A stretch of 64,000 bases of DNA, from assembly GCA_030272585.1 (NCBI GenBank), contig BSYQ01000009.1, forward strand, positions 868,001-932,000, read 5' to 3'. Each line of letters opens with the position of its first letter. Within the stretch, counting starts at the first letter, position 1. Source of the stretch: Bryopsis sp. KO-2023. Its lineage: Eukaryota > Chlorophyta > Ulvophyceae > Bryopsidales > Bryopsidaceae. Of the stretch, positions 1-64,000 are shown piece by piece. The position numbers and the translations under genes are program-made. The notes beneath the pieces were generated by a model. That model saw only the letters and a program-made list of their open reading frames with translations, searched no databases and had not been told where the DNA came from.

Positions 1-3000
1 AGCAGAGAAATGAGAATCGGCATCAGGGGGCTGGAGAGGAAGGTGTCTGGATACTTGTCCTCATTGGTGTAGTACTCCAAATCTGCCATCAAGAAGGCAA
101 CGCACCCCGCGCCAGCAGTGATCGCAAGCTTACCCAGCCAAATCAAAATATCGCCCATCACGTTGACGGCGGCAAGGCGAAGAGCATTCTGGACGAGAAG
201 TGCAACCGCCCGACCTAGACAATAAAGACGCTGTGTGTGAAACCCAGTACATATCCAGGAATATGTGGCAAAGATCGATACTTGATAATGATATTGAACC
301 GAAGTGTTCTTCTGTTTCTTCGTTCCCAGTTGGGCTTGGGTGTTCGTACCAGCAGACACGCAGAAGTTGGTCCCTTTGACTGAAACCATGATGTAGGCAT
401 TTCTGTTGATGAACTTCATGATCTTTTCAAGACACCACAAGAAACACTTGACGCATTGCATGATGTACTTAATGGCGGCGTGTGATTTCTCTTGGAGCTT
501 CTTCGTCTTGCGATCGATATATTCCAGCAGGATCCGAACAAACTGTATAACGGCAACAATGAATGATCCCAAAGCAATCGAACCTGTCGCAAAAAAGAAT
601 TTTTTAGCGCAAAGAATTTCAGCCTGGTGTTGCAGACTCGTGCTTTGTACAAGTGGTATGTGGGCCTACCTAGATGATAGATAACTGTCCTCTTCATCGA
701 CGTCAGCACAGGGGAGCCAGCCATTGTCTTAGAATCGCCCCTCGACCAGTAAAAGTTCGCAATAGCCCCAGCGATGACGGTGTAGCCGAACCCGACGATA
801 AACTGATTTGCCCAAAGAATCCCAAAAAGATGATACAGAAACATGTATTTCAGGGTATTGTCCCACTCGACTCCATAGTAGCAATTTCCATCCAGCGCAC
901 ACTCCTCCCTCGTGATGTTTACTGGAACTGTGGCGGAAGCGGGGGTAGCTGAATCTCCACCAAATTGTGGTACCGTTCCGCCTGTTCCCAGCAAACTGTT
1001 CAAGTTGAGGGTAGTCGACGAAGTCTTGTACTTAGGAACAAGATCGCCTGCGCTGTACAACAGCGCCGATACAAAAACGAAATAAAGAACGATGAACACT
1101 TCCAAAATAAAAGGGGCGACAGGAAACAATAAAATGCTGGGCATCGTCGACACTGCTTGGCTGGAAACCTGAATTTCACACAAAATGAGCGTTGAACGGA
1201 CTCCAAATAAAAGGATCCTCGACCATTGCAAACACTAGAGCATTTCTCGGCCGAACTACTGAAAAAAGGGTAGCAGAATCGAGGAATCGTTCGTGGTAAG
1301 TGAACAAAAGCTTTTTTTTAAAGTCTCACTGCCAAATGCTGTACCTTGATAACTGCCACAGCAATTCTAATTCTCTTGATCATAACGAGCGTGAGGAGCA
1401 GAAGTAAACCAGTCGCCACTGATGCCGCTATCGCGACGTACATCCAGATTTGCCTGTCCTTTGCGGTTGGGTCTTGATCCTCTGGTATCTTCTCAGCGAT
1501 CATCTGGGGAATGAAACCAAAGGTGGGTTGGGTCCATCACCAGGCCACAATTACAGCCATTCACTCAGGATCTATAAGAGTAGTGTATGACAGCATGAGT
1601 CTCTCTCACCGCCCCAACTTCTCCCGCCTTCCCAAGCAACCCCGATCGCTCGTAGGCGAACACTGTGCATGCGATGAACAAAAGGTTCACGATTACGACA
1701 GTCATCCATGCCATCACCCCGGCGAAGTAACGTAGAATCGTCATCCAGATCTGCCAAACAAGAGCTGGACTTAGCTTGTTTGCATCGTTCAAGAAAACTG
1801 GAAGGTCCCGAACAATAACTCAAAGAAGCTCACCAGGGATAGGACGACCGCCACCACCAGGCCAGAAACGACAATAATGAGCCAGCCCTTTGTGATGTCA
1901 GCAACATAACGCTGCAGACGCTCACCGCTGCCTCCGAATTCATCCTTGAGCACTGATACTGTCGAGGACCAGGATGTATTTGTCGAACCATCGATGTTCA
2001 CCTGACTCATGAGCATCTCTTGGAGCTCGGTTGAGAACCGTGGGAAACACCTTTGGTGCAGAACCTAATTTAGAGGTTGTGGTACTTCTCAAAACTTTTG
2101 ATTAGTGTCAAGCATCGTAACACGGCTTGAACAACACCTGTTGAAATACTCCACAGTGTCTGCGTAAACAGGATAGCACGGGCCTCTGTCAGGGTACAAA
2201 CTTCGAACTTGGTAGTATTCTCCACACGCGCTGCTGGTATTAGTCGTTCCAAAAGTGGATAGAATGCTGCTTGGAACACCCTGAACGGAAATAGAGAAGC
2301 TCTTCTGTTTCAAAAATTCAACTTCATGTATTATCACTGTCAGCAGGTTATGTCTCTTATATGATCCACCATTCCGGTTTCAAGCAGGTTGTGGGACTCA
2401 CAGAGAGGAGCGAACTGCAGTTTGATGAGGTGGTGGTAGCCAATTCATCATAGTATGATGTGTTCCATTTTGACACCCCATCAGCCCCACCCAGACTTCC
2501 ATAGAGATTATCCCCTGCAACACGGTAGTAGGGACATCTGCGCACGAAATATCAGTCATCAACAAAATGAACAATTGACCATGCACAAAACGAAGAGGGC
2601 CCTAGGTGCATTTGCAAACAGCCCGAGTCGTGGAATTGTGATGGGGTATGGCCGACCGGAGAACAATCTAAGAAATCACCTGAATTGGTCCGCATCGCTG
2701 CATACCTCCCCAAGACCACACTTGCTGGCTTCCCCAGGGCATTCTGCGACGCAAATGCTCTTGGCCGCCTTAAAGTTCAGGGGATCGAGAAGTTCCAAAG
2801 CGTTGAGATAATACAACCTCTTGTTGTTTCTCAAGTCGGGACCGGTTTCACCATCCAGGAACGAGTTATCAGTTCCACACAAGAACCCTTGTGAATCATA
2901 TCCATACACGAGTCGGTTGTAATTTCCTGCAGCAGCCAATGGAAAAAATGTCAGGGATGTTGGCGGGTTGAGGGCAATGCGTGCGTGACCCAGAAGGAGA

Positions 3001-3508
3001 AGTATACCTTGAGAAACCGCTGTTCCACACACGATGAACATGCCTACCCAGAAGAGAATGAATATGAGAAGGCATAGCACATCAGTGCAGCCACGTTTAT
3101 CGACGACTCCCTACATTTCAGTTTTCAAGGTTGGCGAACTTGTGAATTGATCGGATTGTCCTCAGTGATACGTTTTGAGCTATTCATGTGGAAGTTATTC
3201 GAGTAAAGCCATACCCCTTCCTTGCCCAATGTTGCTACCCAACAGCAAAATACCTCAATTTGAAGTCTTTGAACAGCACTTTGGTTTTCATCCAGACAAA
3301 GGAGTTCATAGAACCGAATAGAGCAAACGGATGGTGGAATGTTTCTACTCCTTGTTTCTTTTCAATAAAACAGCCCCCCTGGCCCCACGATTCGAATTGA
3401 TTCAAAACGGCGGCGGCTGGACTCCAAGGTCCGCCTACAGACCAGAGTGCAAGTAATATTTTTTCTAACCTTCTCCTCAGAATCATCTTTTCCTGAGCAG
3501 CAGCCCAT
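1..3508 (-). CDS. SLC44 choline-transporter-like protein (partial, 3' end beyond window)
   Basis: Multi-pass membrane transporter of the SLC44/CTL family, which moves choline or related substrates across the plasma or organelle membrane. Eleven exons read 3508-3470, 3110-3008, 2926-2680, 2537-2402, 2280-2138, 2050-1834, 1750-1610, 1503-1345, 1168-670, 583-350 and 214 to the window edge; all phases join. The start is ATG 3508 and gives MGCCSGKDDSEEK, whose Gly2-Cys-Cys suggests lipidation. Family landmarks are RGCTDV before the first membrane segment, GYDSQG and DLRNNKRLYYLN in the first loop, YYQVRSLYPDRGPCYPV, then GILWANQFIVGFG and YYW-like FYWSRGDSK, and NRNAYIMVSVKGTNFC near the end. About 710 residues are present, so only the last tens of residues are missing. 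Substrate specificity cannot be read from sequence. Confidence 0.93.
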
Positions 3509-5030
3509 TCTGACAGTGCACTAAAACTCAAGTAGCGAAATGACGCCCCAAGTGTTGGAATCGGCGCACAAAGAGAAAGTCAACGGAAAGGGGGTGCTTC
3601 CCCAACAGGCAACGCACAAATCTCGACGTTGGTCAGCAACACCGTAACAAGAGGACCATCCAACATGTATTTAACAATAATCGTGGGTCTGTGACGTTTC
3701 TGCGTCTATCAGAGGTTGAAGATCGTTGGCAACAGCTTTGGTCACCGAGTCAATAGACGTCAACAGTCGTTGGCGACGACCATAGACTTTTTGTACATCG
3801 TCTTTTGGCAACTACGTTGTTAGGGAAGTCGGAATTTGCCACAAGCATCAACATAAGGACGCCCCGATTGTAGCACTAAAGATACTGGACCCCCACTGAG
3901 TCGCCAGTGGCGAGTTGTTGACCGGATGGAAAGGTCAAGTCAATCCCAGGACTGGAGTCATGGTTTCTCAAGGGGTCTCGTTAAACAAAGAAAACTATTC
4001 CCCTTCTTTCATCAGTAGGTGGTGAAAGACAATGGCCCACACTTGTCGACCCAAATCTCCCAAACAGATGTTCAAAATGCAATATGGCGAAAATGAAGGA
4101 AGAAAAACTTTTTACAATATGCAGAAGGTTTCGACTTCCCCCTCCTCAACTTTCATCACTCATTCGCAAACCCCCCAATCAAAGAAATTCCTCAACCTAG
4201 CAAACTGGTCAAACATCAACCAGAAAAAGTTAACACACTGACGTGCATGACCTGACAAGCAACTTGAATTTAACACATTGTTGGGATTTACCAAGCCTCA
4301 AGCCAGGTCTTTCAGCAAAAATGCCCTCCCACACTTGGTCTGGGCACCCAAACACAATTCCATGATATGTGCTAAAATCAGCATTCCCAGCACCCCATCA
4401 GAAGAAAGCAAATCGAAAACAAACCACACAAAAATATGTTTCAAACAGTTTCGCATAAATGCGATTATTCTCAGGAACAAGACCCATGGCCTCTTGCCAT
4501 CTCGAAACTAAAGAATCCAGATGGAATTCGATAAGGCTTGATTTCTGGAGTTTACCTCGTAAATCACAGCCAATCGATTTTCCTAACCTCCATGAGTTGG
4601 AGCAGCAAAAAAGCCCTGGTGCTTAGTGGTGGAAAATTCCAGTCACTAAGTCAGGGACCATTAATTTCGACCTAATTTTTGAACTTGGACTCTTCTTCCA
4701 TAACGGAACTAAACATCTCATTCAATCATAAAATACCTTTCACAGAAACACACATGCCCGAAAGCATGCTGGTTAAAATAAAATTGCCTTGCCCTTGAAA
4801 GTCATGAATTGCCCACAGCTTGAGAAAAAGAAGAACAAAAACAGAATCCTTCCATGGATTCGGCTGTCACTTCTTTTCGATTCCCCATCAATTGGTGAAT
4901 AAAAATACAGCAGGAGAATAAATTCCCCCCCTCCCCCCCCCCCCCCTTCAAGTAAAAAACCGCAAGCCACCAACTAAGCACCTGAAAAGAGTATTTTTTT
5001 TGCCCATGTTTAGGGTCCACATGGCTGATT
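3509..5030. other. intergenic, no gene seen
   Basis: This 1.5 kb separates the start of the SLC44 gene from the 3' end of the next minus-strand gene. Only short open frames without domain-like content occur. From about 4000 the plus strand is C-rich and G-poor with long A and C runs, including an interrupted C tract near 4925-4948. The 3509-4000 part should hold the SLC44 promoter, but I recognise no element in it. Confidence 0.5.
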
Positions 5031-6453
5031 TCAACGAATACCGGCGGACGATTGAAAAACTGTCTCCACTCCATACTCATGACCCCCTGTTGCACCAATA
5101 GAATAACTCATCTGTTTTCCCCCAAATCCTTGATTGAATCTCACCGCCAACGGAGCTGAAATAGGACCTCCCCCCATTGCACCATTTGCCATGGTCGGGT
5201 GCAACTGATGCTCATCTGGAGGAGTGAGAGGAAGTCCATAGGCAGCCAGAGTGCTGTTTTCTAAAAATACAAGCCCCCTCGGTGTGTGAAAATATTGGCC
5301 GGTTGGGACGGAGGAAACCCTTCGGAGGTGGGGTGACTGATTGAAGGTGGACTGTCCTGATTTTGAATGCTCGAGGGGGGTGGGTTTCTTGTTAGGCATT
5401 TCTTTCAGCCATTCGCGCTCCTCTATCCATATTAAATCTGGCTCCGCTGGCTTCAACTCAGGTACCTGTCCAATGTCAAAACAAACTTCCAAAGTCATTC
5501 CCAACGAAATCTCACTCTGTGTGTCAGGCAATACACATTGATTAGTAAAGGACCCACACAGCCAAACACAAGAGAGAAATATGTGATATATATTAGCCAA
5601 ATTCACTGAGGTTTGCATCTGAAATCCCAGGTGATGCAACATCGCGGTGCATCTCTCAGAGTCGTCATCGATGCATGACAGAGAAAGACGTCGAAACGGA
5701 GGGCGATGGGTATCCGTACCCTGTACCTTGTCGGGTCCATCCAGGTCCACGAAGAGCTTTTCAGGTTGGGTTTCGAAGTTCGACCCCTGTTTGGCTCTTG
5801 GGGTCAGCTGAGACACCGTTCTCTCCAGAGCGAGTTTCGAAAACTCATCAAACACGCTGTCCACTTCGCTGCCGAAAGCCGCGCTTGTCTGATCGGCAGA
5901 AAACACCCGCCGGTGGTGTGGTGCGGACGGTTCTGGGAATTGGGTGAGGACCTCTCCCATAGACCTCGAGTGCTTGTGACCTGGTGTAGAAGGCGTCGTG
6001 GGGGTGCTGGTCCCAAAATCAACCCAACTCTGATCGCTTCTCGCTGGAATTGCCCACGAATCCTGACGCTGTGGGGACATAGCGACGCGCGTTGTTATCG
6101 GTTGGAGGACGGGGGGTGGGCGTGGTTGCTCAACTTTTCGTGGACTGCCGAGGTTGGCTGGGAGATTGAGCTTTATTGGCGCGTTTAAAGGTCCTGCACC
6201 GCATTTGCGACGCACTGCAGGTTCTGTGGAAAAGAAAGCTCAAAGTCAGAGAGCGAAGCCCTACGTCGAACCGAACAGCAAGGAATCGACTGAACCACAG
6301 GGGAACCCCAGCAGAAACAAAAGTGATTCAAAAATAACGTGGGCTGGACGCTGAACTCCGCCTCTGCTTTCGAAAAACTGAAACTTGCCTGGATGGCCTG
6401 CTCCAAGCTCAGCGACTCCGCTCGTCGTGCTTCTTGCCTCGTGCCGTCGGCTC
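5031..6453 (-). CDS. unknown Ser/Pro-rich low-complexity protein, 5' end unresolved
   Basis: I do not recognise this protein. A long frame ends at TGA 5031-5033. It reads as Pro/Ser/His-rich linker with repeated HRR/HSR-type basic patches (HKHSRSMGEVL, HHRRVFSADQ, RRLSLSC, LRRVSSVP) that look like phosphorylation or 14-3-3-type sites. An acidic stretch, EEREWLKEMPNKK, follows. Part of the open frame, 5517-5606, is exactly 90 nt, starts GTGAAT, ends CACAG and encodes hydrophobic filler, so it is probably an intron that happens to stay open. Upstream, 6385-6453 carries an in-phase exon containing ESLSLEQAIQA. The first exon is not settled: ATG GCT GAA CAA near 6750 is a candidate but its phase does not join. 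Some basic patches resemble VIP1-type bZIP regulators, but no bZIP domain is visible. Confidence 0.5.
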
Positions 6454-9400
6454 CTGTAAAACAGCATGCGCTGTCAGGCTTTCGTTATGTAGAGTTTCGT
6501 TTGCGTACGCGTGTGCAAACATCAACCATCCAAACATTTTCACAACTCAAGATGTGTCCCGCCCACGCTCTCTTTCTCGATTGGCTGGACAGGTTTATCG
6601 CCAGAACCGTTTGAAAAGAACAGAAACAGCTTGCGTGGTTCAACACCATCCCTGGGTTGAGAGTTGTACAAAAACATCCACCAGCCAGAAGCAACAGCAG
6701 TAGAACACAAGCGCACCATGTTGGAGGGGGACGGTCCACGCCTTGTTCAGCCATACGCGCTTCTTCACCTTCTTTCGCAGTGACCCGACGAAACCACCTT
6801 CGGCTGGGTGCAGCGTTTTTTCTGCTTTTACTTGCCAATTTTCCCTTGCGTTCGTTTCGTGGAAAAGAATTCGGTGGTGTCTTGCCAAAAGGAGGTCAAT
6901 CGGACTCAACGTCTTGTCGTCCCTTGGACTGGAGCAGTTTTGAGTGGTGTGCGATGCTCTGGTGATTGCGTAATGACAGGTGGCGGCGACCCGCCGTCCC
7001 GTCCCCATCTGCAGAAGTGTCGAGGAAAACCGATTGGAGGGAATGCCACCCTGTCGAAGATATTCCACCGTAGAAGACAGCACCTGGCTACTCCGCAGCA
7101 GCACCTTTCCGCAATTTTGAGAGGACAAGATATCAGTATGGATATAAGAGGTTCCACGGCTTCGGTGGAAAAACTGTGGAGGAGGTAATAACACCAGGTT
7201 CTGTATTCCATGCTGCCCCTCTGTCCAGGGAGAGGTCTGTTTGATGTAAACAAATGAAGCCCTCTGCTGTTTTCTTTCAAAAACAATGTTGGGGAACTCG
7301 AAATCACTAGCTTCATGCATCAAACATGAAAGAGAAAAAGAACATGCATTTACGAATCCTTACATGGAAAACCGAAAACAGCCATTGCCCCCCTCGTGCA
7401 GACTCCACACAGACATGTGTTTACTTTCACCAAAAGCCCTGTTTTGTTTTAAGACTTATTACCAACCCACCCATCCACACACACAGACATGCACACAGAC
7501 ACACACTCACAAAACAACGATACAAAATGTCATATTTCCCCTGAAATGTTCTCCCACTTCATTCTCCTCGGGCCACCCATAAAAACCTCACCCCCCCGAA
7601 AACTCAGCCTTTCACCCCAATGCCGAAAACTGTCTAATAAAACACCAATGGAAACACACTCACACACCCCCTCTAACCCCCAACTTCCATCCACCCAACC
7701 CCTCCCTTTACCTCCCCCCCCTTTCTGTTTTTTCTTCCAACAAAAAAAAAACAAAAAAACAAAAAAAAGGGACACAAAAATAAGCGTCGCATAATCCTGA
7801 CAAGCCCCATTTCTGGACAAAAAACAAAAGTCGAATATGACAAAAAAACGAAACCCCCCCCATTCACGCAACTTTTGTTTTTTTCTTTATACTGTTTTTT
7901 TTCTTTTCTTTTCTAAAAGACGTTTGGGCATCCCTGCTACCCCTATTAAATAGTCCCACCACGCTGGAATTTCCCAAACACACCAAGAAAAAATCGAGAG
8001 AGAAAATACAACGCAATGGAACCGAGGACGCCTTTTTTTTTTTTTTAATGCACCGCACCAAATCCCTCGGCCAAAATGCAGCCTTCCACAAAAAGTCGAG
8101 AAAAGCATCAATCAGTGTGAAAACCTCACACTTCCTGGATGAAGAACCTCACACTTATCGTTACATTTGCGAAAGTGTAAGTCTTCCAAAACTAGGAAGA
8201 AAAAAAACCCAAAATTTTCAGGAGATTAGTCACACTTTCTTGATATCGTCGACTCTCAGGGTGAACTCCAATTCTGGCTCCAAAAAGACAGACATGGCTT
8301 GCACAACTACTTTTGGCGTACCCCAGTCAGACCTGTCAAGCTCGCTCCACAAATGAAGGTGGGACTCTCCAAACCTGTTTTTTTTTGCCTCTCTCCATGA
8401 AAATGCAAACAGATTTTTTTTCCCCCCCTCCAAAGTTCCAATGCATCTTTTTAAGGTGTAGGAATTCCACCCCAAAAATAAAAAGATATCCCCAACCTAC
8501 AAGATGCATATCTTTTCCCTTTCTCTTTTTTTTGTTTTTCCATTCTATACAAAAAAAATATTCCCAAAATAAGCCAACCTCAATCCCAATCATTTTTTTC
8601 CTCTCTCTTTCCTTCACACTCACTCTTTTTTTTGAAAAAAATCCTCAACCCCTAACCTGGTTTGAAAAAGAAAGGTTTGCCAATGTGAAAGGGAAGAAAA
8701 AACGAAAAAAAACGTGAAAAAAAAACAGCGCCACACATTTTGTAATACCATCAGCATCCCTTTTGTTTTTTTTTGGAAATGCAAAATCAACAGTGTTGAA
8801 AGAAAACAAAGATATGCCATTTTTAACCCCTGGGCGTTAAGTTTTTTTTTCCCAAATCCCCACATACAATTTTCTTTTTCTTCTCTCTCTCCCCTTCAAT
8901 TTTCTTCACTGTGTCTTTTTTTCTTTTTTTTTTTCATAGTTTTTTTGGGTTCCGTGTTAAAAAAAAACAAAAAAACTGCGGAAATGATGTGGAAAAACAT
9001 AGCAAACCCCATATTTTCCCTCTGCCCTTTTTTAAGCTTTGGCTGTTCACATGTTCTTTTTTTTTTCTTTTTCTATTTCCCCCATCCAAAATTAACTCCA
9101 CGATAAGAGAAACCATCATGGACCCGAAAGCACCCGTGTGGAAAAAAAAAACAAGAAAAGGAAAAAAAAAATCTACAAGCAAAATACAAAGGAAAACCAG
9201 AAGACTGAACAGAAGATTTCTTTTTTTTTAACCTCTACTCCCCCACACTCTCGGGAGTTGGTAATATCAAAAAAAAAAGAAAGAAAGAGACCCAACAAAA
9301 TAGAGAAAGGAAAACCCAGAAACTGACATGCAAAGAAAACTGTCCAATCAAAGCTGGAAAACAAAAAAAGCAACAAAAACCGAAACCCTAGTTCATGTTC

Positions 9401-11091
9401 CCGAAAATTTCTCCTTTGTCTTCCCTAATATACAGGCTCTGTGGTGTTTTTCACTCGCACCCCACCCGACCCCCACAATCCTCATGCTGTCTTTCTTTCC
9501 TACACCCTGATTTGGACAAATTTTTAGCTTGACATGCTGAAAAAAAACACAACTGCTGCAAGAGACCGCCTCCTTCCACTCATTTTCTCTCAAAATAGTT
9601 GAAAGGAAAAAAAACAAAGGGAAGACGAAGTCCAAAGAAACCAAACAAAAAAAACAAACACCACCAGCGGAGAAGCTTGTTGGTGATTACCAGAAATAAA
9701 AGGAGACGGAAAAAAAATCGTGAAGAGACAAGAAAAAAAAGTTCTCTTCAACCCCACATGCTTGAGTTCTTTTTTTTTGTGTTTTTTGTGTTTTTTCTTT
9801 CTCTTGAAATTTTTGGTTCCCCTCTCTTTCTCTCTCTCTCATCCCCCAAAAGTTGAGGTTTTTCTTTTCCAGGATAATTTTGGGTTCCTCAAAAAAAAAC
9901 AGCAGATGACGTCACATTCCTATGTGTATTAATGAAAACAAAAACAAAACCACGCAAGGATTCTCGATTCAACAAAAAAAAAAAAAAAAATAGTAGAAAG
10001 GAAGAATAAAAACCATACGTGCACTTCTTCTCTCACTCTCTTTCCCCCCCCCCTCCCTTTTTTTTCTGTCTGTTTCAAATGCATGGATAAAACTCATAAC
10101 AATTAAAAAAGAAAAACAGCGGGGAATAAAACATGCACAAATTTCTTTCGACACCTTCTCCTTCCCGCTTTGCCCCAATCTTTCTCATTCCTCAAATAGG
10201 CCAATTCCCAATTAAAAAAAAAAGAAAAAGAAAAAAAGGTGACATGATATTTCTGTGACGCAACCCCACCACCTTCAAATAAGACACCCACGATTTCCCC
10301 TTGGTCTTTTTTTTTTACCTCTCTTTTTCCTTTTTGTTTGGATTTGAAACCTGGACCGCCAAGACTTTCCGAAAGACTGGTGGTTTTTTCACACCTCATT
10401 TTAAACCACATGCAACACCATCAAGAAAAATAACACGAAATCCCAATTTTCGCACACTGCCAAGTAAACTTCCCTTTCCCCCAAGACTGACTCTTGCCAC
10501 GACCTCGACCCCGGCTTCTTTTTCAACAACACAATGGTTTAACCCCCCCCCCCCTCTCTCTCTCTTCTTTGCTGTTTTCTCACTCGCTTTCTTTTCGAAA
10601 CCCCCATCAATCCCCATCAACAATACTTTCACCAGACTCCAAACCCCAATTTTCTTCACCTCTGTTGTTCTTTTCGATTTCTTTTTCCCCTCGACCCACC
10701 CACCCATACATATCATTGGTTCAAATTTTCTCGACCCTCCCTCCCGTTTCCTCACGTCACTATCATATCCGGTAATGGCCCTTCTTTTCTTTTTTTTTTC
10801 TTTCACTCTCTCTTTTCGGGTTTTCTTTCAAACTCAATAATTCCCCCCCTGTTTTTCGACACCCCCTTTCATTTTATGGTTCGCGTCCCAACCCCACGGT
10901 GACCAAACAACGAATGACAAACCCCGTTTAAAAACACCAATCAGCCCACACCCCACATTTCTTTTTCCTTTCCTCTTTTCCCTTTCAAAAAAAAAACAAA
11001 AAAAACAAAAAAAACCCTAATCTTCTCTGTTGGCCTTTCTTTTTTCCCCCAAAGTGTTCCCTTTCTTTTGTTTTTTCTTTCAATAATCTAG
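6454..11091. other. long gene-poor, G-poor low-complexity tract
   Basis: No supported gene. 6454-7330 is ordinary composition and includes an open minus-strand frame (6640-7323) without protein-like features; it may hold the 5' exon and promoter of the upstream minus gene. From about 7330 to 11090 the plus strand is dominated by A, C and T homopolymers and pyrimidine runs, with very little G. It contains CA-rich sequence near 7475-7510 and one perfect TGACGTCA at 9907-9914. The tract lies immediately 3' of the minus-strand hnRNP gene. Confidence 0.6.
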
Positions 11092-14000
11092 TCACATATC
11101 TCCTTTTCCATCGACGGGGGGTGAACCTCCCCCAGCAGAAATATCAAGACCAGAGTCGTTTCCTTCGCCCAATTCCCCTTGTGGTGGGAGGGATGATGTG
11201 GGGGCTGGAGCTGGGTACATGTATGGCAAAGGACCCTGTGCAAACCCCCCCCTTCCCATAGGCATTCCTGGTCCGGAAAGCGGCCCGTAGCCCGAAGGGT
11301 AGGGAGCCTGCCCAGATTGCATGTTACTATGAGGAGGAACGTCCCAGCCACCCTGAAAACAACGGGAGAAAAAAAACGAAAACAAAAAAAGGGTAAACAA
11401 CACAATGCGGTGACAGCCTCTCCCTTTCTTTACTATATCACCAAAGTCGAAGTTTTCTGGACCCTAGAAAACGAACAGCCAGGGGGAGGGGTCGAAAAGG
11501 AAGCCGATCGGACTGTTTTTCTCAAGAGATAAACAACTAGGGGAACATAACAAGGGTTTGGTTTTCTTCAAGGGAAATCGAAAACAAAATCTCAGCTGGC
11601 GTTGGAACAGATTCACCATTACTGTGGGAAGGTACCAGATAAAACACCATACAAGATGTTCTTTACATAGGTCAGTTTGTTCCTGATGTATAGTTTTACA
11701 AAATCTTGAATTTTTACTAATAGGCATGTAGAATAGTTTAGAGCTTCACTTTAACAAATTAAGCAAGAAACACCGTTAAAATGGCCCAGTGGATTGAGTT
11801 GGCGGTCAAATTGGGTTTCTTTCTTTTTCTTCTTTGCTTATCAATATACATTCTATTCTTTCTTTCTTTCTTTCTTTCTTTTCTTTCTTTTTTTTTCCTC
11901 CCCCCTCAATTTACAGCTTGAAAAAAGTTCCTTGATCTTCCACACGATTATGTTTTTTCTTCCCCCACCCCCATAAAAGGAGCAACTCGCACCCCATCCC
12001 GTTTCAATATTCCCACCCAGCCCTACTTCCCCCATCCTCAAATCGCAAAGAGTGGTTTTCAAAAGAATTTCGTCAGTTCTCCCGGGCAGGGCAGAAACAC
12101 TCTCAGCGAAACCCCCCTTTCGCTCAGGATATTTTCTTTCTTTGTCTTTCCTGTCACCCAACCCCACCAATTCATTTCACCATTTCAGCCTTCGTGTTAT
12201 TATTCCCCAAAATAAGTTTCAAACCTTTTCAGTAATCTTCCGTTGCAAAGATTTTTTTTTCCTTTTATTTCTTTTCATTATGCACTCCAATTCACCTCAA
12301 TTCGCGTCGTGCTGAGTTTTCACTTTTGTCCCTTTCATCCCCCCCTCCCTTCGAATTCAACCCCCCCCCCAAAAAAAAGTAAAGAAAAGAAAAAACAATG
12401 GAAAACTAAAAAATTCTTCTCCTCAAGCTCGTCCGCGTGCAGTCACAGTAATCAAAAGTTAGATATGTTGTCTTCCATTTTCAATTTTCGGTGGTTTCTT
12501 GTAAAAAACAAACTGTCATATAAAGGCAAAAAAGCAGTTGGTCGTCAACTTTATTCGTCCGGTGCGCGCGCATTTCTTCTCCACACATATATCATTCTAG
12601 ACCCCGCCCTCAGTTCTGTTCACGATTAAAATCCACACTGGCTCCCCGATTCTCCAAGGGACCAAATATTGCTCCACGGCCACATGTTCATTTTGTCAGG
12701 CCCCCCCTCTTCATTTCGGCAATGATATTCCGGCTCGTCAGACAGCGACACGGACCAGACATCGTTCGGTAGACCCCCCCTCGTTTCGGAAGCCATCTGT
12801 GCATATCCATCCACACCGCGGGAAATCACGGTGTGACAAAAATCCTCTCCAAACAGATCTACGTTTCTGGAAGCGAAGCTGTTGTCCGAAGGGTAAGACG
12901 GCGTTTGGGCCGTGGTGGCTTGGGAAACCACGACCCAATCGTTCGGTTCGATCGACGAGTGGGGGGCAGGGGGAGGAGGAGGCGGCGCGGTGGAGAGGTT
13001 TGTGTTATGTTGTTTTGGATGGTGGGGTGGGGACGTCGGTTGAGAATGAGTTGGCAGAGTGGTTGATGGTAGGGCTTCTGAGGAAGGTATTTCTTGTTGA
13101 GGGTTATTGATCTCATTGTTGTTTTGTCCACCTACGAGCTGCTGCTGCTGCATCATGTGCTGCTGCATCAGGTAGTGTTGCTGCATCATCATCATATCGT
13201 GGGGGGCCATTTGCTGTCCGGGTTGGACGCCAGGGGGTGCCTGATAATAATCCTACATTTCTCAGTCTCGTCTGATCGGAAATTTTTGGATTACAAACCA
13301 CAAGAGTCCACCTCGAAAAAAAAAGAACCCCCCCCCCCCCCCATCTACGATCTCACACTTTGTTTCACACTTTTTCTCAAAAAAAAAAACCTTTTTTCTC
13401 CACTGTTCCAACTTTGTGTAGATACATCAAGGCAACCATGACTCATTCAACCCCCCGAAAAAAGGGCCAGAATGTTTTTTCACAATCTTTCCCCTTGACC
13501 CAATGGGGAGAATTAAAAAAAATAAAACATTCTTTTGTTACTTCTTCTTGCTTTTTTAACCCCCACTCACACTTGGGAACCCCCTCAATTACACCAGAAA
13601 ACGAACCAAAAAAAAAGAGGCGGCAATACATGGACATGACTACATTGGGTGCATCCCCCAGTTGCTTCTCGGAAGCAATACCTGATGTCCAGCTCCCATT
13701 CTGCCCCGACCACCACCATGGTAGTGGTGTGCTGAATTTCCCATTTGCCCAGCTCCACCCATGTGAGATCCCGGAGGTCCAGGGCCTGACGGGTAGTGTG
13801 GAGAGTCCACATAGTTTTGATGAGCGTCCCTAGGGGCATAATGGCCAGATTCATCCTGCCCACCTGCCGCCTCCTGTTGACCTTCATAGTTTTGATAACC
13901 GCCTGAAGGGTCCTGACCACCTGGCATTACCTGGTAGTTCTGCTGGTTCACGGATAAGCCTACAGTCATAACAACATGCACATTCGTCTCTTTTTTTGGA

Positions 14001-15458
14001 AAAGTTGCGAGAATTTTGATGAGGGTGAGCATGTCATATTCTCCCCTCTTTTCTTTCTAAGATTCTGACACGAGGTTAGTTTCGCATATGTAAGAAATAG
14101 ACTCGACAGAAAACCCCTCCAAGCTTCCCCTCCACCCCCTTGATCAATCGAAGAGTTTTTGCAACTGCGATTTCAGAACCCGGCCGTCCCCTAACAAACT
14201 GTGCAACAGCAAGAATGTGGGGATTGCAAATTGTTGAACTGACTTTGTAAAAATTTGGTGACGTCCTCCACTTGTCCGGCAGGGTTGTATGGGCTCCTAA
14301 GGCCACTGCTGTCCGCTGGTATGGCTGGGACATTCTGGGCCAGCCATTGCCGTCTTTCAGCTTGTTCCTTGTAAAACCGATTTTGCTGCAACGCCTGGAG
14401 AAGGTCAGCTTTCGTGGATTTGAACAGCTCGATGTAGCGGGAGCCCATGTGCTGCTTGTGTCGCTTCATGGCGTCTTGCTGAGCCTCCTCCGACATGAAC
14501 TCGACGTAGGCTTCTCCAGTCGGCCGCCCGGACGACGTCACCGAAAAAACAACTCCCTCTTCGCCCTTGTAAATCTGAACCGATTCAAAAAACTTTTCCA
14601 CATCGCTCCTCGTGGCAGAGTAGGGCAAACCACGCAGACGGAGGACGTAGCCCAACACCCCTTTCCCTTCTAACCCGGGCGAAAGGTCAGACTCGGACGC
14701 TTCAAAGATCCTGCGCAGCGAAAAAAAACAATGAAAATAAAAAACCAGGAGGGGGGCCAGGGGAGCAATGCTTAAGACAAAAGAAAATAAATAAAATAAA
14801 GATTTCGATACAGAAGCGTGGGCATTCGGGCAGCAGGAAGGCACGACCAAAGAAAGACGAAGTCAAAATTATTATTATTCTATTTGCCTACATGAAATAA
14901 AAAAACATTTTTTGAAAGGAAAAAGAGGGGGTGGATGGGGATCGGCAGGACTTGCGGCTGCGCGAGCGCAAACCGGACGACAGGAAAAACATAAACAAGG
15001 GTTTGCGTCTGCGTGGGGGCAAAAAAAGTCGATTCGGGTCGCATTCCACTCACTCTATATATCTTCGTCCCATGTGCTTGCAGTTCAATTCCTGAAGCGC
15101 TTGACCAGCGACGGCCTCCGTTTCAAGTTGCACATAAGCCTCCCCAGTGGAACGCCCTGAAGAATCCAAAAAGAAAGTGAACACCGCTCATAAAACGACA
15201 AAAAATTGACTTCTTGGGCGATCAATCTTCTGTGGACCCCGTGTCCAGCGGAGACGCACGAGCCAACGCGCGTTCACCATACCCACGCCGTCCGCACAAC
15301 GACCTACCATTTCGCTTGCATATCTGGCACTGTTTTAGGTCGTATCCCGTGAAAAACTCCTCGATGTCGCTCTCCGTTGCTTGGAAAGGCAGACCCCTGA
15401 GGCGAAGCACGCTCGAACGCGCGGGCCTCACCCCTGTCCCCGTGGTGTCGTCTCCCAT
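11092..15458 (-). CDS. hnRNP F/H-type (quasi-RRM) RNA-binding protein
   Basis: Nuclear RNA-binding protein of the hnRNP F/H, ESRP and GRSF1 group, whose quasi-RRMs bind G-tracts and influence splicing. Exons are 15458-15308, 15156-15054, 14710-14244, 13959-13682, 13252-12863 and 11352-11092; all phases join and give about 549 residues. ATG 15458 opens MGDDTTGTG. Quasi-RRM1 has VLRLRGLPFQATESDIEEFF and GRSTGEAYVQL. Quasi-RRM2 has YVLRLRGLPYSATRSDVEKF and GRPTGEAYVEF, followed by the usual SRYIELFKST. The rest is Gly/Tyr/Gln-rich, then a Met/Gln run and a Pro/Gly tail, typical of hnRNP low-complexity regions. Reading on past 12863 without splicing gives an alternative stop at 12626 with AATAAA at 12555-12550. 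I rank neither 3' end as certain. Intron 5 (11353-12862) is 1.5 kb of pyrimidine-rich sequence. Confidence 0.85.
11855..11890. repeat. (TTTC)n microsatellite
   Basis: Tandem TTTC units seen directly, inside the long last intron of the hnRNP gene. Confidence 0.8.
12550..12555 (-). promoter_or_regulatory. poly(A) signal for a short hnRNP isoform
   Basis: AATAAA on the minus strand, 71 nt past the in-frame stop at 12626 that is reached if exon 5 of the hnRNP gene is not spliced. It would make a composite terminal exon. Confidence 0.4.
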
Positions 15459-16584
15459 GTTTTGCAAAAAAGCTGCTGCCCCTAAGCGCAATAATCCCGA
15501 TCGTACGCGATAACACTTCCCAACACTTGCATGCGGGACGAGGTGCGCACCCCAAAGCCAGACGTCCGCATGGCACGGCAGGAAAAAACACCGAGCCTAC
15601 CACCTGCACAGGCAGACTACACGACGTGATTCGCTGACGTACACAAAATCGCACGCCGTTTGAAAGATTGTGTGCATCATTTAGATATGCCCCAAAATCT
15701 GCGAAAGCCGACAGGCCCTCTCTTTCACATTCTGTCCATGTTGTTTTTAAAAAACCTAAACCCTCAACCCTCTTTGGAATTCGCCTGAAGTGCCAAAATT
15801 CTTTCTTTTTTTAATTTTTCTGACACATATTTCCGGATATGTACATAGGGGTGGAAAAGGCAAGTCACAGGATAGAAAAAACCGACATAATTACAAATCT
15901 TCTCAGAAACAACCAAAGAGACCTGAAAAACAAAGGGCATCACCAAAGCCTCTTTATCAGTTTTTGACCCAATCCAGCAAAGACCTAAATAATAAAAAAA
16001 AAGAAACCCACTGTTTGTTTTTTTTGCTCCGTTCTCAATTCCTCTCATTCGTAAAACAATCAATCTTGCAAGAAAAGCCGCAAACACAATTCCACCATAC
16101 TTGACCATATTTTACACACAATTTTCATCCGTTAGCCTTGTTTGTGACTCTCTTTGTTTGGCTTTTTTTTTTACCCCCTTGCCATCTAACCCACATCCAT
16201 TCAATTCTTCCCTCCCTCCCCTTTTCAGGTTTCCTATTACCCCATATCTTTCCTCAGAAACTCTACCAACAAGAACAGCCCCCAGAAGAGCTCCTTGTTT
16301 CAAATATACAGATGACACAATTAGAGGATTTCTGGGTTCACCAACCCCCTCCCCCTCTTTCCAGTCTGACATGACTTTTCACTTCGTCTCCATAACTACG
16401 AAAAACACAACTCTTTCCCCTCCCTGTCTCTCCCTTTTTCTCAAATTTTTTTTTTTCACAACCTTCATGCAAATATTCAAAATAAATAAAAGAAAGCACA
16501 ACCCACCGTTTCACTGCGCATAAATAGTTAAAAGTGTTTCTGTTGTTTTCCTGTTTTTTTTTGTGAGGTGACATATTGGGGCGA
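15459..16584. other. intergenic, promoter side of hnRNP gene
   Basis: The first 200 bases, GC-richer, are upstream of the hnRNP start and should carry its promoter; I see no clear TATA box. From about 15700 to 16580 the plus strand turns A/C/T-rich and G-poor, as elsewhere 3' of minus-strand genes. No coding exon is supported. Confidence 0.5.
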
Positions 16585-18442
16585 TCAGCTTCCCCAATCT
16601 TCCAAGGAGGTATGCCCTCTGAGCGAAGTCCCCAGTTCCAGTGGATAAGGTAGGTATTCTTGGCAATCCATCAGCACCACCACAGCTTTAGCTTCGCGTG
16701 TGTTGCGAAACAGCTCATGAGCATCGACCTCACACAGCGTCGCCTACCAGGAGCAAATAAATTTTTGAATCAGCCATCGCGTAACCGTTATATTGAAACC
16801 CCAAACCCTAAAATAATCAGAAGTGGGCCCTATTCGTTGATATGCCGGATGGATACATGCAATTGTGGCCTTTCCCAACTCCTCCCGCCCAGTCCACCAT
16901 TTTTTGGGAATCTGCTCCTTCAGCCCAACGAAAAGAAAAGAAGCCAACTATGCTGAGAAGGAGAAAACGAGGGTGACTCACCTCAGAGTAACCCTCTGCT
17001 TCCAGATTTGCCCTAAACCGTTCGCCGTCATCCCGGTCTTCAAAGGAAATCACTCCATCGAGCACTTCCCCAACATCGAAAATGTCATCCCGCCCATTGC
17101 TGCTCTTCAGAAGCTAATAAAATAAAGGGAAAACAAAAAAGAGTGAGAAAATCGGAACTGGACACATGAAATTAATTTCATTTAATTTTAGGAAAGTTGG
17201 TTGAGTGGCAAATATCACCTTGGAAAGCTCTTGAGCAGTGCTTCGTCTTTCCACCCTTGTTGGCAATGTGTAAGTCAATGGGTCTTCCCTGCCTTCCCTA
17301 TTCTTGATCGCAACCAGATACAGCGATCGAGAGCGTACCCAGGGGCATCCCTCCATGATCTGAAAGATAGTATAAATTTTCGTGAAAATTCTTTTGTCAT
17401 CCAAACATAAGACAACTAAATATTTTCTACACAATTTATAAACTGAGGGATTGCAAGCTTTGGGTTTTTTCAGACGCACAAAAAAATCTGATGACTTTTT
17501 CCATTCAAATGGAGTGCCTCTACTGCGTGTCAAGCATTCTTGTTGTGCAGTGGTTAAATGTATTTATTTTTTATTTTATTAATACTATTTTCAGGCATTT
17601 GAGCAGATCTGTTTCTGAACCTCCTGTTTTTCAGAACCTAGCTAGGAGTAAGCAGACGATCACATTCACAACCACGCTCAAAAACAACAAAAAGATGTGT
17701 TCAATATTCCAACTAATATTTTCAATATTCCCTTTCTTTTTTTTTGCAGGAGCTTCCTTCGTGAGTGTGGAAATGGTTCATTTCTTTTCTGTTGAACACT
17801 TGGATGGTTGAGAGAGGGACTTTTTACCACACCTGATAAGAACCCTTGATTTTTTTCCTGAGGTTTCTCTGTGCTTCCCGGTATCCTTCAGAATTAAGAT
17901 ATCGAATCAGCTCTGCAGGAGAAGTTGGCAGTTCCTGCAATTCAAAAATAAGAAATTAACTTTTTTCTGAAAGAAAAGTTGAAAAAAAAGTCTGTTTTAA
18001 AAAAAACTGTTCCCTGGCTGAAAAGGTCATGCCCAACTTTCTGGACGTTTCCTATAGATTCCAAAATGAAGAGCACCCCTTAAAATCACACCGTGTGCCT
18101 TTTGGGTTCGTCCGTCGTCGTGGTGGAGGAAGCTGCCTCCACGACGCTTTCGTCTATGCTATCCGACGTAACCCAGAACAAGTCATCGACCCTCAAATCC
18201 CCTTCAGGTTCTTCCTCCGATTCGTCCACAGGATAGCGTATTCTCCGAGTGTCTCCGTTTGGATACCTCAAGATGCGCTCATACGTCCCGCCGTGACGCT
18301 TTTTTTTCCCAACAGCGTCCGCTTGATTCCTGGTATGAGACCTGGCGACGAAAGCGTCGCATCGCGACTGCACGCGAGAGCTCGACGGAAGGCCGAGCTG
18401 ACCACCAGAACGCCACAAGCTTCCAAAACCTCGCTCAATCAT
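16585..18442 (-). CDS. DUF3110-like protein, probably plastid-targeted
   Basis: Five exons, 18442-18092, 17934-17833, 17359-17219, 17113-16982 and 16743-16585, are all in phase 0 and give 294 residues. ATG 18442 begins MIERGFGSLWRSGGQ, and the first 35 residues are Ser/Arg-rich with few acids, as in a chloroplast transit peptide. An acidic linker and a short helical exon (SPAELIRYLNSEGYREAQ) follow. The C-terminal half matches the DUF3110 pattern: a LYLVAIKN strand, then DGVISFEDRDDGERFRANLE and a Cys/Val-rich end, AKAVVVLMD. This family occurs in cyanobacteria and plastids; its function is not established. The start codon lies 223 bp from that of the divergent NFKBIL1-like gene. The domain assignment is by eye and should be treated as probable. 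Confidence 0.7.
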
Positions 18443-18665
18443 GTTTTCCGTCCCTTTCTGAAAAGCTCTGGTGTGCCAAAATGGGTCGTCAGGTGTAAAT
18501 TCAGACTAAAACAATGTAGTGTCGTCACCCGACGCACAGCATTTCGGGGCTTGGAAAGATCACACGTCAGCATATCTTGCTTGTTCGACCCCGTGCTGGT
18601 GGTGCGTGGTTTGAGAGTTCAGGTGGGAAAACATTTCTCAGAAAAAGGTTTCAGCAAGGTGAACA

Positions 18666-19942
18666 ATGGAGCAAAACTTCGAAGATGTTGATATGTAAGT
18701 TCTATTGTTTTCGTCGAAAAGAGATAGGCTGGTTGTTCTGGTGAATGAAACCTTATCGAATGCACCCTCTATCACACCAAGTGCGAAGGACGAGATCAAG
18801 CACGAATTGGAAAAACGAAAGCGGAAGCAGAGAGCGTTGAAGAACCACAAAGCATCCCAAGTAGGTGCTTTCCAAAACCAAAAGGTTGGAATTTAGCGGT
18901 TTGATGTGCACCTAACGAACGACGCTCGGCACCCAGCTCGACAGGCTCCAACGCTACAGGTGAACATCTCGAAACAGCATACAATCAAGTGAGTGAGTTC
19001 CATAAGACATGTTTGTGAAACGAAGTCATGCTCTGCAGGGCAAGGAAAGATGTGCGAGATGGCTTTGACAAAGAGATGGCGGCGGCGAGGCTGAGGAGGC
19101 AGCTTGAAGAGGAGTGGCAGTGGGCGAAGGTTGCCTTCGAATCCGGGTGCGTTAAAACATCTACAGAGGAGATGGACAGCTCGAGTTTTCTAACAGAGGA
19201 ACCACGAAAGTCTGATGCTCTGTCGTGCAGGCAACACGAGAGTGGGGATGGTCCAAACCGCGGAAGATTCCATGCTGGCGGCGCGGCGATCCCTTTCTCG
19301 ACCACCGACAAGGCCTTGTGGCGGGAGCATGAAATCAGGCATTTCCTCAAGACAGCGTTTCTCAACCACCATGTCCAGGAACCTTTCATTTACAAGTCTT
19401 GTGGCTTGTGTTGACAGGTGGAAATCTATCGAGCGGGAGACACCCCAGTGTGTGACTTTCCAGGACGTGCCTTGGCCGCCTGACGAGTCAGGTGCCCATT
19501 TCTCATCAAAGAAAATCCTGCACCTGGGTTTAGGCCAGGACCGAATGAATGTGGGTAGGGTGTTCGTGTGCAGATATGCTCGCTTCCCTCGCAGCGATTG
19601 AACTGCCCAATGTGGAGCCTCTAGTGAAGGGTGCAGTTGGGCACGCAGAAACCCTCAAAATGGAATACATTGCTTTCCGGAGGGCTTTCAAGGCGGTGCG
19701 CTATGAATTCCACAAGCAATGTCTCAGAACAAGATGTTTGTTTTGTACTGTGGTGAAATATATTGATACGCTTGCAGGCTTCCCTCCGCTGGCATCCAGA
19801 CAAATTCGCTCATCGATTTCAAGGGGTCCTGGATGTGAAGCACAGGGAAAAGATTCTGTCCAGAGCTCAACTCATTGCACAACAAGTCAACATGGAGTGG
19901 GAGGTGTTCCAACAGTCTCGAAACATGCCCCCCCAAATGTAA
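18666..19942 (+). CDS. NFKBIL1: NFKBIL1-like protein
   Basis: The C-terminus is the best evidence: RWHPDKFAHRFQG, a run of charged helix and a QLIAQQVNMEWEVFQQSRN helix, preceded by FQDVPWPPDES. This is the order seen in NF-kappa-B-inhibitor-like 1 proteins (putative nuclear RNA-processing factors), whose last domain resembles a J-domain fragment. Exons are 18666-18694, 18722-18860, 18945-18988, 19039-19146, 19231-19395, 19418-19491, 19574-19695 and 19778-19942. The middle encodes Arg/Glu-rich coiled coil (AARLRRQLEEEWQWAKVAFE). Two joints are weak. The intron before 18722 would be 27 nt and that before 19418 only 22 nt, so either the genome tolerates very small introns or these boundaries differ. 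The ankyrin part of the animal protein is not visible. AATAAA lies 63 nt past the stop. Confidence 0.65.
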
Positions 19943-20004
19943 ATTTCAAGGGTGCACTTGTGAATCTCGGTCTCTTCAGCATCTTGTGTTTGAAAATTTT
20001 ACAT

Positions 20005-20010
20005 AATAAA
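20005..20010 (+). promoter_or_regulatory. poly(A) signal of the NFKBIL1-like gene
   Basis: AATAAA seen 63 nt after the TAA at 19940-19942. The remaining interval to 20401 shows nothing else except short A and T runs. Confidence 0.55.
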
Positions 20011-20401
20011 TATTTCTTTCTTTTAGGCAAAAAGAAAAAGATCACATTGATTGCAGATGGTACTCCTAGAAACACCATCACAGTTTGCTGCCTCACATGT
20101 GTTTTGACCAAAAGGGGGGCGAATCAAAATCATCATCAAGCACCACCCAAAGAGACCAGAGTTTGCAATAAAGGTTACAGTGGATCCGATTGCATCTCCC
20201 CCCCCCTCCCCTTGAAAACAAAAAAACATTCAATAAATTGGGAAACAAGATTTCCCAACCAGAGAGAGCTTTATCACCCCATGGCCACTTCACCGGAAAA
20301 AAAGTAGGATCCAGTAGCATCCGGTCCAAAAACAAAAAAAAAAAACAGAAAAAAGAGACGGGCCAATAAAAGCCTACCCTTCCCCAAAACTAAGATGTTT
20401 T

Positions 20402-23400
20402 TCAACTTTTTTTTCTCACTCCACGGCCACGGTTTGCTGAACGCTTTAGACGTTTCCGCTCCGAAGATTTTTGCGATTTCTTCTTGATGCAATAGTCCGT
20501 CACTCGTAATCTGCATTTCTGCGAGCCCCTTTCACCACCATCAGTCCCCGCCTCCGGTCCTAAATAGTTTGAAACAGAATGAATATCGTGTAACTCAGCC
20601 TCAGAGACCACGTTTTCTTTTATGACGATTGGTTTCCTGGATTCGACACAAGTTCTTTTTCTCAGGACATTGAAACTCACCTTTGTCTGATGCAGCATCC
20701 TGGCTTTTTGCTCGGTCCCCCACTTTGTCTGACGCAGCATCCTGGCTTTCTGCATGCTCCCCCACTGTGTCTGACGCAGCATCCTGGCTTTTTGTGTGGT
20801 CCCCCACTATGTCTGACGGAGCATCCTGGCTTGTTGCGTGGTCCCCCACTTTGTCTGATGTGGCATCTTCACTTTTCCGACCGTCCTCCCCTTTGCCTGA
20901 TATGACAGCCTCTCTCTTCGCATTCTCCTCCCCTTCCGATTCTGACGGCAATCTATTAGTGCATGGGGTATGCTGTTGGGAGTAGCTGGTCTGTGATCCA
21001 AGACATGCAAATTCATGCAAATATTCACCCTCGAGCATCGCGAACTCCTGCCTGCTGTTCTCCAGCCGCTGTCTAAGGAGCCTACCGCTTCTCCTGGTGC
21101 CGATTCTCGTGGGCAAGAATTTCCGTCGTATCTTGTGCTTTTTTTTTCCCGTTTTCAGCTCATCAAGCACATCCTTTCCCTCGGGCCCTTCCGACGAGTT
21201 GACAAGAGGTGGAGGCACGCACTCCATTCCCTCCAGCAACCCACAGCGCTCATCTCCTTGTTGTGAAAGAATCGCTCCCAGTACATCAGCATCATCTATT
21301 TCAGTCGGTTCATCTGCAGGGTCCGAGTCGCATTCCCCGCTTCCAGGGTCTGATGGGATGTATACATCAAACAGCTCCTCACCGGCACAATCTTCGACGG
21401 CCCCTTCCACAACAGCTTTCATGGCTTCTGCCACGAAGTCATCCTCGCAAAGAAGCCCCATCATGGGGTCCCCAATCGATGCAAAAACATCAGTAGCCAT
21501 CAGATCAGCAACGTCCCCACCAGCCGGTGGCTGGCGCTGCTTCATCACTGTGTCATTTTCAGCCCCTAAGGCATTTTTGCTGGAAGTCGAGCCATCTGGA
21601 GGCTGCCCGCTTTCCCTTGTGGAAGAGACGGATGGAGAGTTCGACATCGCATGATCACCATTCATGTCGATGGGGCCCCCTTCGATAGACGGAGGACCTT
21701 TTGGGTTCACGATTTGTTCCAGGAAATTATTGTCCCCCAAGTCCAAACCACCACCATCACCACCATTCCAGTCAAGATCCCCATTATTGTCCCAGGCACC
21801 AGCAGAATCTCTGCCAGGTTCCACATCCTCTACCGTTTCATGGACCTCGGCCTGTTTACCCAAAGGCCTCCCCACAGTGGGTCCTGTCGATTTCTTCTCT
21901 TTCATCGCAGCCTTGCCAGAGGTGCGTTCGACTTTGCGTTCTGATTTTGGCGCTGCTGCTTTTGGCGCTGTTGCTTTTGGCGCTGCTGCTTTTGGCGCTG
22001 CTGCTTTTGGCGCTGCTGCTTTTGGCGTTCGTGTGTCTGCCTTCTTTTTTAATACCTTCGCTGTGGATCCCTTTTTCAAAATGCTCTTTATAACTTTCGG
22101 CGGACGACTCCCCTGTTTTCTTAATCGAGGGTCTCTTGATGGACCTGGGCTCCGTTCTGACGGGGACCCATCACCATCCATTGATGACTGGGCATCAGTC
22201 TGCACAGGAATCGCTCCCAGCCGCGGGTCCTCCAGTTTCTGACGATCATCGCTTGTTCCTAACCTCCTGAATCTCACTCTTTTCTTCTTCGGTGGAGGGG
22301 TGCCCGTATCATTCCCTGACTTATCATCCCCACCAGAGCAAGCCTTGGACTTGGCTTTGGCAGCAGACAAAACCTTGCCATCCATATCGCTCCAGGACCT
22401 TTTCTTGGAATCGTGGCGAGAAGGGGAGGCAATGGGGATATCGAAGGAGGGGCTGGGCTCGGAGGGAGGGGGGGAAATGAAGCTGCCAAGATCCAGAGAG
22501 GGACGAGGGTTGCTCTCCGCCTTTGCTGACAGCATTGCAAAGGGGTTGGCCGGAGGGATATCCTTGTATGGGCTTCCTGGATTAAAACACAACTGTCAAA
22601 ACTTGAAAAAACTGCAGTGTCTCGATTGTTTTTCAGAACATATTCTTGAGAGATTCCATCAATGTGCTAATGAAATGCCTTTCACGTGCAAAATGCGCGA
22701 CCCGGTGGGTCAACAACCAGGGATCTTTCTTTTTGAAACTCAATAATATTAGTTTAAATCGATGTTTATATCCTGCTATTTCAGGTTCATCGATTTTCTG
22801 CAAAATTAAACAGATCAAACCACGTTCTCTTTTTTGTTTTTCGAGGATATTTCCCAACAGGCTGAGGCTGCTGTGGTTAATATGGATACATAAAAGCCAA
22901 GTCCATCCCCCCCCCCCCCCCCCCCCCCCGAAAAAATAAAAATAAAGGTGTTTGAAATACAACGCAGGCTGCAGAAGGTTTTGAAAGTTTCGATCAAAGA
23001 ATGAATTTTGGCAATGCTTTCAATGATACTCTGGTGGACAGCTGTGGTTCTGTAAATCAGAATAAGACTTTATTTTCATCCCAAACTGCTTCTGAAAGTC
23101 TGAGGCTCCAGCAGCTCACCTTTGCTTAAACCCAGAACAAGGTCTTGAAAAGTGGGGTCAGTCTGGACTGACTGATCGACATGAACAGGCGCTTTTTTCG
23201 CCAGACTGTCGAACGACCAACGCCCAGCACTGAAAACCGAAACATCCACTTCATTCGAATTCGTCAGCTTTGACGATAGCCCAGCCAGGTCCAAAGCGGC
23301 AAGTTGACGTCCCGGAGGAGGAGGGCTCAAGTCGCCAACAAAAGTACCAGCTCGTGTCGACCTCGCCTGTCGCGACCCCGGGGGACCAGCAGGGCCTGGA

Positions 23401-23957
23401 GATGTTACGAGCGTTTTCGGAACGGAGTGATCAGACCCTTCGCTCCGACAGCTCGACGAATCGAGAGGCTTGGTATTGTGCTGGAGTAGACGTGAATCGA
23501 TTCCTACCCACGCCACAGCGCCTTTGCGCGTCGCACTGGATACATCACTGAAACCAATGGGAAGAAGGGCTTGAGAATCGTCGCAGCGTGGAGTGCCGAC
23601 CTCAGTGTCCACCGTCTTTTCATAATCGCTGCCAGAGTCGCACCCGGACAATTCGAGGGTCTTCGGCGAAGTGGCTTGACTTCCTGCTCCAGTCGAACCC
23701 TCCGCGTCACCCAGTTTCTCTCTGCTATTCGCCTTGCCTGGTGGATGGCCACAGACCTCCGTCGAACCAGCACGTTCGCTTCCGGAATCCTGCCCACTGC
23801 GTCGGCCAGCTGCCGCCTCTTCGCAATCACCTCGCTCCCCACCCCACGTGGACGCCCGTCCGGCGTCATTCGCAGCTGCCTTGCCGTCACCTTGGGACTC
23901 CGTGGTGACACATTCGAGCAAAGCTCCGAGCCGCGCTGTCCAGTACTCTGTTGACAT
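20402..23957 (-). CDS. large repeat-bearing, probably nuclear protein of unknown function
   Basis: Three exons, 23957-23120, 22576-20681 and 20559-20402, join in phase and give 963 residues. ATG 23957 has a good context (GCGGCCATGTC). I do not recognise a folded domain. Near residues 330-400 there are basic patches (PPPKKKRVRFRR) and DPRLR motifs. Five copies of a PKAAA unit follow, then long Asp/Glu/Gly-rich acidic regions (DLDWNGGDGGGLDLGD). A basic segment, KKKHKIRRKF and RRSGRLLRQR, comes next. About five copies of a 14-residue KSQDAASDKVGDHA-type repeat then lead to a Lys/Arg-rich end. Both donors (GTGAGC and GTGAGT) are strong. The alternating acid and base blocks suggest a chromatin- or RNA-associated protein, but this is inference. 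Its start is 421 bp from that of the divergent RS/RGG gene. Confidence 0.75.
20690..20900 (-). repeat. 42-bp coding minisatellite
   Basis: About five near-identical 42-bp units inside exon 2 of the unknown nuclear gene, each encoding 14 residues of the KSQDAASDKVGDHA type. They sit next to the exon 2 donor, and the last copy runs into the splice site. Differences between units are mostly single bases. Confidence 0.85.
21950..22030 (-). repeat. 15-bp coding minisatellite (PKAAA)
   Basis: Five or so tandem 15-bp units built on GCTGCTTTTGGCGCT on the plus strand, read on the minus strand as PKAAA, with one PKATA variant. Confidence 0.85.
22907..22929 (-). repeat. 23-base poly(C) tract in intron 1
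   Basis: An uninterrupted run of C on the plus strand, and so poly(G) in the transcript of the unknown nuclear gene. It lies in the 543-bp intron 22577-23119, which holds nothing else that I recognise. Confidence 0.9.
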
Positions 23958-24378
23958 GGCCGCAACGCCACCACGTCCGTTTCGCGAAAGGAAAAGGACT
24001 TGTTGGAAGGTTTGTGGCGAGGGGGTCTGCGTGACGGGTTTGAGTTTCTGGGAATTGGTAGCACTGACGCCATAGTGAGTCAGTCAACAACGATTCTACG
24101 ACTTTGCAGGATTTTTTTCGACGACTTTTGGGAGGGGCGAGGCGAAAAGGCCGCAAGCACTGGTGAATCTTTTCGACCCGCCCCAAATGGTTACTCGTTA
24201 TGCACCGTCACTGGGAGCCTCTGACCAAACAAGACAAACAGCCCAACCAAATTTCTTGAGGATCTGGAAAAGAATACATGGGTTGGCGTTTGACTTGTGG
24301 GATGAGTCACTGTTAAGGGTCCATTTACTGTGGGAGCGAGTTTTTTGCGCATCCAGTTCTGGGGTCGATTCTTGAGTT
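23958..24378. promoter_or_regulatory. divergent promoter between two large genes
   Basis: 421 bp between the ATG at 23957 (minus) and the ATG at 24379 (plus). No TATA box is obvious. The region contains near-palindromic GACTCA/TGAGTC sequences at 24075-24085 and 24300-24310. No open frame is supported. Confidence 0.5.
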
Positions 24379-27300
24379 ATGGCACCAAAAGACCGAGAAA
24401 GGGATTATCAGAGGAGGGACGGCAGGAAACAGGCCGCTTCTTGGGTAAGACGATAGCTTGCGCTGCGTTTGTCAGATCCCCTACCTTACTCCTCGCTCCC
24501 CCCCTTTCCTCGTTGAAAGCATCGACAAAAATGCCTGCGCATCTTTTCCCACCCCCCAATTTGCTCACGGCCCTTTTTGCGTGTCGATACATGGGTGGAG
24601 GTTTGCGTTGTTTTTCGAATTTGTTTGGCGAGGTGAGGGACGTTGTCATTGGGTCTGGTTGTTCCGCCCTGGACTGATGAAATTTATCTTTGCCTTGACT
24701 TGACAAGGGGGGACGCCAGTCGCGACGGGGAGATAGGAGGAGCAGAAGTCGGACTAGGAGCCGAAGCAGAAGGTGCGATCGGCTCTATTTCCGCAAGACG
24801 CTTTTTCCACCCACCAAAGATTTGTCTGTTCTGACGACTTGTCCGTGTTTTTTCTCCACCCAGGCGTAGCGAGAAAAACTCGCCGAGGCGAAGGGAATCT
24901 CGACACAGGGACCCTCCAGTTGCGCGAAGGTACGATATACCCCCCCTCCCTGTCAATGTCGTGCAAAAGCCTTGGACCCCGAGGACGTTCGGTGGTGTTC
25001 AGGGTGGATTGGTGACTAACTTGGGCGTACGAACTTTCCAACAAGTTTCCCCAAACTTCGAACGAAGCTGTGTGGTACCAAAGGGCATGTGTTTGCATTG
25101 GTTTCACACAGGGTGCTGGACAAAGCTCCTGAAGAGGGAGAGTTGGTGTGCGACTTCCAGCCCCTCAACAGCGAGCCCCCTCCACCCGGTGAACCTGTCC
25201 CTGTTCACCCACCCTGGGACAATTCCAAGCAGCTCCCTGATCCAGCTGGACAAGCTTTCGGAGCAAGCTGGACTCAGCCCCACGATGCACGTGAGGTGAC
25301 TCCTCCACCACACATGGACGTGTTCGGGAAGGATGAATCGCACAGCATTCCCCCTCCTCAGCCTCCATCTCAGCCACCACCGTTGCCAAAAGATGCGCCG
25401 CCACCTCTACCATCGGAGCCACCCCCAGACGATGACAGTCAATTGATGCCGCCTCCACCTCCACCTGGGGACCCACCTGCCTGTCTGCCTCAGCCAGCTC
25501 TGTATCCAGCTTCCACTCAGCTTCCCATCCCGTCGGCTGCGAGCTATGATCAGTGTGGGTGGTACGGAGGTGACCACCGGGCTTATGCGCATCCTGGAGG
25601 GTGTAATTACCCACCAGCACAGCCCAGCTTCCATCGACACCCCCCTGAGCAGCACAGGAGGTGGAGTTATCATGACAATCGAGGGTCTAACTGGGGCCAT
25701 GGGAAGTACAATAGGCAGAATCAGCAACGGGGACACAGGCACCAGAACCGATTTCAAAACCACAACCAAAATCGATTTCACAACCAGAATCATCAGAGGA
25801 GCTACGGCGGCCAGCATCAAGATTTTCGATACGATCGGCCCAGAAACCAGTATAACTCTTACCAGAATCGGAACGACAGTTGGGGAGATCAGGGGGGTGG
25901 ATGGGGTCAGGACTATGGCCAGAGAATGGACCCCTGCATGGGGGAAATGATTTCTCGCATGAATAAAGATATCATAGAGAAGGGGACGAAGTGGTTGGCT
26001 TCGCGGTGGGGTGTCAAAAAGGAGGATGAGGAGGGGGGCGAAACTTTGAAGAGTCGATTGGGGGACATCATGTTGAGGACGATGTGCAAAGAGAACGATT
26101 CGGATTATGCGTGTTCTGATTCGGAGGATGAACATGGGAGGCGAGTCAAGCCGAGGAGGGTCACCAGGAGAATGCTGTCCAGAGCGGTAGGCCTGACATT
26201 CGCTCCATTCCGACAGTGATTTCTTTTCCAAACCGACACCCAATCAAAAAGTTCCATTTCCAGTCGATTTTCTGCCTGCATGGGGTTTCTGGTTTCTGGG
26301 GTCGTCTTTGTGGATGTATAACAATAAAAATGCAATGGTAATCTTATTTATTTAGTTTCATATGCAAGTTGCAACCGGGTTGACTGGGTTGTGTTTTTTC
26401 TGGGTGTTGATCCACAGTGGAATGAAATTCGGAGGAGGAGGTCTTCGCACGTACAGTGGTACAATTTTGCCAAGAAGAAAGGCGTCATTTTGAAGCCATT
26501 TCCGATCGTCCCAGCGGACGACTCCAAATTGCCCCATCTAGTGAAAAGGCAACCCACGAAACCCGAAAAGCGCCAGCCGAGAGCGATTCCTTGGAGCATC
26601 GAGATGGACGATGAGGGTGCTGTTGATAAGCTGATGGATCCGAGGCTGGTGTCGAAAACTGAAGGTCAAAATGACACGGTACAGTCGGAATCCCCGGCAG
26701 AAACCTGCAGAAGAAATGGTGGAAAAATGGAAGGGTCGATGGACACTCAGCTTCAGATCCCAAATCTTTCGATCGTCAGGTTTTTGAAAGGTGTGTTCTT
26801 TAAAAAACAGCCTTCTCTGAAAAAAAGAACATGCCAAAATTCAGCAAATTGAATTCGACAAATCCAGCATCTCTTTTTGGACACACTGATTGTTTTTGTA
26901 CAGTTTTGAGAGAAGAAGATGTCTTTCGGTCAAGAAAACCATCACTAATTATCTTTTTTTTTGGACCTTCAGCCATGGATCGACGTCACAAAGCAACCTA
27001 CAAGCTTCAATACGATGCAAGGGTGCATGGCACTCGGCCACCCAATGCTCCTAGGGAAAACCCCGAGGGGTCCAACAAATTCAACTACATCAATTCGAGG
27101 GCAGAGTTCTCCAACTCCACCTACACTTTGGCAAGAGCCCAGGGTCTGACCACAGATAAGCTTGGCAACGGAAGGCTAATGACATTTCCCAATTCGATTG
27201 TTGTTCGAAGGGATGATAATCTATGGCTGCATCTACGTGAGGTGAGCCCACCTGGATTTTCTAAAAGGTCCTTTTTCTTGAAGCTGAGTGATGCATTGGA

Positions 27301-28755
27301 TCGCCTGAGTGATTTGTTCTTTGCTTTTTTTGTTCGCATTTCCTTGAAAATAGCTTGTACTGGACCGACCGCTTGTACAAAACGGTAAAAAACACTCCAG
27401 ACTGACGCAATTCTTTGGCACCATGCCATATACACTCTGGATAAAAACATGTGTGTAGATATTGATCTTCTCTCTGTGTTTTTTCTGAAACCTTCAGCGT
27501 CCTTATCACCCACTGGAGCTATGCGATCGTTTGAAAACTGGAAGGCCCCTGTTCTCTGAAGGCCAAGAAGCAGACAGGGATGATAATGGCGACCGTGTAA
27601 AATTAAGGCTGTACTGGAACACTGGAGCAGACAGCGACACCACCCCGATTCTGGCTCGCATCAAGGTTTGCGAAAAAAAGTCCATGCTTCCTGAGAGGCT
27701 CAGCTCGACACCAAGATTTTGCACAAGACGCCGCACACACCTTTCGGCCAGGTAGGATAATGCTGGCAGTGGCAATCTGTGTGTGCGTTTTTGGATGATT
27801 GTTGGTTGGTTTTGGGGTCTTGTGTGCTATTGATTGTTGGCTAAGCAAAGGTTGAATACTCAATTTTGCTTTGCATGACAGGCCCTCAACCCCAAGGCAA
27901 ACGGGCAGAAAGCGTTCACTGGATAATGCTTTCAGTGGCCGACCCAATCACTCTGAGAAAGTGAAGGGGGAATCCACACCATGCCGTGCAGGACCCGTGA
28001 AGGAGGAACGCAACCAAGACTCCGCAGGGAAGTCGAAATCGGAAGAGGTGGATAATTCCCACAAAAAGAAGCGGAGCCGACACACGGAGCCAACTCAAAT
28101 GGTCACCCTCGATGCTTCGAATTCAGTTGAGAAGCCTGGTTCTCAAAATCACCCCCCCTCAATCGGTATGGAGTGTAAAGATGGAAGTCTGGCTCCTGCT
28201 GGAGCACCAGAGGTTCGTCATCCGGTGGTGGTGGATGTCGAACCTGGGATGCAGCACGTAGCCCGACTGGCGGGTACAGTTGGGATGAAGGGCGTCCGAA
28301 GAGTGATTTACTCCGACCTTTCTCAGCGCCTCATCAAATCGGCTGTCCAGCGAATCTTGTCCAACAAGGAACAGCGTGCTGAAGTTGCGAAATTTGCGAA
28401 ACCCAAGCCTAAACCTCCACCTCCTCGTCAGTCGCCTGTGGGGGTGGCGCTCACGGTCCGGACGAAGACTCGAGGAACCCCGGTGCGCAGACCAGGGAAT
28501 GTTGCTGGTCCAAGTGGTAGCAGTCCTGCTGGGAGGGGACCAACTACACCAGTTAGGGGTAGAGGTCGAGGTGGAAGAGTTGCTGGGGGGAGAAGTGGGG
28601 GTGCGGTTCGGGGTCGAGGTCGAGGTAGAGCACCAGTTGTTGGCCGAGGCCGTGGAAGGGGGCGACAAGCTCCAGAGAAGAAAGACCAGTTTGCGATCGA
28701 CGGTGCTAGCGTCACTGAGTGGATTACCAGCTGCATCCAAAGAAGACAGCATTGA
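24379..28755 (+). CDS. RS-, proline-, Q/N- and RGG-rich protein of unknown function
   Basis: Seven exons join in phase: 24379-24444, 24708-24772, 25112-26186, 26418-26790, 26973-27241, 27498-27751 and 27882-28755, giving 991 residues. The N-terminus is Arg/Ser-rich (RSRSRTRSRSRR), as in splicing factors. A PPPPP-rich segment, then an Asn/Gln/His/Arg prion-like stretch (QNRFQNHNQNRFHNQNHQR) follow. A charged helical region and an aromatic exon (SSHVQWYNFAKKKGVILKP) come next. Two exons look globular (KATYKLQYDARVHG; KLRLYWNTGADSDTTPILAR). The end is rich in RGG and GRGRG repeats with a final WITSCIQRRQH. Each block points to nuclear RNA metabolism, but I recognise no named family. An in-frame stop at 26217-26219 is reached if intron 3 is retained, with AATAAA after it. 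Confidence 0.75.
26333..26338 (+). promoter_or_regulatory. intronic poly(A) signal
   Basis: AATAAA inside intron 3 of the RS/RGG gene, 114 nt past the stop at 26217-26219. Use of it would give a short protein with the RS, proline and prion-like parts only. Confidence 0.4.
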
Positions 28756-30282
28756 AACACAATGTTGCCTGAAAGAAAGAGAGAGGAAGAAGTGTGACCT
28801 TGGGGAAGGAAGTGTGATTCTGTCGAAATGTGCGACTATTGTTTAGGAATCGGGGTGGAATCGATTCACTCGTTTTCGACTAGGAGAGCATGCTGAAGAG
28901 ATGACTCTTTTGGAATTGATATTTGATGTGGTGGATTGGGTGACTTTTTGAAATGAATGGAATTTTTCTATGTGGTGGGTGGTTTTTTTTTACCATCTGA
29001 ACTATTTTTGTGGATCTCAGAAAAAAGAAAGAAAAAAAAAAAAAAAGATAGAAAAGGTTGTTGATAGTGAAGTAGGCAAGCTTCTGGGAGGAGCTGGTGG
29101 TGCCGACATGCATTCGGAAGAATGTTTGAATTGGGAGGTGGGCGGTTGAATAGATTAGTCATCAATGTTCAATATTGAATATCCAATGCCAGGAGATGGG
29201 CATGGATGAAAACGAAAAGTTGAGGAAAGTAGGCTAGCACATCCGTCTGGAGCTGTTGCACCCAATGCTTCAGTTTCCTTTGGGTAATGGAATTTGTTTC
29301 GGGGAAAAAATGATGTTTTTAGAGGTTATTCAATGTTGGGGACTAATGTTGAGGTTCGGCAGCCAGTGTGCTTCCTCCAATTATATATATTTTTTGAGAA
29401 TTGGTGTTTTGGGTGGAGGGAGGTCAGAACCCCCTCACGCGTCGAGGGGAGGGGGGAATGTTCGTACTAGGAAAAATCTAGAGAGAAAAAAAATGTTGGT
29501 ACTAACATAGGGTTGGGAGGGGGGGTTGGAGTGTGCGAGTGTGTGTGTGTGTTTTTTCCAATGGGATGTGTAATTTAGCATTAATGCATGGGGAATCCTC
29601 CCCATTTGTCCTTCATGGTTTGGATGGCTCGATTTGGTGCAAAAAATGACTTCCCGACCATTATTGGAGTGTGTTTTGGGTCGGGCGGGTGCTTGAGAGA
29701 ACGCTTCGTTCAGGAAACCACTCTACAAATCAATCAACTGCTGTCGAGGTGGCGAAATTCGGAGTTCTCGCGAAAGATTCAGGGGAAGATACGCCAGGTG
29801 CCGCTTCTTGACAGCTCTTTTTTGTTCGTTGGGTTTCCAAGTTCACCAGAATTTCACATCCTTGGCACTGTGCCGTCCCATCAAAGCCCCCCTTCAAGAA
29901 TGATAAGTACCACACCATCGAATCAAAAACAGTTTTCCTTCAAGGAACGAAACCCTTCGCTTACGACGCATCGGCACACTCCAGCTCGAACGCACAAACC
30001 AACAAAAAAAAAAGGAAAAGAAATAATCGACTGCTGCCAGCGACTTCGAAAAAGGGGGAAAACAAACCATCGATAGAAAAGAATTTGGGTCGCAGGAGTT
30101 GGGGAAAAAAAAGCGGAATTAAACAAACGGGGGACAAGGAAGAAGGGGGAGAGCGAGGGGTTGTGTGTTTTTCTAGCGAGTAGTGAAGGAGGAGCAAACG
30201 GGGGGGTTATTCATAAATTGGATTTTTTTTTGGTTTTTCGCTTGGTTGGCTTGTTTGGTTTATCGAAGCGAGAAACGAAAGG
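28756..30282. other. intergenic, G/T-rich, no gene seen
   Basis: The 3' side of the RS/RGG gene and 5' side of the CIPK gene. The plus strand is G- and T-rich and C-poor to about 29600, with a (GT)n run near 29535-29552. From 29600 to 30280 composition is mixed and should contain the CIPK promoter. The open frame at 29588-30076 has no protein-like features. Confidence 0.5.
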
Positions 30283-33200
30283 ATGACTAATGTTCCGCGT
30301 AGAAACTTCAGAAAGCAAGTCGGGGACTACTATCTTGGAAGGACCATAGGAGAGGTGGGAAAAAGGATTTTATCTGTTTGGTTTCTAATTCACAGAAAGA
30401 AAGAAGCAACCATAGACTTATATGGTTTGTTTCAACTTAAGGAGCAGATTTTGAAAAAACTGTCAAGGAAAAAATCCCTGATTTATTCCCTCCCTCGATG
30501 ATTATTGAGTTAAAAGCTTTCTTTTTTGTCGAGATGCCCCTCCATGAATTAAGGATTTTCCTGATTTTGACAAGTAGTGGGACTTTTGCAGAAAGACTTT
30601 TTGCTTTATGTAGCATTCCAACATGAAGTCTTCAACCTATGAATGCGAACTAGAATATCATACAATAATAGTTAAAAATAGTATATAATTAAATAGGTTT
30701 TTCAATATTTTAGATTAGTTTGGGTGTGCCCACATTTCACACAAGAGTACGAAGCTGAAAAAAAAACCAAAAAAAAACACACACCCCATGAATACTTGTG
30801 TTGAAATCCGTTCCTTCACTTTTTTCATATTTTTTTTTTGGACTTTCCTATGAAATGTATTTTTTTCTTTTTTTTTCAACTTGTTTTACTCTGCTTCCAA
30901 ACAGGGGTCGTATGGAAAAGTGAAATATGGACAGCATGTGACCACCGGAGAGCCTGTGGCCATCAAGGTAGTTTTACACATGCATATATCCTGAATTGAA
31001 AAAAAAGAAAAATCCGCAAAAGCACCTGTGACTTTTTATTTTTTAATTTCCTGTGGCATCTTCAGAAGGGCATTGGCGGAGGAACTGGAGTAAAACTAAT
31101 GATAGAAAAGATGAGAAATTTGATTATTAACTTATGACAATTAAGATAGTAGGCTGTACCCCTGGAAAGTGACGGAAGTGAATCCTGCAATTTCGTTTCA
31201 ATTTTTTTTTTTTAGCTTTTCTCAAAAATACTGAAGAAAAGGAAAGAAAGGGGGGTTGGGGCAACTTTGGAAATATGACAAAAAACCAGAGTTATAGGAG
31301 TTTTTTTTTAGAGGATAGGTTCAGTTCAAAATGAACTTCCCTCGATTTGGTGCAAAGAGGTTGTCTTTTAGAGGCAAAAACAAATCAGCTGATTGTTCCT
31401 TTGTCTGTGTTTTTTTCCCCCGAATAAATGAAGGTGCTGAACAAGAAGGATCTCATTCAAGAAGACATGGTGGAGCAAATCAAACGTGAAATCGCAATCA
31501 CGAAACATCTCAATCACCCCAATGTCGTAGATCTGAAAGAGGTAGGTCGCATTTTCACATCCGGGTAAAAAAAATTGAAGGAAATAAAGAACTCTATTGA
31601 AATCGAAATCGTTAGTCAGAGGTGGCATTTTTAACACCAAAAAAAGTAAAAACACTAACAATAATTCACCTGTGATAAAAGAAGGTGAGAGTGAGAGTTT
31701 AATGGGGTGTGCAGGTAATGGCGTCAAGGGATAAGATTTATATGGTGATGGAGCTTTTGACCGGTGGAGAGTTGTTCGATAAAATCGCTGAAGAAGGCCC
31801 CATGTTGGAAAGCGAGGCTCGGGTCATTTTCCAGCAGCTGATTGAGGGCCTGGAGTATTGCCACCGGCAAGGGATTTACCATAGAGATCTTAAGGTAGCA
31901 AGAAAACTTGGAAAGGGAAAAAAAAGGGGGGAGAAAACTTCACATATTTCCCCTTGAATTAATTTCACATATTCTTTGTTGCTCATTGGATCATATCCTT
32001 CTGATCAAACCCTTTTTTTTAAATATATATATATATGTTTTTTGGTTTTCTTTTTTGATCAGTGATGGAAAGGGGCGGGCATTATTAGTATTATTTTTAC
32101 CATTTTTTTTTAATTTTCTTTCCCCTTGAATTGTGCATCTCAGCCTGAAAATGTCCTGCTGACGGCGGAGGGCACAGTAAAACTGTCTGATTTTGGATTG
32201 GGTGCTCTGCCTTCGCAATATGGCTCTCCGGACAATATGCTGAAAACGACATGTGGAACTCCAAACTATGTAGCCCCTGAAGTTTTGAAAAGAACGGGAT
32301 ATCTGGGAGGCCCTGCGGACATCTGGTCAGCCGGTGAGCAAGATTTAAAAAAGTATAAAAAAAGAACTGCATTTCTGGGACATCTGGAGCTTTTTATATT
32401 TTTAGAAACAGATGAAAATCACCCAAACTGAAAATTCTGAGATGCAAGGTTTTTTTTTTCCCCGGAGAGGGGGAGGGGGTAAAAGGTTGAAAAGAAGTTA
32501 TAAATGGTATATTGCAGGGGTGGTGCTGTATGTGGTTTTGGTGGGAAGGCTCCCTTTCGACGACAGGCATTTGTCTCGATTGTTCAAGAAAATAGTGAAC
32601 GGACAGTTCGATATGCCGCGCGACCTGACCACGGATGCAAAAGATGTGTTGAGGAAAATGATATGCCCGGATCCCACCAAGCGAATCACCATTCCGGAAC
32701 TCAAGCAACATCCATGGGTGGCCAAAGGTCAGTGCTGGCATCTTCAGCAGGGAAATCAAGGATTGAAAATTGGAAAATGGTTTACTGGGGGATATTTCAG
32801 GCAATTCCGGTGATCGAACGATTTGCCAGATTTCCTGGAAATATAGAGAATAGATATAGAATTGAATTGAAAGGAATTTTGCACAAGGTGAAAAGGTCGC
32901 GTGCAGCCCGTTCACGGAAATGTGTCAATAGGCTGACTCAGAACGAAACCACTGTATCATCAAATATATGTATATTTCTCCATGGAGAGGTCCAGCCCTG
33001 ACGGGGGTTTATTGTGGTGTGGTGTGATGGTTAGATTATCCAGTTTTTGCTGTGGAATCTTCTGAAAGCTCCGTGGATGATTTGGGTGCGGACCTTTTCA
33101 CCGAACGGGTGGAATTGAGGCGAGTGCCCATGGATGATGATGAACCTCAGCAGGGCCCCAGATCGCTCACTCGATTAGACAGCAAAACTGTGACTGCTTT

Positions 33201-34408
33201 CGACTTGATCGGAGCGAGTGTGGATCTATCCACGATGTTTGAGAAGCGAAAAGATATCGTTCACAGGTATACCGAAATGCACACATCACAGTGAATTCTG
33301 CATTTTGTTTTGTATTTTTTTTGAGTTTGTTTTGACGGAGTTGATCACTTTTTCCCCTTTTTTCCCCTGACAGCATGGTTTCGCTTATTGCTGCATTTCG
33401 ATATGGAACGTGTTGCTTTCCTTTGAAATCTGAAGGGAAAAAATTGAAAATAAAAAAAAAAGGAAAGGAGTTTTTTCAGAGCGCCCTCAACGCCTCTGCA
33501 AAACGATTTTTTTCTTACAAAATGTTGACAGCATTTTTTGTGTTGGAAAAAAAACAAACAAACAAACAAAAGCACCTCAACGACTCAAACCATTCTTCTG
33601 GTTGAAAGCTAAAAATCGGGTGCCTTTTGCTTTGATCATTAACGCTGTTTATTGCGTGTGAGTGGATTTCCTAGACATACGAGGTTCACATCCAGTCATC
33701 AACCAGAAGAGATATTTCGGAGAATCCAACAGGCGGTCACTGATCTAGGGGGGAAAGTGGATAAACGAAGTGGGCAGAGAGTGAAAGTGACGAAAAGCAC
33801 CGCCCAAGGCACCGTGCTCACAGCAAATGTTGAAGTGTTTGATCTGTCCCCAGGTGATTGCTGCAAAAAAAAAAGCTAAAAAGCAAACTTTTGATGTTGA
33901 TAAATGGAAAATTCGTTTTTGTTTCGTCATTGGAGGCTTCATCCACAGCAATGGAAAAAATACACTCAAATACAAGAGGATGTTTTTTTGTTCCTTTAAA
34001 TATTGCTCAAGTATTTCAATCTCGCAGAGTTTCAGTTCCTGTTCTTTTTTTTATTTTTTAAGTTAATGGTTTTCAGATTTTTTGGGAAAAAATAGGCTGA
34101 CAGTTTTTTTTTATCAGTTATCAGATCACCTTCGATTTTTTAATTTTTTTTGCTGATGTCAGTGTTTTTGTTTTTGTCCAGGAATCTCCATGGTGGAGGT
34201 TTCACGTATAAGGGGCGAGCATTTTCATTTCAGGGATTTCTACGAACACCTGACGGTCGGCCTCCATGATCTCATGCTGTCTGGACCTGACAGGTTTCCA
34301 GAAACCAATCATGCAGATCCCCTGGCGACAGGGGCCCCATCGGCCCCGCCCGATCATGGGAGTGCAAAGTCCAGTCAACCCTCTGTGGAAGTGAACATCG
34401 CAACCTAA
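30283..34408 (+). CDS. CIPK: CBL-interacting protein kinase (CIPK/SnRK3)
   Basis: Ser/Thr kinase that is switched on by calcium-loaded CBL proteins and controls ion transport at membranes in plants. Nine exons, 30283-30354, 30905-30967, 31434-31541, 31715-31894, 32144-32333, 32518-32727, 33044-33266, 33675-33853 and 34182-34408, give 483 residues. The kinase is complete: GEGSYGKV loop, VAIK, HRDLKPEN, DFGLGALP, TTCGTPNYVAPEVL activation loop and PADIWSAG. The regulatory part has TAFDLIGASVDLSTMFEK, a NAF/FISL motif with Thr in place of Asn. It is followed by RFTSSHQPEEIFRRIQQAV and ANVEVFDLSPGISMVEVSR, the phosphatase-interaction region. A Ser/Pro/Ala tail of about 40 residues extends beyond the usual end. 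No CBL gene is in the window. Confidence 0.95.
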
Positions 34409-37400
34409 AGGATATTCTCCTCTCTTTTTTTTGCCTTTTTTTTCTTCTAAATCTTTCGATTTTAGGATTGAATGTCTGTGTCATATGGGTTTTCAGCCTT
34501 TGTATAACTCGTCTGCTGGAATATCAACAAAACACACAGTGAATGGGGATGTTTGGATTTTAGGGATTTTCTCCCCAAATGCTTAGCTATTTAGGAACTG
34601 TACAGTGTATTGACTATGGGTTTTTGCTCCTTGCTCGTGATTTTTGGGTGGCCAGGTTGTGGAAAAAGAAATTGGAAAAAGGGGGGAGGGGGGGGCAGGG
34701 TATTCACTGAGAAGTGAAAAGATTCGTTCCTTTTCCAAGTTTGTTGGGGAAAAATAGCGGCTGGGACGCTCAATACAAAAGGAAAAGAAGAGACTGATTT
34801 TCAAAAAGGTGTTAAAGATCGATTGGAATTCGATTTCCAGCAAATTGATTTTCTTCCAAAGATTGCGTGTGCACATGGATGTGTGTGTGAGTGGTTGTCT
34901 TTGTAGGGCTTTTTTTTTGGTTTTAGTGTGTGAGTTTCCGTCCCATTTTTTTTCTTATTTTTTTCTTATTTTTGGCTTTCCTGATATTTCTGGAAAGAGG
35001 GGGCTGATTGTGTTGCGTGTTATTTCTTGTTTATTTTTCCCCTCCCGTTGAGAGTTTCTGTTTTCAGTGCAAGAAAAATCTGGGGGCGAAAATATACCGC
35101 AAAGTTTGCAGCCTTGCATATGTCGGTCAATAATATTATGGTCAGTGTGTATTTCTATGTGTGCGTGGTGGGTTCTTTTTTTCTTTTTTTTATAAATCTT
35201 TCCGATGCACTGGAGGGTGAATTTTGTTTCAATTTCTGCTGAGAAATGGATTGATCTTTCCGGGGGTGTTTTCGTTTTTCACATAATCCGTTGAAAGGAA
35301 AATGAAAGAGGATGCAGAGTGGAAAAAAAGAAATGGAAAGTGTTGTAACAAAAAGAAAAGGAAAAAGAAAAAGGAAAAGAATAGAAGGGAAGAGGGGGGG
35401 GGGGGTGTTGAAAAAAATAGAGGAGGGGTCAGAGATTGTACAAAAGGGTTTGTTTTGCCGTTACCGTTTTGATTGATATTTCCTAACAGCATAGATTCGA
35501 TAAACAAAGGATGAAACCGAAATAAATGAAAGTGATGTCATTGTGTTTTTTACGATTTCGGGGTTTTTTCATCGTTTTTTTTCATCTGGTTTTCTGTGGG
35601 GGGGGGTCTGGGGGGTTGATAATCAAAATGAGATGCTTACAAAAAAAAACAAAGAAGAAAGGGTGGGTTAGGGGAGCTGATAATTCTGGACGAGATGAAA
35701 GAAACAAGAACTATATACATGAAAGGAAGAATTACATCGTTGGAAAAGAAATATACATGCAATTAAGAAGAAGCGGGGGGAGGGGGGGTACTTGGAGAGT
35801 TTTTTTTTCCTTTACGGGGTTAACTCGGCCAATTAAAAGCTGATGAAGCGAGGGGGAAAGGGTGTATTTTAAAGATGAGAGGGAGAGTTGTTTTTTACAC
35901 TAGGGGCTGGGAAGAGGGCGGTTGTCGATTCTATGTCAGAAATTTTTGCAAATGTTTTCCCAGACAGACAACAAAAAGCGTTGTTCGAGTGAACCCAAAA
36001 GAAAGGAAAAAAAAGGAAGATTTTTGAGTGTTTTGCCGTGAAATCAGCCCTTAGCTTTGGTGAATCCAACCATTATCTCTGGGATTGAGAAATAATCGCA
36101 GAATTTTGACTTCTCTGTTTGGTGTGTTTCGTCGCCTTGTGTGGATGATTTCAATCTTTTTGGTGGTGATGCATTTTGATCTGATGTGTTGAAGATGCAA
36201 ATTCAGAAAAAGATTCTTTGACCAAAAACATGCTTCGCAAAGAGTAAGATGAATATGTATCGACATGTTATCCTAAAAACCAGTAACACAAGAGGTTGCT
36301 TGAGGTTGGAGCAACTAGCAAGAATTAATCTTGCACAGATGGTATTTCCACAAGGTTAGTCAATGGATCCCCGATGAGAGAGACAAGAAAATGACTGCCC
36401 AGGTGGTGACGATTGAAGATACTTGTTTGAAGATTTCTTGAGCAGCAGCAAACAGTTTTTGACAAACTTTTGTCGTGTTGTCAAAGCAATTTCAAAGACG
36501 ACCGAAAAAATCAGTACACTGGCTAGCAGCAGAGTTACACAGTTGCTCGATCCCTCTGCACAATACCCTTTCAGTCAATCAACCTGGGTAGGTCATGGCA
36601 GTCTAAATACAAATATAAATTATTGTACATTTCAATATGAATTGAGAACAGACAACAATTAATATTTGTGGGTGACAAGATTTTGGCCACTGGTCATAGA
36701 ACTGTATTCTGTCTGTTGAAAGGATGAAAAGCGTTACTATGAATGCATTTTTTTTGTGGCTTCGATGTTGAAGGTTTCTGATATTTGGAAAGCACAACCG
36801 TAGACTGAACAATAAGTATGTTTTTTTCGCACTTCCTGGAAAGGACCTGGAGCAATAATTCGTTTTTGATCCAGCTGGAAACTGGACATCGTTGAGTTCT
36901 TGTTGATTTTCTTGTTGGACCAGTAAGGGAAAAAAGGGCTCCCTGGAAGGGTGTGGCTGTTCAATAACTACAGAAGGGGGAAAAAAACCCCCAAAAACAT
37001 CTCGTGGTTTTGTAAGTCTCAGCATTGTCCATCGAAAGGCATGTCAGAAATGCAGATGTTCAACGGGAAGGAGTTTGGCTTGGTTGAGCGACAAGTTGAA
37101 AGGAGGTTCAGGAAACCATGTGTACATGACAGTAAAATTTCCGCAAGCTCGCGCAAACGGGGCGGCATGCGCCTGAGTGATGTATGAGTCTTGGTTCGAT
37201 TCTGGCAGACAAATTCTCGTTCTGGGGCTGCAAATTGGCGGCGAGTTGCAACGTGTGAGGCATCCAGTGCGCCGGCCAGAGACGTCATTCGTTCCTTGCA
37301 GTTGACTTGCTGGAGTGATTGACGAACGGACCGCACAACCCGCACAATTAGCTAATTGCCTTTTCAGGGCACACCCTCACACAACCACAGTGATATTTAT

Positions 37401-37575
37401 ATTTCTGTGAGCACCTTGCCAAGGGTAACAGGTCGTGAAGGTCAAAGCTCCTGACCCACCGTTCCACCGTTTCGCTGGTTGCCTAAGGACTGCCCCAGAA
37501 CAGCTTGGAGTGTCTACAGACGACGAGCCAGCTCATCTTCAGTATCCACCTGCGTTCTACGGGGTCCAGATAACC
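34409..37575. other. intergenic, C-poor then mixed, no gene supported
   Basis: 34409-36250 is 3' of the CIPK gene. Its plus strand is G/A/T-rich and C-poor, with G runs at 34680-34696, 35394-35404 and 35597-35620. 36250-37575 is of mixed composition and 5' of RGP. A TATA-like ATATTTATAT lies near 37393-37402. Minus-strand frames at 36603-37025 and 37019-37345 were examined and not accepted. Confidence 0.5.
37393..37402 (+). promoter_or_regulatory. possible TATA element of RGP
   Basis: ATATTTATAT, 174 nt before the RGP start codon. The assignment rests on sequence and position only. Confidence 0.3.
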
Positions 37576-38646
37576 ATGGCGAACGTCAGCCCCTCGGACG
37601 TCGATATTGTGATCCCAACAATTCGCAACCTCGACTTCCTGGAGGACTGGCGAAAGTTTTTCGAACAGTATCACCTGATTATCGTCCAGGACGGGGATCC
37701 TTCGAGGACCGTCAAAGTTCCTCCAGGCTTCGACTACGAGCTTTACAACAGGAACGATATAGAGAGAATCCTCGGCGACAAAGCATGGTGCATCAGTTTC
37801 AAGGACTCTGCTTGTCGTTGCTTCGGATGGCTTATGTCGAAAAAGAAGTATATATACACGATCGACGACGACTGCTTTGTGGCGAAAGATCCCGAAGGCA
37901 ATGATATTGACGCGATCAAGCAGCACCTGATAAACCTGACGACGCCCTCGACGCCTTTCTACTTCAACACTCTGTACGACCCTTACAGAGATGGGGCCGA
38001 CTTCGTTCGTGGCTACCCCTTCAGCTTGCGGGAGGGAGTGCCGACAGCGGTTTCTCACGGACTGTGGATGAATATCCCTGACTACGACGCGCCAACACAA
38101 ATGGTGAAACCGTGGGAACGAAACACGAGGTATGTGGACGCAGTTATGACCGTTCCCAAAGGCTCCCTGATGCCCACGTGCGGAATGAACTTGGGATTCG
38201 ACAGGGAGCGCGTTGGGGCGGCGATGTACTTCGGGCTCATGGGTGCTGGCCAACCAATCGGGCGTTACGACGACATGTGGGCAGGATGGTGCAGCAAAGT
38301 GATCTGCGACCATTTGAGTTTGGGAACCAAGACTGGGCTTCCTTACTTGTGGCACAGCAAGGCTTCCAACCCTTTCGTAAATCTGAGAAAGGAGTTCAAA
38401 GGCATCTTTTGGCAAGAGGACATCGTGGCTTTCTTCCAGAAAGTGAAATTGAGTGAGCGAGCCACCGATGCTGAAATTTGCATGCTGGAAATCGCGGAGG
38501 CAGTGAAATCTGACCTGGGACACCTGGATCCCTACTTCGAAAAGTTGGCCCAGGGGATGGTCACTTGGATCGAGGCTTGGAGGGAACAACAAGCTAAAAT
38601 TGCAACGGATGCTGAGAAATCAGAGAACAAGGCACTGGGTGCCTAG
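37576..38646 (+). CDS. RGP: UDP-arabinopyranose mutase / reversibly glycosylated protein
   Basis: Interconverts UDP-arabinopyranose and UDP-arabinofuranose at the cytosolic face of the Golgi, supplying furanose for wall polymers and glycoproteins. The gene is a single exon of 356 residues, close to the family's usual 350-365. ATG 37576 (ACCATGG) is chosen because [17 protein letters not shown] starts soon after it; the frame stays open upstream to about 37435 but that extension looks like leader. Landmarks are VQDGDP, the DDDC (DXD) metal and nucleotide site in YTIDDDCF, the [13 protein letters not shown] segment with the arginine that is self-glycosylated in plant members, [10 protein letters not shown] and [11 protein letters not shown]. 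Being intronless sets it apart from the other large genes here. Confidence 0.97.
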
Positions 38647-39379
38647 ATGGGAGTAAGTGTCATTGATTCCTTTAGTTAGGGTCATGGGATTGTCATTAAT
38701 TTCTTTTCAATAAGAGCCCTTATGAGGGTTGGGACAGTTCAACAGTCTTCTTACATATAATTCACTTTTTCGGGGGGCTGGGGGAGAAAAGTGTTTCATC
38801 GAAGTGGGTTTACATAGCCATTAATGTGATGGCTTATGCAGCAGGCCAGAATCAACCAATATGACATTGAACACTAGGGTTTTTGGTGCTTCTTGTGCAA
38901 TGGGAGATTGATTCTCTCTTGTAAATGATTCTGGATGTCAACTGATGGATTCATTGGAGTTGATATGCTCTCGATTCACAAGACTCCTGAGGGGGATATG
39001 AATAAAGTGACTGCTTGCAAGCAATTGCAATATTCTGTGGTGATGAAATTTGGCAGTGGGCAAGCATGTGAGCCGGGCTGGACCATCTCTGTCCAGATGA
39101 CTTTTTTGTGGTGCTCCTTATCGCTTCCAGCAACACCTAAAGGCATCAAAAGTCCAGATTCGACACCAAAAACTTGTGGTTCAGGTCGGTTTGTATGGGT
39201 GTCTGGTTACTCTTGTGCAAAAGTTAACTCCAGCAATCTTCATTCAAGAAATATAGACTCCACACCACATATGTCGAGATGGAGAAAAGACAAGCGATTG
39301 GTTTTTGGATCTCAATTGCGGGTGTTGTAGACTCTCTGGCAGCTCCTGGAAGTGAGCAAAGTCGACGTTATCCATGGAT
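38647..39379. other. intergenic, no gene seen
   Basis: 3' region of RGP. A plus-strand frame at 38935-39330 is open but has no domain-like content and overlaps the next candidate on the other strand. Confidence 0.45.
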
Positions 39380-39818
39380 TCATTTGGAACGGGGACTCGC
39401 TGACATGAAGGACGCCAACGGATCTGCTGGTCCAAATTCACTGTTGTTGCGAACGAAGGTCGCACGGAACGCCCATGCGCAACAACGCTGTTGAGTTAAA
39501 ATAAGATGAGATTGGGCAACTGTGTGGTAACACATAGGTGAACAGGAAAAAATTTTGGTTGATAGCAAATCAGTATTGCTCAAACAGAGCTTCAACAGTG
39601 AACGGAGCGTAGCCAAAAGGGGGGTTCCAACCTGCAGCATATCGGCAGCTTACTACGGGAGTGCGTGTGACGATAGTGATGGGTTTTATGCAAGGGATCG
39701 GGGAACAAGCTTTGCGGGCTGCACTCACGGCGGCGAAGCTTGCAGTGCTTGGCTTCTTGCTCACGCACGAGCCAACGATGGTGTCGAAAGTGGAAGGTGG
39801 GAATCGAGTCGCGCTCAT
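39380..39818 (-). CDS. candidate small plastid-targeted protein
   Basis: Two exons, 39818-39654 and 39487-39380, join in phase 0 (donor GTAAGC, acceptor AACAG) and give 90 residues. The N-terminus, MSATRFPPSTFDTIVGS and onward, is rich in Ser, Ala, Thr and Lys and lacks acids after Asp12, as in a chloroplast transit peptide. The short mature part has RATFVRNNSEFGPADPLAS. I recognise no family. The call rests on the transit-like composition and the clean splice junction. It could be a chance model, since open frames exist on the other strand too. Confidence 0.3.
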
Positions 39819-40853
39819 AGACGTCAAATCCGCTTTTTTTTTCTCAAACCCTGCAGGTATGATGACAACCAGCATGTTTATCTGTGTATTCAGTGGGTGG
39901 AAGCGAGGCGGGCAACAGGTAGCAGCATCTTCTGGAAAAGGATTAAAGCGCGTCGAAAACCAACCCTGGACTCTGCGGAGTTTAACCCCGCGAAGCCCGC
40001 GAATAATCTTTGAGACTTTTAGGAGGGTACCGTTGGGTTTTCCTTAGCGACGTGGATACTTCTGTTGGGTGTGCGCTCTCTTTCACGGTAACTGGAGAGT
40101 GGTGCAACGTTGTACAGAAGAGAGAAAAAAAAGCTTTACAAGATTTATTCCGTAATGTCGCTCTGGTGATTGGAAAAAAAAAAGAAGAAGAATGAAAAAA
40201 ACAGATGTTTTTCTGAACACAAAATTTTGGGGTTTGAACAGAGAACTCGAAAGACTTGCACAAAAAGGGAATTCGAAATTTTGGAGGCGGCTGAGAGGGA
40301 AGGGAATGCATGCACCATTCAATAAGGTTAGAATTTGAGAAATTCAACGGAGCCTAGCTCTGGAGGAGAAGATTTCTGATGAACCTTGATTTTTGTTTGT
40401 ACGAACTGTGGATTGGATATTTTATTGGGACGCAGTCTTCGACCAAACACGCAGCGAAGAAGGAATGAATCAGTGGTTTGAACGGTTGAAGAGTGTCAGT
40501 TTTGGCATAAAAAAGGGGAACACCAAAACAAAAAAAAATTGAACCTTGTAAGGAGAAAAGTATGTAAAATTAACGATTGCAGCAGTTATGATGTATAAAA
40601 ACCCACGCATCCGAAAACAGGAAAAGATTTGTTTACAGGTGAATTCATCATGTCCAGCAGAAAACACTACTTCAAGCATCAATCAGTTCTACAGTTCATA
40701 CACCCATCTGCATTCAAGATCAGATCAGATCAATCCCAAGAATTAAAAAAATCCCTAATTGCTGCCGGTCCTTCCACATGATCCAGGAGGGAAAAAAATA
40801 TATATGTCTCAAATTAAATCGCCACACTTCAGGTAGGGCCGAAACGCTGCAGT
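39819..40853. other. intergenic, no gene seen
   Basis: 1.0 kb between the candidate plastid gene and the 3' end of the DUF1350 gene. A/T-rich with short homopolymers. No supported frame. Confidence 0.5.
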
Positions 40854-42203
40854 CTATATAACCGGTTCATCACTGACATCCACACGAACGAAAGTATCCA
40901 TCCATTGAATCACCCCCTCCGCCAACCGCCTGTTGCTGTCGATTCCTGAAATTTCATTCAGCTGACTGGGTATACCAGTGGAGCCATCCAACCCCAGCCA
41001 CTCAAGATTGCCTCCGATAGGTGTCAAATGATTTCCATCCAGTTGGAGGCCATCCACTCGAATCGGCCTCCCGTTCTTCAGCAACCCCATGATTTCGTCG
41101 GTTTCGTCAATGCTATCATCCGAGAATTTCACCATTAAGGTTGCTGGCACGTTGTAGCTGTTCTGGATGACTGACCTGGACTCCATCGGAGCAGGGATGA
41201 AATCAGAAACCCCCTCCCGCAGCTCACCCAAGACGGAGTCGATCTGGTCGAAAATGGGGGGTATCGAAGGAATGAGCAAGTCTTTAATGGGCTGATTCGG
41301 TGAGGTTTCCAGCACCACTGAAGTGACATCCTTCAAAAGAGCAATTGGATCTGGGAAAGGATTGAGTGGCAAGCTGTCGTAGGCCATCAGGGTCGATCGG
41401 AGGGTGTCGAACAAACCGGGGATAGGGACGGCGCCCTCGATTTCCTTGTTGTTCGTCGAAATGATGATGTTGGAGGTTTTGGAGGGGGTCTCGCAGAAAC
41501 ACCCGATAAGCAAATGCATCAAGGCTCCCATGCTGTGGCCGACGCCATGGATCGGGGTATCTGCTGGAGCGCAGTATGACAGACTGGAGGACCTCACCTC
41601 ATCGAGCGTGTTCCAAAACTCCTGTTTCACAAAGCAAGAAAATTCAAAAGGGAAGGAAAGAGCGCTTTTGCTCATTTCCCACATTTGCAATGAGGTTTGG
41701 AAAATTAGCTCACCTTGTGGAGTTTGGTCGCACATTCCTGGTGTTTGAACGTAATGGCAAATGGAGTCGCTATAACGGTGTACCCGGACGTAGTGATTGA
41801 ATCTATCATTAAAGGATAAACCACCTGAGGTGCTGCACAAGCAAAGGCACCCCCCAAGAAATGGCAAACCCCCTTCACCTCGCCTTTGGCTGGATACACC
41901 AACGACCCTGAAACCTACCACAGACAATACAAAAAAAGTGAATGCATCTTTGGATGGGGAAACAAACGCACACATGTTTCGATCAGGGAAACTAGGCCAT
42001 TTTTGCAAGGGAGAGTTCAGCGAAAATGCATATCAATAGTGTCGTCTACTGTATTTCTCAGCAAAACACGTCCATGTACTCACCTTTTTGGGAAGAGGAG
42101 GGGCCAGAGAGCGTGTCGCCATTGCTTGAACCCGACATCTGTTGTTGCTCCTCCTCCTTGTCTGGAAAGCATTGTGTGGAGATTGCCTCCCAAGGAACTG
42201 CAT
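40854..42203 (-). CDS. DUF1350 alpha/beta-hydrolase, plastid-targeted
   Basis: Member of the DUF1350 family found in cyanobacteria and plastid-bearing eukaryotes; its substrate is unknown. Exons are 42203-42084, 41914-41714 and 41621-40854, all phase 0, giving 362 residues. The first 40 residues contain many Arg, Gln and Ser and no acids, as in a chloroplast transit peptide. The core begins GVCHFLGGAFACAAPQVVYP, the family's signature strand and loop, then TVIATPFAITFKHQ, and carries a GHSMG nucleophile elbow near residue 130. The long last exon ends DEPVI. A different acceptor for exon 2 (41907) would put exon 1 in another frame and remove the transit peptide, so I prefer 41914. It is divergent from UROS with 351 bp between starts. 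Confidence 0.87.
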
Positions 42204-42554
42204 TAGAACAGAACCCCTGGTGAACAAAAACAAACACCCGGAGAGTCTTTCCTCACCATAAATGTCTTTAAAGGATGCGCATTCTACTGAGATCTTGCCA
42301 CATTCCACATGGGATGCCAATTCCACCAACAGCACTCGAACAACGGTGTTTGGAAAGCAGAATGGTAGAACGCCGTTTCAGGTTACCTCCCCTGCGTGCA
42401 GGTTGGCATCGTGACGGGCAGAATCGGGTGAAATGCACTTGTGTGTGAATTGTTTCGTTGGCTTTTTGAATGGAACTGGTGGTCGTACGAGATGAATCTC
42501 TGGCTGGCGAGCATCAAGTCTCGTTGACAGAATCGTCCAAGCCAATTGCCAGGG
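42204..42554. promoter_or_regulatory. divergent promoter of two plastid-protein genes
   Basis: 351 bp between the DUF1350 and UROS start codons. It may include 5' leader exons, since a strong GTGAGG donor exists at about 42256 on the minus strand. No TATA box is evident. Confidence 0.45.
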
Positions 42555-43394
42555 ATGGCGACAACTGGTCATGGAGTGGTGCTTATTTCCAGACCGAGAT
42601 TGGCCAGGCCTTTTTCGCGAAAAACGGGTCGACCTGTCGTTTTGCGGGCCGAGGCTGCTCGGACAGCCCTTGTGACGCGGGAAAAAGGAAAGAATTCTCA
42701 ACTGATAAATGCTCTCCAGCCTCACGGAGTTGAGTGCCTTGAACTGCCCTTGATCGAGCATAGGCCGGGGAAGGATGTCGGAGAGCTGCCAGCAGTGTTG
42801 CAATCTGTCGCGTTCGAGTGGGTGACGATAACATCTCCCCAAGCCGCGGAAGTGTTCTTGGAGGCCTGGGCCCTGGCAGGTCGACCTGACGTGCGAGTCG
42901 CATCCGTGGGCAAGGGGACGTCAAGAGTTCTGGAGAATGGCGGCGTCGCGCCAGCATTCACGCCGTCGGTCGCAAACGCTGCCACGTTATCGAAGGAGCT
43001 CCCAATACCCGACTCGACGAACGGCGGGAAAGTCTTGTACCCCGCTTCTGCAAAGGCCAGGAGTGAGCTACAAGACGGATTGGCGTCGCGAGGGTTCGAA
43101 GTCACCCGTCTGAATACGTACGACACCGTTCCAGTGGAAAGCGTCGCTGATGACGACCTTCGCGGAGCGTTAAAAGCGGACGTCGTCACGTTCGGATCTC
43201 CGTCTGCGGTGAAAGCATGGCGAAGAGTTGCGGGGGAGAGGTCCGGAAACGATGTGGCAGTCGCGTGTATAGGGGGCACTTCGGCTAAGGCAGCCGAAGG
43301 CGCTGGGTTCACGAACGTCTATTACCCGAAGAAGCCTGGCGTGGAAGGGTGGGCGGAATCTGTTCTAGACGCCTTGGACGCTACTGCGAGTTGA
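42555..43394 (+). CDS. UROS: uroporphyrinogen-III synthase, plastid-type
   Basis: Closes and rearranges hydroxymethylbilane to uroporphyrinogen III in the plastid, the common step to heme and chlorophyll. Single exon, 279 residues. ATG 42555 gives MATTGHGVVLISRPRLARPF, a basic acid-free leader of about 35 residues before the HemD fold starts at ALVTREKGKNSQL. The fold continues with ELPLIEH, WVTITSPQAAEVF, VASVGKGTSRVLENGG, then the second lobe with VLYPASAKARSELQDGL, VTRLNTYDTVP, VTFGSPSAVKAWRR and VACIGGTSAKAAEGAGF. Length and order match plant UROS. HemD proteins conserve few catalytic residues, so activity cannot be judged from motifs. The gene is GC-rich compared with its surroundings. 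Confidence 0.92.
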   Translation: MATTGHGVVLISRPRLARPFSRKTGRPVVLRAEAARTALVTREKGKNSQLINALQPHGVECLELPLIEHRPGKDVGELPAVLQSVAFEWVTITSPQAAEVFLEAWALAGRPDVRVASVGKGTSRVLENGGVAPAFTPSVANAATLSKELPIPDSTNGGKVLYPASAKARSELQDGLASRGFEVTRLNTYDTVPVESVADDDLRGALKADVVTFGSPSAVKAWRRVAGERSGNDVAVACIGGTSAKAAEGAGFTNVYYPKKPGVEGWAESVLDALDATAS

Positions 43395-44142
43395 TTTCTC
43401 GGCCGATCTGGGCTCACACACCCCGTGCTTTTGGCCGTTTCTTGAGCTTTTTGTTTGGACGTTGGAGTCCAAAACCATGTATGATATGTTCCACATTTTG
43501 GAAAATCAGAATTCTAGGCAGAATTCCATCGGACTGTTTTTTGGACCAGCGACTTCCACCAGCCTTGTACCGATTAACACCACCGCTTCCAACCAAGATT
43601 TCCACATGTTCCATTCGAGTGCAACAGTTTTTTTTTAAACAAAATTTCTACTGTTCCATTCGAGTTCAACAGCCACTATCATGGGTTTTTTTCCCAATGC
43701 CACCCAATATCTTTGTTTGAGAATTTCACTTTGAAAACAAATTCTTACACCCAAACACCCACCCCCCTTACACAATCCAGGAAAAAGCCACAAAAATTGC
43801 CTGTGAATCCTTCAAGTTTCGAACAGTGAGGTATGGCTGTACTGTCTGTCTGTCACGATGCACGCCCTGCAAATCATCAAGAATTTTTGTTTTTTTCGTT
43901 GCCCTTCTCCCAGGCCCCCAAGAATGAATCGAATAATCCCCACTATTTCTCTAATTCATTTCAGCCCACAGAATCCAGAAAAGGGGGAGAAAAAATGTAT
44001 ACATATATCAAAATACTCACTGTTCAGGAAACTGCATGAACTCGGGCACCTCCCTCGACTTCTTCCCTTGTGTGGGGTACGGTGGCTGTGAATGTATGGC
44101 GGCTGAATCCCCCCCCCAAAAAAAAACTAAATCTCGTATTAC
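43395..44142. other. intergenic, no gene seen
   Basis: 3' region of UROS meeting the 3' region of a convergent minus-strand candidate. A GTTCCATTCGAGT sequence occurs twice (about 43609 and 43655). No supported frame. Confidence 0.5.
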
Positions 44143-45255
44143 TCATCCATCTGTCTGCCGTCGAGTTCTGGACCTCGTTTGCCGGGGGACTGAAGCGGGG
44201 CTGGATTCAGGCGTGGCTTTTGACTTTTTTCTGCCCCTGTTTGCTGGTGGCCCGGTTATTTTTCGTTTCGGCCCTGATTTTCCTGCCGGTGTTTTTTTCT
44301 GACTTTCCTTGCTTGCCTCCACTCTCTTGCTTCTCAGTATTGGAATATCAGGTTCGTTTCGGATGACCTGGGAAGCTGAAAATCAAAACAGTGCGTTTCA
44401 GGATATGAAAGCAGGGGTGGTAGAATCCACTCGGCGCATTATGCCAATACATAATGGTTTTTTTTCCTTTTTATTTTAAGGTGTTGAAACGAAGGGGCAA
44501 AAACCATCGTTCAATACATACTGGAGTTATAATTTTTCTTTTACTATCTTCTTTCGCCTTCACAGTATATAAAACAAAAACGACAAAAGAAAATGAAAAA
44601 TAGAAAATAGATGGCGCCTGAACAGTATAAAGGAAAGATTTTCTTTTCAGGAAGCGAAATAATATTCCCTTTCTCCCTTCTAATTTTCCGTCCTTTTTTT
44701 TCCCTAAATTCTATTAAGCATTATTGATGGTCGGCCTACCTGGGGCCTGTGTTTCGTGTTTGCAGAGGTAAGGTGCCAGCGGTTTCGCAATTATATCAGC
44801 GGTTGTGAGATTTCCTCTGGAGTTGCCAAAACCCACCACAAGAAAAAGTCGATCAAACCAAAGACAAACATCCCAATGTGCAGTGCAATTCCTCTCATAT
44901 TTCATATTCGTTTTTTAACTATCCGAGAATTTTCCTCCTTTTTCCCCTCTTTGCTTTACTTTTCAAATCCAAAGCAGTTGGAAGTTCGACTTTTCACAAG
45001 TGCCCACCCCTTACTCTGAAAAGTATCTTTCCTTTGGTTTTTATTCTGTTTTGTTCACAGTGAATCCAATGCAAATCTTTTGTTGGAGTTTTCTGAAATC
45101 CTTCGACAGTGAATCCTGACGACTTCGTCCACCTCCAGAAAGAAAAAACCGCTCTTGTTGATTTCTTCTCGGACCAAAAAAGTTCAACACTTATCAACTC
45201 ACCGAGAAGGCAGGTTCCGAAGAAGTTCTCGCAAACACAGTGAATCTTCCTCCAT
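44143..45255 (-). CDS. candidate small basic nuclear protein
   Basis: Three exons, 45255-45203, 44816-44740 and 44375-44143, join in phase (2 then 1) and give 120 residues. The start reads MEEDSLCLRELLRNLPSR and its donor is GTGAGT. The middle exon, NLTTADIIAKPLAPYLC, follows a good pyrimidine tract. The last exon is strongly Lys/Arg/Pro/Ser-rich (KSGPKRK, NRGRKKSKATP, RQTRSRTRRQTDG) and ends at TGA 44143-44145. Such a tail suggests nucleic-acid binding. I recognise no family, and a further small exon within the 386-bp first intron is possible. Confidence 0.45.
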
Positions 45256-46387
45256 TTCAACCTCTCTCTTTACCCACGCGACCCGAATTAACACAAAAAC
45301 TGTGCGCTCTTTTACTGCTTTTTTTTGTTTGCGTTGGAATATGCGCCTTTCTCTTTTTCCAATAACGACACACCGGCGTTGCACTTCTTTCTCCTTCGAC
45401 TCTTTCTGCTTTTTCTGTCAGAGACCAATTATCATCCGACAGAAAGCACAGAAATGGCTGAAACAAAGCGATGCAATCCCGAACTTCCGCCCAGAAGTGT
45501 CTGAGGAAGTGTGAGGAAGTGTGATGTGGATGGAGGCTGGGGGCTGATTGGCTGTGATAGCAGATTGACTGATTCTCTGAAAAATGTTGGCAGGTGGTGC
45601 TTGGCCTCTGGTGTGGAATGTCGTTTTAAAATCCTGGCATGTCTAATTTACATTTGCAGATGGTTGCTGTGCAGTTTGTACAGTTAAGACTCCAGGTTGT
45701 GGTATTTGAAGGGACTTTGGTTGGAATGGAATGTTCTTACTTTTAAAATTTGAATTCAACACAACTTAATTTAGTGCACAGCTGTGTGCCTTGCGATACG
45801 CAGCTGGAAGCCCAACACAATACAAAAACATAAGGCTGCTTGTTCGACATTGACAGATCTAAAAAGGGTTGGAAATTTTCAATGAGTCTAGGTTTCATTT
45901 GGGGGCTTTTTTATTGGAGTCCCTTCTCTTCAGTTTGAACCACATTTTCGTGTCTGAATTCCTTATTTCGGCGCCAACATTACGAGATCAGCACATGAAA
46001 GGGTTGAGAAAACTAGAAAAAGCTTCTGTATACGTTTATTGATGAGCCAATGGACGAGGGAAAGAAACAGGGCAAAGGCGACAATACGTGCCGCGTGTGA
46101 AATTAAACATTACACGCCGGGGGGGCCCCGGGGGCAACAGCCGAAGACTCGTTATAAGCACTAGCAACTTTTTACCAATTCTACGGTGCGTTAACAGCCG
46201 CCTACCGCCAAGCACACTGTAAATTTGCTTTTACACCCGAGTATTTTTATTCTGTTTCTGTGCACATGCCGCACTGCTCACCGACCCCGAGCAAACGAAA
46301 CGCTTTTTGCGCGGCGCGTCAGGCACCGTGGCCGCCGCACATTTCTGCGACCCTGGGAATACGGGCACCTTTAGCGAGTCAAACGAG
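45256..46387. other. intergenic with a GC-rich palindromic island
   Basis: 45256-46000 is upstream of the small basic gene and shows nothing specific. 46090-46140 holds a short perfect stem (GCGTGT and ACACGC around a 13-base loop) next to a GC palindrome based on GGGGGGGCCCCGGGGG. AATAAA on the minus strand at 46040-46035 may end a transcript that comes from the exon at 46388-46618. Confidence 0.4.
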
Positions 46388-46618
46388 CTACAAATTGAAC
46401 GCGCAACTGACGCGACCTGGGGCTGACTTGCTAATGTTGCCGGTTAGAAAAATGGCCCCAAACCGGCATTCAGACAGAGATCTGTCAGCGGTTTTCCGTC
46501 GTCCTCTGGTATTGTCCGCGGCCCAGAGGACCTCGCAAGGATCCAGTACACCCGAGTTTGTTTCCAAAACGGGTGGTGCCATCTCAAGCAATCCACTTCT
46601 CCAAGTCACACCCATCTG
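46388..46618 (-). CDS. possible terminal exon of an unknown minus-strand gene
   Basis: Open to TAG 46388 and preceded by a very good acceptor (a T/C tract of about 15 bases, then TTTTCAG). It encodes about 76 residues beginning MGVTWRSGLLEM. The island 46030-46620 is markedly richer in G+C than its low-complexity flanks. I could not find a convincing upstream exon. A plus-strand frame (46260-46619) covers the same DNA and cannot be excluded. Confidence 0.25.
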   Translation of the reverse strand, partial: QMGVTWRSGLLEMAPPVLETNSGVLDPCEVLWAADNTRGRRKTADRSLSECRFGAIFLTGNISKSAPGRVSCAFNL

Positions 46619-47112
46619 AAAAGGGGAAAAAAAACCACACACTGCAAGCAAATCCTCTTGCATTTCCAGAAAACGACAAAAGAAAGATAAAGGGACGCTG
46701 GGTAAGAAAAACTCTTTGAAAAACATTTCCCCAAACAAATTTCAGCCCTCGACCACGATATTCACCGAATTTTTTAGTTCTTTTTGGTGCTTCTCTCTTT
46801 TTCAAAGAACTCTAACCGCTTGGCAAGCAACCCCTTTTTTTTCCTTCATTAACTGTGATATTAACATTCGAGTTCCATTCAACTACCCGGCACATGTCCA
46901 TTGATCACAAAAACTGCCCCATGTTTTGAAGGCGCTGCAGAATGAAAATAAAAAGATACCCCAAAAAGAAACACGACATCTAAAAGGAAAGAAATAACGA
47001 AAAAAAAGCCAAAAACAAAAACGAACAAAACAAACAAGAAGCAACTCGAAGCCAAACACGCCCTCTTCCCTTACGCTCTTCACAAGCATTCGTTGTTTTT
47101 TTTTCTTTTTTT

Positions 47113-47190
47113 CTAAATCTTTTTCCCCCTCGTAAGGTAACCTCTTTTTTTCTAAATCTTTTTCCCCCTCGTAAGGTAACCTCGTCGATC
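47113..47190. repeat. 39-bp tandem duplication
   Basis: Two adjacent, essentially identical 39-bp units with core CTAAATC...CCCCCTCGTAAGGTAACCT. Seen directly; non-coding context. Confidence 0.85.
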
Positions 47191-48532
47191 TGAAAAAAGA
47201 GGGAAGAAAAACACCACCACCACACACATACACAGAAAAACTCACAAAAAAACTTTTTGGCTACTGAATAACCCACAGCAAAAAAAAACGCCGACAGCGA
47301 GTTCTGCGAAAAAAAACGTGATCCAAAGAAATGGTGAAGAGAGCAAGTATCGTTAGACGTGCATTCTGCTCGTTTTTTTGTGTTTTTTTTTCCTCCCATT
47401 TTTTTTCTCTCCTTCCTATTGTTTGTTTTTTTCCTTTTTTTTTATTGGACACTCCGGCTTATGAAACCATTTACCGTTTTTGTAAATTAGCATTTCTCGG
47501 TCCCCCAACTTAACACTTGTTTTTCCAGAACTCCCCCCACGATTTTTTTTCTTTTTTTCCCCTCCCTTATGTTTTCATTTCTCAAACCCACCCTCTGACG
47601 CTTACTTTTTTTTTTTTCCTTCTTCCCACCTTTTCGGCAACCCCCCATGCATTCCAAAAACCAAACAGCAATGAGATTCATAAAAAAACAATCTCCCTCC
47701 CAACCCTTCTAAAACCCCCATGAATACAATACATTTTTTCCCAGTCCCTGTTTCTCGTCTTTATGAGAGGAAGGGGTACCTTTGCAGCATTACTTTTTTC
47801 CCTCACACTTTTTTTTCCTTCCCCCTGCTCATTTTTGCTCAGAAAATTCACCCCCCCCCCCCTGATGCTGACCCCTAGTAATTGATTTTGGATCAACAGG
47901 ACTTATTTGACCATCTACGCTGAGCAATGATGAATGGATAAATATCAAACCCTGGAACTTCCCCTTGCCTCTCTTTCTGTTTTTTTTTTTTTCTCTCTTA
48001 ATTTCCCCCCAACACCCCCCCTCCCAAAATAGTTACCCAACACTGCCATTTCAAAGAAAGGACGCACTGTATATTCAAAAGAAAGGGGAAAAAAAACCCA
48101 GCTTCCAACAGCTCTTCACTTCTCTTTCACTGCAACAGCAACAAAAACAATGGAGGTCTCCATCAGATTATGCAGACCCATTTGCGAAAATTATGACAAG
48201 TGGTGGCAACTTTTACAAATTTTTCTGCAGAAAAAGGACTTCTGCAAATAAAACTGTTGGAACTCCAGCGAAAACAAACCACACGAGCAAAAAAAACATG
48301 AAGAAATAAATAAATGAACAAATAAATGTATAAATAAATGATGCCATTTGTATTGAGCACGAAAGTCTGACCAGGACAGGACAAAAAAAGAGAATGTCGG
48401 TATGTGTAGTCACACCAAAAACTACATTGTTCTTTAAAAATTTTTTGGGGAAAAAAAACATGCACATTATCCAGTTGTAACGCCTGCAGCGCACAAATCG
48501 AATCTTAGTGGAATTTTTTTGTTGGGCAAAGG

Positions 48533-48538
48533 TTTATT
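48533..48538 (-). promoter_or_regulatory. poly(A) signal of trypsin-fold gene A
   Basis: AATAAA on the minus strand only a few bases after the TAG at 48546-48544. Confidence 0.45.
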
Positions 48539-48543
48539 CTTTT

Positions 48544-50397
48544 CTACTTACAGCTCCTTTTGATCCAAGGGATGAAGGCTTTCACTCTGGTGAAAATAGA
48601 GATGGCATCGACATCAGTGCAATCTCCGGTAGTGTAGGATGCTATGCCAACCAACTCATCCTTAAATTCATAGATGGTCGGTCGATGGAGGACAGGGCCA
48701 CCATCATCACCTGGAAAAGACCCCACATATTCAAACTGAAAAACAAGCCCACATATAAAAAAAGGCCACATATTAAAAAAGGGCACTCAACCGAAAATGA
48801 TCAAAAAGTGCATTTATTTATTTATTTATTTTCCTTGGAGGGGGGGGGGGGGGGCACTTGTTTCGTGTAAAACCATATACGTTCCAAAAAGGCCTTTCCT
48901 TTAATTCTGTTTTGCATCTTCCTTTTCGTTTCACTAGGGAAAATTTCCCAAAGGAAAAAAAAAAAAAAAAAAAACTTCTGTCTTTTTTTTCCTTGAACCA
49001 TTCACGTACCAGCGCACACCCCAGCAGAGTTGGGCCCCTTGATGCACACCGATCTGAAGGTCAAGTCTTCTTTCAGGTCGAAGGCTTTGGCACATCTTTT
49101 GTTGGTGACATATTTGAATTTGCCCGCTTGCAGCAAAAAGGAGAAAGAGCCTCCGATGCTGGAGCGGCCGAAACCCAAAAACTCCAGTTCTTGAGAGGGC
49201 TTCAGTTTCGTTCCCAAAATCGGCATGGGCAACAAGCACGAGGGTTTGTCCAATTTGAGGATGGCAATATCGGAGCCGTCAATCACATCCCCGGTCCAGG
49301 ATTCAGGCACGATGGTGTCAACAGTCTTGCGTTTCTGCTCGGGGAGAAAACCATTCACAGATTAGCTTAAAATAAAGCTGGGGGGGGAAAGGGGGAAATC
49401 ATGCAAAAGTTTACCCTAAAATATTTTTTTCCCCCGAATTTTGGTCCACAACATGGTGTTCTTCGAAAAATTCGGAACGTCGTGGAGAAGTTTAGGTTTA
49501 TCGTGTGGGGTGGAGCAGAGGATTAGTAAGGCAGTCTGGATTTTGCTTCAAAATTATTCATTATTAACTTACCTCGATGGGATTGTCCCTGTCCCAGCCG
49601 CCAAGGAAAACGGTGGGACGCGGATTGCTGTTGGTAGAAACCCTCACATCCACACAATGAGCCGCCGTCAGCACAGCATCCTTCTTTATTAAAACGCCTC
49701 CACAGAGGTGGTCTCCGTTGCGATCGCGAACGGACACCATGAACGGGTAAGGTCCGGCCCTTTTGCAGGTTCCTTTTGGAATTTTGAAATCGTCCGGAAG
49801 AACCTGCCCAGAGAATTGAAGGAGATCTCGGCTGGCCCCTGGAAATCGAATTCAGGTTAAGTTTGTGAGGGGATTAACCAACAAATAAATAAATAATAAA
49901 TATGGATATATATATACACACACAAGAGAATGGGCGATCTTGGAGAAGAACCCCTGACCCCAATTCCCCCAATTCGAAAAATTAAATTGAAAATTGAAGT
50001 TAATTTGGGAATTAAAGGAAGGTAAGAGTGTTGCGATCAAGACTGGGGGAACCTCTCCAAGTTTTCTCACACTTTTTCCCACACGTTTTCTTCTGCATTC
50101 CTCAACTCGGGAAAACAGAAGAGTGATACAGTGTGACGAAGTTCTCGACGCCCTTTCCCTAAAGAATTTTCTTTTCGTGGAGAAGAAGAAGACGCGAGCA
50201 TCCCGAATCCACTCAGGAGTTTTCCACCACAAGAGTTTTATATACGAAGGGAGGCGAGATGGAGGAAGGTCGAAGAAGATACAAAAGTGCTGCTCACCCT
50301 GCGATTCAAGGACGACGGGTTCCTCCGCTGCCACTACGGAGAGCAGCACCGCCAGGCCCCAAAACGCCAATAATCCATGGAAAACTCGACACCCCAT
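48544..50397 (-). CDS. secreted trypsin-fold protein, catalytic Ser replaced by Asp (gene A)
   Basis: Chymotrypsin-family (S1) fold, predicted inactive. Exons 50397-50298, 49838-49573, 49334-49010 and 48710-48544 join in phases 1, 0, 1 and give 285 residues. ATG 50397 opens a clear signal peptide (LLAFWGLAVLLSVVAA). The fold shows PYPFMVSV, HLCGGVLI, LTAAHCV with the catalytic His, and DIAILKL with the catalytic Asp. The serine motif is GDDGGP instead of GDSGGP (codon GAT at the Ser195 position). There is no IVGG activation site before the domain. The residue equivalent to 189 is Gly. All structural cysteines around the motif remain, so it is probably a folded, secreted or vacuolar, non-catalytic protein. 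It shares intron positions and phases with gene B and is a tandem paralogue. Confidence 0.9.
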
Positions 50398-53300
50398 CGT
50401 GCCGCAAAACGGTTTGTGTATATAGACGTCTCTCGGTCGCCTTTCTTCTTTAAAAAGGGATCGCAAGGTAGCGGAGCTCGGTTGGGCTGTTGGCGAGACT
50501 TCCCTCGTTTCGCTTTTTTCCCAGGAAGGAATACGAAGACGAGCACTACGGGTTGTCGCTGTCAAAAATCGACGGCCAGCGTTTTTTTTTCGTTCTTTGT
50601 TCGAGAATCTTTTCTCAGCAGCGGTGTTGTATTCATCACCAGAGATTTGCGGTTCGGGGCTTTTTGAGAGGTGCTGCTGTGCTACGTAAATTCCAGTTCC
50701 ACACCACGTGATGGATATTTCACATGGAAGATTCTAAACCGTTTCTCTGGCGGGATTCGAAGTGGGGGCAGAACCCCTTCCTTTTCGAGGAGCCCAACAG
50801 CCCGCGGAACTCTCGAATTCGAAAGGCTGAATATCAATTTTGCCACGAGGTGTAACATTGGTCAGAAGTCGCGGCCAAAGCATTTTCCAACGCGTGGCAA
50901 ATCGAAGGGAGCTGACTTCTGCCATTGAAAACGGGGGCTGGGGCTGCTCTGTTGACGGCGCCGACTCTTTATGTTTTCTTCTGTTTCTTTTCTTTTTTTT
51001 CTCTTGTCCCGTGGTGTTCAGTTAAATTGGAACGGGCTCCTGTGGCCCGTTTCCCCGGTAACTCTATTACAGATGTGTGTATAAGGCTGTGCTTTCTCCT
51101 CGCAGACAAAAAAACAGAAAACTCAACCGAAGTCCTTTTCCCCAGTCTTATCCAAGCAATCCATCCCAGAACAAAGAAAACAAAAAAAAAACACCAACAG
51201 AGCTTTCAATATTAGAAAATTGCTTACATCGATCACCAGATCAAAAATGCATGCAAGGAATCATTACCCTTGCATGCAATCGATCTGCCCTCTTCAATGT
51301 CGAGAAGAACAGAGCAACCTGCCCATGTGTTTCTTCTGTGATTTACTCCCCCCCCCCCCTATTCTCTAATGAACGGTTTCGTTCTGGCCCCCTTTCTTTT
51401 TCCTCCACCCCACCCCCATTTTCACTCCCCTCCTCCCAAAAACAGCAAAAAAAAAACAACAGATTGCAAGAAAAATCTCTCCTCTTTGCATCCGATTCTC
51501 TGAAGCGTTCTTTTTCTTTCTCGAGAAAGGAAGAAAAAAAAACAAAAACATTCACCCCACGCCAAACCGCAAGAATCACTGGGTTGCCATCACAAGGTCC
51601 TTTTTTCTTTTGTCGAATCCCCCAACCCCAAAAACAAAACAAAAAAAAGAAGCAACCCCACATTCTCGAGGAAAAAGAATTACCATATGATCGGAGCTAA
51701 ACCTTGCTTAAAAGAAAGAAAGAAAGGGTCAAAATCACCAATTTTTGCCCCCCCCCCCCGCCCCTGATTGAATCTATTGTGGATCTTTCCCCCATGTAAA
51801 AACATCAAAAAGGAAAATAAGAAAGAAAACCATCCTTTTTATGTTCCCAAAAAAGAAAAAAAAATCCGACCCGTGCAAATGACCTGTTCTCTTTTGTAAA
51901 ACGAGGTCATTGTAAATAAGCGGTGCTTGTATTTACATAACTGATTGCCTCCCCCATGCAGAAAAAGAAACGCGCATGATTGAAACTCACCGCACGCTGT
52001 TTTCTTCTTTCCTTTGTTTTTTTCTTACTTTCCCTCGTTCACCCCCCCGCTATTTTTTTTCTTCGATTTTGAAAAGCAACTTTTTTTTCTTTCATTATTT
52101 TCCAATCAATGAATCGAGGGGGTACGCGTCTTGCGAATTCAAACCTGGCTGATGCAGGCGAAACTGGTCCATCATAGAAACAAAGCCTTATCCAAAAAGA
52201 AAAGAAACCAAACCAAGATATAAAACTTAAAACCGAGCAACATACACAGTTTTCCCTGAATCGTTCTGCTCTTTGTTTTTTGGACACCTTGCCCTCAAAA
52301 CCCCTTTTCCACTCACCGACCTCTTGTATAAATTTTCAGGGGGGGGTCCTCCAAAGATGGCTTTTTTGCTAAACAATCCAACATATCGATGTTCCCTCCT
52401 TGTCTTAAAAGAAACGCTTGCTCCGCCCCTCCCTCAAACTTTTTTCCCAACTACTCCCCCCGCCAAAAAAAATCACATCGCAATGCACTTTTGAAACTAT
52501 TGAGTTTTTGTCAGCCAATCGTCAAGAAAAAAAAACCCTGAAAATTGAAGCAATTGCTTGTCGTATGTGCATCAAAATAACGATCACTATCAAAGGAAAA
52601 CCACAAAAAAAAAGAAAAAAAAAGGGGAAAAAAATACCACAATCATAATAGTGTATGATGATAATAATACCGCCCCACTTCTTTAGTAGAGAATATGTTG
52701 ATTTCCTTGATATGAATGTGAGTATTTCTGTTTTTTTTCCTTTTTTTTCTTTTTTTTATTTCCTCCCCTAAATCCCCCTAAACCCACCCACCCTTTCTCC
52801 TCCGATGTACACATTTTCATTAGCAAATTTTTTTTTTCTATTTTCACAGAAACGACCAAAAAGAGCGCCACAAAAAGCATTCCCTCCATGCACCCCATGG
52901 AGAAAACCTCCCACACACACAAACACACATATATATATATATTTTATACATAAAAATATATATACATATATTAGTCATTTGCCCCCTTGACCAACCATTA
53001 ACATAACACGACATGACAAGATTTTCACAAGAAAATCAGTACAAACTCCCAAGACCATGAACTTTTAGTCATCTTTTTTGTTTCTTTTTGCCCCTCCCCA
53101 CCCATTGCACCACATCGCCATCCAAATCCATTATCGTCTTGATATATCAGCCAAACATTATTGGCCACCAGCGGTACTAATAATAGTGTTTGTACATAAT
53201 TTTTCTTCTTTTCCATTTTCTTTTTTTTTTCTTTTTTTTTTTCCTCTCTATGTATTTCAGCTACTTGTCAACTAATCGCTCTTTTTTTGTCTTCTTCAAT

Positions 53301-53697
53301 TTCGTCTTTCTTTTCTTTTTACTTTTTTTTTTCATTCCATGGATCGCTGTACCATTGGCTTCGAAAAATATCGCTGTGAGGATTTGGACAACTCCTTATT
53401 GCAACCACTCCTGCTTACACTGAAAAACAAAATACAAACAGCCCCAAAAAAAAATCAAAATATGCATTGAAGTAAAAAAAAACAGAAAAAAACAATAATA
53501 ATAATAATTCAGATGCACAAATATATATATAGTACAGCAGCCGTCAGACATATCTACACATACACAACAGCTTTCAATGCACTTCACTGTGCTTTTTTCG
53601 TGAGCTTCAGAATTGCTTCATTGACTAGTGCCTAATGCCAAATTATTTTATTTCGAAATACGAAATATAATTCCAGCTCAAAAACTAATATATATAT
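50398..53697. other. intergenic between the two trypsin-fold genes
   Basis: 50398-51060 is upstream of gene A, GC-richer, with no supported exon. 51060-53697 is low-complexity, C/T/A-rich and G-poor on the plus strand, with C runs at 51349-51360 and 51750-51761. It has AT-rich microsatellites near 52927-52975 and 53520-53532. This is the 3' flank of gene B. No gene is supported. Confidence 0.55.
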
Positions 53698-55587
53698 CTA
53701 AACCAAGCACTCACTGTTGTTCTCGATCCAGGTCTTGTAGTACGTGACATCAGTGAAAACCGCGTAAGTGTTTTTATCAGAGCATTGTCCTGTGCCAGAT
53801 GTATAGGAAGCAATTCCAGAAATCATATCACTGAACTCAGTCACTGATGGCCTCAAAATGCTCGGCCCGCCCTCATCGCCTGCAAAATCCGAACCAAACA
53901 AAAATCAGGGGTCCTTTTCAGAAAACAACAGTCCATCATTCCAGCTCAGCACCCTGCTTAACTTTCCCAAAATGAATTGAGAAGAAAATACTATGAAAAG
54001 AAGCTCCTCCTTTCCCTTTTCTCATTTTTTTAAAAGTGTATACCCCACCTTCGCACACCCCTCCAGTTCCAGAAGGACCTTTTGCGCAGTACGTCTCGCC
54101 AGCATTGCCGGAAATCGGGTAAGCCTGGTTATCTCTGCAGGTCTGTTCGCCAAAAGCAGTGAACTTTCCAGCCAAAAGCTTGTTCGGAAAGGGGCCATTT
54201 GTGCTGGTGCGACCAAAGCCGAGGAAAATGGAGGGCATGCTGAAAAGCTGGTGCGTTCCGATGGCAGGGATCGTTTTCACACAGGTTGGGGCGTTCATTT
54301 TCAAAATCGCGAGGTCGTTGCCGAATTGACGAAGCCCAGTCCACCCAGGGTGCATTGTGACGCCCACAGTCCACCGTTTCTGAAATTTGAAAAGACAAGA
54401 AAAAAAAAATTCACCCCTGTCCTGCAGACTGAAGCCCTATCTTGGAGAATAAAGTCGAACAAAGTATTTTGTTATTTGGTTTATTTATTTATTTATTTTG
54501 GGGGAGGCCTAACTACAGTCCAGGACAGAACAAAAGGAAAAACAGAAAAAAAAACTCCATCTTGCTGTAACTTGTCCTGAGCAATTAATTCTGAAGTAAG
54601 TGGCTACAATTGCTTTGCAAAGACAAAGAAACGAAAAAAGGCCCATGCGCATTTTTTGGTGTTTTTCATTTAATTTATTTCGTTTTTTCCATCCTCAACA
54701 CTCAGTCAGCACACAGGATTAAAAAAAAATCAGATCCCCCCTTCCCCTTTCTTTTCGAAGATATTATTGATGAACCCACCTCAATGGGGTTGTCCAGATC
54801 AAAACCGCCTATGCTCAGTTGGGGATAGGGGTTGCTTCTTGGGGAGGACCGCTGGTCCACACAGTGAGCTGCAGTCAAGACAGAAGTTTTGGAAATCAAA
54901 ACTCCGCCGCACAGGTGCTCCCCTGCCTGCGTCTTCAACGAAACCATGTAAGGAAATGGACCTTGAAAATCACATGTCAAGGCCACGAAAGGTACGAACT
55001 GTTTCAAGCTCCGGCTGCTGCTTCCTGAAACTGCAACACAAACACAAACGCACCCCTGTTAGAACAACTTTTGCTTCTGATGGAGAAGATTCATGTGAGG
55101 GGTTTTTTTGGGGGGGGGGTTGCAAAAGATATGGATTGGGGAAGGTCCACCCATCGAGTCAAAATTAGTGTGTGTGTGCATTAGTGTTGTGCAGAGGTGA
55201 CATCCCAGCCAACTGAAGAAAGCATGCAGCCAGCCACGTGCAAAATCCGTAGGAGTTTCTGACCAATAGCGAGAAGAAAAACTGAAAATCAATTCTGTGG
55301 TGGCGAGCGTGTTGCTGGATGGAGTGTCTGACATGCGTGGATCAGAAGCCTGGCCGTTCGACGCCGTTTCGACTGATGAGCGCAACACTTCCACGGGATT
55401 CACACCGACGCAGAGAGCCCGCCTTCGGAAAAAAAAACCAACGCCAAAAACCAACCTCCCCAGAGAAGACTCTAAACGCGAAAGTCACCGCCACGAAAAA
55501 ACACAACCCCCTCTTGTTTGGAACCCCACACTCACCAGCCACCACTCCCAGGAAGATCAGCCCAAGCAGACAGAGGGATCTCGTCAT
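53698..55587 (-). CDS. secreted trypsin-fold protein, catalytic Ser replaced by Glu (gene B)
   Basis: Second S1-fold copy. Exons 55587-55536, 55030-54780, 54379-54049 and 53879-53698 join in phases 1, 0, 1 and give 271 residues. ATG 55587 begins a signal peptide (MTRSLCLLGLIFLGVVAG). The fold has PFPYMVSL, HLCGGVLI, LTAAHCV and NDLAILKM, so His and Asp of the triad are kept. The serine motif is GDEGGP (codon GAG). IVGG is absent and residue 189 is Gly. The C-terminus has the usual FTDVTYYKTWI helix. Gene order, exon number, phases and motifs match gene A. Both copies replacing Ser by an acidic residue argues against a sequencing error and for a maintained non-catalytic role, perhaps binding or inhibition; the role is inference. 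Confidence 0.9.
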
Positions 55588-56341
55588 ACTTGTTTTTTCG
55601 TTCGGGTGGTCGACGTTTTCTTTTCCGCTTTTGTTTTCTCGAGTGTTTGTGCTGTGAACTGTAGCGGCCCTTCTCCTCGTGGCTTCGAGAACGCCCCTCA
55701 CGAGTTGTCTTGCTTTCAGGATGATGCTGTGGGAGGGAGGGGAAACGCTCGAGTGCAGCGGTTTCGTTTTTTACGCTGACTTTGGTTTTTTTTTTTCACC
55801 CAAAAAAAACAGAAAGGTTCAATATTGAAACGATGGGGTGTTCTTGACGCCCTTATATCGCGCTTGTGGCGATCTCGTGGTGTGCTGGGTTTTTTCCTAG
55901 GCCTAGCACAGATGGTGTGACCTGAAGTTCTCGCTGTCACACAAACGATATTGGCTGTGTGTATGATTGACGTCAGGATGGATTCATTCACCCAAGGGCT
56001 CTTGCACCGGAATCAAAAAAACGAAAACGAAAACGCAGGAAAAACGAAAGAAAAAGGGTGTGTTTTTCACGCCACGTTTCCACCGCTCCCGCCCAGATTC
56101 TTTTTCCAACTCCTGCAGAAAAAATAGGGGGAATCTCGTCGCGATGTTTTTTTCGTGGGTTCGCGCACGGAAAAGAAGGGGCAGCGAAGCAACAGCGAAT
56201 GTCCTCATGTCAGACTCGCCACGCCAGTGACGCGAGGGCACAGTTTTGGGCCAAACAGTTGGGAATCTTCAAAGACGAATCACCCGTAGGCTGTTTGCTC
56301 CGGTTCCGTTAAACGAACGAAAACACAGACGGAACGAAAAA
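55588..56341. promoter_or_regulatory. divergent promoter of gene B and HIR
   Basis: 754 bp between start codons. Contains a perfect TGACGTCA palindrome at 55968-55975. No TATA box is convincing and no frame is supported. Confidence 0.45.
55968..55975. promoter_or_regulatory. TGACGTCA (CRE/bZIP-type) palindrome
   Basis: Perfect 8-bp palindrome, the core bound by CREB/ATF and plant TGA-type bZIP factors. It lies 367 bp before the HIR start and 381 bp before the gene B start. Confidence 0.4.
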
Positions 56342-58342
56342 ATGGGCTTGTGCTGGTCGTGTGTTGATCAAGGCTCGGTCGAAGTTGTCGAGCAGTGCGG
56401 AAAGTTCAGCAGGGTAGCTTCCCCTGGATTCAATTGCATATGTCCTTGCCTGGGTACGTCTACGTCTTTCACTCTACCCGGCATAGAAAACACCAGAAAC
56501 GCAACTTTTCGTCGACGGGGCGCATCTGCTGTAAAGGATTCGCGCAGCAGCGCGACTCGCGGTCTTGTCCATCAGGGATCGGGTGGTCGGGGGATCTGGC
56601 TTCGTTTTGCGTGGACGGTTTAGACGACCATTTGTGGTGTTTTCTTCTGATGGGAGGCCTTGGTTTTCCTTTATCAACGTAGGTGAAGCTATTGCTGGGA
56701 CGTTGAGCATGCGAATCCAGCAGCTCGACGTCGCTTGCGAAACCAAAACCTTGGACAACGTCTTCTGCAACGTCATCGTGTCCGTCCAGTACCAGGTACA
56801 TCAAAGCGGTCGCAACTGCTTCCCCTCTATTTTATTAAAAGAAAAGGAGAAAAAAAAAATCAATTGGAAGGTGCCGTATCGTTTCCAGCTGCGCGTGTGG
56901 TGTAGAGTTGAAAAGAAATTCTTTGGCACTTATGAATAACAGGTGCTCAACTTAAGTCATGTTATGTGTAAGGCAATTTTCCTCATGTTATAAGGAAGTT
57001 GGGAAAAAAAAATATCAGCAATCAAAGAGACACAACAGTTTTGTTGGGATTTCCTATATCAGTTTTTCTTCTGAACACAGCCAAAGAAAGCACTCGAAAG
57101 AGCTACGTAGAGTTGAAACACCATTACCTGGCTCCAGTATTTTTTTTTTTTTATGTTTTGGGAGGGGGGAGAAGAGCAGGGGTTCCTGACAACGTAAAAA
57201 AAAACAAATCAAGCATCAGGAATTTGGCATTGGATCTTGCTGTTTAAATTTGTGTGCACCGAAATTCTTTTAACTTTCTGCAGGTTTTGAGGGAGAGCGT
57301 CTATGATGCTTTGTACAAGCTCACCGATTCCCACTCCCAAATTCGCAGTTACGTTTTCGATGTGGTTCGATCTGCCGTTCCCAAAATGGATTTGGATGAC
57401 GTTTTCACGGTATGAAAAATTTCAAAGAAGTTGTGTGTCATTTTGTCAAGTATATCCAAAAAAAAAGAAAGAAACCGTTTCGCGGGGGATCTGTTTTTCA
57501 GTCAAGTTGCAAATGAACTATTCAGCATATGCATATGCATGCTGGGAGTCTGTGCGCGATCAGTGAATTGGCATCTAATTATCTATTTTGGGGGTGGTTT
57601 TTCGCAGAGCAAAGAGGAAATTGCTAATGATGTCAGAGTCGAGCTGACCAAGAGCATGAGCTCGTTCGGTTACCAAATCATCCAGACCCTCGTGACAGAC
57701 ATAGAGCCTGCCTCTAAAGTCAAACAAGCCATGAACGAGATCAATGCGGCCACCCGATTGAGGTACCCTTTTTTCCAACCGGCTTCAATCCTTGGTTTCA
57801 GAAAAGCGGGCAGATCAACACATATGACAAAATAGGGAAAAACAGTTGGGATGAGGAAGTCATGCGTGTGGGCCTTTAGCCCACTTTCGAATCGGGAAAG
57901 AGATATCATGTTGCAGAGCTCTGGAGGAATAGGACTCTCTGTCTGTCTGTCTGACTGACTGACTGACTGTGTGTGTCTGTCCAGGCATGCTGCACTCCAC
58001 AAAGCTGAGGCCGAGAAGATTGCCATCGTGAAAGCAGCCGAAGCGGAGGCTGAGGCCAAGTACCTCTCCGGTCAAGGTATCGCTCGTCAGAGACAGGCGA
58101 TCGTGAATGGACTTCGTGAAAGCGTCATGCAGTTCTCCAGCGACATCAAGAGCATCACCAACAAGGAGGTCATGGAAATGATGATGGTTACGCAATACTT
58201 CGACACGATCAAAGACATCGGAACGACCGGCTCCACCAATGCTGTTTTCTTGCCTCAATCGGCGGGTGGAATGGGGGATTTTTCTGGCCAAGTCAGAGAT
58301 GGGTTTCTCCAGGCCGCAGCTAATCAGCAAATGAGTCGTTGA
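56342..58342 (+). CDS. HIR: hypersensitive-induced-reaction (HIR) SPFH/band-7 protein
   Basis: Plasma-membrane microdomain scaffold of the SPFH (stomatin/prohibitin/flotillin/HflK) superfamily, linked in plants to defence signalling. Exons 56342-56453, 56683-56795, 57284-57409, 57608-57762 and 57985-58342 join in phase and give 287 residues, matching the usual 284-290. MGLCWSC offers Gly2 for myristoylation and Cys for palmitoylation. The SPFH core runs through LSMRIQQLDVACETKTLDNV, IRSYVFDVVRSAVPKMDLDD, GYQIIQTLVTDIEP and VKQAMNEINAATRLR. The coiled coil AEAEKIAIVKAAEAEAEAKY then leads to the oligomerisation tail with VMQFSSDI and MMVTQYFDTIKDIG. A gap after the first exon ending in CPCLG is normal for the family. 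The last intron ends in a microsatellite. Confidence 0.95.
57938..57982 (+). repeat. (CTGT)n(CTGA)n(TG)n microsatellite at an acceptor
   Basis: Compound tetranucleotide and dinucleotide repeat that runs directly into CCAG at 57984. It serves as the pyrimidine tract of the last HIR intron. Confidence 0.8.
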
Positions 58343-59520
58343 TCACAGTTGGGGGTGGTCGATCGATTCATCTTTAGTGGCATCGTAAGTTAGAGAGGTT
58401 GTGTGTGTAATATAACACGACGTTTGGCAAGATTGCACGTCTTTTGAAAGAGCTGAACTCCCCTCATTAAGGATGCTGTAGGAATTTTTGACGTACGTCC
58501 ATATATCATGTGTAATGTTTTTCGGTCGATCAGAAGCATTTTGGCTGGATGTTGTAATGAGCGAGCATTCCTCAGCTGAAAAGTTCATCCCAACAAGAAG
58601 GGGGGGGGGGAACGCACTCTGAACCAGAATTTTGGGAAATGGAGGGAAAACAATCTGACCAGTAAAGATTTGATTCGATGGTGGTGCTTTGCTTTGTTTT
58701 TAGGGTGTAGAGGAGGAGTGGGTTTTCCTCTCGGAACGGAGAGAAGTCTGCACCTCGCGTTGGCTAGGGGGGGTTTGGGGCGAGTGAATATCATGAAAGG
58801 AAAAGAGGAGAGAAGATTTTTGAGATGCGTATCATCTGGGTTTTTGTATCGACATATTTCTCTTGCCTAAAGGAAAAATGATTTGTTGTGGACTGCTTTT
58901 TTTTTTTGAAAGAGGGTTTGGGGGGTCATCTGTAACATTTCTGTTTCAAGTGAGGAGTGGTGTTCAGGGCACAGGCCTTGATTGAACAATTGATTCAGAC
59001 AGCCATCGTGCCAAAAAGCTTTACTGGATTGTAAAAAGTGTGAGGGTGATGTAAGGCAGTTTTTTGGAAGATTTAGGCTGCCCTGGTGGAACACTGTTGA
59101 AAGGGTGTTAATCCATAAACTAAGTCTTTCTCACTGACACTCAAAAACGCACGTTTACCTGAAGCTCCTGAATGGAACCAACCACTTCACCTGACTAATC
59201 TCCGTTCATCATTAAAACCAATGTTCCCAGTCAGACTTACAGAACGAACCCACCAAAACTTTTGGGTCCTTAACAACACCTTAACATTACGATTTCCGAA
59301 AATTGGACAGTCTTGTATTGGGGTTTGGTTTGGTTTGAAACGTTCAGTCAACATCCCCATTGGACGTCACGTTGCAATACCTCCATGGCACGTCACAACG
59401 CCCGCATGATGGTGACAATCATTTAACAGCAATACGGGGCTTGAGCATCCTATGGGTGTTCATCCCCAGCTGTGCTGAAGGCTGCCAGGCCCCCAAAAAA
59501 GAACGGAGGAAAGAGAAAAA
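58343..59520. other. intergenic, no gene seen
   Basis: 3' flank of HIR and 5' flank of the GH32 gene. TGTAA occurs at about 58405, 58510 and 58554; this is the chlorophyte-type poly(A) signal, though it is common by chance. No supported frame. Confidence 0.45.
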
Positions 59521-62500
59521 ATGACAGTCCTCAGGGATCACGTGAGTTTCGGCCATTTGCTCCAGAACGAAGAGGATGGTGCCTGGTCCAATGGAGAGGA
59601 GGGAAACAAAGATCGGCAGGAAACGCCTGTGGAAAGGCCTCGATTCCATGTGATGCCCGAGAGTGGCTGGATGAACGATCCCAACGGGCCGATTCAGCAC
59701 AACGGCGTATATCACTTGTGAGTTCCAACCCCTGTCGATCGCTTGTTGGAGAAGAAACGACAGCATGGAAACCTGTCGGTGGAGTGCCTCACATGATCGT
59801 TGCTTACTGCGCGCGTCCGACCCGCAGGTTCTTCCAACATAACACAGGAACGCGTTGGAGTTGGGGGATCGATTGGTCGCACGCCGCCAGCAAAGATTTG
59901 GTTCATTGGCAGCACTTGCCTGTGGCTTTGAAGCCCACCAAAGGGTGGTACGACGCCGACGGGTGTTTTTCTGGATGTTGCGTTGTGGGCGAGGATGGAA
60001 TTCCGACCATATTGTATACCGCAGCTCGAAGAAGAGATGACAAAGACGCCCCGGCGCCGCCACCCTCGCCCCATGATCTGGGATTGATCTTCATCGAATC
60101 GCAGTGCGCCGCTCAGCCAGTTTCTGGTGCGAAATTGACGCGCCTTCACACAGGATTGCCATTTGAGATTCTATACATGTCGTTGTTTCACGTCAATCGA
60201 CCCAAGAACGCCGCCCGGATCGGGGAGAGCCAAAAATTTTGACTGAAGAATGAAGCTGAACCCTGTTTTTACCCCTTTTTGATATCTTGCGTCTATGGTG
60301 GGCTTGACACCAACTTTAAAGATATTACCTTTCTTTGCATTTTGCAGCGGGTTTTCTTCCTTCTTTTATGTGTGTGAGAAAACTGCTGGATGAAATTTAG
60401 GGGAGGATAATCTTTTGAAGGAATGGAAAAAATTTGACAAACCGCTGTTGCCAATGGCACCTGGCATGGGGAACACTTTGGCTGGCTGGAGGGACCCCTT
60501 TGTTTTCGAAAAGGGAGGAAATGGGAAAGAGTGGGGGCTGCTGATCGGAACTGGAATCGAGAATAAGGGAGGAAGTGTGATGGTCTATAAGTCAAAGAGC
60601 CTCAGCGAGGGTGAATTAAAAAACTGAAAAAAAATCAGAGTTTTTTGTACGAGAGGATGGAAAAAAAATGCAACTCAAAAGGATTCAAAACTTGAATGCT
60701 AATCAAGCCCTACTTACAAAAAAAAAAAGGAATCCTGATGAGTATAATTTGTTTCCATTCATACCTTGACTGTTTTTATTTTATTTTATTTTATTCGTTT
60801 TAATTTTTTTTTTTTTGGGGGGGGGGAAGAAATAGCTTGTTTTTTTCCTCATCATTTTTGCTGATTTTTTTTTGCACGTTTTTAGGCTGGAGGTTCGATA
60901 GGTTTCTTTGTCAAGCCCCGTCGACGAACACTGGGAAAATGTGGGAATGCCCTTCTTTGGTGAAACTCCAGCCACATCCCACGTCGAAACGAAACTTGAA
61001 CAAGGCTTTCGAATACCTCCTGTGTATTTCTCCGGACGCACCGACCAACGCAACAATTTGTTATTTGGGGGACTATGTGAATGGGAAGTTTTTGCTGGAA
61101 AACGCCATTGGGCCTTTCCAGCTGGATTTGGGCGACATCTTATATGCACCGAATTCTTTTGAAGATTCGCAGGTATTTGATCCCAAAAATCGTGTGTTTT
61201 TTTAAGGAAAAGAGGAAAGCTGGATGAAGCACTCGGGGGGAATTGAATCGGCCAAAAAATGCCTTCACTGATAGGAGAAATAAAAAAATAAGAAAAAACC
61301 ATAAAATGACCTTCCGCATGAGTTGCAAAACATAACTCAATGACCTCTTTTTATTTTATTTTTGTTGAAGGGGAGGCGAGTTATCTGGGGTTGGCTCCAA
61401 GAAAAAAAGCCGCCAGGTTATCTGACATATGCTGGATGTCAGTCTGTGCCCAGGCTGATGTGGGTCAAAGACCTGGAGCTGTTCCAGGTATATTTTGCTT
61501 CACGAACATTGTGGCCTGGATTTCTTTTTCCTTGATTTTATTTTTGGATTGAATTAGAAAAGTCTAGCAAATACTGAAATTAGAAAATTGCTTCAAAAAT
61601 ATTTCCATTTCAAAACAATGGTGCCAGATATTGTGGAATGAAATGCAAAAATTGGTTGCTAGCTTCTTTTTTCATCCCCTGAATTTCACTTGTGGCTTTG
61701 AAAAACTGAATTGGAGTTTCTAATGCAAGAAGTTGGCGACATATGCAATATGGGTTGGCTCCTCCCAGTGCTTTCCTTTTTGTTCCGTATTTTGTTAAAA
61801 CCCTTTTTTTCCCACGGACAGGAACCTGCAGAAGAGATGAGTCAGCTGAGGTCTGAAACTTTTTGGGGCGTCACAAATGTGGCTTTGACTGAGGGCAAAA
61901 ACCTGGAAGTGGGCAGCCCAGTCACCGGTCATTTCCTCGACATGGAAATCGTGGTTGAGCGAGGGACTGCACAATTTTTTGGTAATGCGCTGTTTTTTTT
62001 TTTGCCCTCCCGATTCAGTTTCATCTAACCAGAAGCAAGCAATTTTATCGAAATTTTTGAAGAATTTTTAGCTCTGAATCACCTGTCTGGTTGCATTCAC
62101 AGGCATCCAGCTGAGTCATTTCGAAAACGACGGCGAAGGTGGTTTCATCAGTTACGATTGGAACACCTCGAATCTCTGTTTCATAAACCAATCCATCCAC
62201 AGCAAAACCACCGGTGGAAAAGACGAACAAAACGCCCGGGTGTGTGGAGGCCTCACCTATCCAAATTCAGGGGACCCCTTGCGTCTCAGAATTTTCATCG
62301 ATTATTCCTTGATCGAAATTTTCACCGGCACTGGAAAAGTCCTCAGCACTCGATGCTATCGAGGGTCTCCGGCGCCCGGCTCCGATCCAAAAATAGAATT
62401 CGTGGCTGTGGGTGGCGATGTGAAAATCATCCGAGCAAAAGTGTTTGAGATGTCTTCCATTTGGGTGAAACGCCTGGAGGACCAACCATTGCCAGCCAAA

Positions 62501-62689
62501 GATGAGCAGTTTGACCAGATCATCATAATGCCGAAAAGCAAGGATATGCAGGGGTTTGCCCGCAATGACGACTGCTATTGGAATGTGAAAAGGATGTGTG
62601 GGTTGGAGAGTCTGTCATGCGGAAAGTTGTTGATTCTGGCTGCCGTAGCAATTCTTTGGTTCGTAGTCATGTGGTGGATGGTGTGGTAG
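59521..62689 (+). CDS. GH32 beta-fructofuranosidase (invertase-like) with C-terminal membrane segment
   Basis: Glycoside hydrolase family 32 enzyme, expected to cleave sucrose or fructans. Exons are 59521-59717, 59828-60191 (end uncertain), 60421-60610, 60886-61172, 61371-61487, 61822-61981 and 62103-62689, about 630 residues. All three catalytic acids are present: WMNDPNG (Asp53), GWRDPFVF and [33 protein letters not shown] and QSVPRLMW also match. The C-terminal beta-sandwich ends in [13 protein letters not shown]. Unusually, no signal peptide precedes the catalytic domain, and an in-frame TGA lies 45 nt before the ATG. The last 20 residues ([19 protein letters not shown]) form a single hydrophobic segment at the very end. 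That is the layout of a tail-anchored protein. An undetected upstream exon could alter this. Confidence 0.9.
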
Positions 62690-63569
62690 GTAGGGGGGGA
62701 GGCAGGGAGGAAAAATTGACCCTTCACGAAACGCAGTACGGAAAATTTTGGGAGAAAAAGTATCAAGATTGGCTTAACAAACTACTGTTTGAAGAACAAG
62801 GGGGGGGAAGGAGGAAGGCAGGTTTTTTTTTATTTATGGTTTGATGGAAAAATGGTGCAATCCCGTTTGCGGGGAACAAAAAAAGAGCCAAATAAAAAAG
62901 AAAGAAAAAAAACCCGTGTATCCACTGGAGCAAAATTATTGTGTTTGATGAATTGGGGGGGGGAGTAGGTTAGAGGTGTTGGGCATAATTAACCGCACCT
63001 TAAATTATCGCACCAAGGGCTGCTGTCCATTTGTTTTTTCAAGGGGGGTAAAAGAAAAAGAAGAAAAAACCCCAAAGATTGTTTTTGTTGTTTTTTCGGT
63101 TAAAATTCTTTGGCTTTTTTTTTCTCCGCCCAAAATGTCAAAATTCTTTTTTTGTGAGGGAATGAACGTGATGCTTTCAGACGGCGAGCAAGTTCCAAGT
63201 CAGACCCCGAGGGGGGACGGGGAAAGGGTGCATTCGAAATTCAAATATGCGTCGACCTTAGGGGAAGTGTGGGTTGCATGAAATTTTTGGCATTCAATAA
63301 AGTACAGCAGCTTTGTTTTTTCGAGGCCATCAGATTGTTTGATTGACATGGGTTGGTTTGCTTGGTTTTGAGAAAATATGCATGCATGCATAATTTACAC
63401 AGATGCTTCAGCCCGTATGTGTGTTTTTGCCAGTTGTGGGAGGGGGGGGGGGTTGCTTTCTGATATTTTTAACATTGAGCGAGATGTAACATTTTGCCGA
63501 CTTGGGTTGGAGCAGTGTTTGTGACCATTCGATTGGTGTCGCTTATGCGTTGCTTGGATTTACCAAACC
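62690..63569. other. 3' flank of GH32, G-rich, no gene seen
   Basis: Plus strand G/A/T-rich and C-poor, with G runs at 62806-62813, 62955-62963 and 63443-63454. No supported frame. Confidence 0.5.
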
Positions 63570-63584
63570 ACCCGTCACTAGTAA

Positions 63585-64000
63585 AAAAACGGCCAAAATA
63601 CACGGTTTTTTAAGTACTGAAACTACACGGTTTGCTAGGGTTTCGTGTCCCAGGAGCATACACGTTTTGGGAAAGAAAACACGGTTTTTGAGTGTGCCAT
63701 GGCAACATACACAGTTTGTGACGTCCGGAACGCTCGCATACACGATTTTGAAAACCGTGTATCTGCATACACGATTTGGGAAAGAAAACACGGTTTTTGA
63801 GTGTGCCATAACAACATACACGGTTTGTGACGTCCAGAACGCTCGCATACACGATTTTGAAAACTGTGTATCTGCATACACGATTTGGGAAAGAAAACAC
63901 GATTTTTGAGTGTGCCATGGCAACATACACGGTTTTCAAAACCGTGTATGTGCATACACGATTTTCAAAACCGTGTATGTGCATACACGATTTGGGAAAG
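63585..64000. repeat. 109-bp tandem satellite, continues beyond window
   Basis: Units start with GCATACACGWTTTGGGAAAG at 63656, 63765, 63874 and 63981, a spacing of 109, 109 and 107 bp. Each unit is itself built from ACACGGTTT/ACACGATTT and the reverse complement AAAACCGTGT. It includes the perfect inverted repeat ACACGGTTTTCAAAACCGTGT near 63927 and related ones near 63754 and 63957. The edge at 63585-63655 has degenerate ACACGGTTT copies. The long minus-strand frames here are a by-product of the repeat. Confidence 0.9.

What the first reader, a model, noticed from the sequence alone, without database searches (positions are those of the whole stretch)
48544..55587. Tandem trypsin-fold paralogues with the catalytic serine replaced by Asp and by Glu
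Seen: both genes keep His (LTAAHC) and Asp (D-I/L-AIL), the cysteines, a signal peptide and identical intron phases, but read GDDGGP and GDEGGP where active S1 proteases read GDSGGP, and both lack the IVGG activation site. Known: non-catalytic S1 homologues usually carry Gly, Ala or similar at Ser195. Inference: an acidic residue in two copies suggests a selected, possibly ligand- or metal-binding role beside the kept His/Asp, or a signalling or inhibitory secreted protein. Plants and green algae rarely carry chymotrypsin-type secreted proteins, which adds interest.
Basis: partly seen in the sequence, partly recalled or inferred. Interest (0 to 1): 0.75.

Follow-up and report, generated by a model that had tools for sequence, protein, structure and literature searches.

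The report
Green-algal trypsin-like proteins lacking catalytic serine
Two neighbouring genes of a green seaweed make probably secreted trypsin-shaped proteins whose cutting serine is replaced by an acidic amino acid, and they belong to a set of about twenty such genes under constraint, so they probably work by binding a partner rather than by cutting protein.

Summary
Gene A (48544-50397, minus) reads GDDGGP; gene B (53698-55587, minus) reads GDEGGP. Spliced, both match Pfam Trypsin, keep His57 and Asp102, share intron phases 1-0-1 and lack the IVGG start.

The pair is not isolated. The 91 Mb genome (green-type rbcL; probably Bryopsis, by inference) has 93 GDSGGP sites and 21 confirmed trypsin-fold genes with Asp (20) or Glu (1, gene B) at position 195. 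Seventeen form one clade with three Asn195 genes; 15 of the 17 lie on contig C14. A has a 72%-identical Asp195 paralogue on C7, with synonymous sites saturated. His57 is kept in 20 of 20 readable D/E genes, Asp102 in 20 of 21. A GG start at the splice site is seen in 19 of 27 Ser195 genes read and 0 of 20 D/E/N genes.

Most likely these are secreted S1A pseudoproteases that act by binding, with Asp102, His57 and Asp/Glu195 joined by salt bridges. Partner, structure and expression are untested. Position 195 is not frozen (Asp and Asn interchange), and one origin is not excluded. Asp195 with His57 and Asp102 also occurs in six bacterial homologues. New variant of a known kind.

The parts
50298..50397 (-). 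Gene A exon 1 (start codon, hydrophobic leader MGCRVFHGLLAFWGLAVLLSVVAA); ends in phase 1
   Evidence: GT donor, open spliced frame
49573..49838 (-). Gene A exon 2; His57 codon 49659-49657; no IVGG; phase 0 end
49010..49334 (-). Gene A exon 3; Asp102 codon 49271-49269; ends within the Gly193 codon (phase 1)
48544..48710 (-). Gene A exon 4 with GDDGGP; Asp195 codon 48705-48703; stop
55536..55587 (-). Gene B exon 1 (leader MTRSLCLLGLIFLGVVA); phase 1 end
54780..55030 (-). Gene B exon 2; His57 codon 54866-54864; phase 0 end
54049..54379 (-). Gene B exon 3; Asp102 codon 54316-54314; phase 1 end
53698..53879 (-). Gene B exon 4 with GDEGGP; Glu195 codon 53874-53872; stop

Best explanation
Genes A and B encode secreted, non-proteolytic chymotrypsin-fold (S1A) proteins: pseudoproteases that act by binding. 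They belong to a genome-wide set of 21 genes with Asp or Glu at position 195. Proposed working: the protein folds and is secreted without zymogen activation, because the Ile16 start that would pair with Asp194 is gone. The Asp/Glu195 carboxylate pairs with protonated His57, which is itself held by Asp102. This salt-bridge network fills the former nucleophile site, stabilises the cleft and removes acyl-transfer chemistry. The cleft and surface loops then bind a protein ligand; the likeliest candidates are the alga's many active S1A proteases, their inhibitors, or proteins of microbes on the seaweed. Shown: fold family, residues, absence of the activation start in A and B, expansion, purifying selection on A/C7 and the C14 clade. 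Inferred: secretion, the salt bridge, inactivity, binding. Not known: the partner.
For: Trypsin family and residue states. 21 D/E195 genes, 3 N195 and at least 4 G195, against 93 GDSGGP sites with a TCN serine codon, none of these 93 on C14. His57 in 20 of 20 readable D/E195 genes and Asp102 in 20 of 21. The activation start ([GN]G at a phase-0 acceptor ahead of the PY..SL strand) is found in 19 of 27 Ser195 genes and 0 of 20 D/E/N genes (19 D/E, 1 N) read. Purifying selection: median NG86 dN/dS 0.357 over 119 of 136 pairs (0.05<dS<1.5) of 17 C14-clade rows, against 0.256 over 54 of 136 pairs of 17 C4-type rows (15 Ser, 2 Gly); A versus C7 pN 0.205, pS 0.80. The substrate strand is remodelled in the C14 clade: Ser214 to Gly 17 of 17 rows, 215 to Ser/Ala 17 of 17. 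Precedent for binding functions: S1 pseudoproteases as ligands, cofactors, decoys and scaffolds, and PRSS23 as an intact triad without the Ile16-Asp194 switch (PMC13194640, passages of the discussion).
Against: No structure, expression or biochemistry. The acidic residue is not required throughout: Asn195 appears in three genes of the C14 clade and Gly195 in the sister pair. Position 195 is not among the slowest columns. L010 keeps an in-frame RIIGG upstream; it had no gene model and so is outside the 20, and loss of the activation start may not be complete there. 8 of 27 Ser195 genes also fail the activation-start test as coded, and 1 of 4 Gly195 genes passes it. That the 53 gene models have no stops is weak evidence, because exons were picked as open stretches and 16 of 68 loci given gave no model.
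Confidence: 0.72

Rival explanations
1. An active hydrolase of another kind: Asp195 acts as a carboxylate nucleophile in an Asp-His-Asp triad, as in alpha/beta-hydrolase haloalkane dehalogenases and epoxide hydrolases (recalled), and His57 activates water on the ester intermediate. These would be trypsin-fold, non-proteolytic enzymes.
For: His57 and Asp102 are kept with Asp195 across the family. The same His-Asp-Asp set recurs in 6 of 7 readable Asp195 bacterial homologues, whereas 0 of 10 readable Glu195 ones keep His57 (Fisher p 0.0006 ignoring relatedness). Such chemistry might not need the oxyanion hole or zymogen activation (inference).
Against: Asn195 in three genes of the same clade and Glu195 in B. 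The substrate strand is altered in the C14 clade. L014 has Asn102. I know of no S1A enzyme that works so (recalled, not searched). The bacterial cases could be young substitutions in otherwise intact active sites.
Confidence: 0.05
2. A metal-binding cleft: Asp/Glu195, His57 and Asp102 bind a divalent ion.
For: The residues are acidic plus His and are kept together.
Against: Asp102 is normally buried behind His57 and could hardly reach the same ion (general knowledge of the fold). Asn195 and Gly195 relatives exist. No search for further ligand residues was made.
Confidence: 0.05
3. Relaxed, decaying duplicates without a function of their own; Asp/Glu195 is a hitch-hiking state.
For: Ratios in the C14 clade are somewhat higher than in the C4-type set (0.357 against 0.256), and residue 195 switches between Asp and Asn there.
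Against: A and C7 both keep Asp195, His57, Asp102 and nine cysteines while synonymous sites are saturated.
Confidence: 0.08
4. Residual proteolysis by other means: Asp195 or a bound water, with His57 and Asp102, cuts peptides slowly.
For: Two of three triad residues are intact.
Against: No activation start by the coded test in 20 of 20 D/E/N genes read, and an acidic residue in the nucleophile site should disfavour the attack and the oxyanion (inference).
Confidence: 0.04

Closest known systems
Arthropod serine protease homologues (SPH), e.g. Tenebrio molitor and Drosophila spheroide
   Same: S1A domain, mostly secreted, with a lost catalytic residue; large families beside active paralogues
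   Different: Tenebrio SPHs: His57 kept in only 42 of 125; Ser195 mostly to Gly (26), Thr (21), Asn (11), and Asp and Glu each only 1-4 (PMC11172050 section 2.6, read). Here Asp dominates and His57 is kept in every readable D/E gene. Spheroide has Gly at the serine (PMC5718610, passages).
Oomycete glucanase inhibitor proteins (GIPs)
   Same: Catalytically inactive trypsin-like apoplastic proteins in a family with active paralogues (PMC3091767, passages)
   Different: Distant lineage; no glucanase target tested here; residue 195 of GIPs not compared
Scabies mite inactivated protease paralogues (SMIPPs)
   Same: Inactive S1 paralogues keeping the fold with an altered cleft (PMC13194640, passages)
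   Different: Parasite proteins; their residue 195 was not checked
Human protein Z
   Same: S1A domain without protease activity that works as a cofactor; recalled to carry Asp at 195
   Different: His57 is also lost in protein Z (His and Ser not conserved: PMC5008636, passage); it is a Gla-EGF multidomain protein
PRSS23
   Same: Lacks the Ile16-Asp194 activation switch yet keeps His and Asp; acts without proteolysis (PMC13194640, passages)
   Different: Keeps Ser195
Bacterial S1A homologues with Asp195 (Allokutzneria L200, Actinacidiphila L159, Actinophytocola L124, Methylococcus MAG L178, L191, L208)
   Same: His57, Asp102 and Asp195 together
   Different: An IVGG-like start was found by a loose pattern in 5 of these 6 (L178 only as LVNG; none in L208); whether they lie in arrays was not examined

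Membership tests
S1A chymotrypsin-fold superfamily (Pfam PF00089) | Near full-length match to the Trypsin profile above cut-off | tested here: met
   A 115.7 bits (profile 3-220), B 116.8 bits (10-220), cut-off 20.6
Active S1A serine peptidase | His57, Asp102 and Ser195 all present | tested here: not met
   A has Asp195, B has Glu195
Active S1A serine peptidase | Activation cleavage giving Ile/Val16 to pair with Asp194 | tested here: not met
   No IVGG in A or B; by the splice-site test 0 of 20 D/E/N195 genes read, against 19 of 27 Ser195 genes
S1 pseudoprotease / serine protease homologue | S1A domain with at least one catalytic residue replaced, under constraint | tested here: met
   constraint shown for A/C7 and the C14 clade, less firmly for B
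S1 pseudoprotease / serine protease homologue | No protease activity in vitro | not testable with these tools
   Needs recombinant protein
Oomycete GIP | Binds and inhibits an endo-beta-1,3-glucanase | not testable with these tools
   No binding data
Haloalkane dehalogenase / epoxide hydrolase (considered for chemistry only) | Alpha/beta-hydrolase fold | tested here: not met
   Pfam gives Trypsin (A also Trypsin_2) and nothing else at E up to 0.001, so membership is excluded; analogy of chemistry is untested
Metal-binding S1A variant | Metal bound at 57/102/195 | not testable with these tools
   No structure or metal assay

The most novel reading that the evidence does not exclude
The Asp195 proteins are enzymes: a trypsin fold turned into an Asp-His-Asp hydrolase with a carboxylate nucleophile acting on a non-peptide substrate (for example halogenated or ester metabolites of a marine alga). 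The state would be reached repeatedly, since His57-Asp102-Asp195 is found together in the algal family and in bacteria.
Probability: 0.05. Interest if true: 0.92.

Novelty: new variant of a known kind. Interest (0 to 1): 0.5.

Why it matters
Pseudoproteases of the trypsin fold are studied in animals and known from oomycetes. Here one green-algal genome holds many active and inactive paralogues side by side, with a single dominant replacement (Asp) beside a retained His57 and Asp102. That makes it a natural experiment on how S1A enzymes become binding proteins. It also poses a sharp, testable question: does Asp195-His57-Asp102 only lock the cleft, or does it do chemistry?

Tried and rejected
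Decay of a recent duplicate was considered and rejected for A and C7. Multiple independent origins of Asp195: the tree with column 195 masked places D/E in three spots, but AU tests on the tree do not reject a single clade (p 0.187 for the D/E/N rows plus the two C5 Gly rows, 0.37 without L014), so I make no claim of convergence inside the alga. 'Acidic residue strictly conserved' was rejected by the three Asn195 genes and the site rates. The direction of the Asp/Asn changes is clear only for L105, which sits among Asp genes; for L080 and L106 an Asn ancestor costs no more changes. Thr/Ala and Val/Leu/Ile/Met/Phe at 195: 6 and 19 pattern places against 3 and 16 in the reversed control, so little or no excess; these places were not read one by one. 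A fourth Asn place, C10:3878741, was not read. The lists were cut at 100 places, so Gly195 on the later contigs and AGY-coded Ser195 were not counted. L072 (GDYGGP) gave no trypsin match. In one search, 68 loci were given and 53 models came from 52 of them; 16 loci gave none, L010 among them. Six models had no clean exon-3 donor, and several exon-3 ends were trimmed early, which affects residues 189-192 of several C14 rows but not 57, 102 or 193-198. The no-stop count is not an independent test, because exons were chosen as open stretches. Codon-model omegas from IQ-TREE were sought but none was printed, so NG86 pairs were used. A scan for exon 1 of five Ser genes gave no clear result. Metal binding and residual proteolysis were kept only as rivals.
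Full report
OBSERVATION. The two genes lie on the minus strand of the window. Gene A runs 50397 to 48544 and gene B 55587 to 53698, each modelled with four exons, GT-AG introns and phases 1, 0, 1; there is no transcript evidence. The spliced proteins (285 and 271 aa) match Pfam Trypsin over almost the whole profile. The best of their solved relatives are ordinary S1A proteases such as matriptase, elastase and trypsin (60 rows shown each). A reads CAGDDGGP and B reads CEGDEGGP. His57, Asp102, Asp194 and the disulfide cysteines 42-58, 168-182 and 191-220 are in place, and there is no IVGG-like start. A, B and the C7 paralogue share three further cysteines (N-terminal, position 122, C-terminal). 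With the three standard pairs this gives nine outside the leader, an odd number, so one may be free or bridge two molecules (pairing inferred).

ORGANISM. The window lies in a 91.09 Mb assembly of 28 contigs. Contig C28 (91,672 bp) holds a green-type rbcL (judged from recalled sequences) next to an atpA-like frame, and the window holds an RGP gene. Together with 79 matches to the F5_F8_type_C_2 lectin-like family, the size and contig number fit Bryopsis sp. KO-2023. Its assembly GCA_030272585.1 is named in PMC12509668 (passages); the 90.7 Mb, the 27 contigs and the lectin expansion are recalled, because the genome paper is not held. The identification is an inference.

THE FAMILY. The genome has 198 trypsin-profile exon matches (a lower bound) and 93 GDSGGP sites with a TCN serine codon, with none for the reversed pattern. 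GD[D/E]GGP has 23 places against 7 for the reversed pattern. Reading the exons around them with a profile built from ten proteins of this family shows 21 real trypsin-fold genes: fifteen on C14 (1.07-1.39 Mb), one each on C4, C6, C7 and C8, and A and B. Twenty have Asp and only B has Glu. None of the 93 GDSGGP sites is on C14. Three further members of the C14 clade read GDNGGP. Four genes, two on C4 and two on C5, read GDGGGP; more Gly195 genes may exist, because that list was cut.

TREE. On a tree of 64 paralogues with column 195 masked, the C14 clade (17 Asp, 3 Asn; 100/96 support) is sister to the two C5 Gly195 genes. A, B and the C7 gene form a second clade (100/100), nearest by weak support to Ser195 genes. 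The C8 gene stands alone on a long branch. Asn needs at least three separate changes within the C14 clade; only that to L105 is clearly Asp to Asn, and the state at the base of the clade is open. The three Asp/Glu spots cannot be claimed as independent origins: AU tests on the tree do not reject one clade (p 0.187 and 0.37).

CONSTRAINT. Among 17 C14-clade rows the median dN/dS is 0.357 over 119 of 136 pairs (0.05<dS<1.5), against 0.256 over 54 of 136 pairs in a C4-type set of 17 rows (15 Ser195, 2 Gly195). A and the C7 gene have pN 0.205 and pS 0.80 (saturated), so Asp195, His57 and Asp102 were kept over a long time. B versus C7 has dN 0.50 and dS 2.9, too saturated to weigh much. None of 53 gene models has a stop, but exons were chosen as open stretches, so this is weak. 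Residue 195 itself is not among the most conserved sites: 94 of 216 columns are slower within the C14 clade and 68 of 216 over 21 D-type rows. His57, Asp194 and most of the disulfide cysteines are slower than most columns. His57 is present in 20 of 20 readable D/E195 genes (exon 2 of L028 is outside its locus). Asp102 is present in 20 of 21; the C8 gene has Asn.

WHAT ELSE CHANGED. Ser195 genes usually begin exon 2 with GG or NG at a phase-0 acceptor, which fits an I-V|G-G activation start split by the intron (exon 1 of these genes was not identified). This holds in 19 of 27 Ser genes read, in 0 of 20 D/E/N195 genes (19 D/E, 1 N) and in 1 of 4 Gly195 genes; two gene models lacked exon 2. One C14-type gene without a model, L010, still shows RIIGG in the open frame upstream. 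In the C14 clade the substrate strand is rebuilt: Ser214 to Gly in 17 of 17 rows, residue 215 to Ser or Ala in 17 of 17, and an aromatic near 228 to His in 17 of 17. A, B and C7 keep Ser214 and Tyr215.

COMPARISON OUTSIDE. One scan of the 84,980-species bacterial and archaeal collection with a C-x-GD[DE]GGP pattern (with a further base constraint after Pro) gave 114 stretches. Twenty-one are S1A by profile (E below 0.001), and 17 of these are readable at 57, 102 and 195. Asp195 comes with His57 and Asp102 in 6 of 7; Glu195 comes with His57 in 0 of 10, where it is replaced by Ser (4), Gly (3), Ala (2) or Tyr (1). Fisher p is 0.0006, but some rows are relatives (two Nannocystis, three Streptomyces), so it overstates the case. 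Gene B, with Glu195 and His57, goes against this pattern. So Asp195 is not private to the alga and tends to go with an intact His57. In Tenebrio, His57 is kept in 42 of 125 SPHs, and Asp and Glu at 195 are each found in only 1-4 (PMC11172050 section 2.6, read). Against at most 8 of 101 there, the alga has 21 of 28 verified non-Ser genes; these are related copies and not independent events, and Gly195 may be undercounted. A full-text search for GDDGGP or GDEGGP found one paper (PMC4055909), seen only as a listing and not opened. Searches for Bryopsis with trypsin and for S1A in green algae showed, in the listings, no paper on this family (best 15, 15 and 10 rows seen).

INTERPRETATION. The best-supported reading is a family of secreted S1A pseudoproteases without zymogen activation. 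An Asp102-His57-Asp195 salt bridge would fill the catalytic site, and the protein would work by binding. Absence of Ser195 and of the activation start in A and B, purifying selection and expansion are shown. Secretion, the salt bridge, inactivity and partners are inferred. The most novel reading left open is Asp195 as a nucleophile in a non-peptidase hydrolase. The retained His57 and Asp102 and the bacterial recurrence leave room for it; the Asn195 and Glu195 members and the altered cleft argue against it.

VERDICT. The interpretation that the acidic residue is a selected state is partly supported. The finding is a new variant of a known kind (S1 pseudoprotease), of moderate interest.

Noticed in passing
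G000 C9:2322703-2326371 (L004), C9:2146516-2149338, C9:2240265-2243254, C3:4115485-4117083, C4:85920-90232: Trypsin-domain exons (single-exon on C9 and probably C4, in two pieces on C3) are followed within about 0.4-3 kb on the same strand by F5_F8_type_C_2 lectin-like exons: possible protease-lectin fusion genes.
   Followed up: no
L114, L158, L166, L139 and L180, L186, L214 (bacterial loci): Bacterial S1A homologues with Glu195 have His57 replaced by Ser (4) or Gly (3), a recurrent double change.
   Followed up: partly
L001-L008 (intronless Ser195 trypsins): These eight have Asp189 in 8 of 8, but residue 193 is Asn in 5 of 8, an unusual oxyanion-hole residue.
   Followed up: no
G000 C14:1303954 (L029) and C14:1328521 (L030): Two Asp195 genes about 25 kb apart have identical proteins over the modelled exons, a recent duplication.
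   Followed up: no
L032, L040, L053, L056 and many places: GGTGATGGAGGAGGTCC recurs many times; in the loci read it lies in an open frame (GDGGGPPGGGPPDRDPSG...) that looks like a dispersed mobile-element gene, not trypsin.
   Followed up: no
window 51000-53700: The 3 kb between A and B is rich in homopolymer and short tandem runs (poly-T, poly-C, TA repeats), as read.
   Followed up: no
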